Source: Phycisphaerales bacterium
GTDB taxonomy: Bacteria > Planctomycetota > Phycisphaerae > Sedimentisphaerales > UBA12454
Reading direction: 5' to 3'
Assembly: GCA_003142595.1 (NCBI GenBank)
Contig: PLMU01000010.1
Span: 34,412-98,411 of the forward strand
Length of the DNA: 64,000 bases
Below the pieces are notes generated by a model. It had not been told where the DNA came from. It searched no databases and saw only the letters and a program-made list of their open reading frames with translations. The number at the start of each line of letters is the position of its first letter. Within the stretch, counting starts at the first letter, position 1. The position numbers and the translations under genes were made by a program. This document shows, piece by piece, positions 1-64,000 of the stretch.

Positions 1-771
1 AATTTTCTCAATATCTTTTAGCGGTATATTATAAGCTTTTAGAATATTTGAAAAAACAAACCTATTGAACCATCGCAAAAGAACACAATATGCAAGTGGC
101 CCACTTGGAGATTCATATCCCGGATACTGAATTTTTACATATTTCCACCAAAGTTTGACTTTTGCATCAAATAAATGATCTTTAAGCATTCTTTCGTCAA
201 TAAAAGCTTTTACTCCGATTTGACAGGATAATAATTGATTGACAAAAGATTCGTTTGAAAAAATAGCTTCTGGCGATACTCCTTTAATTTTACCAGAAAC
301 AAAAAAACCATTTAGCTTTTTCAGAATAACAATTGCCGCTTCCTGCCATAAGTCAGGACGATTTTCTACATCTTCTCTTGTCCCAATATTAAGATTCTGA
401 AAAAGGGGTTCATCAATGATTATATAATCTTCTTGCCCAGAACTACGGACATATAAATTTGCTATTTGTGCGTTCCAAGCAACAAAGCTATCTAATCCAA
501 GATTTTTTGCTTTTGTTTTTGCATTGCCAATGAAAGCGGCATTATCCACTGGCGTATCTGGCATTTTTAATTCCCAACCCTGTAATACATCTCCCTTAGA
601 TTTGTCCCCAAATAATAAAACATCCGGAAATAGATTTTCGTCTTCTGTTGAGAGAGTCCATTCCCCACTTGCACGTTGTATAATGTCCGCTTTTGTCGTT
701 TGACTGTTAATATATGAAATTAAATCAATGGCCCATGCTCGTTCATTATACCGAAGCTTTGAGTTTCCCAT
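1..771 (-). CDS. Putative restriction endonuclease with PD-(D/E)XK-like motif (partial, C-terminus beyond left window edge)
   Basis: Not in the ORF track because it is open at the window edge. Manual minus-strand translation from ATG at 771 is open for 257 codons: MGNSKLRYNERAWAIDLISYINSQTTKADIIQRASGEWTLSTEDENLFPDVLLFGD...GWELKMPDTPVDNAAFIGNAKTKAKNLGLDSFVAWN. PDVLLFGD...WELK resembles a PD-(D/E)XK core. It overlaps the adjacent methyltransferase by 26 nt. Confidence 0.65.
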   Translation of the reverse strand, partial: MGNSKLRYNERAWAIDLISYINSQTTKADIIQRASGEWTLSTEDENLFPDVLLFGDKSKGDVLQGWELKMPDTPVDNAAFIGNAKTKAKNLGLDSFVAWNAQIANLYVRSSGQEDYIIIDEPLFQNLNIGTREDVENRPDLWQEAAIVILKKLNGFFVSGKIKGVSPEAIFSNESFVNQLLSCQIGVKAFIDERMLKDHLFDAKVKLWWKYVKIQYPGYESPSGPLAYCVLLRWFNRFVFSNILKAYNIPLKDIEKI

Positions 772-1642
772 TTTTTACAAACTCCTTGATTAGTCCGACT
801 CTTTTAATCGTCTTAGAAAAAATTATATTGGTCTTGTCCCAGAAAGCGTCTTCTAAACGCTTCTTTGAAACTTCAATTAAATCAATTTCTTCATCTTTGA
901 ATAATCTCGCATCCTGATTCTTTTCAATGCCCACAAAGTTTCGTCCTTCCAGAATTGCGGCAAGCAAGAAGCTGCCAGATCCAGAAGCATTATCCAAGAC
1001 AACATCTCCGGGGTTGGTAAATGTTTTTATTAGATATCTCCCTAATTCCACGGGCTTTTGTGTCGGATGCCATACGGTGCCGCACCCTTCACTCTCTGGC
1101 GTCTTAAAATAAACAATATCTGTTGGATAACGAAGTCCACTTTTGCTTTCAACCAATACTGGTTTAAAATTTCCATAGCTGCCGGTAAATTGGTTTTTCC
1201 TAACTCCTTTTGAATATGCTTTTCCAGCTTGCATTTGTGGATTGTACGTAGGGAATTTATTATAGAAAACACAAATATCCTCGTGCTTTCGCAAAGGCTG
1301 TTTTTTTGAGTTCAAAAAATTTGTGGGTTTCGATTTCTCCCAGATAATTTTATACTTAAAATTACGTTCATTACTCAAAATAAGCTTTGCTGTAAAAATT
1401 CCTTGTGAAGTTAATACGACTGCTCCATTAGGTTTAACAACACGTTCATATTGTTCCCATAATTTGTCTAAGGGAATGATTGAATCCCACTTGTTCTGAG
1501 TAGTTCCATACGGCAAATCACATAGAACCATATCAACTGAATGTGTAGGCAAATGAGGCATTATGTCCAGACAATCATCTTCAAATATATTATTTATATA
1601 ATTATCTTGGGGTAGGAATTTTTGTTTCGGCATAATTGACAA
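746..1642 (-). CDS. Site-specific DNA methyltransferase (N6/N4 type)
   Basis: ORF 298 aa. DLPYGTTQNKWD catalytic motif (DPPY variant), WHPTQKP, DNASGSGSFLLAA SAM-binding motif near the C-terminus (beta-class order). Confidence 0.85.
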   Translation of the reverse strand: MSIMPKQKFLPQDNYINNIFEDDCLDIMPHLPTHSVDMVLCDLPYGTTQNKWDSIIPLDKLWEQYERVVKPNGAVVLTSQGIFTAKLILSNERNFKYKIIWEKSKPTNFLNSKKQPLRKHEDICVFYNKFPTYNPQMQAGKAYSKGVRKNQFTGSYGNFKPVLVESKSGLRYPTDIVYFKTPESEGCGTVWHPTQKPVELGRYLIKTFTNPGDVVLDNASGSGSFLLAAILEGRNFVGIEKNQDARLFKDEEIDLIEVSKKRLEDAFWDKTNIIFSKTIKRVGLIKEFVKNGKLKASV

Positions 1643-1930
1643 ATCCTTTATGGTTTTTCATATTCCTTTATTTCTTCTAACCTTCCCAAAAAGTAAACCT
1701 TATAAACTTACCCGCCTCAGGCGAGCCGACGCAATTTTATCACTTAAACCCTCATAATCAAACCAATTTTACGCATAAAAAAACCCCGCCGTTACCGACA
1801 AGACTATTAGTAGCGTTCGTTGCTTTAAAGCCTGCCCTCGACTGCGATCGGGGGGCGTAGCCGTGAAACGGCAGAAAAAGGCAAACAAAGAAAACACCCT
1901 GAAAAACCTCCTTTTTATGGGTTTAAATTC

Positions 1931-1959
1931 TTGACTTCAAAAGCATCAGATAATACACT
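1931..1959 (+). promoter_or_regulatory. Putative sigma70-type promoter for gyrA
   Basis: TTGACT (1931-1936), 17 bp, TACACT (1954-1959), about 70 nt upstream of gyrA. Confidence 0.45.
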
Positions 1960-2030
1960 GTAACAATTCAAAATTAGTGTAATTTTTTGCATTTAACCAT
2001 CAATTATAATTATTTGTCGTAAAAGGACTT

Positions 2031-4682
2031 ATGGCCGAGACACAAGAACCAAAAAAGACTGAACGAATAGAAGAAATGCGGATTCTCGATGAGATGAAGA
2101 ATTCGTATATGAATTACGCGATGAGCGTAATAGTTTCCCGCGCTTTGCCCGACGTCCGCGACGGCCTGAAGCCTTCGCAGAGGCGAATAATGGTCGCTAT
2201 GAACGACCTGAATCTCGGGCCGCGAAGCAAGCACAGAAAATGCGCCAAAATCGTCGGCGATACATCGGGTAATTATCACCCCCATGGGGACCAGGCGACT
2301 TATGGCACTTTAGTGCGCATGGGTCAGGACTGGAGTATGAGGCATACATTAGTTGACCCGCAGGGAAATTTCGGAAGTATCGACGATGACCCGCCGGCGG
2401 CGATGAGGTATACCGAGGCGAGGATGTCGGCTGAAGCAATGGAAATGCTCGACGACCTTGAGCGCGATACGGTTGATTTTATTCCGAATTATGACGAGAC
2501 GCGGACTGAGCCGACGGTTTTGCCGTCGCGGTTTCCGAATCTTTTGATTAACGGCTCGACGGGTATTGCGGTGGGTATGGCGACAAATTTGCCGCCGCAT
2601 AATCTTGGCGAGGTTTGCGAAGCATTGCTTCTATTGATAAAAGACCCGAATTGCGGGTTTAAAGATATTATGAAGGTCCTGCCGGGTCCTGATTTTCCCA
2701 CGGGCGGAATTATCTGCGGAAGAAGCGGAATCAGGCAGGCATACTCGACGGGCAAGGGACATCTTGTTGTCAGGGGCAAGGCGGAAATCGAAGAGACCAA
2801 GAAGGGCCGAAAGCAAATCATCATCACCGAGATTCCTTATATGGTTGTCAAGACGAGCATAGTTTCGAAAATTGCGGAGCTGGTTGAGGCGGGGACGCTA
2901 ACGGAAGTATCGGATGTGCGGGATGAGTCGGACCGGAACGGGATGCGAATTGTAGTTGAGCTGAAAAGAGATGCGGAAGAACAGGTTGCGCTGAATAAAA
3001 TTTATCAGTACACGCAACTCCAGGCGACGTTTGCGATATCTAATGTCGCTCTGGTAAATAACCGGCCTGAGACTTTGAATATAAAACAGATTATGCAGTT
3101 GTTTATAGACCACCGCAAAGATGTGATTCGCAGACGGACGAGATTTTTGCTGAAGAAGTGCAGGAACAGGGCACATATCCTCGAAGGTCTAATCCTGGCG
3201 ATAAGCGATATCGATGCAATTATAGAATTGATAAAGAAATCGCCTGATGCGCCGACAGCGAAACTGAACTTAATGAAAAAGGCGCTGCGGCTGGTTGAGT
3301 CGGCGACGCTGAAAAAATTGCTGCCGGCGGAGTTCGCAAAGCGGGTGATGAGCGAAGACCAGTTCCTGACCGGGCCGCAGGCGGACGCAATTCTTGCAAT
3401 GCAGCTTTCAAGGCTGACGGGACTTGAAATCGAAAAACTCGGCAAGGAATACGTGGATATTGCCGAGGAGATTAAAGGGTATGAGGCGATATTGGCGAAC
3501 GAGAAACTTGTGCTGGATATTATTACTGAAGATTTGTTCGAGATGAAGGAAAAATACGCGAACAAACGCAGAACAGAAATAGCGGAAGAGGCGGAAGATT
3601 TAAATATCGAAGACCTTATCGCTGACGAAGAAGTGATTGTTACGCTGAGCCACGGTGGATATGTCAAACGTATGCCGATAGATACTTACCGCAAGCAGGG
3701 ACGCGGCGGGAAAGGCATAATCGGGTCGGATACGCGAGAGGGCGATTTTATCGAATCGCTGTTTACGGCGTCAACGCACGATTACCTGATGGTGTTTACG
3801 AATCGCGGGAAATGCTACTGGCTGAAGGTTTATAACGTTCCGCAGCTTACGCGGCAGAGCAAGGGCAGGAGCATCGCAAACCTGCTGAACCTGAGCGACC
3901 AGAAAATCGCGTCGATTGTAAATGTTAATAAATTCGACGAACGAAACCTTGTGATGACGACGAGGAATGGAGTTATTAAGAAATCCGCTCTGTCGCTTTA
4001 CTCGAACCCACGGCCAAGCGGAATTATCGCGGTTAAACTCGACCCGAATGACGATTTAATCGGCGTCGCACTGACCAGCGGTCAAAACCATATCATTCTC
4101 GGCACGAAAGACGGAATGGCGATTCGATTCGAAGAGTCGCAGGCAAGACCAATGGGACGTTCGGCAAGAGGCGTTAAAGGAATTAACCTGCGCAAAGGCG
4201 ATTTCGTCGTCGATATGGTTGTGGCGGAAGAGGGAGCGTCGCTATTGACGGTTTGCGAAAACGGGTTCGGCAAACGAACGGAACTCGAAGATTACCGGCC
4301 GCAGCATCGAGGCGGAATAGGACTTATCAATATCAAGACGTCAGACCGCAACGGAAACGTAGTGGCGATAAAGACCGTTAAAACCGATGATGATATTATG
4401 ATTATCACCGCGAAGGGAATTATTATCCGCACAGGTCTCGATGAACTTCGCGAAATCGGCAGAAATACACAAGGCGTAAGACTGATAAAACTTGACGAAG
4501 ACGATAAAGTCGTCGCGGTCGAACGAGTTGTTAAATCCGCTGAGGGATGCCTTACGGCAGAAGAAAAAGATGAATCAGGCGCACCCGATGCGCCGACTTC
4601 GACAGGCTCAGCCCAAGAGCAAGGCGAGCAACAGCCCGATGAGCCGAAAGATACCGGCGAAGAAAATAAAGTGAATGAGTAG
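2031..4682 (+). CDS. gyrA: DNA gyrase subunit A
   Basis: 883 aa. MNYAMSVIVSRALPDVRDGLKPSQRRI, AAMRYTEARM (catalytic Tyr), GyrA-box QGRGGKG. Confidence 0.97.
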   Translation: MAETQEPKKTERIEEMRILDEMKNSYMNYAMSVIVSRALPDVRDGLKPSQRRIMVAMNDLNLGPRSKHRKCAKIVGDTSGNYHPHGDQATYGTLVRMGQDWSMRHTLVDPQGNFGSIDDDPPAAMRYTEARMSAEAMEMLDDLERDTVDFIPNYDETRTEPTVLPSRFPNLLINGSTGIAVGMATNLPPHNLGEVCEALLLLIKDPNCGFKDIMKVLPGPDFPTGGIICGRSGIRQAYSTGKGHLVVRGKAEIEETKKGRKQIIITEIPYMVVKTSIVSKIAELVEAGTLTEVSDVRDESDRNGMRIVVELKRDAEEQVALNKIYQYTQLQATFAISNVALVNNRPETLNIKQIMQLFIDHRKDVIRRRTRFLLKKCRNRAHILEGLILAISDIDAIIELIKKSPDAPTAKLNLMKKALRLVESATLKKLLPAEFAKRVMSEDQFLTGPQADAILAMQLSRLTGLEIEKLGKEYVDIAEEIKGYEAILANEKLVLDIITEDLFEMKEKYANKRRTEIAEEAEDLNIEDLIADEEVIVTLSHGGYVKRMPIDTYRKQGRGGKGIIGSDTREGDFIESLFTASTHDYLMVFTNRGKCYWLKVYNVPQLTRQSKGRSIANLLNLSDQKIASIVNVNKFDERNLVMTTRNGVIKKSALSLYSNPRPSGIIAVKLDPNDDLIGVALTSGQNHIILGTKDGMAIRFEESQARPMGRSARGVKGINLRKGDFVVDMVVAEEGASLLTVCENGFGKRTELEDYRPQHRGGIGLINIKTSDRNGNVVAIKTVKTDDDIMIITAKGIIIRTGLDELREIGRNTQGVRLIKLDEDDKVVAVERVVKSAEGCLTAEEKDESGAPDAPTSTGSAQEQGEQQPDEPKDTGEENKVNE

Positions 4683-4816
4683 ATGAGTGAATGAGTTTTT
4701 AACGTCGAACCCATTCGACTACGCTCAGAACAGGAAAGTCAGAGGAAATAAAGGAATGGCAGAAAATTAGCACTGAAAAAATGGTTTTTTTGAAATTTAC
4801 AAGATAAGGCTATTGG

Positions 4817-7800
4817 ATGGCAAAAAAAGCAAAAGGTGAATTATTATTTCCCGAGTTAAATAAGGCGAGGTATGGAGAAAACCGCCGAACTCGGCCGCTT
4901 TTTCTTCCTAATATTCTCCGGCAGGAAACTCGCAGCAAACATCATGAATGGAGCAATCTTGACCGCGCTTATGAGATAATTAAAAAATGGGCAGGAATGG
5001 AATCTGCCGGTAAACTCAACCCGAGAAAAGAAACCTCTCTTGAATCAGAATTTATGGTTGAAGTGTTCGGCGAGGCTCTTGGCTATACTCTTTTTTCTGA
5101 AGATAAGGAACAGTGGAACCTCGAACTTAAATTTTCAGTTAATGGCGGTATAGCCGATGCGGCGATTGGACTTTTTGGCCACCAGCAAAAGCATATCCCA
5201 CGCGCCGTTATTGAACTTAAAGACCCTACGGTTAACATTGACAAAGAACGTTTCAATGGGCGCACTGCCGTGCAACAGTGCTGGGATTATCTTAATGCTC
5301 TTCCAGAATGCCCTTGGGGAATAGTATGTAATTATGTTAGTTTTCGGCTGTTCCATCGCGACCATACCCCAAAAAATTATGAGATTTTCACGCTTCAAGA
5401 ACTTCGTGACAAAGACACATTCGAGCAATTTTATTTCCTCTTTCAAAAACAAGGCCTTATTCCAGAACACGGCCAATTATCTCGTGCTGATTCTCTTCTA
5501 AAACAAAGTACCAATCGCCAGCGAGACGTCGGCAATGAACTATATCAATATTATCATGACAATCGCCTCGACCTTATTCAATATCTCCTTAATAAGCCAC
5601 ACGGTAAGTCACTTGACGACGCTATAAAAATTGCCCAAAAACTTATCGACCGTATTATATTTGTAGCCTTCTGCGAAGACCGCGACCTACTGCCTGAAGA
5701 CTCCATTGAAAGAGCTTGGGAGCAAGTTCCACCTTTCTACCGCGTTACAAACCCCAAATGGCAGAATTTTCTTAACCTCTTTCATAGCATCGATAAAGGA
5801 AGCGATAATAGTGGAATTCCGCCTTACAACGGAGGTCTTTTCCGCCATGATGATGACGTTGATAACCTTCAACTCGAAGACGACTGGACGAATTTCTTTA
5901 AAAATGTCGGCGGTTACGATTTCCGGTATGAAGTCAATGTTGATGTCCTTGGCCGACTCTTTGAAAAATCCATCAACGACATTGAAAAGGTGCGCCTTAC
6001 AGGTTTCTTTGAATCAAAAGATGAAGAAAAGCCTCGTTCTAAAATGGGTAAATCGGCCGAGAGAAAAAAAGAAGGCATCTATTATACGCCTCCTGAATTT
6101 ACAGAATTCATTGCTTTTAACACCGTCGGCAAAATCGTAGAGCAGCGACTAAGCCCAATAGCGGTCAAATACAGTATAAATCCTGACGACCCATCAAGCA
6201 GCAAAGATACAGCCGCGATTATCAAATATGCAATTGAATCCATCGAAACTCTACGCCAGATTAAAATCGTTGACCCCGCCTGCGGCAGCGGCGCATTCCT
6301 TATACAGGCTTATCAAGTTCTCGAAGAAAAATATACCGACCTTGTTGTGCTTATCGCACAATCCGATGAAAAACAAGCAGAGAAACTGAAAGACCAAATA
6401 CCCGACTTTATACTTCACGATAATATCTTCGGCGTTGACCTTTCACCTGCGGCTGTTGAAATAGCGCAGCTTTCACTCTGGCTGCAATCCGCCCATAAAG
6501 GCAAGTCTCTTGCAGACCTTTCCAAAAATATTGTCTGCGGAAATTCTCTCATATCCGACCCGAACATAACTGTTCACGCTATGGATTGGCGAAAAACTTT
6601 CCCTGAAGTTTTCTCCAGACCAAATAGCGGTTTCGACTGCGTTATAGGCAATCCGCCCTGGGAGCGGTTTACGATTAAAAACCGTGAATTTTTCGACACT
6701 TCCGCTCCTGACATACTCGAAGCTCCAACCGCTGCCGAAAGTCGAAAACTTATTGAAAAACTCCAGAAGAAAAATCCCTCTCTTTATGGCCGTTATATAC
6801 AAATAAAAGAATCCACTGAAAAAACGATAACCTATATTCGCCAATGTGAACGTTTTCCTCTCACAGGCAAAGGCGATATTAATACCTATGCAGTTTTTGC
6901 CGAACTTGCAAAATCAATCGTTTCCCCTATAGGCCGTGTAGGTCTGCTTGTTCCATCAGGAATTGCAACTGATAACACAACAAAAGATTTCTTTGTCGAA
7001 TTAACCGATTCAAATTCTCTAATTGCGTTATATGATTTTGAAAATAGAAAAAAAATATTTACAGATGTTGATGGACGTTTTAAGTTTTCAATTCTTCTTT
7101 TCGGCGGCAGGGAACATAAAACAGATTCGATTGATTTTGTTTTCTTTGCTCACACCATAGACGATGTCAATGACAAACACAGGCACAGGCATATATCTCT
7201 ATCTTCCGATGATTTTAAGCTTCTTAATCCCAATACCCGAACCTGTCCGATATTCCGTAAAAAAGAGGATGCTGAACTAACAAAGGCAATTTACCGCCGT
7301 GTTCCTATTTTGATTGATGAAAATAGAAAAGAAGGCGGTAATCCGTGGGACATAAAATTCTTTACAATGTTTCATCAAAGTGCAGATGCCGAATTATTCC
7401 GTACTGCTGAACAACTCAAGGCTGATGGATTCAAACGCGATGGCCAACTCTGGAAAAAACGAAAACAGGTTTTTCTCCCTCTCTATGAAGCAAAGATGAT
7501 TCAGATGTTTGACCATCGTGCCGCAGGTGTTGTTGTTGATGAAGAAAACTGGATGCGCCAAGGCCAAACAGATGAGACTTCTCTTGTCCAGCACCAAAAC
7601 CCGGAATTTGCCGTTGAGTCTAGATGGTGGGTTGATGAAGTCAATATCCAAAGTGTTCTCGGCGATCGTGACATTACAAGAATTATCGCATTTAAAAATG
7701 TTACCAGCCCAACAAATGAACGTACGATGATTGCTGCATTTATACCATATTCCGGCGTAGTTCATTCAGCACCCCTCATTTTTACCGGCACTGGTATTAG

Positions 7801-8269
7801 TGTTCGTCTTACCGCCTGCTTACTCGCCAATTTTAATGCCCTTGCTTACGATTATATCTGCCGACAAAAAATCGGAGGAGTAAACCTAAGTTATTTTATT
7901 ATCAATCAAATTCCAACATTTGCTCCTGATTTCTATGAGCAAAAATGTCCATGGGACAAAAAGCAAACTCTTGAGAAATGGATATCGGAGCGGGTATTGA
8001 AACTAACCTGCACAAGCAACGATATGATACCACTGGCCGAGGCAGCGGGCTTTAAACCTACGGTTCATAAATGGAACGATTCGGAACGCAGCGGACTTAT
8101 GGCGGAACTTGACGCAGCTTATTTTATTCTTTATGGAATTGAACGGAAAGATGCAGAATATATTCTTTCGACTTTTGCAGGCATTAGAAAGGAAAATGGA
8201 GGCATATTTACCGCTGATTCAACAGTTTCCCGAATTCTTGATTATTACGATAATTTTATGAAAAAATAA
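4817..8269 (+). CDS. Type IIG-like restriction-modification protein (N-terminal nuclease-like region plus Eco57I-type N6-adenine methylase)
   Basis: 1150 aa. ADAAIGLFGHQQKHIPRAVIELKDPT (PD-(D/E)XK-like), YYTPPEFTEF, DPACGSGAFLIQAYQ, CVIGNPPWERF (NPPW). Confidence 0.85.
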   Translation: MAKKAKGELLFPELNKARYGENRRTRPLFLPNILRQETRSKHHEWSNLDRAYEIIKKWAGMESAGKLNPRKETSLESEFMVEVFGEALGYTLFSEDKEQWNLELKFSVNGGIADAAIGLFGHQQKHIPRAVIELKDPTVNIDKERFNGRTAVQQCWDYLNALPECPWGIVCNYVSFRLFHRDHTPKNYEIFTLQELRDKDTFEQFYFLFQKQGLIPEHGQLSRADSLLKQSTNRQRDVGNELYQYYHDNRLDLIQYLLNKPHGKSLDDAIKIAQKLIDRIIFVAFCEDRDLLPEDSIERAWEQVPPFYRVTNPKWQNFLNLFHSIDKGSDNSGIPPYNGGLFRHDDDVDNLQLEDDWTNFFKNVGGYDFRYEVNVDVLGRLFEKSINDIEKVRLTGFFESKDEEKPRSKMGKSAERKKEGIYYTPPEFTEFIAFNTVGKIVEQRLSPIAVKYSINPDDPSSSKDTAAIIKYAIESIETLRQIKIVDPACGSGAFLIQAYQVLEEKYTDLVVLIAQSDEKQAEKLKDQIPDFILHDNIFGVDLSPAAVEIAQLSLWLQSAHKGKSLADLSKNIVCGNSLISDPNITVHAMDWRKTFPEVFSRPNSGFDCVIGNPPWERFTIKNREFFDTSAPDILEAPTAAESRKLIEKLQKKNPSLYGRYIQIKESTEKTITYIRQCERFPLTGKGDINTYAVFAELAKSIVSPIGRVGLLVPSGIATDNTTKDFFVELTDSNSLIALYDFENRKKIFTDVDGRFKFSILLFGGREHKTDSIDFVFFAHTIDDVNDKHRHRHISLSSDDFKLLNPNTRTCPIFRKKEDAELTKAIYRRVPILIDENRKEGGNPWDIKFFTMFHQSADAELFRTAEQLKADGFKRDGQLWKKRKQVFLPLYEAKMIQMFDHRAAGVVVDEENWMRQGQTDETSLVQHQNPEFAVESRWWVDEVNIQSVLGDRDITRIIAFKNVTSPTNERTMIAAFIPYSGVVHSAPLIFTGTGISVRLTACLLANFNALAYDYICRQKIGGVNLSYFIINQIPTFAPDFYEQKCPWDKKQTLEKWISERVLKLTCTSNDMIPLAEAAGFKPTVHKWNDSERSGLMAELDAAYFILYGIERKDAEYILSTFAGIRKENGGIFTADSTVSRILDYYDNFMKK

Positions 8270-8287
8270 AATAAAGTGGAACAAAAA

Positions 8288-8398
8288 ATGGCGAATGAAA
8301 GCGAATTGACAGAAAATTCAACTGTCAAGGAATACTTGACAGTTCAAAATGAAGGCGAACGACAGATAAACAACATGGCGATTTTGACCCCGAAATAA
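8288..8398 (+). pseudogene. 36-codon relic resembling the N-terminus of a RhuM-family protein
   Basis: ATG...TAA encodes MANESELTENSTVKEYLTVQNEGERQINNMAILTPK. TVKEYLTVQNEG resembles the TVK-(E/D)-(F/Y)-LTVQ-EG segment of RhuM-family proteins. Truncated. Confidence 0.4.
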
Positions 8399-8508
8399 CA
8401 AAGACGGAACCCCCTGACAGGTCAGGGAGGTTAAATACGAAAAGAACCGAAACCCCGGTAAAACCGGGGGCTAAACAAAATGGATTCCCGCTTTCGCGGG
8501 AATGACAA

Positions 8509-9492
8509 ATGAAGAAAACAGATATAAAACCAAACCGCCCAGGCGGTCAAGTATATGTAATAGCGGGCAAGGATGAATTTCTTGTTGCGGAAAAGACAGC
8601 CGGCCTTGTGGGAGAGCTTTTAAAACCTGACCAAATGCAAATGTGCCTTTGGCGGGCAGATGCGGATAAAGTAACGGCGGTAGAGGTTTTTGACGAATTG
8701 AGGACGCTGCCGTTTCTGGCCCAAAGACGCGTGGTTGTTCTGGCGGGAGCGGATGATTTTGTAAGCGATAACCGAGATATGCTGGAAAAATATTTTGAAA
8801 GTCCGGCGGCCAGCGGCGTTCTAATCCTTACAGTCGGAAGCTGGGCATCGAATACGCGGCTTGCGAAGGCGCTGCCGAAAGTCGGGCAATTGATAGAGGT
8901 CGGAGAATTAAAATCACGGGAACTTGTCGGCTATATCTGCGATTACACAAGAGAACAGCATAATAAAAATCTTTCCTACAACGCGGCGCAAATGCTGATT
9001 GAACTTTCGGGCGACGAGCCGGGGATACTGCGGAACGAAATAGATAAACTGGCGGCGTATGTCGCGGCGGCGAAAAATATAACGGAAAAAGAAATAGCGG
9101 AACTTGTCGGGCGAAACAGAGTTTTCGGGGCGTTTGAAGTTATCGATTCGATGATGGCGGCAGATACGGGAACGGCGATTGAGAAACTGCGAATGATGTT
9201 CGATGCCGATAAGGACGCGGAATATACAGTTTTAGGGGCGTTCGCGTGGCATTTTCGCAGGATGTTTACGGCGGCGGCGATGCTGCAAAAAGGCGAGCGG
9301 CCGGATTTTGTCGCTAAAAAATTAAATATCTGGAACCAGAAATTATTCGACATTATAAAAAAAATCGGGCTTAAAAGAATCGGCGATTGCCTGCGGCAGC
9401 TTGCCGAGTTCGATTACCAGATAAAGACCGGCAGAGCAACGGCGCAAACGGCGATTGAATCGATGATAGTTCAATTCGCAGAGACAAAGTAA
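8509..9492 (+). CDS. holA: DNA polymerase III subunit delta
   Basis: 327 aa. VYVIAGKDEFLVAEKTAGLV..., LIELSGDEPGILRNEIDKLAAY, typical HolA architecture. Confidence 0.85.
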   Translation: MKKTDIKPNRPGGQVYVIAGKDEFLVAEKTAGLVGELLKPDQMQMCLWRADADKVTAVEVFDELRTLPFLAQRRVVVLAGADDFVSDNRDMLEKYFESPAASGVLILTVGSWASNTRLAKALPKVGQLIEVGELKSRELVGYICDYTREQHNKNLSYNAAQMLIELSGDEPGILRNEIDKLAAYVAAAKNITEKEIAELVGRNRVFGAFEVIDSMMAADTGTAIEKLRMMFDADKDAEYTVLGAFAWHFRRMFTAAAMLQKGERPDFVAKKLNIWNQKLFDIIKKIGLKRIGDCLRQLAEFDYQIKTGRATAQTAIESMIVQFAETK

Positions 9493-9504
9493 CACAAAAA
9501 AATT

Positions 9505-10449
9505 ATGACAGAAGAAAAACGAGAAAGAAAAAGGCATAAACGCAAGCAGACCATTGTCGAACAATGGCTGGTATATGTTCTGCTGCGGATATTTTTGTTT
9601 TTTGTCTGTTTGTTTCCTGTTGAAAAGGTTTTAAAGTTCGCCAAATTTCTTGGCAAGGGGTTCTGGAAGCATTATCGCAGCGGCAGAGAACGAGCCATTG
9701 AAAATCTGCGCGCAAGTTTTCCGGATAAAGACGAAAAATGGATTGAGGAAACGGGCATACGGAGTTTTGAGAATTTAGTAATGTTCGCAGTGGATGTGGT
9801 TTTTTTGCCGCGAATAATACGAAAAGATAACTGGGAACAATATTCAAGCTATAAAAATGTCGAGCGGGTCAAATGGATGATGCAGGAACATCGGCCATTG
9901 CTGCTTGTTACGCCTCATTATGGGAATTTCGAGATAATAGGCTATCTGCTTGGAGAATTTGATTTCGATATTTACAGTATCGCAAGACCGCTGGATAATA
10001 AATTTATAAATAAATATCTCTATGACGTTCGGCAGCGCAGGGGACAGAAAATAATCGATAAAAAAGGCGCGACAGAGCAGGTGGAACAAATTGTCCGACA
10101 GGGTTCGACATTGTGTTTTGTCGCAGACCAGAACGCGGGCAAAAAAGGAATTTTTGTTGATTTTTTCGGCAGAAAGGCGAGCACATACAAAAGTATAGGC
10201 CTGCTGGCGATTCAATATAATCTGCCAATCGGCATTGGGGTAAGCAGAAGAGCCGGCGATCGCTTCTTTTTCGAAATGGAGATGACAAGACTAATTATGC
10301 CGGAAGAATGGAAAGATAAAGACGACCCGCTGCATTGGATTACGCAGGAATATACCAAGGCGTTTGAAGATTCAATCCGCAAAGACCCGACGCAATACTG
10401 GTGGATTCACAGAAGGTGGAAGACGAGACCAAAAGAAGAGAGACAATAG
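9505..10449 (+). CDS. Lysophospholipid/lipid A acyltransferase (LpxL/HtrB family)
   Basis: 314 aa. N-terminal membrane segment, LLVTPHYGNFEIIGYLLG (HX4E-like), FVADQNAGKKGIFVDFFGRKAST, WWIHRRWKTRP. Confidence 0.85.
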   Translation: MTEEKRERKRHKRKQTIVEQWLVYVLLRIFLFFVCLFPVEKVLKFAKFLGKGFWKHYRSGRERAIENLRASFPDKDEKWIEETGIRSFENLVMFAVDVVFLPRIIRKDNWEQYSSYKNVERVKWMMQEHRPLLLVTPHYGNFEIIGYLLGEFDFDIYSIARPLDNKFINKYLYDVRQRRGQKIIDKKGATEQVEQIVRQGSTLCFVADQNAGKKGIFVDFFGRKASTYKSIGLLAIQYNLPIGIGVSRRAGDRFFFEMEMTRLIMPEEWKDKDDPLHWITQEYTKAFEDSIRKDPTQYWWIHRRWKTRPKEERQ

Positions 10450-10585
10450 TCGTCCCGATGCGTCGGGATCTGCGCTGCGGCTTCGACAAGATTAATTTAA
10501 AATCCGCCTCCGGCGGACAAGTTTAAGGTTTAAAATTTAAGATTTGCGGTTATAATTTCTAATAAATTATTAATCGGAGCAAATT

Positions 10586-11998
10586 ATGGCAGAGACGCAA
10601 AAAAGTCCACTAAGGGAGGGCATACGCTCCTGGGAACATCGGCTTGGCAAACCTACAAATTCTTTGGCAGTCGATTTTGTAGAGTCGCTATCGTTCGATA
10701 AGCGGCTCTATAAGTATGATATCGTCGGCTCAATCGCGCACGCAGAGATGCTAAGCGAGAGAAAACTGCTTACGAAAGAAGAATTCAAGCAGATAAAAGA
10801 CGCTCTTGTTGAAATATCTCACCAGATTTCCGAGGGCAAGTTCAAATTCGATAAGACTTATGAAGATATTCATATGGCAATCGAGGCTGCGCTGATATCG
10901 AAAATAGGCGAGGCGGGAAAGAAACTGCATACAGGCAGAAGCCGAAATGACCAGGTCGCAACGGATATGCGGCTGTGGATGCGCGACGAGATAGAATTAA
11001 TACAGGCAAAAATAGCCCTGCTGCAAAAGGCATTTGTGAAACTGGCGGAGAAATATACGGCTAATATTATGCCGGCGTATACACATATGCAGCGGGCGCA
11101 GCCGATTTCCATCGCGGCTTATCTTTTGAGTTTTGTCGAACAGCTTCACCGCGATAGTCTGCGGCTGAAAAACTGCCGACTGCTTTTAAACCTTTCGCCG
11201 CTTGGAAGCGGGGCGATTGCGGGGTCGTCACTGCCTTTGGATAGAAAACAAGTCTGCGGACTGTTGGGCTTTTCGGATATTACCTATAATACGATTGATT
11301 CGGTTTCCGATAGAGATTTCTGCGCGGAGTTTATATTCGATAGCTGTTTAATCTCGGCGCATCTGTCGAAACTGGCGGAAGACTGGATTATTTTTTCGAC
11401 GACGGAATTCGATTTTATACGTATTGACGACGCGTTCTGCACATCGTCGAGTATGATGCCGCAGAAGCGCAATCCAGATATGCTCGAATTGATTCGCGGC
11501 AAGACGGGAACGCTTTACGGTTCGCTTATGGCGATTCTTACGATATTGAAGGCGCAGCCATCGGGCTATAACCGCGACCTGCAGGAAGACAAGGTGCATA
11601 CTTTTAAGGCATCGGATACGATAGAGGCCTGCCTGGATATGGCCTGCGCGATAGTTGATAATACGAGTTTTAAACATGAGAAGATTTCGGCAGGACTTGA
11701 TAAGGGATTTCTGGACGCGACAGCACTGGCGGAATACCTTGTTAAAAAGGGAGTGGCTTTCCGGACGGCACACGGAATCGTCGGCAGTCTTGTCGCTCAA
11801 TGCGAAAAAGACGGCAAGGCTCTTGCAGATGTTTCGATAGAACAATTCAAAAAGTTCAGTAATGTTATCGGCGAGGATGTTTATCAGTGCCTGGGCAGTA
11901 AGAATGTGGCCGCTTCGTACGCAACGGCAGCGGCTGCGTCGCCGGGGCAGATGATTGAGCAGATAAATTACTGGAAAAAACAGTTCGCAAAACAATGA
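10586..11998 (+). CDS. argH: Argininosuccinate lyase
   Basis: 470 aa. HTGRSRNDQVATDMRLW, THMQRAQPIS, SSMMPQKRNPDMLELIRGKTG. Confidence 0.97.
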   Translation: MAETQKSPLREGIRSWEHRLGKPTNSLAVDFVESLSFDKRLYKYDIVGSIAHAEMLSERKLLTKEEFKQIKDALVEISHQISEGKFKFDKTYEDIHMAIEAALISKIGEAGKKLHTGRSRNDQVATDMRLWMRDEIELIQAKIALLQKAFVKLAEKYTANIMPAYTHMQRAQPISIAAYLLSFVEQLHRDSLRLKNCRLLLNLSPLGSGAIAGSSLPLDRKQVCGLLGFSDITYNTIDSVSDRDFCAEFIFDSCLISAHLSKLAEDWIIFSTTEFDFIRIDDAFCTSSSMMPQKRNPDMLELIRGKTGTLYGSLMAILTILKAQPSGYNRDLQEDKVHTFKASDTIEACLDMACAIVDNTSFKHEKISAGLDKGFLDATALAEYLVKKGVAFRTAHGIVGSLVAQCEKDGKALADVSIEQFKKFSNVIGEDVYQCLGSKNVAASYATAAAASPGQMIEQINYWKKQFAKQ

Positions 11999-12906
11999 GC
12001 GGCGGCGAAACTGAACTTGTTAAATACTTCGCGGCAAAAGGAAAATTGAGCCGGTCGAAATTCCCCATAGGTATCGGCGACGATATGGCACAAATCAAAT
12101 TGCCGAAAGGCGGGTCAGTTCTTATCACAACAGATATGCTTCTGGACGGGGTGCATTTCGATACGAAAAAAACGAGCCTTGAACAAATCGGCTATAAATC
12201 TATGGCGGCAAGTCTGAGCGATTGCGCAGCGATGGCGACAATTCCGCTTGCGGCGGTTGTTTCGGTTGGGCTGCCGAGAAATTTCGGCTCTCAAAAATTA
12301 AAAAGACTGCACAAAGGAATACTTGTTGCGATGAAAAAGTATAACTGCCCGCTTGTGGGCGGGGATATGACAAGCTGGACTAAACCTTTGGCGATTAGCG
12401 TATCGATGTTGAGTGTGCCGGGGAAAACAAAGCCTGTCAAAAGAAGCACGGCAAAAGCCGGTGATATGATTTGCGTGACGGGGACTTTGGGCGGGTCATT
12501 AGCAGGCAAACATCTTGTTTTCGAGCCGCGAATCAAAGAGGCTTTGGCGATTGCCGAGGCGGGAGCAAATTCGATGATGGATATCAGCGACGGACTGAGC
12601 ACAGACCTTAATCATATTTGCAGATTGAGCAAAAAAGGCGCAATTGTATATGCCGATAAAATTCCAGTTTCTAAAAACTCAAAAATATTAAATAACGCTT
12701 TAAACGATGGGGAAGATTTTGAATTGCTTTTCACGATGCCGCAGAAGAAATTCAAACGGCTTAAGAAACAATGGAGATTTAAAACGAAAATCACAGAAAT
12801 TGGCAAAATCACTTCAGGGAATAAAGTGAAAATAGAAATAAATAAAAAAATCAGGGTTCTTCTTCCCGGCGGATATGACCATTTAAAAGAAAATTCGAAA
12901 TCCTAA
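11995..12906 (+). CDS. thiL: Thiamine-phosphate kinase
   Basis: 303 aa. GIGDDMAQI, TTDMLLDGVHF, LVGGDMT, MMDISDGLSTDLNHIC. 4-nt overlap with argH. Confidence 0.93.
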   Translation: MSGGETELVKYFAAKGKLSRSKFPIGIGDDMAQIKLPKGGSVLITTDMLLDGVHFDTKKTSLEQIGYKSMAASLSDCAAMATIPLAAVVSVGLPRNFGSQKLKRLHKGILVAMKKYNCPLVGGDMTSWTKPLAISVSMLSVPGKTKPVKRSTAKAGDMICVTGTLGGSLAGKHLVFEPRIKEALAIAEAGANSMMDISDGLSTDLNHICRLSKKGAIVYADKIPVSKNSKILNNALNDGEDFELLFTMPQKKFKRLKKQWRFKTKITEIGKITSGNKVKIEINKKIRVLLPGGYDHLKENSKS

Positions 12907-13374
12907 ATGCGAAATTCGAAACAAATGGAAGAAATAATTTCAGATTCTGTTGAAAAGACTTTTGAGATCGGCAAAAGGATAGGTGAGTTGCTTGAGGCAG
13001 AGAAGATTGTCTGCCTGACTGGGCCTTTGGGCAGCGGCAAGACGAGCCTGGTCAAAGGTATCGCGGCAGGAATGGGAGCGACAAGGCCAAAACTTGTGAA
13101 TAGTCCGACTTTCGTGATTATCAATGAATACGAGGGCAGATTAAATATTTATCATATCGACGCATACCGAATAAACACAATCGCGGAGTTTGCGGCTTTG
13201 GGATTCGAAGATTTATCAGGACCTGAATCGGTTGTTCTTATAGAATGGGCCGACAAAGTTGCCGGGGCACTTAAAGGATTCGACTGCATATATATAGATA
13301 TGCAGCATAACGGGGTTAGCAGCAGAAAAATCAAAATCAGCGGCTTGAAAGATTCGCAAACGTTAAAAGACTGA
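12907..13374 (+). CDS. tsaE: tRNA threonylcarbamoyladenosine biosynthesis ATPase TsaE (true start possibly 12925)
   Basis: LTGPLGSGKTSLVKGIAAGMG (P-loop), SPTFVIINEYEG, IYHIDAYRI, VLIEWADK. Confidence 0.92.
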   Translation: MRNSKQMEEIISDSVEKTFEIGKRIGELLEAEKIVCLTGPLGSGKTSLVKGIAAGMGATRPKLVNSPTFVIINEYEGRLNIYHIDAYRINTIAEFAALGFEDLSGPESVVLIEWADKVAGALKGFDCIYIDMQHNGVSSRKIKISGLKDSQTLKD

Positions 13375-13638
13375 TTTTTTATCCCAATTTTGCATTTAAC
13401 TTTTTATTTTCTATATTCTCAAGGGCGAATGTATGTATATGGAAAGATATTTTCGGACTCTTATTAAATAAAAAATGAATTTTTATGGGGCGTAAAAGGC
13501 GGTTTTGAGTAAAAAAAGGCTGATTAGATAATAGATTAAGTCTAAAAGCCTGCTAACCGATAGCAGAGACAGGAAAATCGCTCTTAGTCGAAAATTAAAG
13601 AAAGTCCCAACCCTTTATCAAAATAAAGGAGAAGTAAA

Positions 13639-14088
13639 ATGAAAAAACGAAGTGGGTTTACGCTGGTTGAAATATTAATTATCGTGATTATCCTCGGCAT
13701 TCTTGTTGCGATAGTAATACCGCAGTTCAGCCAAGCCAGTGAAGAGGCGAAGTTTTCAAACCTTGTAAACGACTTGCAGACTGTCCGGTCTCAGATTCAG
13801 CTTTATAAGCTTCAACATAAAACACAACTGCCTGGAACCCAAGGGCTGACCTTTCAATTAGCAATGACTAAATATACAAATTCAGACGGTGTTCCGGCAA
13901 CGACACAATCACCGGCAGACAAGATGTATGGTCCTTACATTATGAGGATACCAACAAATCCATTCAATGACAGTAACGAAGTCCATACAGGTGCAGGCCC
14001 TAATACTTCATACGACAGCGGCTGGTATTTCAACACAACGACCGGTGGATTTAACGCAAACGATAACGCTGCTCACGCTGCACTGTAG
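13639..14088 (+). CDS. Type II secretion / type IV pilin-like pseudopilin
   Basis: RSGFTLVEILIIVIILGILVAIVIPQF prepilin N-methylation motif; GspG-like size (149 aa). Confidence 0.85.
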   Translation: MKKRSGFTLVEILIIVIILGILVAIVIPQFSQASEEAKFSNLVNDLQTVRSQIQLYKLQHKTQLPGTQGLTFQLAMTKYTNSDGVPATTQSPADKMYGPYIMRIPTNPFNDSNEVHTGAGPNTSYDSGWYFNTTTGGFNANDNAAHAAL

Positions 14089-14133
14089 AACGGGCGGCGA
14101 AACTCCGGCCGGAAAAACCGGGGAAAAGATATA

Positions 14134-14178
14134 GGCTGGTCAGTCCAGAAGTTGCGTGACTGACCGGCCATTTTTTTT
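14134..14178 (+). terminator. Rho-independent terminator after pseudopilin gene
   Basis: GGCTGGTCAGT...ACTGACCGGCC stem followed by T8. Confidence 0.8.
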
Positions 14179-14340
14179 AATTGAAAAAATCGAGGTTATT
14201 TTTTGACGCTGATTTACACTGTATAAAAAATGTTGTAAGTTCTTTGAGGTGCTAAACAAATGACTTACGACTAAAATATATATAAAATTTATCCTTTAAT
14301 ATTTATTGCATAATCAGATTATAAAGTTATATTTTTCACT

Positions 14341-14793
14341 ATGATAGTAAGAAACGCAACAGTTAAAGATGTTGAAACGATTTATTCGCTAATCAGTCAC
14401 AATGCGCAGTTTGATAAAATGCTGTTCCGCTCAAAGGTGTATATCTACGACAATTTGCAGATGTTCAGCGTTGCGGAAGTTGACGGAAATATTGTCGGCT
14501 GCTGTGCTTTGCAGGTTATCTGGTCTGATTTGGCGGAATTGAAATCGCTTGCCGTCGATGAAAAATTCCAGGGCAAGGAAATCGGGAAAGCCTTAGTTGA
14601 ACAGGCCGTCGAGCAGGCGAAAGTTATCGGCGTTCAAAAAATCTTTGCGCTGACACTTGTGCCGAAGTTTTTCGAAAAGCAGGGGTTTACTATAGTTGAC
14701 AAAAAAACGCTTCCAATGAAGGTTTGGAGCGATTGTGCCAAATGCACCAAACAGGAAAACTGTGACGAAACCGCAGTAGAAAAAGTTTTGTAG
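14341..14793 (+). CDS. GNAT N-acetyltransferase, single-domain N-acetylglutamate synthase-like
   Basis: IVGCCALQVIWSDLAELKSLAVDEKFQGKEIGKALVEQAV; C-terminal WSDCAKCTKQENCDE typical of ArgA-like GNATs. Confidence 0.75.
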   Translation: MIVRNATVKDVETIYSLISHNAQFDKMLFRSKVYIYDNLQMFSVAEVDGNIVGCCALQVIWSDLAELKSLAVDEKFQGKEIGKALVEQAVEQAKVIGVQKIFALTLVPKFFEKQGFTIVDKKTLPMKVWSDCAKCTKQENCDETAVEKVL

Positions 14794-14809
14794 GGGCAAA
14801 CCGCTTTAT

Positions 14810-15796
14810 TTACCCGACTTGTTTTCGTTCAAACAGGGCGACTGCAAGCAGAATAAAAGCCGCCGTATAAAACAGGCCGTAGATTCCGCAGGACACAATA
14901 TAGCCGTTGGTTATTGTAGCACTCTCCTCATATATGGCATCGCTAATCCAGAAAACCTGAAGGCTTGGGACTATTATTTTACCTATTTTAGCCCATAAAT
15001 GGGCGTCAGCAAGTCTGCCGAAGATATAATCGCTCACAAGGCCGAGCAAAAACAGGCCGATGCAGCTACTTAAGGTAACAAGGACGTTAAACCGGGTGGA
15101 AAACATTATTGCCGCCGCCGTAAGCACAAAAAGCGCTATCAAAAGCAAAATTGAGGCATAAATATCAAATGCCGCTATTTTATTTCCGGCAGGATTGTAT
15201 TTCCATTCATTGTCTATGAAAGCCAAAAAGGCGATTGAAATTGTCGCAAAAATAGAAATAAAAATTATGGCGGTAGAGGTGAATTTAAAATCATAAAAGT
15301 AGTTAAGGAAAGTAGTTATGACAATAGGGAGAATTATAGTAACCCCTGCACAGAGCATTACGGTCATATCGTGAGTGTCGGAGGCATTAGTTAATACGCC
15401 ATGCCTGATGGACATAAGCAGAGCTATCGTAAATATATAGTGGGCAAGGAGTAATGCGCCAATAACGCCGAAAAACTTACCTAACATGAAGATAAACCTC
15501 GGAACAGGCTTGGAAAGGGTGGTGATTATGGTTTTTGACTCAATTTCCTCGGTAATTGCTGCAGAAGCGGCGAAAATTGAGATGAACAATCCGGCAATGA
15601 ATAGCGTAGATAACCCTAATTCTCTTAAAAGCTTATTATCATCGTCCATCGTATACATTGTAAGCGATGGGTTAATAAAAAAGAGAAACACAGCCGCGGC
15701 AATAATAACTGCATAAACCGGCTGTCTGATTATCTCTACGAAAGTATTTTTAGTGATAGCAAAAAATTTGAAGAACATAATATTTTCCATTAACAA
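14810..15796 (-). CDS. ABC-2 type transporter permease
   Basis: 328 aa, six or so TM segments, ITEEIESKTIITTLSKPVPRFIFMLGKFFGV motif. Confidence 0.8.
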   Translation of the reverse strand: MLMENIMFFKFFAITKNTFVEIIRQPVYAVIIAAAVFLFFINPSLTMYTMDDDNKLLRELGLSTLFIAGLFISIFAASAAITEEIESKTIITTLSKPVPRFIFMLGKFFGVIGALLLAHYIFTIALLMSIRHGVLTNASDTHDMTVMLCAGVTIILPIVITTFLNYFYDFKFTSTAIIFISIFATISIAFLAFIDNEWKYNPAGNKIAAFDIYASILLLIALFVLTAAAIMFSTRFNVLVTLSSCIGLFLLGLVSDYIFGRLADAHLWAKIGKIIVPSLQVFWISDAIYEESATITNGYIVSCGIYGLFYTAAFILLAVALFERKQVG

Positions 15797-15921
15797 TATT
15801 GTGCTGCAAGGCTTATCAATTATAATAACGTCTTTTATGCTTGTAGTAAAGCAACTTTATTGTATACTTTGGACACGAATATGAGTTCAGATAATTTTAA
15901 TTTAAGGATAAACAAAAGGCC

Positions 15922-17958
15922 ATGATGCAGACCGAATACAGAAGGGCAGCTCACGTTTGTCTGGCAGCTCTTATATTGAGTGCGATTTTCTTTCCGGCCT
16001 GTTTTGTCCTGAGTAAAGTTACAGGAGTGTATGCACTGTTTGCATTGAGCTGGCAGATACTTGCCGCGGCAGTGATATGGGCCGTGCTTGCAGTGCAGTT
16101 CTACCAGAAGGCTCTTGCCGAACAGGAAAAACTCGATATCTCTCAGCTTGCTAAAGGCAGCGGAGGTGATACCATATTCGAGGCGCAAAAGACACATTCG
16201 GAACTTTTCGCAGTCGCGCAGAACAGGTTGAGAATTTTTGAAAAATGGTTTCTGCCGATTTTTTCAATTCTTATCGCAATATATCAGATTGCTATCGGCG
16301 CATATCTTTTAAGAAGAACCATCACAGGTCGAACCGGCGAGGAATTCAATAACCTGCTGCTGGGAGCGGTTCTGGCCGCGGCGATAGCGTTTGTCAGCTT
16401 TTTGTTTTCGCTTTACTCTACAGGTTTGTCAACCGAGGAACGATGGCGGCCACTCAAAGCCGGCGGCAGTTTCTTCATGGCAACAACGATTCTTTCTTTC
16501 GTCTGTGCGGCCGGGATGGCATTTGCGCAATTCAAAATCCAGATTGTTTTAATCGCTCTAAACTGGGTTGTGCCCAGTGTGCTCATACTCGTCGGCTGCG
16601 AAACGGCATTAAATTTCATATTCGATATATATCGGCCGCGGATTAAAGGCCAATACAGCAGCGTCGCTTTCGACAGCAGGCTTCTGGGCACTATCTCCGC
16701 TCCGCACCGTATCCTGCGGACTGTCGCAAGTGTTATAGATTATCAGTTCGGCTTTAAAGTCTCCCAGACGTGGTTTTATAAAATAGTCGAGCAGGCCGTG
16801 ATACCGCTGATAATTTTTTCAGCAATTATTCTTTATTTATTAAGCTGTGTTGCAATTATCGATCCTGAGTCGCAGGCAATAATCGAAAGATTCGGCTCGC
16901 CTGTCGATTCACAGGGCAAGGTAAGGCTCGTTGGCCCCGGAATCACTTTCAAGCTGCCCTGGCCGTTCGGAATTACACAGGAATTTCCAACAAAACAAAT
17001 CCAGGAGATATATATAGGTTATACGCCTCGTGAGGACCAGGAAGGTCAAAAGCTGCCGCTGCTGTGGAACACCGAGCATTATAAAGAAGAGTATAATCTT
17101 TTGGTCGCGACGGAAGGCATGACCTCGCAGGAAAAAGGCGCTGTGCCTGTAAGCATTATCAGGGCGTCGATACCTGTGCAGTATCGTGTCGTTGACCTTT
17201 ATAAATATTTGTATAATCACGCCGACAGCGAAGATGTCTTAAAAGCGATTTGCTATAAAGAGGTGGTGCAATATGTAGCGGGAGCCCATATTGAACCTGA
17301 AGACGAAAGCGTCAGCAAAGAAGAAAGTATGCTTGGGGCAGGCAGAGAAAAAGCCGCCGCGATAGTCGCTAAAAATATCCAGCAGCAGGCCGACAAGCAG
17401 GGGCTGGGCGTGGAAATAGTATTTATGGGCTTCGAAGGTTTTCATCCGCCGCCGGCAGTGGCTCAGGATTTTCAGGCGGTCAACGGAGCGGTGCAAAAGA
17501 AGCAGGCTTTGATACTTGAGGCGATATCGCGAAGAGACAGGATTTTTACCGGCAATGTCGGCTCAGTCAAACAGGCGATAGCATTACATGAGCTTGCCGC
17601 CAAATATATGCAATCGCCGCAAAAAGGCCCGGAGTACGATAAAATAAAACTCCAGCTTGATAAGGCGTTTGACGGCGCAAGCGGCGAACTGTTTGCCAAA
17701 CTAAGGCAGGCTCAAAGTTATGCGTATGAAAAGGCAACGCTGGCGAAAGCCTCCGGTGAAAGATTCAGTCAGCAGTTGAAAGCATACCAGGCATCCAAGA
17801 GAATTTATATGCATGAGCTTAAAATGAGTATGCTGGAAGAGTCTCTGCCAGGCATAAGAAAATATATCGTTTTCCCGGGCGGCGATAAAGAGGTAACAAT
17901 TGTTGACCTGCAGGAAAAACTTGTTCCGAGCCTCTATGATGTTGGGACGGGCAAATAA
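15922..17958 (+). CDS. Multi-TM SPFH/Band-7 domain protein (HflK-like)
   Basis: 678 aa. TM-rich N-terminal half, then DPESQAIIERFGSPVDSQGKVRLVGPGITFKLPWPFGITQEFPTK (SPFH). Confidence 0.75.
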   Translation: MMQTEYRRAAHVCLAALILSAIFFPACFVLSKVTGVYALFALSWQILAAAVIWAVLAVQFYQKALAEQEKLDISQLAKGSGGDTIFEAQKTHSELFAVAQNRLRIFEKWFLPIFSILIAIYQIAIGAYLLRRTITGRTGEEFNNLLLGAVLAAAIAFVSFLFSLYSTGLSTEERWRPLKAGGSFFMATTILSFVCAAGMAFAQFKIQIVLIALNWVVPSVLILVGCETALNFIFDIYRPRIKGQYSSVAFDSRLLGTISAPHRILRTVASVIDYQFGFKVSQTWFYKIVEQAVIPLIIFSAIILYLLSCVAIIDPESQAIIERFGSPVDSQGKVRLVGPGITFKLPWPFGITQEFPTKQIQEIYIGYTPREDQEGQKLPLLWNTEHYKEEYNLLVATEGMTSQEKGAVPVSIIRASIPVQYRVVDLYKYLYNHADSEDVLKAICYKEVVQYVAGAHIEPEDESVSKEESMLGAGREKAAAIVAKNIQQQADKQGLGVEIVFMGFEGFHPPPAVAQDFQAVNGAVQKKQALILEAISRRDRIFTGNVGSVKQAIALHELAAKYMQSPQKGPEYDKIKLQLDKAFDGASGELFAKLRQAQSYAYEKATLAKASGERFSQQLKAYQASKRIYMHELKMSMLEESLPGIRKYIVFPGGDKEVTIVDLQEKLVPSLYDVGTGK

Positions 17959-17998
17959 CAATAGATATGATATCAACGAAAGTTAAGGATATAGCAGT

Positions 17999-18904
17999 AT
18001 GAAAAATTTTGCGGTTATAGTTCTGGTTGTCCTGATTGTCGGGATTATGATGCTCTATCTGGTCTCGTTTCAGGTTCGCCAGTCAGAAATGGCGCTGGTT
18101 CTTACCTTCGGCAAACCCACCCGGCCGATAACTGAGCCGGGCTGGAGATTAAAATGGCCTGCCCCAATTCAGACGCTGGTCAAATACGATGCAAGGCAAT
18201 TGCTCTTTGAAGGTGTCGAAGAAGAAACGGTTACAAAAGGCGGAGAACCAATTATTGTTCAAACTTATATTGTGTGGCGAATCGCCGAGCCGATTAAATT
18301 TCGCGAGGCTGTGCGGGATGTACCGGCAGCCGAAAAACTGCTTAAAAGCCGGCTCCGCGATGTGCAGAATAAGGTTGTCGGAAAACATTATTTCAGCGAG
18401 TTTGTCAACACCGACCGGGGCCAGATTAAATTCGGCGATATCGAAAGTGAAATGGCTCAGCTTATCGATGAGCCGGTAAAAGCGGCTTATGGCATTAAGG
18501 TCGAATCTGTCGGAATTAAGATGCTCAAGGTGAGCGAAAAAGTTACGGAAGATGTATTTGCCCGGATGAGAGCCGACAGGAAACGCAAAACCGAGGCCAC
18601 TTTAGCGCAAGGCAGTGCCGAGGCGACACGAATAAAAAGCGATGCCGATTCGAAGATTACTGAACTGATGGCGGCCACCGAAGCCAGGGCAAAGGCTATC
18701 CGCGGCGCCGGCGATGCCGAGGCGGCACAGTATTATAAAATGTTAGAGGCCGACCCGGAATTCGCAATGTTCCTTCGTGAAATTGAAACTCTGAAGAAAA
18801 CCCTTAAGGAAAGAACGACCGTTGTTTTGCCGGCCGATGCCGAGCCTTTCAAACTGCTTAAAGAAATGCCGAAACTTGAACCTAAACAAGGTGCGACTAA
18901 ATAA
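17999..18904 (+). CDS. SPFH domain protein (HflC-like)
   Basis: 301 aa. One N-terminal TM, VRQSEMALVLTFGKPTRPITEPGWRLKWPAPIQTLVKYDAR, coiled-coil after SPFH. Confidence 0.8.
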   Translation: MKNFAVIVLVVLIVGIMMLYLVSFQVRQSEMALVLTFGKPTRPITEPGWRLKWPAPIQTLVKYDARQLLFEGVEEETVTKGGEPIIVQTYIVWRIAEPIKFREAVRDVPAAEKLLKSRLRDVQNKVVGKHYFSEFVNTDRGQIKFGDIESEMAQLIDEPVKAAYGIKVESVGIKMLKVSEKVTEDVFARMRADRKRKTEATLAQGSAEATRIKSDADSKITELMAATEARAKAIRGAGDAEAAQYYKMLEADPEFAMFLREIETLKKTLKERTTVVLPADAEPFKLLKEMPKLEPKQGATK

Positions 18905-18907
18905 AAT

Positions 18908-20149
18908 ATGAATCACGAACATCATAATCACAATCATCATCACGAAGCCGAGCAGGAGCCGCAGGTATTTATCGCGGAAATGGACGCCGGCAGCAAAAGT
19001 CTTGCCGAGGCTCTTAGAATCAGTTTTGCTGTTCTAAAGATTATTATGGCTGTCCTTATCGTGCTGTTTTTCACTTCAGGAATTTTTACAGTTGCTCCTG
19101 ACCAGCGTGCAATGGTGCTCAAATTCGGGAAAATCCGCGGCGATACAACCGAGAGCAGAATTCTCGGTCCCGGACTGCATTGGGCGGTTCCGTATCCTGT
19201 CGAAGAAGTAATAAAATTACCCGCAAGAAACACTATCCTGCGAACTGCGATAGATTCATTCTGGTATGACGAAACGACTTCCGGACGTGCAACGCTTGAC
19301 CCTGTAGTGGATGGGTATTGTATTACCAGAAATGATACCATTGCGGATTTAAAGGGCGGCAGCGACTATAATATTATCCACGCCAAATGGCAGCTCACTT
19401 ATAGAATTTCTGATTGCGAATTGTTTTTCAAAAACATTAATCTGAAAAGACCCGATGCCGGACAAAGTCAGATTGATGTAATACCGCAGAGCGTAGAACC
19501 GTTTTTAAAGGCTGTCGCTTCCGAGGCCATTGTTGTGTCGATGGTGAATTTTAGCATCGATGAGGCTATAAAAAGCGACTCCCGGATGGCCAAAGATGCC
19601 GAAAAACTGCTTCAGAAAAAGCTCGACGATATGAATACCGGAATAGAGGTCGATTCGATACAGCTTACCGCAGTTATATGGCCCAGGCAGGTCAACGACG
19701 CGTTTGTCGCGTCAATAAAGGCCAGCAACGAAGCTGATAAAATGATTCGCGAAGCGAAAGGCTATGCCGAAAGCAAAATCAACGAGGCCGGCGGAGGCGA
19801 AATGATTAATGCGGTACTTTCACCGGATACCAATAGCCAGCAGAGAGAATATTTCTGGAATAATGCTTCCGGAACCGTGCAGCAGACTATAGCAGAAGCG
19901 AGGGCATACAAAACTAAAGTTGTTGAATCCGCAAAAGCCAACGCCGACTATCTTAAAAAACTTCTGCCGGAATATCAGAAAAGACCGAAACTGGTTGTGC
20001 AGAGAATATATCAGGATGCGATTGAAGAAGTCCTGAGCAATACACAGGAAACGATAATTGCACAGCCGAGCGGAGATGTTAAAAATAGTGAATTCAGGGT
20101 TATGATAAACAGAGACCCGACTATAGGAAAAGAAAAAGAGAAAAAATGA
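18908..20149 (+). CDS. SPFH domain protein (HflK-like) with His-rich N-terminus
   Basis: 413 aa. MNHEHHNHNHHHEAEQEP; VAPDQRAMVLKFGKIRGDTTESRILGPGLHWAVPYPVEEVIKL. Confidence 0.8.
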   Translation: MNHEHHNHNHHHEAEQEPQVFIAEMDAGSKSLAEALRISFAVLKIIMAVLIVLFFTSGIFTVAPDQRAMVLKFGKIRGDTTESRILGPGLHWAVPYPVEEVIKLPARNTILRTAIDSFWYDETTSGRATLDPVVDGYCITRNDTIADLKGGSDYNIIHAKWQLTYRISDCELFFKNINLKRPDAGQSQIDVIPQSVEPFLKAVASEAIVVSMVNFSIDEAIKSDSRMAKDAEKLLQKKLDDMNTGIEVDSIQLTAVIWPRQVNDAFVASIKASNEADKMIREAKGYAESKINEAGGGEMINAVLSPDTNSQQREYFWNNASGTVQQTIAEARAYKTKVVESAKANADYLKKLLPEYQKRPKLVVQRIYQDAIEEVLSNTQETIIAQPSGDVKNSEFRVMINRDPTIGKEKEKK

Positions 20150-22119
20150 CACATAGAGCATTACAATTAGCGGAATATGAAGTAGATGCCGCAAAGACGC
20201 ATCGCAAACAGGTTCGAGTCAGCTTGGCATTGGCCGGGACGCTGCTTGGTGGAATGCTTCTGTTGAACAGTTTGATTTCGCCGATTTTTTACGGCAAAAA
20301 TCCTTCTTTCTATGTCGGCACCGAGCCGGAGGTTAAGGAACTGCTGGCAATGCTTGCAGCGATACTGCTGGGAGCGCCGGTTATTATCCATTCGATAAAA
20401 TCTGTTATGCGTGGTGATATGCATATGGATGAGCTGGTTGCTCTGGCGATAATTGCCGCCTTTGCTACCGGCGATTATGTCGCCGCGAGCGTTGTGGCAT
20501 TCTTTCTGCTGCTCAGCGAGCTTGTCGAGACGCGAACTGCGCTTGGGGCCAGAGCCGCGATTGAATCGCTTATCAAACTTACGCCTACAAAGGCCTCGCT
20601 GCTCGATTCTGGCGGCGGCGAAAAACAAATCAGCGCCAGCCAGTTAAAATGCGATGACATTATCAGGATAAGGCCCGGCGATAATATTGCTGCCGACGGC
20701 GAAGTTATAAAAGGATTAAGCTCTGTCAATGAAGCGACAATTACAGGAGAATCGCTGCCTGTCGATAAGGTTCCCGGAATGCAGGTTTTTGCCGGCACGA
20801 ACAATCTTACCGGCGTGCTTGATATAAAGGTTACACGGGCCGGAAAAGATACGACGCTTGGAAAAGTCCAGTCGCTTATCCTCCAGGCTGAACATACAAA
20901 GATACCTATTATGCGTATAATCGACAGGTATGTAAAATGGTACATACCGACTATATTAATGGTATCCGCAATTATTTGGTTTTTTACAAGAAATGTGAAT
21001 CGTGCGATTGGCGCTCTTGTCGTTTCCTGTCCGTGCGCGTTGATTCTTGCGACGCCGACTGCGATGGTAGCGGCTTTGTCCGCTTCGGCAAGGCTGGGTA
21101 TCCTTATAAAGAAAGTCGCCGACCTCGAACTTGCCGGCAGAATTACAGCGATGGTCTTCGATAAGACCGGAACTCTGACGACAGGCCAGCTTTATGTAAC
21201 AAAACTTACGCCTGCCGAGGGCATTGAGCCGGCGGAACTTTTAAAATTCGCTGCTTCAGCCGAACAGATGAGTAAACATCCGGCCGCAAGGGCGCTGCAA
21301 ACGGTCGCCAAAGAAGCGAACTTGTCGCTGATTATGCCGGGCGATTTTTCTGAGACGCCTGGAAAAGGCGTAAAAGCTTCTGTTGACGGAGCAAAGATTT
21401 TTGTCGGGCGGGATACTTTCCTGCACGAAAATGGCATAGATACTTCTACGGTGCCGGACCCCGCATTGCACGAAGAGCAGGGGTTTAGCACTTTATACGT
21501 CGGTAAAGATAAAAAATGTATTGGCTGGATAGGCCTGCAGGATAAGACCCGGCCGGAAGCGAGATTTGCGGTTGAGCAATTGATTGACACGGGTGTAAGG
21601 CGTATAACGATGCTCACCGGCGATAGGGAGGAAGTTGCCAAAAGAGTCGCCTCTGAGCTCGGATGCACAGATGTTAAGGCGAAATGCCTGCCGCAGGACA
21701 AACTTGCTATTGTTGAACAGATGAAAAAAGACGGATTTGTCGTCGCGGTGGTCGGCGATGGAATAAATGACGCACCGGCTCTTGCCAGCGGCGACTTGGG
21801 CATTGCGATGGGCGCTGCGGGCAGCGATGTCGCTATAAACTCAGCGTCAATAGCACTTATGAGCAGCGACCTTAAGAGACTGCCGTTTCTGGTTAAACTT
21901 TCAAGAAAAACGACAGCGGTTATAAATCAGAATTTGTTATTCGGAATTCTGTTTATAATCCTTGGCGTTTCGGCTTCCGCTATCGGCTGGCTGCCGCTGA
22001 TTTACGCGGCTCTGCTGCACTTTGTTGGTTCGCTGGTTGTAGTATTCAACAGCGCCAGATTGGTGCGATACGGCGAAGAGCTTGAACCGCATAACTATAC
22101 TCCGGCGGCGAATATTTAA
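20146..22119 (+). CDS. Heavy-metal (P1B-type) P-type ATPase, no N-terminal CxxC HMA domain
   Basis: 657 aa. VVSCPCALILATPTAMVAAL, FDKTGTLTTGQ, MLTGDREEVAKRVASELG, VGDGINDAPALASGDLGIAMG. Starts in a 4-nt overlap with the preceding gene. Confidence 0.9.
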   Translation: MTHRALQLAEYEVDAAKTHRKQVRVSLALAGTLLGGMLLLNSLISPIFYGKNPSFYVGTEPEVKELLAMLAAILLGAPVIIHSIKSVMRGDMHMDELVALAIIAAFATGDYVAASVVAFFLLLSELVETRTALGARAAIESLIKLTPTKASLLDSGGGEKQISASQLKCDDIIRIRPGDNIAADGEVIKGLSSVNEATITGESLPVDKVPGMQVFAGTNNLTGVLDIKVTRAGKDTTLGKVQSLILQAEHTKIPIMRIIDRYVKWYIPTILMVSAIIWFFTRNVNRAIGALVVSCPCALILATPTAMVAALSASARLGILIKKVADLELAGRITAMVFDKTGTLTTGQLYVTKLTPAEGIEPAELLKFAASAEQMSKHPAARALQTVAKEANLSLIMPGDFSETPGKGVKASVDGAKIFVGRDTFLHENGIDTSTVPDPALHEEQGFSTLYVGKDKKCIGWIGLQDKTRPEARFAVEQLIDTGVRRITMLTGDREEVAKRVASELGCTDVKAKCLPQDKLAIVEQMKKDGFVVAVVGDGINDAPALASGDLGIAMGAAGSDVAINSASIALMSSDLKRLPFLVKLSRKTTAVINQNLLFGILFIILGVSASAIGWLPLIYAALLHFVGSLVVVFNSARLVRYGEELEPHNYTPAANI

Positions 22120-22168
22120 TTAAATTTTTCATACCGGAATTTAATCTTTCTGATTTTGAGAGGGTATT

Positions 22169-23389
22169 TTGACTGCGAAAGACGGACAATTTGTAATAGA
22201 GACATTTTCATTAACCAAAATCTTTGCCGACTGGTGGGGCAGAAGCAGGGTTGTGGCCGTTGACAATCTCAATATAAAGGTCAGGAACAACCAGGTGTTC
22301 GGACTCCTGGGGCCCAACGGCTCGGGAAAGACAACGATTCTTAAAATGCTGCTTGGTCTTCTGCATCCGACAAAAGGAAAAGCGATTGTGCTGGGCGGAG
22401 ACAGCAAAGACCCCAGAATAAGCGCTCAAATCGGATTTCTGCCTGAAGAATCGTATCTCTATTCGTATCTGAACGCCAGGGAAACGCTGGATTTTTACGG
22501 CTGCCTTTTCGGCTTGAACAGCAGGGTTCGAAAAGCCCGAATTGATGCGCTGCTCGATATGGTGGGACTGGCGGGAATGGCAAACAGGCCGATCGGAACT
22601 TTTTCAAAGGGTATGGCAAGAAGAATCGGACTTGCTCAGGCTCTTATAAATGACCCGAAACTTCTTATCCTCGATGAGCCGACAAGCGGACTTGACCCTA
22701 TCGGAACAAGACAGATTAAAGACCTCATCGTTGAGCTTGCAAAACGCGGAAAAACTGTTTTGCTTAGCAGTCATCTGCTGGCCGATGCTGAGGAAGTCTG
22801 CGACCATGTCGCTATAATGTACGGCGGCCTGGTGCAAAGAGAAGGAAGCGTTGAGGAGCTGCTCGAAAGAAAAGATAAAACTCAGATTACAACAAATGTC
22901 CTGACCGACAGGGCAATAGAACAGATAAAACGAATTGTCGAAAAGGACGGCGGAGAGTTCGAAATTAAACCGCCGATGCAGAAACTCGAATCCTTTTTTA
23001 TTGATATTGTCAGACAGGCCCAGCAGCAGCAAAAGCCTACAAGCGGCGCGGTAAATCGTATTGAGGCTACCGATGCACAAAGAGTTGCTGCCGTCTCGGA
23101 TGTGCTCGACAGACTTGTTGCCGCGAAGATTGAACCGAATAAAAAAACTCAGCAGGCCGAAGCTGAAACAATCGAAGCAGGGCCTGATTTAGATGTTTTA
23201 AGCAAATTGGCTCAGCAGGCTTCGCAGAAGATATCCGAACCTGTTGAACAAAAATCGCTGGAAGAAAACGAGCCTCAATCCCAGGATGGCATAAAAAAAG
23301 ACCTTCTCAACGAGCTTACAAAACCAAAAGATTTGACAGAACAGCTCAAAAAGAAGGACAAAAATGCTCAGGAGAAGGAAAATGAGTAG
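22169..23389 (+). CDS. ABC transporter ATP-binding protein with long low-complexity C-terminal extension
   Basis: 406 aa. GLLGPNGSGKTTILKMLLGL (Walker A), FSKGMARRIGLAQALINDPKLLILDEPTSGLDP. Confidence 0.93.
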   Translation: MTAKDGQFVIETFSLTKIFADWWGRSRVVAVDNLNIKVRNNQVFGLLGPNGSGKTTILKMLLGLLHPTKGKAIVLGGDSKDPRISAQIGFLPEESYLYSYLNARETLDFYGCLFGLNSRVRKARIDALLDMVGLAGMANRPIGTFSKGMARRIGLAQALINDPKLLILDEPTSGLDPIGTRQIKDLIVELAKRGKTVLLSSHLLADAEEVCDHVAIMYGGLVQREGSVEELLERKDKTQITTNVLTDRAIEQIKRIVEKDGGEFEIKPPMQKLESFFIDIVRQAQQQQKPTSGAVNRIEATDAQRVAAVSDVLDRLVAAKIEPNKKTQQAEAETIEAGPDLDVLSKLAQQASQKISEPVEQKSLEENEPQSQDGIKKDLLNELTKPKDLTEQLKKKDKNAQEKENE

Positions 23390-24755
23390 GGTCTGGGCTG
23401 TTGCCAAAAACAGCTTTGTCTCTGCGATGAGGATGAAGACGGCAATAGTCTTTATGCTGCTGTTGATTATTTTGCTGCCGATTATGAGTATTACAAGCAC
23501 AGGCGACGGCACAATAAAAGGACGGATACAGAGTTTTATCAGTTATGGTCTCGGCCTTACGGGTTTGCTGCTGTCGATTCTTACAATTATCGTGTCCTGC
23601 TACACCTTAAGCAGCGATATTAAGCATAAACAGATTTACACCGTTGTTACCAAGCCGATTAGACGCTTTGAATTGATACTCGGCAAGGTGCTTGGGGTAG
23701 TAGTTCTGGATTTGCTGCTTTTGTTTGTGTTTTCAACCGTAATTTATTCGCTGACGCTGCAGATACCCCGGCTATCAAAGGTCAAAGGCGATGACCTTGA
23801 CGTGCTTAATAACGAGTTTTTTACCGCCAGAGCGTCATTGAAAGTTAATTTTGACCAGCAGATATTAGAAGCTCGCGCAAACGACGCATATAATGAGATG
23901 CGGCGTTCCGGGCAGCTGGACGAGTCGAAAAACAAACAGCAAATTATAAATGAAATGGTTGAAGCGGGACAATATAGTATGCACTCTGCTGCGCCCAGCG
24001 GAATGGTTTTGTGGGAGTTTAACAACGTAAAACCGCGGGACCCCAATGATAGTCTTTTTATTCGTTTTAAATTTGAGGCTTCAATTCCTCCGCCCGACAA
24101 GAACATTTACGGTGTCTGGTATGTCGGAGATTATCGGCAGATTAAATATGGACAGGAAAGGATGAAGACCCCGATTTACGTTACTCCGCGCAAAGAAGTG
24201 GTTAAGGCTGTCCATGAATTCCAGGTGCCTGCCAGTGCTGTAGCTCCAGACGGTTATCTGGCGGTTGTTTTTTATAATGACCCTATCAACGACACAACGG
24301 TTATATTCCCGCAGGAAGACGGTTTCGAGGTCCTCTATAAGGCCGGAGGTTTTGGGACGAATTATGTGCGGGCTGTGCTTCTTGTTTTCGCCAGGCTTGT
24401 TTTCTTTGCCGTTCTTGGCGTCTCGCTTTCCACCTGGCTGGGGTTTCCCGTGGCTGTGCTTTGCAGTCTTGCGTTCTTTTTTACCGGTGTGATAAACGGT
24501 TTTATTGTCGGCTCCTTTTCTTACCTCGGGACTAATGTTTCACTTTTCTACAAATATACAGTTGAGCCGTTAATTTGGCTTCTGCCGAAATTTGACCAGG
24601 ATTACAATGTCAGCAAATATATTATCGACGCCAGGCTGATAAAGACCGGCTTCCTGATTTTTGCCATAGGCGCTCTTGCGGTAAAGGCGGCTGTTCTGCT
24701 GATAGCGGGCTTTATTATTTTTGCCCGACGTGAAATAGCGAAAGTTATTGTGTAA
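23382..24755 (+). CDS. ABC-2 type transporter permease
   Basis: ORF track starts 23364, but ATG at 23382 (MSRVWAVAKNSFVSAMRMK) sits in an ATGAGTAG overlap with the ATPase stop. Multi-TM, HKQIYTVVTKPIRRFELILGKVLGV. Confidence 0.8.
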   Translation: MSRVWAVAKNSFVSAMRMKTAIVFMLLLIILLPIMSITSTGDGTIKGRIQSFISYGLGLTGLLLSILTIIVSCYTLSSDIKHKQIYTVVTKPIRRFELILGKVLGVVVLDLLLLFVFSTVIYSLTLQIPRLSKVKGDDLDVLNNEFFTARASLKVNFDQQILEARANDAYNEMRRSGQLDESKNKQQIINEMVEAGQYSMHSAAPSGMVLWEFNNVKPRDPNDSLFIRFKFEASIPPPDKNIYGVWYVGDYRQIKYGQERMKTPIYVTPRKEVVKAVHEFQVPASAVAPDGYLAVVFYNDPINDTTVIFPQEDGFEVLYKAGGFGTNYVRAVLLVFARLVFFAVLGVSLSTWLGFPVAVLCSLAFFFTGVINGFIVGSFSYLGTNVSLFYKYTVEPLIWLLPKFDQDYNVSKYIIDARLIKTGFLIFAIGALAVKAAVLLIAGFIIFARREIAKVIV

Positions 24756-24758
24756 TGA

Positions 24759-26588
24759 TTGAACTTTATGCGGCTTCGTGAAATTATTATTTGTGTTTTA
24801 TGTGTGCTTGCTGCTGCGGGGCTGCTTTTTATCGGCTCACAGAGACTCGATAGAATTAATGCTCAGCGGAGCGAAATGAAATTGGTTATTAATGAGCCGC
24901 TGGAGAACGCTCCGCCTTCGCTGGCCTTTGCTACTGTTGCGATGGGTGCCTTTCGCGGACTTATCGTCGATATTCTCTGGATACGAGCCGACCAGCTGAA
25001 GGAAGATGGTAAATTCTTCGACGCTAAACAGCTTGCCGAGTGGATTACGCTCCTTCAACCGAGGTTCGCTGCCGTCTGGGATTTTCATGCCTGGAATATG
25101 GCTTATAATATTTCTGCGGCAATTCCCGCTTCCCGCCCCCAGGAACGCTGGCAGTGGGTCAAAAACGGCTATGAGCTGATCAGGGACAAAGGCATTGAAA
25201 AAAATCCCAGAAACCTAGAACTTTATCGTCAGCTTGCCTTAATTTTCCAGCACAAAATCGGCAATGTTATGGATGATTGCCATAAATATTATAAACTCCA
25301 GCTTTATCATGCGATGAAGCCGATGCTGGGACCTGGGACTCAGGACTATTATATTAAACTATCCCAGGCTCCGGAAAATATTGAACAGGTTCTCTCCCAG
25401 CCTGATATCGCTAAATTTGTCGGCGAGCTTGCCGCGACGGATGCCGACTTTGCAAAGCCGCAGGAGCTTGTGAATAATTATCTTACCCTTCGTCAGCAGC
25501 CGGCTAAATTCCCTGAAAAAACATTTGAAGTTATCAATAAATACAGGAAAACTGAAACCCTTGAAAAATTCGACCTGTTCGCTAAAGCTTATTACCTCAG
25601 AACCGTATGGAAACTTGAACCCCGGCTGATGGTAATGTTGAACGAAAAATACGGTCCAATCGATATCAAGGACCCGAACAAAGTTTCGCCGCTGGACTGG
25701 ACTCTTCCGGATGTTCATGCGATGTATTGGGCGGCTCTGGGACTGCAAAAGGTGGATAAAAAATATACCTTCGAGAAACTTAACACCGATAGAATCGTTT
25801 TCCACAGTATTCAGGACCTTTACACCCGCGGAAAAATGATTATTTATACCTCGCGGGCACCGGCCAGAGACGACCCTTGCAGCATCACCGAACAGGAAAG
25901 CGTATTTCTGTTTCCAGACCTCAGAATGTTCGACAGATACGACCAGGTTTTGAGGGCCTTAATGAAAGAATATTCCGAGACCGGCGGTGACCCTAACATG
26001 CTTACAGTTGCGCACAAAAATTTTATGAAAAGAGCGGTTTTACTGTTTTATCAGGCAGGCCATATAGATAAGGCTCTGAAAATATACAATACACTCAGAA
26101 AGGAATATCCAGACAGTGAGGTACAGGTCTCTTTGACAGAGTATGCCAGAACCAGGCTGCTTCATGAACTCCAGGGTATCGGCATGGGCGATGCTACGCA
26201 AATTGTTACGCTTATGCTCCATGAGGCATATTATCGATATGCCGTAGGCGATGACGATGAGGCGTTCGGCAGAGAAAAAATGGCTAAGGAAGTATATGAT
26301 TCCTATCAGAAAAGTGCCGATAGCGAGGCAAGCGACAGGGCAGCTTTGCCTGATTTTAATATTATGCGGTATATTGGACTGTCCAGTTTTCTCAACGATG
26401 TCAGGTACCCCAATGATTTGAAGCAATCGTTAATGAATCGGATTCGCATTGAAAGACCCGACCTTTATAAAAAATTGGAGGAGCAGGAATCTACTATTAT
26501 CCAGCAAATGCAGCAACAACAAAGCCAGCAGCAAGATGAGCAGCAGCCAAGCGAACAGCAGGCCCAGCCGCAGGGCGAACAGAAATGA
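24759..26588 (+). CDS. Conserved membrane-anchored protein with TPR-like helical repeats and Gln-rich tail (start TTG 24759 or ATG 24768)
   Basis: 609 aa. N-terminal TM; tail IIQQMQQQQSQQQDEQQPSEQQAQPQGEQK; directly follows the ABC permease. Confidence 0.6.
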   Translation: MNFMRLREIIICVLCVLAAAGLLFIGSQRLDRINAQRSEMKLVINEPLENAPPSLAFATVAMGAFRGLIVDILWIRADQLKEDGKFFDAKQLAEWITLLQPRFAAVWDFHAWNMAYNISAAIPASRPQERWQWVKNGYELIRDKGIEKNPRNLELYRQLALIFQHKIGNVMDDCHKYYKLQLYHAMKPMLGPGTQDYYIKLSQAPENIEQVLSQPDIAKFVGELAATDADFAKPQELVNNYLTLRQQPAKFPEKTFEVINKYRKTETLEKFDLFAKAYYLRTVWKLEPRLMVMLNEKYGPIDIKDPNKVSPLDWTLPDVHAMYWAALGLQKVDKKYTFEKLNTDRIVFHSIQDLYTRGKMIIYTSRAPARDDPCSITEQESVFLFPDLRMFDRYDQVLRALMKEYSETGGDPNMLTVAHKNFMKRAVLLFYQAGHIDKALKIYNTLRKEYPDSEVQVSLTEYARTRLLHELQGIGMGDATQIVTLMLHEAYYRYAVGDDDEAFGREKMAKEVYDSYQKSADSEASDRAALPDFNIMRYIGLSSFLNDVRYPNDLKQSLMNRIRIERPDLYKKLEEQESTIIQQMQQQQSQQQDEQQPSEQQAQPQGEQK

Positions 26589-28783
26589 GCTCGCTGGTTT
26601 CAATTGCGGAAAATTTAACTTGTGCGCAGAAACAGGCCGTCTTTCATAAAGACGGCCCTTTACTTGTTATTGCAGGACCCGGCAGCGGTAAAACACGCGT
26701 TATTACTCATAGGATAGCCGCCCTGGTTAAACAGGACGTTTTGCCTTCTAATATCTGCGCGGTTACTTTTACAAACAAAGCCGCCGATGAAATGCGGCAA
26801 AGAGTTCTGGCGATGAATGTCCCGCAGGGTGTGCATTTAAGCACTTTTCATTCGCTCTGCGTCAGGATTCTGCGAAAATTCAACGAGGCTGTGGCCATTG
26901 CCCCGGCGTTCAGTATTTATGACGAGTCCGAACAGAAAAAATGTATAAAAGAGGCTGTAAAAGCGGCCCAGCTCGATTCGAAAAATTTCCCGCCCGCTGC
27001 TATGCTCGAAACAATATCGCGTCTGAAAAATAATCTCCAGGACGTCGCGACTTTTGAAGCCAATAACGGCGGCGATTACTTTTCGCAGTGTGTCCTGAAG
27101 ATTTATAAGGGCTACCAAAAGATACTTGAAAAAAATAATGCTCTTGATTTCGACGATTTGCTTCTTAAGACGGCATTTTTACTAAGAAATTTTCCTGATA
27201 TCAGAAAACAATTAAATGACCGGTTCAAATACCTGATGATTGACGAATATCAGGATACCAATCACGCCCAGTATCAGATTGCAAAAGGCCTGGCAGCCGA
27301 ACACAACAATATCTGTGTAACCGGCGACCCCGACCAGTCGATTTACGGCTGGCGAGGAGCGGATATCGGCAATATTCTCGCCTTTGAACATGATTGGCCG
27401 GATGCTACTGTTGTAAAACTGGAAGAAAACTTCAGAAGTATGCCGGAGATTCTTACGGTCGCAGACAGGCTCATTGTCGCAAACAAAAGCAGAAAACAAA
27501 AAAAGCTTTTGCCGGTAAAATCTGCCGGCGGAGAAATTGTCGTCCGCTGCCTCGAGGACGAGCAGGCCGAAGCGGAATTTATTGCTCAATATACAAAGAA
27601 GATTCTTGATTCCGGCACCGATGCCAACAAGATAGCGATTTTTTACCGCGTCAACTCTATGAGCAGGGCGATTGAAGAGGCTTTTGTGGTCAATCGCATT
27701 CCATATCAGATTATACGCGGCGTTGAATTTTATAACCGAAAGGAAATCAGGGATATCCTGGCGTATCTGAAGCTGATTGTAAATCCCTCCGACGACCATG
27801 CTCTTGAAAGGACAATAAATTCTCCTGCAAGAGGTATTGGGCAAACAACTATTTCCAAACTTGCTGAGTATGCCGCGGCGAAAAGTACGAGTATTTATCA
27901 GGTTGTCAAAGACTGCTCGGAAATAAATTTGATATCGGCAGCCGTGAAGATTAAACTTAAGGCGTTTGCTGATATGATTGAAAATTTCAAAAATGATTTG
28001 GCTCAGCCCGCTGCGGTTTTTATTGAAAATGTTTTCAAGGCAAGCGGATTGTATGAATCTTTAAAGGCCGAAGCTGCCAAAGAAGCTTACAGCAAAGCCC
28101 CGCCGATTGACAATGTTTCCGAGCTGATAAATTCCGCAAGGCGATTTGACCAGCAGCAGGGCGGAAACCTTGTTGATTTTCTCCAGCATATTGCCCTGTT
28201 CAGCGATACTGATACTTATGACGCCAGAAGCGGTAAGGTTTCGCTGATGACGCTGCATTGTGCAAAGGGTCTTGAATTTGAAAATGTCGTTATCGCCGGC
28301 CTTGAGCAGGGAATTTTGCCGCACGAAAGAAGCTCTGATAGTCCTTCTGACCTCGAAGAGGAAAGAAGATTATTTTTTGTGGGTATTACACGGGCAAAAA
28401 AACGGCTTGCTGTAACGCGCTGCAGGTATCGAACAATACACGGGCAATTGACAAGGACGATTATGTCGCCGTTCCTTTTCGATGCCGCTCTTGAATCGCA
28501 GGAAATTATTGAAGAAAAGTCGGATTTGGATTATGATGAAAGCGACAAGCAGGATTCTTATCAGGAACCGGCTCCGAAGGCCGCTGAGGTAAATGTTGCT
28601 GGTAATGATTTTGCTGTCGGCCGGCTTGTCTCGCATAAAAAGTTTGGAACCGGCAGAATTAAGGAATTGCACAATCTGGGTGCCGACAGTATTGTTGTTG
28701 TAGAATTTAAAAGCGGCACAGTCAAGCCGCTGATGTTGAAATATGCTAATTTAACTATTATTGGGCAAAAGCAGGAGCATTGA
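26585..28783 (+). CDS. ATP-dependent DNA helicase UvrD/PcrA family
   Basis: 732 aa. VIAGPGSGKTRVITHRIA, TFTNKAADEM, DEYQDTNHAQY, GDPDQSIYGWRGAD, LMTLHCAKGLEFENV, ITRAKKRL. Confidence 0.95.
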   Translation: MSSLVSIAENLTCAQKQAVFHKDGPLLVIAGPGSGKTRVITHRIAALVKQDVLPSNICAVTFTNKAADEMRQRVLAMNVPQGVHLSTFHSLCVRILRKFNEAVAIAPAFSIYDESEQKKCIKEAVKAAQLDSKNFPPAAMLETISRLKNNLQDVATFEANNGGDYFSQCVLKIYKGYQKILEKNNALDFDDLLLKTAFLLRNFPDIRKQLNDRFKYLMIDEYQDTNHAQYQIAKGLAAEHNNICVTGDPDQSIYGWRGADIGNILAFEHDWPDATVVKLEENFRSMPEILTVADRLIVANKSRKQKKLLPVKSAGGEIVVRCLEDEQAEAEFIAQYTKKILDSGTDANKIAIFYRVNSMSRAIEEAFVVNRIPYQIIRGVEFYNRKEIRDILAYLKLIVNPSDDHALERTINSPARGIGQTTISKLAEYAAAKSTSIYQVVKDCSEINLISAAVKIKLKAFADMIENFKNDLAQPAAVFIENVFKASGLYESLKAEAAKEAYSKAPPIDNVSELINSARRFDQQQGGNLVDFLQHIALFSDTDTYDARSGKVSLMTLHCAKGLEFENVVIAGLEQGILPHERSSDSPSDLEEERRLFFVGITRAKKRLAVTRCRYRTIHGQLTRTIMSPFLFDAALESQEIIEEKSDLDYDESDKQDSYQEPAPKAAEVNVAGNDFAVGRLVSHKKFGTGRIKELHNLGADSIVVVEFKSGTVKPLMLKYANLTIIGQKQEH

Positions 28784-28787
28784 CAAT

Positions 28788-30194
28788 ATGGAAACGCCGC
28801 AAGTAAAGTTTTATTACAAAAATACCACGGCCGAAGTTCTCGGCAAAGAGCACGGCATTACTAAACAGCAGTTCAATGAGCTTGCCAAAAAGACAGAGCC
28901 TTTAATTAAACAGCTTAATAATGACAGGAAAGCCAAAAAGGTTCGTTACCGCGATTTGCCCTACCAGACTGATACGGTCAAAAGTGTAAAAAAAATAGCC
29001 GCCGGGGTTAAAGGCTGCGAAAATTTCGTGGTCCTGGGTATTGGCGGTTCGGCCATGGGAAACATTGCTCTGCAGACGGCGTTGAATCCATATATGTATA
29101 ACCTCGATGAAAAGCAAAGAAAAGGACCGAGACTTTTTGTGCTCGATAATGTTGACCCGCAGCAGATGAGGTCATTCCTCGACTGGATAGATGGCAGGCT
29201 GGATAGAACTATTTTTAACGTTATAAGCAAATCCGGCAGAACGGCCGAGACCGCCGCTCAATTTCTAACCATTTGCAGTCTTCTTGAGAAAAGACTTGGC
29301 AAAAATAGTCTTAAAAAACATATTATTGCTACGACTGACGCCAAAGAAGGAACGCTCCGTAAAATTACGGACAATTTCGGATTCAGGAATTTGCCTGTGC
29401 CCGATGGCGTCGGCGGCAGGTTCAGCGTTCTTAGTGCGGTAGGGCTTTTGAGTGCCGCCGTCTGCGGTATTGATATTGATAATCTCCTTGCCGGCGCAGA
29501 ACGGATGGACAAAAAAGTCAGCCAAAAGGATTTTTATCGGAATCCCGCTGCAGTTAATGCCGCGATAAATTATCATTTTTACAAAAGGGGAAAACGCATA
29601 TCGGTAATGATGCCTTACAGCTATGCACTAAAAGATTTTGCCGACTGGTATAGACAGTTATGGGCAGAGAGTCTCGGCAAGGTAAAAAATCTTTCAGGCA
29701 AAGAGGTTTTTGTCGGCCCAACGCCCATCAAAGCGCTTGGTGCGACAGACCAGCACAGCCAGGTTCAGCTTTACCGCCAAGGCCCGAACGACAAACTTTT
29801 CACTTTCCTAACCGTGCAGGATTTCGAAAAGGATGTGGAAATCGGCAAAGCCCCGGCTGTCGCGCCGGAACTTAATTTTCTTTCGAGACAGAAATTTAGC
29901 AGGCTTTTGAACAATGAAAAAACAGCCACTGAATACGCTCTTTTGGCGAGCAAACGTCCCAATCTCACTATTGCTTTTGACAAAATTAGCCCTTATACTA
30001 TTGGACAGTTTATATATCTCTTTGAAACGACAACTTCGATTGCGGGATTGCTGTTTGGGATAGATGCGTATGACCAGCCCGCGGTCGAGCTCGGCAAAGA
30101 TGCGACGCTCGCACTGATGAGCAGCAGTGAATACGCGGACCTTGCTAAAAAAATAAAACCAGTAATGAAAATTGACAAAAATTTTATTATATAA
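28788..30194 (+). CDS. pgi: Glucose-6-phosphate isomerase
   Basis: VLGIGGSAMGNIALQTAL, VISKSGRTAETAAQF, LGATDQHSQVQLYRQGP. Track start 28761 is a TTG; ATG at 28788 preferred. Confidence 0.9.
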   Translation: METPQVKFYYKNTTAEVLGKEHGITKQQFNELAKKTEPLIKQLNNDRKAKKVRYRDLPYQTDTVKSVKKIAAGVKGCENFVVLGIGGSAMGNIALQTALNPYMYNLDEKQRKGPRLFVLDNVDPQQMRSFLDWIDGRLDRTIFNVISKSGRTAETAAQFLTICSLLEKRLGKNSLKKHIIATTDAKEGTLRKITDNFGFRNLPVPDGVGGRFSVLSAVGLLSAAVCGIDIDNLLAGAERMDKKVSQKDFYRNPAAVNAAINYHFYKRGKRISVMMPYSYALKDFADWYRQLWAESLGKVKNLSGKEVFVGPTPIKALGATDQHSQVQLYRQGPNDKLFTFLTVQDFEKDVEIGKAPAVAPELNFLSRQKFSRLLNNEKTATEYALLASKRPNLTIAFDKISPYTIGQFIYLFETTTSIAGLLFGIDAYDQPAVELGKDATLALMSSSEYADLAKKIKPVMKIDKNFII

Positions 30195-30212
30195 TCTCAA
30201 TGAGGGCCAATT

Positions 30213-31301
30213 ATGAGATTTGCTGTAATTATGGCAGGGGGCACAGGAAGAAGGCTATGGCCTTTAAGCAGAGAAGACAGGCCAAAGCAGGTTCTTAAAC
30301 TTATCGATGGCGATACTCTGCTGCGAAGATGCTTCCAGAGAATAAGTTCGATGTTCGACCATCGAAATATAATCGTGCTTACCAACAAAGGCTATTCAGA
30401 CCTTGTGCGCGATAATCTTCCCGAAATTCCGTATGACAATGTTATTTCTGAACCGCAGGTGCGCGATACTGCCGGAGCAATCGGTCTTGCCGCCTCTGTC
30501 CTCTCAAGGTTTGACCCCGACGCGACTATGGCCGTCGTTACCGCCGACCAGGTAATAAAGCCGGTAAAGGTTTTTCAGCAGGCATTGGAAGATGGTATGA
30601 CCTTTGTCGAGAAAAATCCTGATGCCCTGATAACCTTTGGCATTCAGCCTTCATTTCCTAATACGCAGCTCGGCTACATAAAACTTGGCAAAGGCAAAAA
30701 ATGTCCGCACTGCAGTAATGAAATTTATCAGGTCGAAGAATTTAAGGAAAAACCCGACCTGCAGACCGCAAAAGAGTATCTTTCCACTGGCGAGTATTGC
30801 TGGAATTCAGGCCTTTTTGTCTGGAAGGCAAAAAGAATGCTTGATTTGCTCTTTGAAAATCTTCCGCAGGCAAAACAGCCGCTCCAAATGATTCAGGCGG
30901 CCTGGGGCGGAGCAACTCAGGAAGATGCATTGGCAGAGTATTTCGGTAAACTGCCCAAGATAAGTATTGATTTTGCGGTTATGGAAAAGGCTCCGAATGT
31001 TCACGCCGTCAAGCTGAACTGTCAATGGCTCGATATGGGCTCGTTTTCAGCCCTTGCTGACATTATACAATCGGACAAAAGCGGTAACATCGTTGCCGCC
31101 GCGCAGAGCGAAGTCCTCAATTGCAAAAACAATATACTTGTTACCGAAGACAAAGAGCACCTGATAGCTGCGATTGGACTTGAGAATATGGTCGTCGTGC
31201 ACAGCCCTGATGCGACTTTGGTCTGTCCGATTGGCGAAACGGAAAAACTAAAGGAATTGCTGGAACTTATCAGGCAGCACGACAAAGAGAAATATTTATA
31301 A
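30213..31301 (+). CDS. manC: Mannose-1-phosphate guanylyltransferase
   Basis: 362 aa. IMAGGTGRRLWPLSREDRPKQVLKL, EKPD, WNSGLFVWKA, MEKAPNVHAVKLNCQWLDMGSF. Confidence 0.9.
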   Translation: MRFAVIMAGGTGRRLWPLSREDRPKQVLKLIDGDTLLRRCFQRISSMFDHRNIIVLTNKGYSDLVRDNLPEIPYDNVISEPQVRDTAGAIGLAASVLSRFDPDATMAVVTADQVIKPVKVFQQALEDGMTFVEKNPDALITFGIQPSFPNTQLGYIKLGKGKKCPHCSNEIYQVEEFKEKPDLQTAKEYLSTGEYCWNSGLFVWKAKRMLDLLFENLPQAKQPLQMIQAAWGGATQEDALAEYFGKLPKISIDFAVMEKAPNVHAVKLNCQWLDMGSFSALADIIQSDKSGNIVAAAQSEVLNCKNNILVTEDKEHLIAAIGLENMVVVHSPDATLVCPIGETEKLKELLELIRQHDKEKYL

Positions 31302-31304
31302 AAA

Positions 31305-31718
31305 ATGCGTTTTCTCTGTATAGATTTAGGTGATAAACGGACAGGCCTTGCTATTTGTGATGGCGATGAAATCCTGGCAAGTCCTTTAGCGGTATTAGAG
31401 GGGCAAAAAGAATTACTCGACGAGATAATCAAAATCGCCCAACAGAATCAGGTAGAAGGTCTGGTCTTTGGATTGCCTTTGAATATGGATGACTCCGAAG
31501 GCCAAAGAGCGATACAAACAAGAAAATTCGCCGACCAAATTAAAGAAAAGACAAACCTGCCGATTTTCTTTCAGGATGAAAGACTTTCAAGTTTTACCGC
31601 TCAAAATCAGCTTTCCCAGACCGGCCTTACGCACAAAAAGAAAAAGAACAGAATAGATGCACTGGCGGCTGCGGAGATACTTAAGACCTTCATCGAAGTG
31701 AGAAAGCAAAAACCTTAA
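31305..31718 (+). CDS. ruvX: Putative pre-16S rRNA nuclease / Holliday junction resolvase YqgF family
   Basis: 137 aa. FLCIDLGDKRTGLAICDGD, GLVFGLPLNMDDSEG, FFQDERLSSFTA, KNRIDALAAAEIL. Confidence 0.92.
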   Translation: MRFLCIDLGDKRTGLAICDGDEILASPLAVLEGQKELLDEIIKIAQQNQVEGLVFGLPLNMDDSEGQRAIQTRKFADQIKEKTNLPIFFQDERLSSFTAQNQLSQTGLTHKKKKNRIDALAAAEILKTFIEVRKQKP

Positions 31719-31721
31719 ACT

Positions 31722-32474
31722 TTAACTTTGAACTTTTGCGATGATATCGTCCGGTATGTCAAAGTTAGCATAAACGTTTTGTATGTCGTCGTGCTCTTCC
31801 AGTTCTTCCATAAGTGAAAGAATTTTTCTGGCCGATTCCGCATCCGTTATCGGTATGGTATTTTGCGGAATCATTGATATTTCCGCGACCTGGATAGGTA
31901 TATTTTTCACCTCTATTGCTTTTTTAAGTTTTTCGTAAGCCGATTGTTCGCAGGTAATCTCGTAAATTGAGCCTGTGTTTTGAAAATCTTCAGCCCCGTT
32001 TGCCAAGGCAATTTCCATCAAGTCGTTTTCATCGGCGGCATTGGCAGCAACTGTGATAAGTCCTTTTTTATGGAACGAATACATTACGCAGCCTGTTGAA
32101 CCCAGCGACCCGCCGTGACGGTCAAAAATTTTCCTTACTTCCGGCCCCGTTCTGTTTCGATTGTCTGTTAGCGCCTCAGCCAATATAGCAATTCCGCCGT
32201 GAGCGTAGCCTTCATACATTACAGGCTCAAACGAAATGGAATCGCCTCCGCCGGCTCCTTTTTTGACGGCCTTTTCTATGGTGTCTTTCGGCATATTGGC
32301 TTGTTTTGCCTTATCGATAGCGTATCTCAAAGCGAGATTTTGTGCAGGGTCGGGGCCGCCGTTTTTAGCGGCAACGATAATAATTCTGGCGATTTTGCTC
32401 CAGACTTTGCCGCGTTTTGCGTCGTTTGCCGCCTTTTTATGTTTTATTCCTGACCAGTGTGAATGACCTGACAT
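31722..32474 (-). CDS. yebC: YebC/PmpR family protein
   Basis: 250 aa. MSGHSHWSGIKHKKAANDAKRGKVWSKIARIIIVAAKNGG. Confidence 0.95.
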   Translation of the reverse strand: MSGHSHWSGIKHKKAANDAKRGKVWSKIARIIIVAAKNGGPDPAQNLALRYAIDKAKQANMPKDTIEKAVKKGAGGGDSISFEPVMYEGYAHGGIAILAEALTDNRNRTGPEVRKIFDRHGGSLGSTGCVMYSFHKKGLITVAANAADENDLMEIALANGAEDFQNTGSIYEITCEQSAYEKLKKAIEVKNIPIQVAEISMIPQNTIPITDAESARKILSLMEELEEHDDIQNVYANFDIPDDIIAKVQS

Positions 32475-32481
32475 ATTTTCC

Positions 32482-33357
32482 TCAATGAATTACTTTGTTC
32501 AAAGGATAAGTTATGATTCCCGAAGCGCCAGCTCGTTTGAGTTTTGGCACAATAACTCTTTCCACTGATGTATCGACGACAACCTCAACCGCCGCGAAAT
32601 CGCTGTCGGCAAGAGTTGATACGGTAGGACTTTTTTCGGCAGGCAGAATCTTAATGATTTCAGCCAGTTTATTTTTGGGAACGTTCATTTTCAGTCCGAC
32701 TGTAGTTTTCGCGTCTATCGCCGCGTTTAATAAGATAGATATATTTTCGATTTTTTCACGTTTGAATTTATCTTTCCACGCTTCCTTGTTGGCGATAAAT
32801 CTCGTTGTTGACGAAAGCAGGGTGTCAATGATTCGCAGGTTATTAGCCTTAAGGCTGGAGCCTGTTTCGGTAAGTTCGACAATCGCGTTGACTAATCTTG
32901 CCTTTACTTCCGTTGCTCCCCAGCTGAACTCCACCTTTACATTAATTCCCTTTTCCTTGAAGTATTCTTTTGTTACGCCGACCAGTTCAGTTGCGATAAT
33001 GCCGCCTTCGAGGTCTTCTGTTTTTTTAATCTTCGATTCGTTCGGCACCGCCAGAACCCACTTGGCTGGGTTTGATGTTGCTTTGCTGTAAAGCAATTCA
33101 CATACTTCGTAAACCTTTGATTTGTTTTCGAGTATCCAGTCCTGTCCGGTGAAACCTGCGTCGAGTACTCCGTCTTCGACATATCTGCTCATTTCCTGGG
33201 CGCGCATCATTATAAGCTGAATCTGTTCATCGTTGATTCTTGGAAAATAGCTTCTTTCGTAACCGGTTATAGTGAAGCCCGCTTTTTCAAAAAGGTCGAA
33301 CGTTGCCTTTTCAAGGCTTCCCTTTGGAATGCCGAGTTTTAGAATTTGTTCTGCCAT
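32482..33357 (-). CDS. hisG: ATP phosphoribosyltransferase (long form)
   Basis: 291 aa. [40 protein letters not shown]-terminal HisG_C-like region. Confidence 0.93.
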
Positions 33358-33366
33358 AACAACTCC

Positions 33367-34041
33367 TTACTTTTCTGATTTTGGCTTCTTTTGCGCCACT
33401 GGTTTTTTGCCGTCTGAAAGTATCGCAGCCGCTTTGGGGCTCGCCAGTTCGCCGTCATGCCGGATAAGAGCGTAAAATGTATAAGCGTCGGAAGCCGGAA
33501 TCTGTTTTTCGACAAATGAAATTATCTGGGCATTGTCCCACTGCGGTTCCACCAGTTCATAGGCCTTGAGATATTCAATCATTTTGTCGGTAAGCGGCAC
33601 GCAATGTGCGTTCATAGCGGTAAGCATTACATAGTCGCAGATAAACGGCGTCATTCCGTTGAATTTTTCAAGAATTTCCCTGGTATTTTTTTTGCCTGTT
33701 CCGTTAAAATCTTCCGGCGACAGGCTGTCATATTTCTGGAATATGGCGTTAAGCAGAGAAAGAACCGCAGTTGCGGTTTTTTGAATATCTGTTAAGTCGC
33801 CGCCGGATATTTCCGCTATCTCTTCTATTCGCGCGACGCGCAAATCGTTATAGTCAACAAAATGAGCCTGAATTTTCTTCATCACCGCTCTCGCCGCCGA
33901 CTCAGTGGAACTCTGACACAGCGCGGCAAAAATAATCGCCTCAACAGCGTCCTGATAATCGGGCTTTTTGGGCTTTTCTGCGCCTTTTTTGAGAGCGTTG
34001 AATAATTTCTTAATCTTCTGAGAATATATTATGTTTTTCAT
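33367..34041 (-). CDS. HhH-GPD (endonuclease III-like) fold protein, apparently catalytically degenerate
   Basis: 224 aa. AIIFAALCQSSTESAARAVMKKIQ...KFNGMTPFICDYVMLTAMNAHCVPLTDKMIEYL aligns by pattern to the EndoIII core, but the Lys/VDTHV catalytic motifs are absent. Confidence 0.5.
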   Translation of the reverse strand: MKNIIYSQKIKKLFNALKKGAEKPKKPDYQDAVEAIIFAALCQSSTESAARAVMKKIQAHFVDYNDLRVARIEEIAEISGGDLTDIQKTATAVLSLLNAIFQKYDSLSPEDFNGTGKKNTREILEKFNGMTPFICDYVMLTAMNAHCVPLTDKMIEYLKAYELVEPQWDNAQIISFVEKQIPASDAYTFYALIRHDGELASPKAAAILSDGKKPVAQKKPKSEK

Positions 34042-34421
34042 TTTTCTTCTTCGTTTTCTGTGTCAGTTTTAAATTCTTTCGAAACTTCATCGATAAGCTT
34101 CAGGGTTTCCATTGTTTTTTTCAACCTGTCGTCCTGATGAAAATAAAGATGCGGGCAGAATCTTGCCTTGACATAATCGCCCAAAAGCGACTGTATACGG
34201 CCTGCGGCGTGCTGGATTGCGCTAAAGGCTAATCGCTGTTTCTTTTCGTCCTGACCCATAATGCTTAAATAAACTTCCGCTCTTTTAAGGTCTGGTTCGG
34301 TGTTTACTTCAGTTACGCTGATAAAACCTTCTATTCGCGGGTCCTGCAGGTGATTATTAATTATATCACTTACCGCCTCTTTTATTACTCGCGCCATTCT
34401 TTCTTGTCTTCGGCTTGGCAT
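34038..34421 (-). CDS. rbfA: 30S ribosome-binding factor A
   Basis: 127 aa. SRRQERMARVIKEAVSDIINNHLQDPRIEGFISVTEV. Confidence 0.9.
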   Translation of the reverse strand: MPSRRQERMARVIKEAVSDIINNHLQDPRIEGFISVTEVNTEPDLKRAEVYLSIMGQDEKKQRLAFSAIQHAAGRIQSLLGDYVKARFCPHLYFHQDDRLKKTMETLKLIDEVSKEFKTDTENEEEK

Positions 34422-34433
34422 AACTTTTTCCGC

Positions 34434-37058
34434 TTAAATAGTCCTCTGAACTTTGACTATTTCATATACCTCAAAAATATCGCCTGTTTTTATGTCGTCG
34501 AAACCGGCAATTTTTATGCCGCATTCAAGCCCCGCGCGAACTTGTCTCGCGTCGTCTTTGAAATGCTTGAGAGATTCAATCTGGCAGTTATCCCGAAGTA
34601 TGACGTTGTCGCGAATGAGCCTGACTCGGGCGTTACGGGCGACTTCGCCTTGTTCCACCATACAGCCGGCAATTGTGCCGACGTTTGAAACTTTGAATGT
34701 ATCACGAACCACAGCTTTGCCGATGCTGTTGATTTTTTCTTCCGGTTCGAGCATTCCGCTCATCGCCTTTTTAAGGTCGTCCGTTATCTTGTATATAATG
34801 CTGTATAAGCGGATATCTATGCCTTTACCCTCGGCAAGTTTTCCCGCCTTGTCTTCAGGCACAACATTAAAACCTATAATCAGCGCCTTTGATGCCTCTG
34901 CAAGTATGACATCGCCTTCCGAAATCCCGCCGACTGCCGCGTGAAGAATCTTGACCTGCACTTCTGATGTGCTCAGGTCGGTCAGATATTTTGTTAATAC
35001 ATCGACAGACCCCTGAACGTCGGCTCGTATAATTATATTAACATCTTTTGTCTTGCCCGCTTCAATCTGGCTGAAGAGATTTTCCATTGTTACAAGCGAA
35101 CGTGTGCTCAGTGCCGCCTTGCGGGCAAGAGATTTTTTCTCTTCCGCTGCCGCTTTAGCCTTATTTATATCGCTCAGACAGTAAAATCTGTCGCCTGCCT
35201 GCGGAACATCGTTAAGCCCGGAAACTTCAACCGGCATCGCGCTTATGGCCTGAGGGATTGACCTTCCGGTGCTGTCTTTTAATGTTCTTATTCTGCCATA
35301 GCCTCCGCCGGCAAGAATGATATCGCCTTTTTTGAGTTTTCCTTCCTGTATAAGCAGTGTCGCCATAGGACCTTTACTCGGATTAATTTTCGCCTCGACT
35401 ACCCAGCCGACAGCCGGTATTGTCGGGTCCGCCTTCAAATCAAGAAGTTCAGTTGCGTAATCCAAATGCTCCAATAGCTCTTCGATTCCTATGCCTTTGG
35501 TTGCGCTGGTTTTGACGACATCAGTTTTTCCGCCCCATTCGGTAGGGACAAGTTCGTGTTCGGCCAATTGTCCGTAAATTCTGTTTGTGTCCACGCCCGG
35601 CAGGTCGATTTTATTCAGGGCAACAATTATATGAACGCCTGCGGCCTTGGCATGGCTAATCGCTTCAATTGTCTGCGGCATTATGCCGTCATCAGCGGCA
35701 ACGACAAGCACGACTATATCAGTCATATTTGCGCCGCGTGCCCGCATCGCCGTGAATGCTTCGTGGCCGGGAGTGTCTAAGAACGTAACTTTTTTTGGAC
35801 TATCTTTATCGCCCCACATTACCTGGTAGGCGCCGATATGCTGTGTTATGCCGCCTGCCTCGCCCGCCGCGACCTTTGCCGAGCGGATTCTGTCAAGCAG
35901 GCTGGTCTTGCCGTGGTCAACGTGACCCAGCATTGTAACAATCGCCGAACGCTTTTGAAGATTGTCCTTCGGTCTGTTTGCGAACTCTTCTGCTATTGTT
36001 TGTTCCAGAGACAATCTTTGCTGAACAACAAGCTCAGTCCCAAAATCAAGGGCGATAAGTTCGGCAGTTTCGGCAGGGATAACCTGATTGGCAACGGCCA
36101 TAATTCCATGAGAAATAAGTTTTTCTACTATTTCAGCGGTTTTTACTATTAGTGCCGCTGCTAAATCTTTTACCGTTATCGGCTCGAATACAACCGCTGT
36201 CTCAGGTTTTACTTTTAAAGCTTCTTCAGCTTGTGCTTTTTTGGTCTCGAGTTTCCGGACCGGCCGCAGACGCATTCCTTCGCCGCCGGCTGCTTCAAGT
36301 CTGGCCCGTCTTTCTTCAAGGTCTCGTGACCGAAGTTTGCGAGCCGTCTTTTGATATCGCAATGGTTCTTCGGCAACCGGAGCTTCGCCATGCTTTCGCC
36401 CATGCGTTTTTTTCTTACCTTTTACGGTTTTGTCTTGATCTGCTATTTCTGGTGCGCTTGCAAGCAGCGGCTCGGAGGCCTGTTGCTTATATGCTGGTTT
36501 TGAGGGCCATGTTTTTGGTCTGGGCCGTCCCATTTCTTCAGGTTTTTCGACCCTGATAATCCGCGGCCCGGAAAGTTTAGCAGGCTTTGGTTTTTCCTGT
36601 CGCGGGCCCGCAGGCATTACCGGTGCCGGTGGTTTAGGCGGCTCAATTATGATTTCCGGACCCTTAGTCTTGGCCTTGGCAGCAGGCGGCGACTGTATTT
36701 GACTGATTTGAGTCTCTGTTTGGGGCTGTTCGGTTTCTAATACTGCCGTCTGAACAGTCTCTGTTTCCTCAGTTCCGGCAGGTTTCTCTTCGGTTGCCGC
36801 TGCAGGCTCTTCCTGGGGTTTCTCGATTTTTTTCTTTTTCTTGACGCGAGCCTTGGTTAGGTCAACCACTGCGGCTGTTTCTACCGCCGTTGTATGCGTT
36901 CCTTCGCTGAACCATTCGCGTATTGTCGCTGCCAACCCTGCCGATATCGTTGACATATGATTTTTTATATCAAGACCTTCGGCCTGGCATTTATCAATTA
37001 TTGCTTTGCTGTTAACTCCAAGCTCTTTAGCTAATAGATGAACTCGTGTGATTGCCAA
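34434..37058 (-). CDS. infB: Translation initiation factor IF-2
   Basis: 874 aa. [64 protein letters not shown]. Confidence 0.97.
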
Positions 37059-37089
37059 CCTGATTGGGCTCCAAAAAATATATTTTTAC

Positions 37090-38331
37090 CTATTGAGGAC
37101 TTTCCTCTTTAGGTTCTTCTATTACCTTGATTTCTTCTTCAAGAATCACTTGCGCTATTGTCGGCGGGGCTTCTGCCGTCTGTTTCTTGGCAAGGTCTTC
37201 GGCAAGACGTGTTACCTTTACGGCCATTTCCGGGGTAATTCCTATTTCTTTTACCAGCGGATCGGCTCCAATCTCCGCCAGGTCAAGCACTGATATTATG
37301 CCGAGCGCGATTAGTTTATCGATGAACGTATCGTCCAGACCTTCAATATCTTTAAGGCCGTTTGTAAGCCTTTCTAATTCCTGGTTATATTCATCCGGCG
37401 TTAGTATATCGATGTCCCAGTCTGTAAGCCTTGCCGCAAGTCTGACATTTTGCCCGTGTTTGCCGATTGCAAGACTCAACTGGTCTTCGGGAACTACGAC
37501 CGTTGCTCCGCCCAGTTCGAAGCACAACGCCACCTGAGAGCATTTTGCCGGCATAAGAGAATTGGCGATTAACTCGTGAGATGATTCGTTCCATCTGACG
37601 ATATCTATTTTTTCTCCGCCGAGCTCATCGACGATATTTCTTATTCTGCTGCCGCGAACGCCCACGCATGCGCCGACCGCGTCAACCTTTGGGTCGTTCG
37701 ACAGAACCGCTATCTTGGTCCTGTATCCGGCTTCGCGGGCCAGTGCCTTGATTTCAATTATGCCTTCGGCTACTTCCGGAACTTCAAGCTCGAAAAGCCT
37801 GCGGATAAAATCAGGATGTGTTCGCGAGAGAACTATTTTTACCTGGCTGGCGTTCTCTCGAACATCGAGTATCAGGCTGCGGACTCTTTCGGCGACATGA
37901 TGGCTCTGGCCGCTGATTTGCTCGCTTTTGGGCAATACGGCTTCTGTTCTGTTGTTAATATTTATTATCAGAGACCCGCCTTCATAGCGTATTACTGTGC
38001 CGCTGACGATTTCGCCTTTTCGTTCGACAAATTCGTCATATACGCTTTGCCGTTCGTCGGCCTTTATTTTTTGAATCATTACCTGTTTTGCCGTTTGAGC
38101 AGGTATTCTGCCGAGCCGTTTAATGTCTATTAGCTCGCCGTCCTTGTAGGCTATCATATCGCCGGTTTGGCGGTCGATTGTAACCTTAATATCCGCCTCT
38201 ACATCGGTTTTTCCGAAGTATTTTTTCGCGGCAGATATCATTGCAGACTCCAGGTCCTGGAATATGGACTCGCGGTCGATATTCTTATCGCGTGCGATAT
38301 TGTCTACTATTCTTACCAGTTCCTGATTCAT
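37090..38331 (-). CDS. nusA: Transcription termination/antitermination factor NusA
   Basis: S1 ([21 protein letters not shown]), KH domain ([29 protein letters not shown]), C-terminal HhH. Track start 38373 extended; [17 protein letters not shown] at 38331 preferred. Confidence 0.95.
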
Positions 38332-38350
38332 TATGAGCCTTCCATAAATC

Positions 38351-38387
38351 AAAAAAAATGGAAACTTCCACAATTAGAACGTTTCCA
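38351..38387 (-). terminator. Intrinsic terminator/attenuator in nusA leader
   Basis: Minus strand TGGAAAC-N15-GTTTCCA followed by T8, ending about 20 nt before the nusA ATG. Confidence 0.65.
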
Positions 38388-38609
38388 CATCAAAAGCTAC
38401 CATTTCTGTCCTCTGCCGGTTTACATCCGAACACCCTCCGCGACAGATTCAGCAAAAATTGCCTTCAAAACAAAAGCGTTCCCAAGCCGCGCATAAGTCC
38501 CGTGCGGCCAATTAATTGTAGCCGCCCGGCTACACACGTCTGTATAATCCAATAAATATCATAGCTTCCCTTAGTTCTATTTCTACTCAAACAGTTAAGT
38601 AACGGGCAA

Positions 38610-38637
38610 TTATACTTTCACATTATTCTTTGTCAAA
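38610..38637 (-). promoter_or_regulatory. Consensus sigma70-type promoter upstream of nusA-infB operon
   Basis: Minus strand TTGACA (38637-38632), 16 bp, TATAAT (38615-38610). Confidence 0.75.
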
Positions 38638-39232
38638 CAATTAAAAAGCGAAATATAGTCGCTAGTTGATAGTTCATAGTTGATAGTCGCTGGTCATAAA
38701 TCGTTTATTTGCGTTGTTGGAAATGATGTAAGTGCTTATTTTGAAAAATAAATAAAGGAGTTATGGAATTTTTTTTTAAAAAAAGCGCAAGTTTCTTTGC
38801 AAAACGCGCAAGTTTAATTGTTTTGCTCCTCGAAAAGCTAAAAAGCGCAAAAAAATTTGCTGTAAGTGCAGTAAAAATGCGCGAAATGAACTAAAAATAA
38901 AAAAAGTTAGAGGAAAATGAGGGGAAAATGATGAAAAATGACACTAAAAAGGCAATTTTTGAAAGGTTTTTAGGAAAAAAATTGATTAATCTTTAATATC
39001 CAGAATTACGGTAGCCATCCCGATGCGTTGGGACTTCCGTTGCACTTCAGCTAAGGCACTAAGACACTAAGATAAAAAGATATATTTTTACTTTTGTTGA
39101 AATAGGAATGAGGGATATAATACTAAGCTGAATCGAGGTAAAAAATTATGGATGATGACAACTATAAAATTTGAACTCATTCAAAAATTTCTAAAGAGAT
39201 GATTTATAATCTTATCGGTTAAGGAGTAAAAA

Positions 39233-39379
39233 ATGGAAAATTCAAACGTAAAAAATACATCTCAATCTGACAAAGAAGAAGAAATTAAAAAAGTAAAAAA
39301 AACTTTTGAGGAAATTGCTACCCAAGAGAAAGGCCCAAAAAAAGAAAACGAAAAAGACGATTTATATAGAAAAAAATAA
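39233..39379 (+). CDS. Small Lys/Glu-rich ORF (48 aa)
   Basis: AAGGAG Shine-Dalgarno then MENSNVKNTSQSDKEEEIKKVKKTFEEIATQEKGPKKENEKDDLYRKK*. Confidence 0.35.
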   Translation: MENSNVKNTSQSDKEEEIKKVKKTFEEIATQEKGPKKENEKDDLYRKK

Positions 39380-39496
39380 AATCATTTCGCAAAAGGTGTC
39401 CGAGGGGAAAAATTATGGATGATGACAACGTCATAAAAACAGAGATAACATGAAAGGATGAAAATTCAGGAACGCCGGAGAGTTTCAAAAAACAAT

Positions 39497-39856
39497 ATGG
39501 CCAAATCATCATCAAACAAAAACCTGCATTCTGCTAAAAATTCCAAGAAGGACGAGTTTTACACTCAACTTGTTGATACCGATATACCATGTGACTATGC
39601 TGGCGCAATGGGTGTTCCTATAACTTTCGTAGATAAATATAATCCAGATTAATTCGAGATTATAGGCCTTGGCATTTCTAATTCTGGTATAGAGATAGGA
39701 GTTAAACCATACAAACAAAAACACAAAAAATATAGAAAAGAAGTTCAAAAAAGAGGCGCAGTTGATGGCGATTTATATATGATTACAAATGGTGTTGTTG
39801 ACGTCCCTTATGCTCGAATTATTATAAGAAATAAGAAAGGTAAAAAAATAATATGA
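39497..39856 (+). pseudogene. EcoRI-type adenine-specific methyltransferase, internal deletion plus in-frame ochre stop
   Basis: MAKSSSNKNLHSAKNSKKDEFYTQLVDTDIPCDYAGAMGVPITFVDKYNPD*FEIIGLGISNSGIEIGVKPYK...GDLYMITNGVVDVPYARIIIRNKKGKKII*. N-terminal KxDEFYTQL and C-terminal GAMGVPITFxDKYNP...FEIIG match the EcoRI methylase family; the reading frame is kept across the TAA. Confidence 0.75.
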
Positions 39857-40458
39857 AAGGAATTATTTACATAATGACAACGGCTGTTTCTGGTTTGATA
39901 AAAATAGGACAAACTGGCACGAATAATTATCAGGGGCGAATGCGAACCCTTGAAGCAAACGGTTATTATAATGTAGTCGGATTGAAAATATTTTTTGCAA
40001 TTGAACTTGAAGATTACGAAGACAAAGAAAATCTTTTGAAGGAAATTTTTAGCAAACATGAAGTCGGGAATAGTGAGTTGTTTGCTTTGGACTATGAACT
40101 GGTCAAGCAACTTCTTTTATCATTTGACGGCAAAATTATTTTTCCAAAAGATATAAACAAAGAAAAAGAGTTCAACAATGTTTCAAAAGTTAGAAAGCAG
40201 GGCGAGCGATTTAGTTTTTACAAAAAGGGCCTGAAAAATGGCGATGAAATTGTATTTTGTGATGATAAAGAAATAACCGCAAAAGTTTGTGGCGAGCGAG
40301 AGGTTGAATATGGCGGGCAGATTTGGAAATTATCACCTCTGACTTATAAAATATACGAACAAAAAGGCAAGTTGAACACAAGTGGGGCTTATCAAGGTGC
40401 GGCTTATTTTGAATATAAGGGTAAAAAGTTAAAAGATTTGCCCGATATTGTCAATTAA
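39853..40458 (+). CDS. GIY-YIG/T5orf172-like nuclease with DUF4357-like C-terminus
   Basis: 201 aa. GIIYIMTTAVSGLIKIGQTGTNNYQGRMRTLEANGYYNVVG; C-terminal GAAYFEYKGKKLKDLPDIV. Confidence 0.65.
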   Translation: MKGIIYIMTTAVSGLIKIGQTGTNNYQGRMRTLEANGYYNVVGLKIFFAIELEDYEDKENLLKEIFSKHEVGNSELFALDYELVKQLLLSFDGKIIFPKDINKEKEFNNVSKVRKQGERFSFYKKGLKNGDEIVFCDDKEITAKVCGEREVEYGGQIWKLSPLTYKIYEQKGKLNTSGAYQGAAYFEYKGKKLKDLPDIVN

Positions 40459-40473
40459 AAAAAAGACATAAAA

Positions 40474-40692
40474 ATGAAAATTGATTTACATAGAATTCCA
40501 ATTCGTGAGGTGATTGTTGGCTACAAAGACAGCGCCGAGGAGGGTGTGGTGGCTTATGGTGGTAAGCTGGATATTCGCCCTAAATATCAGCGTGAGTTTG
40601 TGTACAAGGAAAAGCAGCGCAATGCCGTGATAGAAACTATCAAAAACACTTTTCCGTTGAATGTGATGTATTGGATGATTAGGGCGGCATAA
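40474..40692 (+). pseudogene. Truncated DUF262 (GmrSD/DndB-like) N-terminal fragment
   Basis: MKIDLHRIPIREVIVGYKDSAEEGVVAYGGKLDIRPKYQREFVYKEKQRNAVIETIKNTFPLNVMYW then premature end; the expected DGQQR motif downstream is missing. Confidence 0.7.
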
Positions 40693-40874
40693 AAATCAGG
40701 ATTGAAGTTCCGGATTTACCCCGCACCAATTCATTTTACCGTAGGGATAGAGGAATGAACCCCACACTTATTTTTTTCAATTAATATAATAGTGAATGAA
40801 TAAGAATATTTGATAAGTGCGGGATAAATGTTAAATAGGTGCGGGACTGCGAATTTCAAGTTTGAAATTCTGGG

Positions 40875-40903
40875 TTGACGGGGTGTTAAAGGTTTCTTAT
40901 AAT
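40875..40903 (+). promoter_or_regulatory. Sigma70-type promoter for YkgJ-family gene
   Basis: TTGACG, 17 bp, TATAAT. Confidence 0.65.
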
Positions 40904-40944
40904 CCCTCTTCCTTTTTTAAATGAAATGAAGGTCAGGTATAATA

Positions 40945-41370
40945 ATGGCTAAGAAAAAGAAAGCAAAGACGAATTCGTGCGTAAAATGCAGCGGACTGTG
41001 CTGTCGGTATGTGGCACTGGCAATCGACCCGCCGGAGGATAGAGGCGATTTTGACGATATACGCTGGTACCTGGTACATAAAGGCGTTTCGGTTTTCGTA
41101 GATAAGAAAAAATGGTATTTATGCGTTGATAAGAAATGCAAATATTTGTCCGGCAAAGATTATCGCTGCAAAATATATGCAAAAAGGCCGAGGATATGCC
41201 GAGGACACAGCAGCATTGATTGCGAATTAGACAAAAATGATTACGATTACGACCTGCATTTTACTAATGATAAACAGATGGAAGAATATATGAAAGTCAA
41301 ATTCGACAATAACAAAAGAAGCAAACTGACCCCGCCCCTGCAGTTTCCTTCGCTGCGGCAAGAAAACTAA
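40945..41370 (+). CDS. YkgJ family cysteine cluster protein
   Basis: 141 aa. CVKCSGLCCRYVAL...CKYLSGKDYRCKIYAKRPRICRGHSSIDCE. Confidence 0.85.
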   Translation: MAKKKKAKTNSCVKCSGLCCRYVALAIDPPEDRGDFDDIRWYLVHKGVSVFVDKKKWYLCVDKKCKYLSGKDYRCKIYAKRPRICRGHSSIDCELDKNDYDYDLHFTNDKQMEEYMKVKFDNNKRSKLTPPLQFPSLRQEN

Positions 41371-41436
41371 GCGCTGGGGTCTACGCGCGGCTCCGACGCT
41401 AACGCTCAGGGCTTGGAGTGTTGCGGGGCGGTGTTA

Positions 41437-41871
41437 TTAAACTTTTTTGTCGGCGGCGGGAATCGAAGATAAGAAGTCCTGAATTTGCTTTGCCAAATCG
41501 ACAATGGCCTGAAAAGTTATGGGCTTTACCAAATATAGACAACGCTTGGGGTCCAGGCCGTCAAGCACATCACGTTCAGAACGGGAAGTAGTCAAAACAA
41601 CTAAAGGTATCTTTATTAAATCCGGGTCGGTTTTGATTTCATCGATGACTTCCCGGCCGCTCTTTTTGGGCAGATTCAAATCGAGAATAATAAGGTCGGG
41701 ACGCGAGGTGCGGGAAAACTTGTAACGGCGGAAAAGATAATCCGTCGCCTGCACGCCATCATTGACCACACTGAGATGATGAGTGAGGCCGGCTTGTTCG
41801 AAGGCTTCGTTAATGAGAAGAATATCCCCGATGTTGTCTTCCACCCATAAGACCTTTAGCGATTTAGGCAT
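41437..41871 (-). CDS. Single-domain response regulator (Rcp1-like)
   Basis: 144 aa. LWVEDNIGDILLINEAFEQAG, PDLIILDLNLPKKSGREVIDEIK, VVLTTSRSERDV, YLVKP. Confidence 0.9.
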   Translation of the reverse strand: MPKSLKVLWVEDNIGDILLINEAFEQAGLTHHLSVVNDGVQATDYLFRRYKFSRTSRPDLIILDLNLPKKSGREVIDEIKTDPDLIKIPLVVLTTSRSERDVLDGLDPKRCLYLVKPITFQAIVDLAKQIQDFLSSIPAADKKV

Positions 41872-42061
41872 TTAAGATTTATTCCTAATTAAAAGGTATT
41901 ACAATTTAACTACCATAATGCTATATGGAACTACAGAATAAGTCAACCATAGAATATGAGAATTAAAAATCAAAAATTAAAATGCAAAATGACAAATAAA
42001 AATGTAAAATGAATTTAAATAGACCCCGCCGAAAGCGGGATTAACGGATTGCGGAGAAACG

Positions 42062-42820
42062 ATGAAACGGGAATACTGGAACGGATTGGCGAATCGATAC
42101 GAGACGGAAGTCTTCGATGTGCTGGGCAACGACAAAAAACACCTGATTTTGGGTCTGGTTAAGAAATACGGGAGTTCGGGGAAAACGGCAAGCGATTACG
42201 GGTGCGGGCCGGGAAAGTTTCTGCCGATATTATCAAAAAATTTCGGGCAGGTAAACGCAATAGATATATCCTATAAGTTCATAGAACAAACGAAAAAGAA
42301 ATACAAACATCTATCAAATATCAAATACCAAACGGCTGATTTGGCAAAGGCGGGGTTAAAACTTGAAAAAACGCATTTCGCGCTGAGCGTAAATATGCTC
42401 ATAATGCCGGCACTGGCGTGCAGGGTGCGGATACTCGATGTTATGACCAAACACCTTTTGAAAAACGGACACCTTGTGCTCGTTGTGCCTTCGCTTGAGT
42501 CGGCGGAACTTGCCAATTTTAGGCTAATCGAGTGGAACCTTCGGATTGGGGTAAAGCCGTCATATGCTGTTCGTGAGGTATTCGGCGATGCGAAAAGGCC
42601 GGACTACCTGAACTTGTGCCAGGGGGTTGTGCCTGTAGATGGAGTGCCGACGAAACATTACCTGAAAGAAGAGCTTGCGGCGGAGCTTTCGAGCAGGGGA
42701 ATGCGGGTTGTAGATATTCGCAAAATCGAATACCTTTGGGATACAGAGTTTGAACGACCGCCTAAATGGATGAAAGAGCCATATCCGTGGGACTGGTTGG
42801 TTGTCGCAAGGAAGAAGTGA
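42062..42820 (+). CDS. Class I SAM-dependent methyltransferase
   Basis: 252 aa. TASDYGCGPGKFLPILSKNFGQVNAIDIS. Confidence 0.8.
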   Translation: MKREYWNGLANRYETEVFDVLGNDKKHLILGLVKKYGSSGKTASDYGCGPGKFLPILSKNFGQVNAIDISYKFIEQTKKKYKHLSNIKYQTADLAKAGLKLEKTHFALSVNMLIMPALACRVRILDVMTKHLLKNGHLVLVVPSLESAELANFRLIEWNLRIGVKPSYAVREVFGDAKRPDYLNLCQGVVPVDGVPTKHYLKEELAAELSSRGMRVVDIRKIEYLWDTEFERPPKWMKEPYPWDWLVVARKK

Positions 42821-42912
42821 AAAGTTAAAAGTGAAAAATGAAAAATTGAGGAACCGCCGGAGGCGGAATTTGGGATTTGAAATCTGCAAAAAAAGGGATA
42901 TGATAATAATAT

Positions 42913-45333
42913 ATGAAAGAGCTCATATCAGACCCTTTGAAATTTGCGTCTCTTGTAGCGCATCAGCTTAAAGGGCCTGTTGCATCAATTAGTACAATTC
43001 TTCAGACACTTCTTGGCGAATTTGCCGGGCCGATTACGCCAAAACAGAAAGACCTTCTGCAGCGGGCCATCGGACGATGCGATGAGACTTTGCTGGCAGT
43101 TCAACGACTGATTTCGATATCGAGATCGCTGGCCGACCCGACACTATTCAAGGGGCAGGTTGAGCTTTCATCGATTGTCCGCAAAGCAGCGGTAACATAT
43201 ATCGAATTATCGCGGGTGCATAATATCGCGCTGACGACGAAAATAGAAATCGAGCCGGCCTGGGCGATAACACACGAGGCGGCGATAACAGAAGTTCTCG
43301 AAGCACTGCTTTCAAATGCGATAAAATACACGCCAGATAACGGCAGAATTGAAATACGCTTGTTGTTTAACAAGCCGGGAGATGTTTACCAGATAAGGAT
43401 TGGCGATTCGGGGATTGGAATATCACAAGAGAATATCGAAAAAGTATTTCAGCCGTTTTACAGGACGGCTGGGGCGCACGAATCGTCGCGGCCGGGGACG
43501 GGACTGGGACTGGCGTTTGTAAGAGCGGTAGTTGACGCGGCGGGCGGGAATGTGCACGTAGAAAAATCGAATCTTGGCGGAGCGGAACTTGTAGTAAATC
43601 TTGCGGCTGCGAAAAAAATCGCGGCTGAAAAAGTTTCTGGAGATAAAAAAATGAAAAGGCCAATGAAAGTAGTGATAATTGGCGGAGTGGCGGCTGGGCC
43701 GAAAGTTGCCGCGAAAATAATGCGTCTTGACCCTGACGCAGATGTAACGATTGTCGAAAAGGGCAGGCTGCTGTCTTACGCGGGCTGCGGACTGCCTTAT
43801 TATATCGGCGGAACGGTCAAGGAGCAGAGCGAACTGATGAGCTCGCCGGCGGGAGTCGTGCGCGACCCGATATTCTTCCAGCAGGTAAAGAACATTCATC
43901 TTATGAATCAGACGGAGGCGATAGAAATAGACCGTAAAAATAAACAGGTGCTTGTAAAACATCTTGTAGATAATACCGAAGAACTTCTCGAATATGATAA
44001 ACTTGTTCTGGCGACCGGGTCGGTGCCGGTTATACCGAAAATCGAAGGAATAAAACTTGGGAATATATTTACGCTTTATGGCGTAACGGACGCGGAGGGC
44101 ATAAAGGCTGCACTTGAAAGAGGCAAGGCACGCGATGTTGTGATTGTCGGCGGGGGACTTATCGGAATCGAAATAACCGAGGCGCTGGTGAAGCGGGGCT
44201 GCCGGGTGACGATTATTGAAAGACTGCCGCATATTCTGCGAATCGTCGATACGGAAATGGCGATGCTGATTACAAATCATCTGGAGGCAAACGGAGTGCG
44301 GGTGCTGACAGAGACTGAGGCGATAAAGTTCGAGGGAAAGGAAAATGTAGAATCTGTGCAGACCAGCAAAGGCGTGTATCCGGCGGACCTTGTGATTATC
44401 GCGTCGGGGCATGTGCCGAATATAGCTTTGGCTAAAAGAGCGGGAATTGAAATCGGGCCAATCGGCGGCGTGAAAGTCAATGCGAAGATGCAGACGTCGG
44501 ACGCGGATATTTACGCGGCGGGCGATTGCGTTGAGAATACAGAGATGATTACGCAAAAGCCGATTTATATGCCGCTCGGTTCGACGGCCAATAAGCAGGG
44601 CAGAGTCGTGGCGGTGAATATCTGCGGCGGGAATGATTTGTTCGGGCCGATACTGGGGACGGTGGCGTGCAAGATTTTCGATTATAACGTCGCGATTACG
44701 GGCCTGAACGAGCAGAGAGCGAAACAGGCGGGATTCGATGTTGCAACGGTTCTTGTGCCGGCGCCGGACAGGGAACATTTTGTGCCGGGAGCGAATGTGA
44801 TAATGCTGAAACTTGTGGTTGATAAAAAGAGCCGCAGACTGCTGGGCGCTCAGGCGGTGGGGCCGGGCAATGGCGATAAACGAATCGATGTCGCGGCGAC
44901 GGCGATTACGGCGGGGATGACAGTTGAGCAGATTGCGGGACTTGATTTGTGCTATGCGCCGGCTTATGCACCGGTGATTGATAATATTATTACGGCGGCG
45001 AATGTCGCGCGGAATAAACTCGACGGGCTGATGGAAGGTGTCGGGCCAATGGATGTCTGGCGGATGATGCAGGAAAAGAAAGATTTTGTGCTGCTTGATG
45101 TGCGGACGCCGGCGGAGTATCAGCAGAAGCGGATGAGCGGGTCGACGTTTATACCGCTTGCGTCGCTGCGGTCGCGACATGCGGAGCTTGATAAGAATAA
45201 GCCGATTGTGGCGTTTTGCAATTATTCGCTACGGGGATATGAGGCGGCGATAATTTTAAAACATCAGGGCTTTAAAGATGTAAAGGTGCTCGACGGCGGA
45301 CTGGAGATGTGGCCGTATGAGAAATTGCAATAG
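42913..45333 (+). CDS. Fusion: HisKA-HATPase histidine kinase / CoA-disulfide reductase-like FAD oxidoreductase / rhodanese
   Basis: 806 aa. HQLKGPVASI (H box), EALLSNAIKYTPDNG (N), IGDSGIGIS, GTGLGLAFVRAV; KVVIIGGVAAGPKVAAKIMR, LSYAGCGLPYYIGG, DVVIVGGGLIGIEITEAL, DIYAAGDCVE; VLLDVRTPAEYQ, VAFCNYSLRGYEAA. Confidence 0.9.
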   Translation: MKELISDPLKFASLVAHQLKGPVASISTILQTLLGEFAGPITPKQKDLLQRAIGRCDETLLAVQRLISISRSLADPTLFKGQVELSSIVRKAAVTYIELSRVHNIALTTKIEIEPAWAITHEAAITEVLEALLSNAIKYTPDNGRIEIRLLFNKPGDVYQIRIGDSGIGISQENIEKVFQPFYRTAGAHESSRPGTGLGLAFVRAVVDAAGGNVHVEKSNLGGAELVVNLAAAKKIAAEKVSGDKKMKRPMKVVIIGGVAAGPKVAAKIMRLDPDADVTIVEKGRLLSYAGCGLPYYIGGTVKEQSELMSSPAGVVRDPIFFQQVKNIHLMNQTEAIEIDRKNKQVLVKHLVDNTEELLEYDKLVLATGSVPVIPKIEGIKLGNIFTLYGVTDAEGIKAALERGKARDVVIVGGGLIGIEITEALVKRGCRVTIIERLPHILRIVDTEMAMLITNHLEANGVRVLTETEAIKFEGKENVESVQTSKGVYPADLVIIASGHVPNIALAKRAGIEIGPIGGVKVNAKMQTSDADIYAAGDCVENTEMITQKPIYMPLGSTANKQGRVVAVNICGGNDLFGPILGTVACKIFDYNVAITGLNEQRAKQAGFDVATVLVPAPDREHFVPGANVIMLKLVVDKKSRRLLGAQAVGPGNGDKRIDVAATAITAGMTVEQIAGLDLCYAPAYAPVIDNIITAANVARNKLDGLMEGVGPMDVWRMMQEKKDFVLLDVRTPAEYQQKRMSGSTFIPLASLRSRHAELDKNKPIVAFCNYSLRGYEAAIILKHQGFKDVKVLDGGLEMWPYEKLQ

Positions 45334-46449
45334 CTATTTGGCTTTGTCCATCAGTTCGGTAAATTCGTCGAACAGGTAGTTCGAGTCGTGGGGGCCGGGC
45401 GAGGCTTCGGGGTGATACTGAACTGCAAATGCTGGGACGTTTTTGCAGCGGAAACCTTCGAGCGTGTTATCATTCAAATTCATATGAGTAATTTGCACAT
45501 CTTTGTCGAGGAGAGAATCGGGGTCGACGCAGAAGCCGTGGTTCTGGCTGGTAATTTCGATTTTTTCCGTGAGCAAATTTTTGACAGGATGGTTTGCGCC
45601 GTGATGACCGAATTTTAATTTAAAAGTTTTTCCGCCGACTGCGAGGCCCAGGAGCTGATGGCCAAGACAAATGCCGAATATCGGGACTTTGCCGAGAAGT
45701 TTACGGATTGTATCGATGGCGTAACTTATTGGTTCGGGGTCGCCGGGGCCGTTGCTGAGGAATAAGCCGTCGGGTTTGAGTTTTAGGATGTCCTGGGCGG
45801 TTGCTGAAGCGGGCACGACGGTTACTTTGCAGCCGTGCGAGACGAGCAGGCGAAGAATGTTCTGTTTTATGCCGCAGTCGAAGGCGACGACGTTGTATTT
45901 CGGCGGGGTTTTATGTAATTGTCCGAATTCGTTTTCGACGGGCTTGTCCCAGGTGTAGGTTTTTTTTGCGCAGACGTTTTTCACAATGTCGCGATTGAGA
46001 AGGCCGGGATATTCGTCGAGCTCTTTTTTAAGGGATTTTAGATTTGTGCCGTCGGTGCAGACGATTCCTTTTAATGCGCCTGCGCTGCGGAGGAGCATAA
46101 CCAATGCGCGTGTGTCGATATCCTCGATGGCGGGAATGTTATTTTTTTTCAGATATTCATCAAGCGAAAGACCATTTCGCCAATTGCTCGGAAATTGGCA
46201 GTTTTCCTTTACGACAAAACCGCTAAGATAAGGTTTGCCGGATTCGACATCGAGGGCGTTTGTGCCGTAATTGCCGATAAGGGGGTAAGTCATTGTGACA
46301 ATTTGCTCGTGATATGACGGGTCGGTAAGGATTTCCTGATAGCCGCTCATCGCGGTATTGAAAACGACCTCTCCGCACTTTCGGCCTTCGGCGCCGAAAG
46401 CAATGCCTTGAAAGCAGGTTCCATCTTCGAGCAGTAATATACCTTTCAC
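45334..46449 (-). CDS. carA: Carbamoyl-phosphate synthase small subunit
   Basis: 371 aa. FLSNGPGDPEPISYAIDTIRKLLGKVPIFGICLGHQLLGLAVGG, VQYHPEASPGPHDS. Confidence 0.97.
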   Translation of the reverse strand: MKGILLLEDGTCFQGIAFGAEGRKCGEVVFNTAMSGYQEILTDPSYHEQIVTMTYPLIGNYGTNALDVESGKPYLSGFVVKENCQFPSNWRNGLSLDEYLKKNNIPAIEDIDTRALVMLLRSAGALKGIVCTDGTNLKSLKKELDEYPGLLNRDIVKNVCAKKTYTWDKPVENEFGQLHKTPPKYNVVAFDCGIKQNILRLLVSHGCKVTVVPASATAQDILKLKPDGLFLSNGPGDPEPISYAIDTIRKLLGKVPIFGICLGHQLLGLAVGGKTFKLKFGHHGANHPVKNLLTEKIEITSQNHGFCVDPDSLLDKDVQITHMNLNDNTLEGFRCKNVPAFAVQYHPEASPGPHDSNYLFDEFTELMDKAK

Positions 46450-46459
46450 ATTTATTTCC

Positions 46460-49400
46460 TTACTTGTAATAAAGCTGTATCGGTTTTACTTCTATTTTTT
46501 TCTGTTTCATAGATTCAATGGCTTTTGTAACGGCCGCGGCGCCGCGAATTGTCGTAACGTAAGGGACGTTGCGGTCGAGGGCGCTTCTTCTTATCAGGAA
46601 CGAATCCTTTATCGTCTGTTTGCCGATGGTCGTGTTTATAATCATCGCGACCTGGTTATTTATAATCAAATCTACAATGTTTGGACGGCCTTCATTCATT
46701 TTCAATACGAATTCCGAAGGAATGTTGTTCTTAATCAGCTCAATGCAGGTGCCTTTTGTCGCGAAAAGTTTAAAACCCAACTGGTGGAGCTTTTTGGCGA
46801 TTTCGACGGCCTTGGACTTGTCAGTGTCTCTAACGCTGATAAAGATATTTCCTTTTGTCGGAAGAGAATTACCTGCGGCAATCTGAGATTTGGCGTAAGC
46901 GATGCCGAAATCATCTGAAAGGCCCATTACTTCGCCGGTCGAGAGCATTTCCGGGCCGAGCAGAGTATCGCAGCCGGGGAATTTCAAAAATGGGAAGACG
47001 GCTTCCTTGACGGAGAAATGATTGCGATGCATCTCTTCGGTAAAGCCAAGCTCCTGCAAAGTTTTACCAGCCATTACCTTTGCGGCAAGTTTGGCAAGCG
47101 GAACGCCAATTGCCTTGCTGACAAACGGAACCGTTCTTGAAGCTCGCGGATTGACTTCGAGGATGTAAATTTTGTCGTCCTTTACAGCGAACTGGACGTT
47201 CATCAGGCCTTTTACTTTTAATTCGAGCGCCAGCATTTTTGTCTGACGTTTCACTTCTTCGATTAATTTGGCGCTGAGCGAAAACGGCGGCAAAGAGCAG
47301 GCGCTGTCGCCGGAATGAATGCCGGCTTCTTCAATGTGCTCCATAATTCCGCCGATGACGACGATTTTGCCGTCGCTAATTGCATCAACATCAAGCTCCA
47401 TCGCGTCGCCGAGGAATTTATCAATCAATATCGGATGATGCTCCGAAACGGCGATAGCGTTTTCGACACAGGTTTTCAATTCTGATTCGTCGTGAACGAT
47501 TTGCATCGCTCTTCCGCCGAGAACAAACGACGGCCGAACAAGCAGAGGATAGCCGAGCTTTTTGGCGATTTTCACGGTCTGCTCGTAATTCATCGCGGTT
47601 CCGCTGGGCGGCTGATTGAGTTTAAGCTTTTCAACTATTTTATTAAACCGCTTGCGGTCTTCAGCGGCGTCGATGCTGTCGGGACTTGTGCCAATGATTT
47701 TAACGCCGGCCTCTTCGAGGGCATTTGCGAGCTTCAAAGGTGTTTGGCCGCCGAACTGAACGATAACGCCGTCAGGTTTTTCCTTATCGACGATGTTCAT
47801 TACGTCTTCGAAAGTCAACGGCTCAAAATATAATCTGTCGGACGTATCGTAATCGGTACTGACCGTTTCGGGATTGCAGTTTACCATTATGGATTCGATG
47901 CCGATTTCCTTCAGCGCGAAAGCGGCGTGGCAGCAGCAGTAGTCGAATTCAATTCCCTGGCCGATACGGTTCGGTCCGCCGCCGAGGATGATGACTTTTT
48001 TTCTATTTGTGGGGTTCGCTTCGCACTGCTGTTCGTAAGTGGAGTACAAATATGGCGTGTTGGCTTCGAATTCGGCGCCGCAGGTATCGACAATCTTGAA
48101 AACTGCGGAAATGCCGTCGGCAAGTCTTTGTTTTCTAAGCTGGGGCTCTGTAATATTTAATTTTGACGCGATATATTTATCGCTGAAGCCCAGTTTTTTC
48201 GCCTGCTTGAGATTTTTTACGCTCAATTTGCTTTCAAACTGAACGATTTGATTAATATTGTTCAAAAACCATGGGTCGATTTTCGTAAGGTCGTAAATTT
48301 CGTCGATAGAAAATTTTCTTCTCAGGGCCTCGGCGATATACCAGATTTTATCCCAGCGGCTTTTGCGAAGAATCTGTTTTAGTTTTTCATCGTCAATTGA
48401 CGAGTCGATGTGCTTTCTGTCGAGCGAATAGCGGTCGATTTCAAGAGAACGAATCGCCTTTTGAAAGGCCTCCTTGAAAGTTCTGCCGATTGCCATTGCT
48501 TCGCCGACGCTTTTCATCTGGACAGTAAGTTCCGAATTAGTAGCAGGAAATTTTTCAAATGTAAAACGCGGCCATTTGACGACGCAATAATCTATCGTCG
48601 GCTCAAAACAGGCAGGCGTCTTTTTTGTTATATCGTTCGGTATTTCGTCAAGTGTGTATCCGACGGCAAGCAGCGAAGCTATCTTGGCAATCGGAAAACC
48701 AGTTGCCTTTGAAGCAAGAGCCGAGCTTCGCGATACCCGCGGGTTCATTTCGATAACATACATTTTGCCGTTTTGCGGATTAATGGCGAACTGAATATTC
48801 GAGCCGCCGGTCTCAACGCCGATTGCTCTGATAATTTTCAGTGCCGCGTCGCGCATCGTCTGGTATTCTTTGTCGGTGAGTGTTTGAGCGGGGGCGACGG
48901 TAATGCTGTCGCCGGTGTGGATTCCCATCGGGTCGAGATTTTCTATCGAGCAGACAATCACGACATTGTCTTTTCTGTCGCGCATCACTTCCAGTTCGTA
49001 TTCTTTCCAGCCGATAACCGATTCTTCGACCAGCACCTGACCTTTTGGACTAAGGCTCAGACCCCAGTGGATGAATTCCTTATATTCTTCGGCGTTATAG
49101 GCGATGTTTCCGCCGGTTCCGCCGAGTGTGTAAGAGGGACGGATAATGGCGGGGAAGCCGATTTGCTCGACTATTTTCTGCGCCTGCTCCCAGGTCTGAG
49201 CGTAACCGCTTTTCGGCACGTCGAGACCGATATCAAGGATAATCTTTTTGAATCTGTCGCGCTCTTCAGCCTTTTTTATCGTGATGAGGTCTGCGCCGAT
49301 GAGTTTGACATTATATTTTTTCAGGATGCCGCTTTCAGCGAGGTCAACAGCGGCATTGAGGCCGGTTTGTCCGCCGAGAGTCGGGAGAAGGCAATCTGGT

Positions 49401-49645
49401 TTTTCCTTCTGAATGATTTTTTCAATAATCTCGGTCGTAATCGGCTCGATGTATGTCCGGTCGGCAAGCTCGGGGTCGGTCATAATCGTCGCGGGGTTGC
49501 TGTTTACGAGCACAACCTCGAAGCCTTCCTTTTTCAGGGCTTTGCAGGCCTGTGCGCCGGAATAATCGAACTCACAGCCCTGGCCTATCACGATAGGGCC
49601 GGAGCCTATTATCATTATTTTATGGATATCTGTACGTTTGGGCAT
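46460..49645 (-). CDS. carB: Carbamoyl-phosphate synthase large subunit
   Basis: 1061 aa. [79 protein letters not shown]. Confidence 0.98.
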
Positions 49646-49668
49646 TTTACATCCATGCTGCTGATTAA

Positions 49669-51300
49669 TTATTTTTTTTCGTTAATCTGCTGTCGATAAA
49701 GGTTAGTAATCGGCATTCTTCTGTCTCTTCCAAAGGCTTTTGGCGTAATTTTGACCCCAGGCGGACACTGACGCCGTTTATACTCGTTTTTGTCAACCAT
49801 TTCAATAACTTTTACTACCGTTTTAGCATCAAAACCCCGGGTAATAATTTCCGGCAGAGATTTTTCTTCTTCTATGTAGGCTTTTAAGATGCCGTCGAGA
49901 ATCTCATACTCAGGCAGCGAATCGCTGTCCTTTTGCCCGAAGCGAAGCTCGGCGGTGGGAATTCTTTTGATAACGCTTTGCGGAATAACGTCTTTGCCGC
50001 GCACTTTGTTAAAATAATCGCACAAATGATAGACGATGGTCTTCGGCACATCTTTTATGACCGCAAATCCGCCGGCGGTATCGCCATAAAGCGTGGAATA
50101 TCCGACAGCGGTTTCGCTCTTGTTGCCGGTTGTTAAGACAAGGTATCCGAACTGATTACTCATCGACATCAGGATAGTGCCGCGGATTCGGGCCTGGAGG
50201 TTTTCAAAGGCAAGGCCTTTATCGCTCCAGCCGGAGATTTTGCCAAGCTCCTGATTAAATCTCTGCAATACCTGCTCAACCGGTATGGTATGAAATTCAA
50301 TGCCGAGATTTTTAGCGACAAGCTCGGCATCGTTTATCGTTTCAGACGAATTAAATTTTGTCGGCATCGTAACGCCGACGACGTTTTCCCTGCCGAGTGC
50401 ATCTACGGCAATCGCTGCGGTCAGAGCCGAATCAATCCCGCCGCTTAAACCGATGAGGGTCTTTTTAAAACCGTTCTTTTTAATATAATCTCTTGTCCCC
50501 AGCACAAGGGCTTGATAGATTTCTTCGGTATCGTTGGTTTTAATCTCAAGAGGCTTTGCATTTTTCAGTCCATTGCCGTCAATATCCGCGATTAATAAAT
50601 CCTCATCGAATGCTTTTGCGCAGGCGATGGGATTGCCATCGGAGTTTACGAACATACTTCTGCCGTCGAAGACAAGTTCGTCCTGTCCGCCGACGATGTT
50701 GCAGTAAGCGACGGGGCAGGCGAAGGTTTTGGCGCAGGTTTCGAGGATGGTGAGCTTTTGATTAATTTTTCCTGCGTGGAAAGGCGAAGCGGAAATATTA
50801 ACGATAAGATTTTTTTCGGCAACAGAAAAGAGAAAATCCTTAAGCCATTGCAAATCCCAAATGTCTTCGCAAATTGTGCATACTACGGAGAGGTTATTAA
50901 TTTTAATTACGGCCGGCTCGGAACCTGCGGAGAAATATCTTTTTTCATCAAAGACGCCATAATTCGGCAGCAGGGACTTTTGGTAGGTTTTAATGATTCT
51001 GCCGGACTGAAGAATCGCCATCGAATTGAAGCAGTGGCCATTGTGGAACTCCGCGAAACCTATCATAATTGTAATATCAGGACAATCTTTAGCGATTTGT
51101 TCTACAGCTTTTTTATTTTCGGCAAGGAAATGCTTTTTCAGCAGCAAATCTTCGGGCGGATAGCCGCAGACGCACAGTTCCGGAAAGATAAGCAGGTCGA
51201 TTTTTGCCTGTTTTGCCAGTGAATACATCCGCGTGATTTTTTGGATATTTCCCGCAAAATCGCCGACTGTCGCGTTAATTTGTGCTAAACCTGTTTTCAA
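49669..51300 (-). CDS. nadE: Glutamine-dependent NAD+ synthetase
   Basis: 543 aa. N-terminal nitrilase domain ([25 protein letters not shown]), C-terminal [47 protein letters not shown]. Confidence 0.96.
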
Positions 51301-51341
51301 CCCTAATTATTCTTTCAGTTTCGGGACATTCTACAGATTAT

Positions 51342-52763
51342 TTACTTTTTGTCCATAAGCCATTTATCAATTCTGTCGGCAGCTTTTCTGCCGGTGTCGA
51401 TGGCCTTTACAACCAGCGAAGCCCCCAGCGTAGAATCACCGGCGACAAATATATCTGGGACGCTGGTCTGGAAGTCATTGGCCGCGATATTGCCGTTGTC
51501 ATCGAGTCTCAGCTTGAGGCTTTGAACCAGGCCATCATATTTAACGTGCAAAAAGCCCAATGCCAGGATTACAAGGTCAGTTTTTATCGAAAACTCCGTG
51601 CCCGGGAGTTCTTTGATGTTCCAGCCGCGGGATGTTTTCACCCATTCGACCTGGCAGCCGTGCAATTCGCTTACGTTCGTTTCAGTGCCTGAAATTTTAG
51701 TCGTTTTGACCGCCCACATTCTCTCGCATCCTTCTTCGTGCGATGAAGAAGTTCTCATAGTGCGGGGCCAGGTCGGCCAGGGAGTATCGTCGGGCCTTGT
51801 ATCGGGAGGTTTGGGGAGAATTTCAAGCTGATAGATTTTTTTGGCGCCCTGTCTTCGAGCGGTGCCGACGCAATCGCTTCCGGTATCTCCGCCGCCGATT
51901 ACGATAACGGTTTTATCCTGAGCGGTGATAGTTTTGCCGCTGATTTGCTCGCCGCTGCAGATTTTATTCTGGCGGGCAAGATAATCCAGGGCAAAAATCA
52001 CATTTTCATAACCTCTTCCGGTAACGGCAAGGTCTCGCGGCTCGCCTGCACCCATCGTGATGCAGATACAATCGAACATTTTTTTAAGGTAATGCGCAGA
52101 TATATCTTTTTCGACCTCAACGCCGGTTCGAAATTCAACGCCTTCAGCGACAAGCTGGGCCAGTCTTCGGTCGATGATATGTTTTTCGAGTTTAAAATCA
52201 GGAATGCCGTATCGCAAAAGTCCGCCGATTTTTTCATTTTTCTCGAAAACGACAACGCTGTGCCCTGCGCGAGCAAGCTGCTGTGCTGTGGCCAGGCCGG
52301 CCGGTCCTGAACCGATAATAGCGATTTTTTTGCCGGTCTTCTGCTTTGCGATAACCGGTTTTATCCAGCCATTTTCGAAGCCTCGCTCGACAATCTGAAA
52401 TTCTATTTGTCTGATGAATACCGGCTCATCGTTTATCGCCAGCGTGCAGGCCGTTTCGCACGGAGCGGGACAGACGCGAGCGGTAATTTCCGGGAAATTA
52501 TTAGTCGAATGCAAAAGCTGGCAGGCCTTTTGCCACCGGCCTTTGTAAATCATATCGTTGAATTCTGGAATATTATTTCCCAAAGGACAACCGACGCCGT
52601 GACAAAACGGAATTCCGCAATCTATGCACCTTGCCGCCTGCTGAATGATGTCGTCCGGCGTGAGAGCAAGCTCGACTTCCTTATAATCGAGGATTCTCTT
52701 TTCAATCGGTCGATAGCCGGTTTTTTTTCGTTTATATTTTAAAAAGCCTTTTATTTCAGCCAT
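51342..52763 (-). CDS. gltD: Glutamate synthase small subunit
   Basis: 473 aa. CIDCGIPFCHGVGCPLGNNIPEFND, AIIGSGPAGLATAQQLARAGHSVVVFEKNEKIGGLLRYGIPDFKLEK. Confidence 0.96.
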   Translation of the reverse strand: MAEIKGFLKYKRKKTGYRPIEKRILDYKEVELALTPDDIIQQAARCIDCGIPFCHGVGCPLGNNIPEFNDMIYKGRWQKACQLLHSTNNFPEITARVCPAPCETACTLAINDEPVFIRQIEFQIVERGFENGWIKPVIAKQKTGKKIAIIGSGPAGLATAQQLARAGHSVVVFEKNEKIGGLLRYGIPDFKLEKHIIDRRLAQLVAEGVEFRTGVEVEKDISAHYLKKMFDCICITMGAGEPRDLAVTGRGYENVIFALDYLARQNKICSGEQISGKTITAQDKTVIVIGGGDTGSDCVGTARRQGAKKIYQLEILPKPPDTRPDDTPWPTWPRTMRTSSSHEEGCERMWAVKTTKISGTETNVSELHGCQVEWVKTSRGWNIKELPGTEFSIKTDLVILALGFLHVKYDGLVQSLKLRLDDNGNIAANDFQTSVPDIFVAGDSTLGASLVVKAIDTGRKAADRIDKWLMDKK

Positions 52764-55700
52764 TAAAACACCTCTTCGGTCGCAGGCGTAGTCTCGGTAT
52801 GCCGACGTTCGGCAGCCCGCATCTTTTCCAGTGCCTTTCGATAATCAATCGGCACAACTTTAACGAATCTGCCGAGCATATCCGCCCATGAATTTAAAAT
52901 TCTTTCCGCCTGTTTGCTTTGCGTCCATTTATAATGATTTTCGATAAGCTGTTTGAGAAGTTTTTTATCCTCTTCGAGCCGCATACTTTCAAGCTCAACC
53001 ATATCGAGATTGCAGAGCGTATCGAATAGCTGCATTTCGTCGAGAACATAAGCAATACCGCCGCTCATACCCGCGCCGAAATTACAGCCGGTTTTGCCGA
53101 GAACAACGATTGTTCCACCCGTCATATATTCGCAGCCGTGGTCGCCCAGTCCTTCTACGACAGCGATGGCTCCGCTGTTCCGCACGGCAAAGCGTTCGCC
53201 GGCCATTCCATTGATAAAAATTTCGCCTTTTGTAGCGCCATAAAGCAGCGTATTGCCGACGATGATGTTTTCGTGAGCCATAAAAGGTGATTTTTCAGGA
53301 GTTTTTACGACAATTCTGCCGCCCGAAAGACCTTTGCCCAAATAATCATTGCTCTGGCCGATAAGTCTAAGCGTAATTCCCGGCGCAAGAAAGGCACCGA
53401 AGCTTTGGCCGGCCGAACCGTTGAATTCCAGTTCGATAGTGCTGTCCGGCAGGCCTGCGGGACCGTATTTTTTAACAATATAGTTGCTGATTATTGTGCC
53501 GACAGTTCTGTTGACATTACGAATCGGCATTTCAATTTTTATTTTTTTCCTGCCATCGATAGCGGATTTTATTTTTTCGAGAATCTGCCAATCGAGATGG
53601 TCGGCCAGTTTATCGGGCTGAGGATGGATGTTTCTTATGGCTCTGCCGTCCGAATTATCCGGCTTATAGAATATAGCTGAAAAGTCCAGGCCTTTAGCCT
53701 TGTAATGGTCAATTGCTTTTTTCGTGGAGAGATAATCGACTCTTCCAATCATATCGTCAAATTTTCTAAAGCCTAATTGAGCCATAATCTGTCTGACTTC
53801 TTCGGCGACGAAAAACATAAATCTTTCGAGATATTCCGGTTTGCCGGCAAATCTGGCTCTTAGTTCCTTGTCCTGTGTGCATATGCCGAATGTGCAGGCG
53901 CCTTCGTGGCATTTGCGAAGCAGCGTGCAGCCGAGAGTAACGAGAGCCGAAGTGCCAAAGCCGAATCTTTCGGCGCCGAGCAGGGCGGCGATGACGACGT
54001 CTCGTCCGGTTTTAATCTGGCCGTCAGTCTGAATGGCAATTCTGCCGCGGAGGTTATTGTTTACGAGCACCTGCTGCGTTTCGGCAAGCCCCAGTTCCCA
54101 GGGGCAGCCGGTATGTTTTATAGAGCTAAGGGGGCTTGCGCCGGTTCCACCATCGTGGCCGCTGATAAGAACTTCATCGGCATTGCCTTTCGCGACGCCG
54201 GCGGCGATAGTTCCAACGCCGATTTCCGCGACGAGTTTGACCGAGACTTTCACGCCCGGATTGCTGCATTTAAGGTCGTAAATAAGCTGTGCCAAATCCT
54301 CGATAGAATAAATGTCGTGATGCGGCGGGGGCGAAATCAATGTAACGCCGGGCGTCGAATAGCGGAGCCGGGCGATTTCTTCGGTGACTTTGTGGCCGGG
54401 CAGCTGGCCGCCTTCGCCGGGTTTTGCGCCCTGTGCCATTTTTATCTGCAATTCTTTTGCGTGAGAAAGATAATTAATCGTTACGCCGAATCTGCCGCTT
54501 GCGATTTGTTTAATGCCGCAGTTTCTTGAGACTTCACCCGGTTTTTCGATATATCTTGCTTCGTCTTCGCCGCCTTCGCCGGTATTGCTCATAGCGCCGA
54601 TAGTATTCATCGCAATCGCCAGGCATTCGTGGGCCTCTTTACTAAGCGAGCCGTGACTCATCGCGCCGGTGCAGAATCTTTTTACAATTTCAGCGGCAGG
54701 TTCAACCTCTTCAATCGGAACAGGCTGACCTTGTTTGAATTCAAAAAGACCCCGCAGCGTGCAAAGTTTCGTTCCCTGCTGGTTAACGGCATCGGCATAA
54801 TCGTCATAGGCTTTCTGGTCGTTGTTTCTTACAGCATGCTGAAGTCTTGATATAGTTGTGGGGTTCCACAGGTGCGCCTCACCGGTGGTTCGGTAGTGGT
54901 ATTCGCCGCCGTATTCGAGTTCAAGCTGGCCGCTTTTTCTGGCTTCAAAGGCGGCCTGGTGGCGGGCAAGAGTTTCTCTTGCGATTTCTTCAAGTCCGAT
55001 TCCCTGGACTCGCGAGCTGGTATTTGTGAAAAATTCATTTATAACCTCTTTATTAAGTCCTATTGCTTCAAATAATTGAGCGGAATGGTAGCTTCTCAAA
55101 GTGGAAATTCCCATTTTGCTCATTGTTTTAAGAATACCTTTTTTAATCGCGGCGATGTAATTATCCGCAATCTGCACCGGCTCCATAGTTGCCGGCAAAT
55201 CGCCTTGTATGTGGAGTTCGTCAAGACATTCAAAGGCCAGATACGGATTTACCGCATTAGCGCCGTAACCGCACAGCAGGCAGAAGTGCATTACTTCCCT
55301 CGGTTCGCCGCTCTCGACGATGATGCCCGCGTCTGCTCTGAGACCTGCATTAAGCAAACCTGTATGAATTGCGGCGGTTGCCAGCAGCGAAGGAATCGGC
55401 ACAAGGTTTTGCGATGAATCTCTGTCGCTGATAATTATCAGGCATGCGCCGTTTCTTACCGCGGTTTGAGCGTCATTTACAAGTCTGTCGATACCGCTGC
55501 GCAGCGATGCGCCGGGGTCGCCGGTTTGCGCATCGAAAACCGCTGAGACGGTTGCAATCTTAAAGTCGTTTCTCTTTACCGATCGCAGCCGTTCGATGTC
55601 CTCATTTGTCAGAATGGGATGAGGCAGCTTTAACTGTCTGCAATGCTGCGGCGTTTCGGAAAGAATATTCGGCTTTTTCCCGGTAAAGCCCATCAGGCTC

Positions 55701-57313
55701 ATTACCAGTCCTTCACGAAGCGGGTCAATCGGCGGATTAGTTACCTGCGCGAAAAGCTGTTTAAAATAATTAAACAATAATTTAGGTTTATTGCTCAGCA
55801 CCGCCAGCGCCGCGTCGTTGCCCATTGAGCCGATTGGTTCCTGACCGTTTACGGCCATAGGAGTCATAATCATTTTTAATTCTTCGCGTGTGAAGCCGAA
55901 GGCGCGGAGTCTCTGGAAAATAGTTTCTGAATCGCTGGTTACGAGTTTGGGACTGTCGAAAAGGCCTCGCAGTTCAATGCGGTTTTCCTCGAGCCAGCGG
56001 CGATAAGGTTTTTGGCGTGAAATTTTGCTTTTGATTTCATTATCGGTAACTATCCGACCTTCGAGGGTATCAACGAGGAACATATGCCCGGGGCGGAGCC
56101 GGCCTTTTCTCTGGATTTTTTCAGGCGGAAATTCCACTACGCCGACTTCACTTGCCAGAATCGCAAGGCCGTCAGTTGTTACGATGTATCGGCAGGGACG
56201 CAAGCCGTTTCTGTCGAGCATTCCGCCGATTATCTGCCCGTCGGTGAAGACCATCGCGGCAGGGCCGTCCCATGGCTCCATCACAGAAGAATGATATTCA
56301 TAGAAGGCACGCTTGTCAGTGCTGATGTGATATTTTTGACCGAACGCTTCGGGAATCATCATCATCATAGCATGCGGCAGGGAGCGTCCTGCGCGAATCA
56401 GCAATTCAAGCGTGTTGTCAAAACAGGCCGAATCGCTGCCGCCCGGGACAAGGACCGGTAGGCAATCGCCCATATAATCGCCGAATTTTTCGCAGGCCAT
56501 TTTATATTCTTTTGCCGCCATACTGCTTTTGTTTCCGCTTAACGTGTTGATTTCACCGTTGTGCGCGATGCAGCGGAACGGCTGAGCCAGCCGCCAGTTT
56601 GGAAATGTATTAGTGCTGTATCTTTGATGGACGATTGCAAGAGCGGATTTGAGATTTTCGTCTGCAAGGTCGGGATAATACGCGAACAACTGCCAGTCCA
56701 TAAACATTCCTTTGTAGCAGATAGTTCTGGCGCTTAGCGAACAGATATAAAAATCGCTGCCGGAAGAACCGAATTGTTCGCGGATTTGTTTTTCGGCACG
56801 TTTACGGGCAAGGAATAATTTTATTTCAAGCTCATCGCCTGCAAGGCCGCAGGCATCGACAAAAACCTGGCTGATATGCGGCTCGGCCTGGAGCGCGATT
56901 TTGCCAAGGCAGTCTGGTTTTACCGGAACAATTCTTTGTCCCAGAATCTTCATCCCGTGCAGTTCGATAGCCTGGTTGAAAATAGAGAAGCATTTTTCGC
57001 GAAGTGCGCCATCTTTTGGGGCGAATATCATCGCAACGGCGTATTGGCCGGGATTTGGCAGGTTTATATTAAGCTTTTTGGAATATGCAAAAAAAAACTC
57101 GTGCGGAATCTGGGAAAGTATCCCCGCACCGTCGCCGGTAAATTCGTCTGCGCCTGCTGCCCCCCGGTGATGGAGATTTACAAGGATTTCTTTACCGTAT
57201 TCGATTATGGAATGGTCGCTTTTGCCTGAAATATTTACAACGGCACCGATACCGCAGGCATCGCGCTCAGTGCGTACTTCGTACAGACCACAATCTTTTT
57301 GTTTTTTTATCAT
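52763..57313 (-). CDS. gltB: Glutamate synthase large subunit
   Basis: CGIGAVVNISG (Ntn-amidotransferase Cys), RHQAAFEARKSGQLELEYGGEYHYRTTGEAHLWNP, SGHDGGTGASPLSSIKHTGCPWELGL. Track ORF starts at 57391, but its first 26 codons contain a promoter; ATG at 57313 (MIKKQKDCGLYEVRTERDACG) preferred. Confidence 0.95.
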   Translation of the reverse strand: MIKKQKDCGLYEVRTERDACGIGAVVNISGKSDHSIIEYGKEILVNLHHRGAAGADEFTGDGAGILSQIPHEFFFAYSKKLNINLPNPGQYAVAMIFAPKDGALREKCFSIFNQAIELHGMKILGQRIVPVKPDCLGKIALQAEPHISQVFVDACGLAGDELEIKLFLARKRAEKQIREQFGSSGSDFYICSLSARTICYKGMFMDWQLFAYYPDLADENLKSALAIVHQRYSTNTFPNWRLAQPFRCIAHNGEINTLSGNKSSMAAKEYKMACEKFGDYMGDCLPVLVPGGSDSACFDNTLELLIRAGRSLPHAMMMMIPEAFGQKYHISTDKRAFYEYHSSVMEPWDGPAAMVFTDGQIIGGMLDRNGLRPCRYIVTTDGLAILASEVGVVEFPPEKIQRKGRLRPGHMFLVDTLEGRIVTDNEIKSKISRQKPYRRWLEENRIELRGLFDSPKLVTSDSETIFQRLRAFGFTREELKMIMTPMAVNGQEPIGSMGNDAALAVLSNKPKLLFNYFKQLFAQVTNPPIDPLREGLVMSLMGFTGKKPNILSETPQHCRQLKLPHPILTNEDIERLRSVKRNDFKIATVSAVFDAQTGDPGASLRSGIDRLVNDAQTAVRNGACLIIISDRDSSQNLVPIPSLLATAAIHTGLLNAGLRADAGIIVESGEPREVMHFCLLCGYGANAVNPYLAFECLDELHIQGDLPATMEPVQIADNYIAAIKKGILKTMSKMGISTLRSYHSAQLFEAIGLNKEVINEFFTNTSSRVQGIGLEEIARETLARHQAAFEARKSGQLELEYGGEYHYRTTGEAHLWNPTTISRLQHAVRNNDQKAYDDYADAVNQQGTKLCTLRGLFEFKQGQPVPIEEVEPAAEIVKRFCTGAMSHGSLSKEAHECLAIAMNTIGAMSNTGEGGEDEARYIEKPGEVSRNCGIKQIASGRFGVTINYLSHAKELQIKMAQGAKPGEGGQLPGHKVTEEIARLRYSTPGVTLISPPPHHDIYSIEDLAQLIYDLKCSNPGVKVSVKLVAEIGVGTIAAGVAKGNADEVLISGHDGGTGASPLSSIKHTGCPWELGLAETQQVLVNNNLRGRIAIQTDGQIKTGRDVVIAALLGAERFGFGTSALVTLGCTLLRKCHEGACTFGICTQDKELRARFAGKPEYLERFMFFVAEEVRQIMAQLGFRKFDDMIGRVDYLSTKKAIDHYKAKGLDFSAIFYKPDNSDGRAIRNIHPQPDKLADHLDWQILEKIKSAIDGRKKIKIEMPIRNVNRTVGTIISNYIVKKYGPAGLPDSTIELEFNGSAGQSFGAFLAPGITLRLIGQSNDYLGKGLSGGRIVVKTPEKSPFMAHENIIVGNTLLYGATKGEIFINGMAGERFAVRNSGAIAVVEGLGDHGCEYMTGGTIVVLGKTGCNFGAGMSGGIAYVLDEMQLFDTLCNLDMVELESMRLEEDKKLLKQLIENHYKWTQSKQAERILNSWADMLGRFVKVVPIDYRKALEKMRAAERRHTETTPATEEVF

Positions 57314-57346
57314 TTGTTGCTTGGGTTCCCCACCATATTCCGGTAC

Positions 57347-57375
57347 TTTATAATAGATTATACGGCTTAAGTCAA
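57347..57375 (-). promoter_or_regulatory. Sigma70-type promoter for gltBD
   Basis: Minus strand TTGACT (57375-57370), 17 bp, TATAAA (57352-57347). Confidence 0.6.
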
Positions 57376-57395
57376 TGAATTGTTGAGCCATTTAG

Positions 57396-57440
57396 ACACA
57401 AAAAACCTGCCGGTTTTTGAGGCCGGCAGGGGTTTTGTGT
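57396..57440 (-). terminator. Intrinsic terminator between glnA and gltB
   Basis: ACACAAAACCCCTGCCGG / CCGGCAGGTTTTTTGTGT long stem on minus strand with T6 in the 3' arm. Confidence 0.75.
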
Positions 57441-57470
57441 ATCAAAATATCGTTACTATGCTAACAGATA

Positions 57471-58883
57471 TTAGCAATCGTAATACAGATGGAACTCATG
57501 CGGATGCGGCCGCAGAGATATTTCATCTATTTCTTTTTCCTGTTTCCAGGTAACCCATGTCTCAATGAGGTCCTTTGTGAATACATCGCCTTCGAGCAGG
57601 AATTTATGGTCTTTTTCAAGAGCCGCAATCGCTTCTGACAGTGAGCCTGGCGCCTGTTTTGTGTTGGCCAGCTCTTTAGCTGAAAGCTCATACACATCCA
57701 CGTCCATCGGCTTGCCCGGGTCGAGCTTGCGATTGATACCGTCGTTGGCAGCCATAAGCATTGCTGCGAAAGTCAGATAGCCGTTGCAGCTTGGGTCTGG
57801 GCAGCGGAATTCGACGCGTTTGGCTTTCTCGCTCGGAGAATACATCGGAATTCTGCAGGCAGCCGAACGATTACGAGCTGACATACAAAGATTTACCGGT
57901 GCCTCAAAGCCTGGAACAAGCCTGCGATATGAGTTCGTTGTCGGAGCTGCAAAAGCAAGGATTGCTGGTGCGTGAGCGATAAGCCCGGCGATTGCGTGCA
58001 ATCCGAGATCGGATAATCCTGCATAACCTTTTCCAGCGAACAGATTTTTGCTACCCTTCCAGAGAGAGAAGTGTGTATGCATACCAGAACCGTTGTCCTG
58101 GAATATCGGCTTGGGCATAAATGTTGCCGTTTTGCCGTGGCGTTTGGCTACATTCTTAACGATGTATTTATACCACATAAGCTTGTCGGCCTGTTCGACT
58201 AACGGCGCGAAAAGCATATCGATTTCGGCCTGACCGCCGGTGGCGACCTCGTGATGATGTTTCTCGACCACGATTCCGACCTTCTGCATTTCCTCGACCA
58301 TTTCAGTTCGAATATCCTGCTGTGTGTCGGTAGGACTTACAGGGAAATAACCGCCTTTGTACGATGGCTTATATCCGAGGTTTGGTTCCTCGAAACGTGC
58401 GGTGTTCCATGACCCTTCCGAAGAATCGATTGAATACATACCGGTATGCTGGTTCTGCTCATAGCGAACTTCGTCGAAGATGAAGAATTCCGGCTCCGGG
58501 CCGTAATATGCGGTATCGGCCAACCCGGAATTTTTCGCGAATTGGGCTGCCTTCTTAGCGATATTGCGCGGGTCACGATTGTAATCTTCGCGTGTAATAG
58601 GATCGAGGACGTCCGCCAGAACGCTAACTGTCGGCTTGGCGAAAAACGCATCCATAACGGTCGTAGCCAGGTCCGGCACCGCCATCATATCGGACTGGTG
58701 AATCGGCTTCCAGCCGCGGATTGAAGAGCCATCGAAACCGAGACCTTCCTTCAGCGACTTTTCGTCCAAAAATTCCACCGGGAATGTACAGTGCTGCCAT
58801 GTACCAAGAAGGTCAACGAATTTCAAATCGACCATATTGGCGTTATTTTTCTTACAAAAATCAAAAAATTCTTTCGCGGTCAT
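57471..58883 (-). CDS. glnA: Glutamine synthetase type I
   Basis: 470 aa. LGFDGSSIRGWKPIHQSDMMAVPD, GPEPEFFIFDEV, NGSGMHTHFSLWK, VPGFEAPVNLCMSARNRSAACRIP. Confidence 0.97.
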   Translation of the reverse strand: MTAKEFFDFCKKNNANMVDLKFVDLLGTWQHCTFPVEFLDEKSLKEGLGFDGSSIRGWKPIHQSDMMAVPDLATTVMDAFFAKPTVSVLADVLDPITREDYNRDPRNIAKKAAQFAKNSGLADTAYYGPEPEFFIFDEVRYEQNQHTGMYSIDSSEGSWNTARFEEPNLGYKPSYKGGYFPVSPTDTQQDIRTEMVEEMQKVGIVVEKHHHEVATGGQAEIDMLFAPLVEQADKLMWYKYIVKNVAKRHGKTATFMPKPIFQDNGSGMHTHFSLWKGSKNLFAGKGYAGLSDLGLHAIAGLIAHAPAILAFAAPTTNSYRRLVPGFEAPVNLCMSARNRSAACRIPMYSPSEKAKRVEFRCPDPSCNGYLTFAAMLMAANDGINRKLDPGKPMDVDVYELSAKELANTKQAPGSLSEAIAALEKDHKFLLEGDVFTKDLIETWVTWKQEKEIDEISLRPHPHEFHLYYDC

Positions 58884-58980
58884 TTCCTATTTCCTTTCAC
58901 TTGTGTTTTTTTACTGATATTAATTTGTGTTTTTCATATACGGACAGATTTATACAGTCGTCTGATATCTTTCAATTATA

Positions 58981-58996
58981 TGCAATAACTGTACCA
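58981..58996 (-). promoter_or_regulatory. Sigma-54 promoter upstream of glnA
   Basis: Minus strand TGGTAC-AGTTA-TTGCA (-24/-12, 10 bp between GG and GC). Confidence 0.75.
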
Positions 58997-59084
58997 ACTC
59001 ACCGTTTAGTCTAAAAAATCACGTAGCATCTTATTGTTAAAGATATTACATAAAATTTTAAATTCAACATAATTTTCTTTTACC

Positions 59085-59126
59085 TACAATTTTGTGGATA
59101 TTTCTGAATAAATATACAAAATTGCA
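59085..59126. promoter_or_regulatory. Candidate enhancer (UAS) pair upstream of glnA
   Basis: TACAATTTTGTG (59085-59096) and TACAAAATTGCA (59115-59126); start-to-start 30 bp. Confidence 0.5.
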
Positions 59127-59191
59127 TATATTACACTATTGTTTTTATTTTTATATTCCCTTGCCAATCCAGCACTTGTCGAATGGTTTTT

Positions 59192-59533
59192 TTAGCCTAT
59201 AGCTTCACTGCCCCGTTCGCCGGTCCTTATTCTTACGCATTCGGGCAGATCAAGAACGAAGATTTTGCCGTCGCCGGTCTTGCCGGTTCTTGCGCCGGTG
59301 GTTATCGCTTTTATTGTCCGTTCGACATAATTTTCATTCACCGCTATTTCAAGTCGAACCTTCCGCAGCAGATTTCCTGTTTCTCTAACGCCGCGATAGA
59401 CTTCTGTTACACCTTTTTGTCTGCCGTGTCCGAGCACTTCGCTAACTGTGATTAGATTTACTTCTGCTTTATAAAGTTCTTCTTTCACTTGTTCGAGTCT
59501 GTGCGGCTGAATTATGGCTATTATCAATTTCAT
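59192..59533 (-). CDS. P-II family nitrogen regulatory protein (paralogue 1)
   Basis: 113 aa. [50 protein letters not shown]...[30 protein letters not shown]. Confidence 0.95.
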   Translation of the reverse strand: MKLIIAIIQPHRLEQVKEELYKAEVNLITVSEVLGHGRQKGVTEVYRGVRETGNLLRKVRLEIAVNENYVERTIKAITTGARTGKTGDGKIFVLDLPECVRIRTGERGSEAIG

Positions 59534-59548
59534 ATTCTATCCTTTCTT

Positions 59549-60871
59549 TTATTCCAACATCGTGTAAGCACGCTCGTTGTGCTCGGTCAGGTCAAGTCCG
59601 ATTGCTTCCTGTTCTTCGGATGCTCTTACGCCGATAACGACATCGACTAATTTGAAGATAATGAACGTGCCAACAAACGCGTAAGCTACAGTTACTGCCA
59701 CTGCGATGAGCTGAACGAAAAATTGTTTACTGTTTCCCGCAAGCAGACCATCGGCACCGGTCGGGTTAATGAGTTTCGATGCGAACAGTCCCGTCGCAAT
59801 CGTTCCCCAAATACCGCTTATTCCGTGTACGCCGAAAGCGTCCAGCGAATCGTCATAATGGAAAGCACGTTTCACGAAACTTACGGCGATGTAGCAAAAG
59901 ACGCTGGCCGCGATGCCGATTACCAATGCCGCTCCTACACCGACAAATCCTGCCGCCGGCGTAATAGCTGCCAATCCCGCGATTGCGCCGGATATGGTTC
60001 CGAGCATTGTAGGATTGCCTGTAAGCTTCCAGTCGATCAATGCCCAGGTCAGTGCCGCTACGGCTCCTGTGGTATTTGTAACGACAAATGCGTTAACAGC
60101 CGTGCCATTTGCGGCCAATGCGCTGCCGGCGTTGAAACCGAACCAGCCGAACCACAGTAAGCCGGCTCCTAAAACGCTAAATGGCAGATTGTGCGGTGCG
60201 ACGGTGTATTTATTGTAGCAGGACCTCTTGCCTATTACTAACGCGGTAACTAATGCCGCGATACCGGCGTTAATATGAACTACAGTGCCGCCGGCGAAAT
60301 CCATAACGCCCATATTTTTTAACCAGCCGCCGCTGCCCCAGACCCAGTGTGCCATCGGGTCATACACAAATGTCGCCCACAGCAGCGTGAAAAGCAGATA
60401 TGCAGAAAATTTCATTCGCTCAGCGAACGCGCCGATGATTAGCGCGGGTGTGATTATCGCGAACATCGCTTGGAAAATCATAAACGCCTGATGAGGAATA
60501 GTAGAACTATATGCTGCGTAAGGTTCGAGTCCGACTCCTTTGAGGCCGAACCATTGCAGGCCGCCCCAAAATCCATTACCCGGTGCGAACGCAAGGCTGT
60601 ATCCGAATAACACCCATTGAACACTGAGTAAGGCCAGTGCAATGAAGCATTGCATAAGCACGCTGAGGTAATTTTTTCGTCTGACAAGCCCGCCGTAGAA
60701 AAACGCCAGCCCCGGCGTCATCAGCATAACAAGCGCCGCCGACGTCAGCACCCATGCGGTATCGGCGCCGTCTATTTTGAGTTTGTTTGTTGTGTCCTCG
60801 GCGAGGCATAGATTGGCGGCGATACACAAAAACGCCGCGCAAACGATAAATTTGCGTAAACTAACCTTCAT
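59549..60871 (-). CDS. amtB: Ammonium transporter (paralogue 1)
   Basis: About 440 aa. [75 protein letters not shown] at 60871 preferred over GTG 60880. Confidence 0.95.
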   Translation of the reverse strand: MKVSLRKFIVCAAFLCIAANLCLAEDTTNKLKIDGADTAWVLTSAALVMLMTPGLAFFYGGLVRRKNYLSVLMQCFIALALLSVQWVLFGYSLAFAPGNGFWGGLQWFGLKGVGLEPYAAYSSTIPHQAFMIFQAMFAIITPALIIGAFAERMKFSAYLLFTLLWATFVYDPMAHWVWGSGGWLKNMGVMDFAGGTVVHINAGIAALVTALVIGKRSCYNKYTVAPHNLPFSVLGAGLLWFGWFGFNAGSALAANGTAVNAFVVTNTTGAVAALTWALIDWKLTGNPTMLGTISGAIAGLAAITPAAGFVGVGAALVIGIAASVFCYIAVSFVKRAFHYDDSLDAFGVHGISGIWGTIATGLFASKLINPTGADGLLAGNSKQFFVQLIAVAVTVAYAFVGTFIIFKLVDVVIGVRASEEQEAIGLDLTEHNERAYTMLE

Positions 60872-60939
60872 TGGCACCACTTCCTTTCATATTTCATGCA
60901 AATGTATTAGTTAGTAATTCAGATTTTAAATATATTAGG

Positions 60940-60955
60940 AGCAATAAGTGTGCCA
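60940..60955 (-). promoter_or_regulatory. Sigma-54 promoter upstream of amtB paralogue 1
   Basis: Minus strand TGGCAC-ACTTA-TTGCT. Confidence 0.85.
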
Positions 60956-61032
60956 ATTTGCTAATATTTATGTAACTGATGTTATATGCTATGGTTAAAT
61001 AATACTTTGATTTAGTATGCACACCCTAATTT

Positions 61033-61078
61033 AATACATTTTTGTAATTTAATCGATGAAAAATTACAAAAATGTATT
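61033..61078. promoter_or_regulatory. Candidate enhancer (UAS) pair, perfect 18-bp inverted repeat
   Basis: AATACATTTTTGTAATTT-N10-AAATTACAAAAATGTATT; contains TACATTTTTGTA (61035) and TACAAAAATGTA (61065), spaced 30 bp. Confidence 0.6.
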
Positions 61079-61091
61079 TTTAATGGTTTAA

Positions 61092-61160
61092 TAGAGAATT
61101 AGGGACTCGATAAATCGGGCCCCTAATCTCTTTGGCACTTTTGGAAGTGGTGCCTTGTAT
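61092..61160 (-). other. Twin stem-loops downstream of P-II paralogue 2
   Basis: GAGAATTAGGG...CCCTAATCTC hairpin and GGCAC...GTGCC hairpin; the same pair recurs at about 63090-63160. Confidence 0.6.
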
Positions 61161-61183
61161 TTGGACGACTGTTTAGGTCAGAA

Positions 61184-61525
61184 TTATCCTATAGCTTCAC
61201 TGCCTCGTTCATCGGTTCTGATTCTTATACATTCAGGCAGGTCAAGTACGAAGATTTTGCCGTCGCCGGTTTTACCGGTTTTAGCGCCTTTCGTAATGGC
61301 ATTTATAGTTCGTTCGACGTAATTTTCATTTACCGCTATTTCAAGACGGACTTTTCGCAGCAGGTTTCCTGTTTCTCTAACGCCTCGATAAACTTCCGTA
61401 ACGCCTTTTTGTCTGCCGTGGCCGAGCACTTCGCTTACAGTGATAAGATTTACATCTGCCTTGTAAAGTTCATCTTTTACCTGTTCGAGTCTGTGTGGCT
61501 GAATTATTGCTATTACCAATTTCAT
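61184..61525 (-). CDS. P-II family nitrogen regulatory protein (paralogue 2)
   Basis: 113 aa, nearly identical to paralogue 1. Confidence 0.95.
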
Positions 61526-61545
61526 ATTGAAATTCCTTTCTTCAT

Positions 61546-62874
61546 TTATTCGAGCATCGTATATGCACGTTCATTATGTTGAGTCAGGTCGAGACCTATA
61601 GCCTCTTGCTCTTCATTGACTCTCACTCCGACAATTGCATCTACTATTTTATAGATAACCAACGTTCCAACAAACGCATACACTATCGTTACAGCTACTG
61701 CGGCAAGTTGTATTAGAAATTGATGTCCGTTTCCTGAAACAAACAGACCATCGGCACCGGCCGGATTGACTGTCTTGGATGCGAATAAACCAGTCGCCAA
61801 AGCGCCCCATATACCGCCGATACCGTGAACACCAAAGGCGTCCAAAGAATCGTCATAACCGAGTTTATGTTTTACGACGCTTACTGCTATAAAGCAGAAT
61901 ACGCTAACGAGTAGGCCGATTGCTATAGCCCCCGTTACACCGACGAATCCTGCCGCAGGTGTAATTGCAACCAATCCTGCGACTGCTCCAGAAATAGTTC
62001 CGAGCATTGTCGGCTTGCCGTTGAATATCCAGTCAAGCAGTGCCCAGCTTAGTGCCGCAGCCGCTGCCGCGGTATTGGTAACGACAAAAGCATTTACCGC
62101 CAGGCCGTTTGCGCCAAGTGCGCTGCCGGCGTTAAAACCGAACCAGCCGAACCAAAGTAATGCCGCGCCCAAAACGCTGAACGGCAGATTATGCGGCGCG
62201 ACGGCGTATTTATCGTAGCAGGTTCTTTTGCCTATAACTAATGCGGTAACTAATGCCGCGATGCCGGCGTTGATATGAACGACTGTTCCGCCGGCGAAAT
62301 CAAGTGCGCCAAGATTTTTCAGCCATCCGCCGCTGCCCCATACCCAATGCGCGACAGGGTCATAAACAAATGTCGCCCAAAGCAGCGTAAAAATTAGGAA
62401 CGCCGAAAATTTCATTCTTTCCGCGAATGCGCCTATTATAAGAGCAGGTGTGATTATCGCGAACATCGCCTGGAATATCATAAACGCTTGATGAGGGATA
62501 GTTGGCGCATAGTCAGTATATGGTGCATAGATGCTGACGCCATTGAGTCCGAACCATTTCAGTCCGCCCCAAAATCCGCTGGATGGTGCAAATGCAAGAC
62601 TGTAGCCGATTAACACCCATTGAATACTCAATGCCGCGAGTATAACCAGGCATTGCATCAGGACGCCGAGCATATTTTTGCGTCTGACAAGACCTCCATA
62701 GAAAAATGCCAGGCCCGGCGTCATTAACATTACAAGAGCCGCGCTGATTAATACCCATGCGGTATCACCGCTATCAATTTTTGGAGGCGCAGAAATATCC
62801 CCGGCAAAGCAGAATGCAGCCGTTGCAAACAAAAATCCCATACATACAATTAATTTGGATGCGCTAATCTTCAT
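61546..62874 (-). CDS. amtB: Ammonium transporter (paralogue 2)
   Basis: Highly similar to paralogue 1; same Amt motifs. ATG at 62874 preferred over GTG 62883. Confidence 0.95.
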
Positions 62875-62943
62875 GAGCACCACTTCCTTTCGTTTTAAAT
62901 TTGAATTCGTCTGTATAAATTCATAATTTCTGTAATTATTATA

Positions 62944-62959
62944 TGCAAGAATTGTGCCA
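62944..62959 (-). promoter_or_regulatory. Sigma-54 promoter upstream of amtB paralogue 2
   Basis: Minus strand TGGCAC-AATTC-TTGCA, full -24/-12 core. Confidence 0.88.
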
Positions 62960-63036
62960 ACTTACATTAATCTTTGTAAGTACTGTAAATTAAAGACGTT
63001 ATAAAATATTATATTTTTTGTGATAGTTTTTGTATA

Positions 63037-63078
63037 TACGTTTTTGTAGCTTAATTATGATATGCATACATTTATGTA
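63037..63078. promoter_or_regulatory. Candidate enhancer (UAS) pair upstream of amtB paralogue 2
   Basis: TACGTTTTTGTA (63037-63048) and TACATTTATGTA (63067-63078), spaced 30 bp. Confidence 0.55.
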
Positions 63079-63089
63079 GTTTATTTGGA

Positions 63090-63160
63090 TTGATAGAGAA
63101 TTAGGGGCTCGAAAATGCGAGTCCCTAATCTCTTGGCACTTTTTTTGGAAGTGGTGCCTT
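63090..63160 (-). other. Twin stem-loops downstream of P-II paralogue 3
   Basis: GAGAATTAGGGGCTCG...CGAGTCCCTAATCTC and GGCAC...GTGCC hairpins, second copy. Confidence 0.6.
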
Positions 63161-63199
63161 TTATACAGACGACTGTTTAAGGTCAGTAAATTGTTCCGG

Positions 63200-63541
63200 T
63201 TATACTAATGCGGCCTCACATCGCTCATTGGTGCGTATTCTTACCACGTTTTCGACTGGATAGACGAAAATTTTTCCGTCGCCGAATTTGCCGGTGAATG
63301 CTGCTTTTTGTATGGCATTGATTACCTCGTCGACATCGGAGTCTTTGACCACTATTTCAATTCTTGCCTTGGTCAGCAATCCCACCTTGTAAGTCTTGCC
63401 TCGCACCAGCTGCTCCATGCCATTTTGCGTTCCATGGCCTTCAACTTCGGTGATTGTCAGACCCGGGTTGTCAATCGTTTTAAAAGCGGCACATACATCG
63501 GCAACTTTGCTGGGTCGTACGATAGCTTCAATTTTTTTCAT
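63200..63541 (-). CDS. P-II family protein (divergent paralogue 3)
   Basis: 113 aa. MKKIEAIVRPSKVADVCAAFKTIDNPGLTITEVEGHGTQNGMEQLVRGKTYKVGLL...TGKFGDGKIFVYPVENVVRIRTNE. Confidence 0.88.
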   Translation of the reverse strand: MKKIEAIVRPSKVADVCAAFKTIDNPGLTITEVEGHGTQNGMEQLVRGKTYKVGLLTKARIEIVVKDSDVDEVINAIQKAAFTGKFGDGKIFVYPVENVVRIRTNERCEAALV

Positions 63542-63571
63542 TTTTATTTCCTTTCATGGTTCTTTCCGGAT

Positions 63572-63916
63572 TTAGATAGCGGCAACGCCTTTTTCTCCGG
63601 TGCGTATTCGCATTGCTTCTGACGCGTCAACTACGAAAATCTTTCCATCTCCGGCCTCGCCGGTAAACAGGACTTCTCTCATAATGCCCATTATATACGG
63701 GACATCCCAATCTTTAACCAGTACGTCAATTCTTACTTTCGGAATAAAATACGTTGACTCGGCGGATTCGGATGTTGGGTTGTCCGTGTCCAAATGGCCT
63801 CTTTGTCTGCCGAATCCTTTGACTTTTGTTACGGTCATTCCCATAAGAAGCGATTCATCTTTAAGCACCTCGGCAAGGATATTAAGTCTTTCAGGCCGAA
63901 TAATGACCGAAATCAT
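63572..63916 (-). CDS. P-II family protein (divergent paralogue 4, longer T-loop)
   Basis: MISVIIRPERLNILAEVLKDESLLMGMTVTKVKGFGRQRGHLDTDNPTSESAESTYFIPKVRIDVLV...TGEAGDGKIFVVDASEAMRIRTGEKG. Track start 63970; ATG at 63916 fits the P-II N-terminus. Confidence 0.85.
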   Translation of the reverse strand: MISVIIRPERLNILAEVLKDESLLMGMTVTKVKGFGRQRGHLDTDNPTSESAESTYFIPKVRIDVLVKDWDVPYIMGIMREVLFTGEAGDGKIFVVDASEAMRIRTGEKGVAAI

Positions 63917-64000
63917 TTTTAAATCATAAGTTTTGCTTACGGTGCTGGTCGCGACATAGAAAAAGCTCATAATTGCCCATCCGCCGCAGATGTAGAAGCA

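Follow-up and report, generated by a model that had tools for sequence, protein, structure and literature searches.

One gene in the window, the whole 64,000-nucleotide stretch of Phycisphaerales DNA analysed here, reads as a histidine kinase continued in frame into a flavoprotein reductase and a rhodanese. This raises two questions: whether the join is genuine and, if it is, what a complete redox enzyme does on a kinase core that carries no sensor domain.

The fused gene and its relatives

The gene is a single ORF of 806 codons at 42913-45333 on the plus strand, with zero internal stops in our ORF analysis of the window, in agreement with the original prediction of one 806-residue in-frame protein. 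Pfam found the expected domains in order: HisKA (residues 10-71; 22.5 bits, slightly under the cut-off of 26.9), HATPase_c (residues 122-230, 81.5 bits), Pyr_redox_2 (residues 251-545, 219.8 bits), Pyr_redox_dim (residues 585-688, 68.0 bits) and Rhodanese (residues 715-800, 60.5 bits). On the basis of Pfam, alignment, residue counts and an AlphaFold model, residues 1-232 (42913..43608, plus strand) form a soluble HisKA-type histidine kinase core, with H17, N135, DSGIGI at 165-170 and GTGLGL at 195-200. After a variable linker (43609..43662, plus strand), residues 251-700 (43663..45012, plus strand) form an FAD- and NAD(P)H-binding disulfide/persulfide reductase of the Npsr/CoADR type, as judged from Pfam and NCBIfam models and the solved proteins 6pfz, 3ics and 8a56. 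Residues 705-802 (45025..45318, plus strand) are a C-terminal rhodanese, placed by Pfam and alignment, whose CX4R loop reads C769-NYSL-R. The AlphaFold model of the full protein, built on an 8-row alignment (mean pLDDT 78.7, pTM 0.60), folds a DHp hairpin with helices at residues 8-34 and 43-74, an ATPase domain and the flavoprotein and rhodanese domains, and its confidence is low for linker residues 235-247. As had been predicted, the kinase is soluble and lacks a sensor: Pfam and a comparison of fusion N-termini, which extend roughly 10-45 residues ahead of the His, found no sensor and no transmembrane segment upstream of the H-box. The full-length protein is single copy in its source genome. 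A 585-codon, Arg/His-rich antisense ORF (43423-45180, minus strand) overlaps the fusion and is most likely a shadow frame produced by codon bias.

An assembly artefact, a missed frameshift or a misread start could each have joined two separate genes, and a break near 43640 had been named as the place to look. The frame is unbroken there, and homologues are not always encoded as two genes: many genomes encode full-length orthologues in one frame, with identities of 52-80%. Because the same in-frame join is repeated across many independently assembled genomes, and nothing was found in favour of an artefact, we give that explanation virtually no weight and regard it as ruled out. The fusion is real.

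In-frame fusions were found in more than 40 genomes from Planctomycetota, Lentisphaerae, Myxococcota and Spirochaetota. Fifteen full-length fusions beyond the window's own were present among the first 60 relatives, at 55-80% identity. Within the order Sedimentisphaerales, 26 of the 162 genomes gave a strong match, of which about 21 are fused; the remaining matches are standalone or truncated at a contig end. The fusions outside the order, in other Planctomycetota, Lentisphaerae and their phylum, Myxococcota and at least 10 Spirochaetota genomes, were located with a profile of the kinase half and further genome searches; a contig scan with the single window protein as query returned no matches where the profile succeeded.

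Some individual loci show further rearrangement. A 3.4 Mb metagenome-assembled genome labelled Candidatus Paceibacterota (G549, locus L103), probably misbinned judging by its size and content, has a fusion adjoining NiFe hydrogenase and NuoEF genes, with the reductase frame broken ahead of the rhodanese. A second fusion copy in genome G054 looks split between contigs, with its kinase half on C71 (L092 1-1721) and its reductase half on C38 (L093 1-727). In the spirochaete G555 (L245 5689-8364), the rhodanese is seemingly swapped for a LivF-like ABC ATPase tail, ahead of livH-like genes, which could reflect either a deletion or an assembly join.

Purifying selection acts on both halves of the protein. 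For the pairs that could be estimated (many were saturated at synonymous sites), the kinase half gave dN/dS values of approximately 0.08-0.19 and the reductase half values of 0.05-0.15. A tree built from 102 kinase domains, whose bootstrap was not fully settled, groups all 42 fused kinase halves and one contig-edge piece in one clade (support 95/85); the nearest free relatives are ordinary sensor kinases. A reductase tree built by a quick method places the planctomycete, lentisphaere and myxobacterial fusions, together with three unfused members, in one supported group and the Spirochaetota fusions in a separate group, with standalone reductases in between. Because the kinase tree gives one clade and the Npsr tree sets Spirochaetota apart, the two together fit either a single ancient fusion followed by losses or two fusions involving related kinases.

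These trees bear on whether the two modules are coupled at all. They might have been joined simply for co-expression, with the join itself neutral. Related genomes encode standalone Npsr proteins of 56-62% identity that branch close to the fused clade, and the linker sequence is unconserved apart from the start signal described below, both as this explanation would have it. However, the fusion has been retained across phyla with purifying selection on both halves, and the kinase tree contains no free kinase inside the fused clade, one contig-edge fragment excepted, despite the many standalone reductases. We consider a neutral join very unlikely. In two complete genomes of the same order (G023 and G019), genes for a thioredoxin and a PAS sigma-54 activator lie ahead of a standalone 566-aa reductase (L081 7020-10719 and L082 8992-12562), which gives this enzyme a different regulatory setting.

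The reductase half and the junction start

The best solved match to residues 251-800 in a full-length search is the Npsr of Archaeoglobus fulgidus (6pfz, E 9e-152). The description of this half as a CoADR-like flavoprotein was right as to type, since it belongs with the CoADR-rhodanese proteins, but Npsr-like is the better name: 6pfz is the nearest structure, and the NCBIfam equivalog model for CoA-disulfide reductase (TIGR03385) scored 409.9 bits, short of its cut-off of 578.8. AfNpsr uses NADH to reduce persulfides and polysulfides, also acts as an NADH oxidase, and is inactive on CoA disulfide (PMC7969121). By homology, the fused reductase is likely to have similar substrates, including NADH-dependent persulfide reduction.

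Both predicted cysteine motifs are present, SYAGCGLPYY with C292 in the reductase and VAFCNYSLRG with C769 in the rhodanese, and their conservation differs sharply. All 41 aligned fusions have both C539 and C292, the latter aligning with C42 of AfNpsr, the single active-site Cys beside the FAD. C769, the counterpart of the AfNpsr rhodanese Cys in the alignment, has given way to Gly, Ser or Asp in 14 of the 39 readable fusions, among them some sequences from within the order and an entire Spirochaetota group. Because C769 is so often replaced while C292 is always kept, the alignments argue that the rhodanese cysteine is dispensable and that the conserved input is something other than rhodanese-mediated persulfide transfer; what the fusions have in common is the flavin/cysteine centre.

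The linker of the window gene also contains a second potential start. GGAGAT at 43639-43644 is followed by an in-frame ATG at 43651 (M247, from the junction sequence GGAGATAAAAAAATG). Across the 41.2 kb of 17 planctomycete fused genes there are 12 in-frame pairings of GGAGA or AGGAG with a following ATG at normal spacing, and 11 of the 12 signals, the window's among them, lie exactly at the kinase-reductase junction. Standalone relatives begin at the equivalent point with a similar signal. The predicted pairing energy at M247 is unexceptional among the internal ATGs of the window gene, so the argument for an internal start rests on this conservation. On the simplest reading of the conserved signal, free Npsr is probably also made from M247. 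The signal is not essential, since it is absent from two members of the same genus (G002 and G004), from family f7 (L019-L022) and from the fusions outside Planctomycetota. The main start of the window fusion has no good Shine-Dalgarno sequence before it at normal spacing. A promoter-like TTGAAA-16-TATGAT (42877..42904, plus strand) ends 8 bases before the main ATG and is a weak hint at a leaderless mRNA; it is not above chance, as about 2.9 such sites were expected in the region scanned.

The H-box, gene neighbourhoods and the direction of signalling

The original prediction described the H, N, G1 and G2 motifs of the kinase as intact. For N, G1 and G2 this is correct: their key residues are present in every fusion, and the ATPase domain of the window protein (N135, D165xGxG, F179xPF, G195xGLGL) has an intact F box as well. 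Residues 1-230 have kinases of the HK853/WalK type as their best matches among solved structures. The H motif is intact only in part. In the window it reads AHQLKGP, with H17 followed by Q18 at H+1 and with G21 at H+4. Residue counts show the phospho-acceptor His in 39 of 39 fusions, Gln at H+1 in 38 of them and Arg in the other, with no acidic residue in any. In the set used for the kinase tree, H+1 is Gln in 39 and Arg in one of the fused kinases, compared with Glu in 51, Asp in 16 and Gln in 5 of the free kinases, where the Gln count is if anything inflated because one of two scan patterns included Gln. On these counts, H-Q is a signature of the fused clade. Position H+4, Gly in the window, is mostly Ser in relatives, with Gly, Glu and one Thr also seen.

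Among tested HisKA proteins, autokinase activity requires an acidic residue at H+1 and phosphatase activity requires Thr or Asn at H+4; the Glu-to-Gln change at H+1 in CrdS (E372Q) abolishes autokinase and retains phosphatase activity, and NtrB E140Q behaves alike (PMC3510030). Autokinase activity of the fused kinases should not be assumed, since the acidic residue beside the His is missing. Nor does Gln at H+1 imply lost activity, because natural exceptions exist: PhoQ is an active kinase with H-S, and active TctE-type kinases have H-Q. Gln at H+1 may mark a phosphatase-biased protein; with neither Thr nor Asn at H+4, the phosphatase activity of the fused kinase is also uncertain.

These observations suggest an alternative in which the fusion is a redox-gated phosphatase or pseudokinase, made a poor autokinase by its Gln, that, under the control of its Npsr module, mainly dephosphorylates, or only titrates, a regulator that another, canonical kinase has phosphorylated. 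Besides the clade-wide H-Q and the CrdS precedent, candidates for such a second kinase adjoin some fusions: GAF kinases at L073 7013-8359 and L206 8016-9413 and, by eye, kinase-like neighbours plus a regulator at L205 and L207. Set against this are the Ser, Gly or Glu at H+4, the strict conservation of ATP-binding motifs that a pure phosphatase would not need, and the active kinases just mentioned that lack an acidic H+1. We regard this alternative as possible but doubtful. In the two Spirochaetota loci (L205 713-2938 and L207 8406-10693), the genes near the fusion, again by eye, comprise a small ferritin-like protein, a membrane kinase and a regulator together, a possible partner module.

One further residue in the kinase half was considered as a thiol switch. 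C56 (codon 43078-43080, on the second DHp helix) is present in 24 of the 27 rows from outside Spirochaetota, most planctomycete members among them, and in none of the 14 Spirochaetota rows; it is ruled out as a universal thiol switch and is at most a lineage-specific thiol.

The window itself provides one candidate output. A single-domain response regulator (Rcp1/CheY-like, Pfam Response_reg) lies 1 kb upstream and divergent (41437..41871, minus strand), together with a methyltransferase gene; on the other side of the fusion are carAB- and NAD synthase-like genes, both assigned by eye. Of the regulator and redox genes seen beside relatives, the window's fusion has this response regulator alone in its vicinity, with no hydrogenase gene close. 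The regulator is a possible partner of the fusion; as a conserved partner it was rejected, because in other members of the genus the fusion lacks it as a neighbour. Elsewhere, response regulator genes adjoin the fusion on the same strand at L073, L075, L077, L236 and L237, five separate loci in two phyla, and convergently at L239, while the majority of fusion loci have no adjacent regulator.

The last of these observations would suit a reversed direction of control, in which ATP binding or His phosphorylation of the kinase-like domain adjusts persulfide/NADH turnover without the participation of a response regulator. The Npsr half retains its catalytic Cys and its folds, and the probable synthesis of free Npsr looks as though an unregulated enzyme were wanted too. 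This explanation is nevertheless unlikely, given that regulator genes directly adjoin the fusion in same-strand orientation at the five loci above, and that the free kinases most closely related to the kinase half are ordinary sensor kinases.

Genes for Rex, hydrogenase, Rnf, Nuo-like or Mrp proteins lie within 6 kb of 16 of 48 fused loci and 3 of 62 control kinase loci (Fisher p 1e-4, self-hits excluded), a comparison in which the loci are phylogenetically non-independent and the list of categories was drawn from the fused loci. The three control loci with such genes (L109, L110 and L143) are among the free kinases nearest the fused clade, a placement with weak support. Family models identified Rex-like and group-4-type hydrogenase/Nuo-like genes at L073 and L075, matched in L068; NiFe hydrogenase subunits at L239 and L103; maturation proteases at L233, L094 and L206; HydEFG, Rex and a nickel permease at L231; NuoC/D near L232 and NuoF near L204; Nqr/Rnf-like genes at L207; and an Mrp antiporter at L241. 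Mere co-occurrence of NiFe hydrogenase families in a genome was discarded as uninformative, as 143 of the 162 genomes of the order contain a match. The redox and energy context in relatives is good evidence but not proof, and it points to NADH/H2 metabolism more than to sulfur.

Because no other sensor domain exists in the protein, Npsr is the only candidate input. With moderate confidence, we favour a cytosolic two-component sensor that uses a complete redox enzyme as its input and reports the NADH/persulfide state. It is supported by the single kinase clade, selection on both halves, the invariance of C292, the adjacency of regulators and the redox context. NADH would reduce the Npsr module (FAD, C292 and bound CoA), and persulfide, polysulfide or O2 would re-oxidise it. 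The state of the flavin and cysteine would be transmitted via the linker within a homodimer, as the DHp and Npsr folds are both dimeric, and would set the balance of phosphorylation and dephosphorylation of a separate response regulator, whose output would adjust reductant-handling metabolism (NADH, ferredoxin, H2). Free Npsr from the internal start might share or buffer the signal. We infer Npsr as input, the regulator as output and the direction of the effect alike, and sequence alone cannot separate this sensor from the phosphatase, reversed-direction and uncoupled explanations.

Thus, the predicted redox-driven phospho-signalling fares well in that the fusion is real, conserved and selected, which makes signalling by the redox state of the flavoenzyme the leading explanation, and less well in that the acidic H+1 residue is absent and the rhodanese Cys is not conserved. 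More tentatively, the fusions could constitute a widespread, undescribed HK-Npsr class of soluble redox-enzyme kinases, marked by H-Q and, in planctomycetes, by dual translation into the fusion and the free reductase. In this class the reductase would be the sensor and would mainly gate the removal of phosphate from a regulator that a canonical kinase also serves, so that NADH or sulfane-sulfur state would be coupled to the H2/ferredoxin energy metabolism of anaerobes.

Relation to known systems

Sensor kinases with unusual inputs are known; a full-text search of the open-access literature found no published description of the kinase-Npsr architecture, and neither this input nor the conserved family was found described. 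A kinase core joined to a whole pyridine nucleotide-disulfide reductase offers a direct, testable path from NADH/persulfide chemistry to protein phosphorylation that needs neither a PAS nor a haem sensor and is made of two familiar parts. The fusion probably ties a phosphorylation signal directly to the internal redox state of the cell. The breadth of the family permits a search for a tractable relative, and a clade with a fixed Gln is a natural test of the need for an acidic residue beside the phospho-histidine.

The solved Npsr/CoADR-rhodanese proteins (6pfz; Shewanella loihica 3nt6; Bacillus anthracis 3ics; Enterococcus faecalis 8a56) have the same FAD/NADH folds, active-site Cys, dimerisation domain and rhodanese as residues 251-802. 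Unlike the fusion, none has a kinase, and many fused relatives differ from them in lacking the rhodanese Cys; the start of a standalone Npsr gene often corresponds to an internal start within the fusion genes. With HisKA/HATPase_c kinases such as T. maritima HK853 and WalK/YycG, the fusion has in common the DHp hairpin and an ATPase domain with N, G1, F and G2 boxes. It differs from them in its H-Q and in lacking any sensor, HAMP or membrane segment upstream of the H-box, and it carries a C-terminal enzyme where those kinases have an N-terminal sensor.

Response regulator-thioredoxin reductase fusions, known from genome annotation, also combine a flavin disulfide reductase with a two-component module, although our search of the open-access literature returned nothing on them; there the module is a receiver rather than a kinase core, and the reductase is of a different family. 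HoxJ/HupT kinases are encoded in hydrogenase clusters and receive their signal from a regulatory hydrogenase by way of a PAS domain, whereas the candidate input of the fusion is a flavoprotein.
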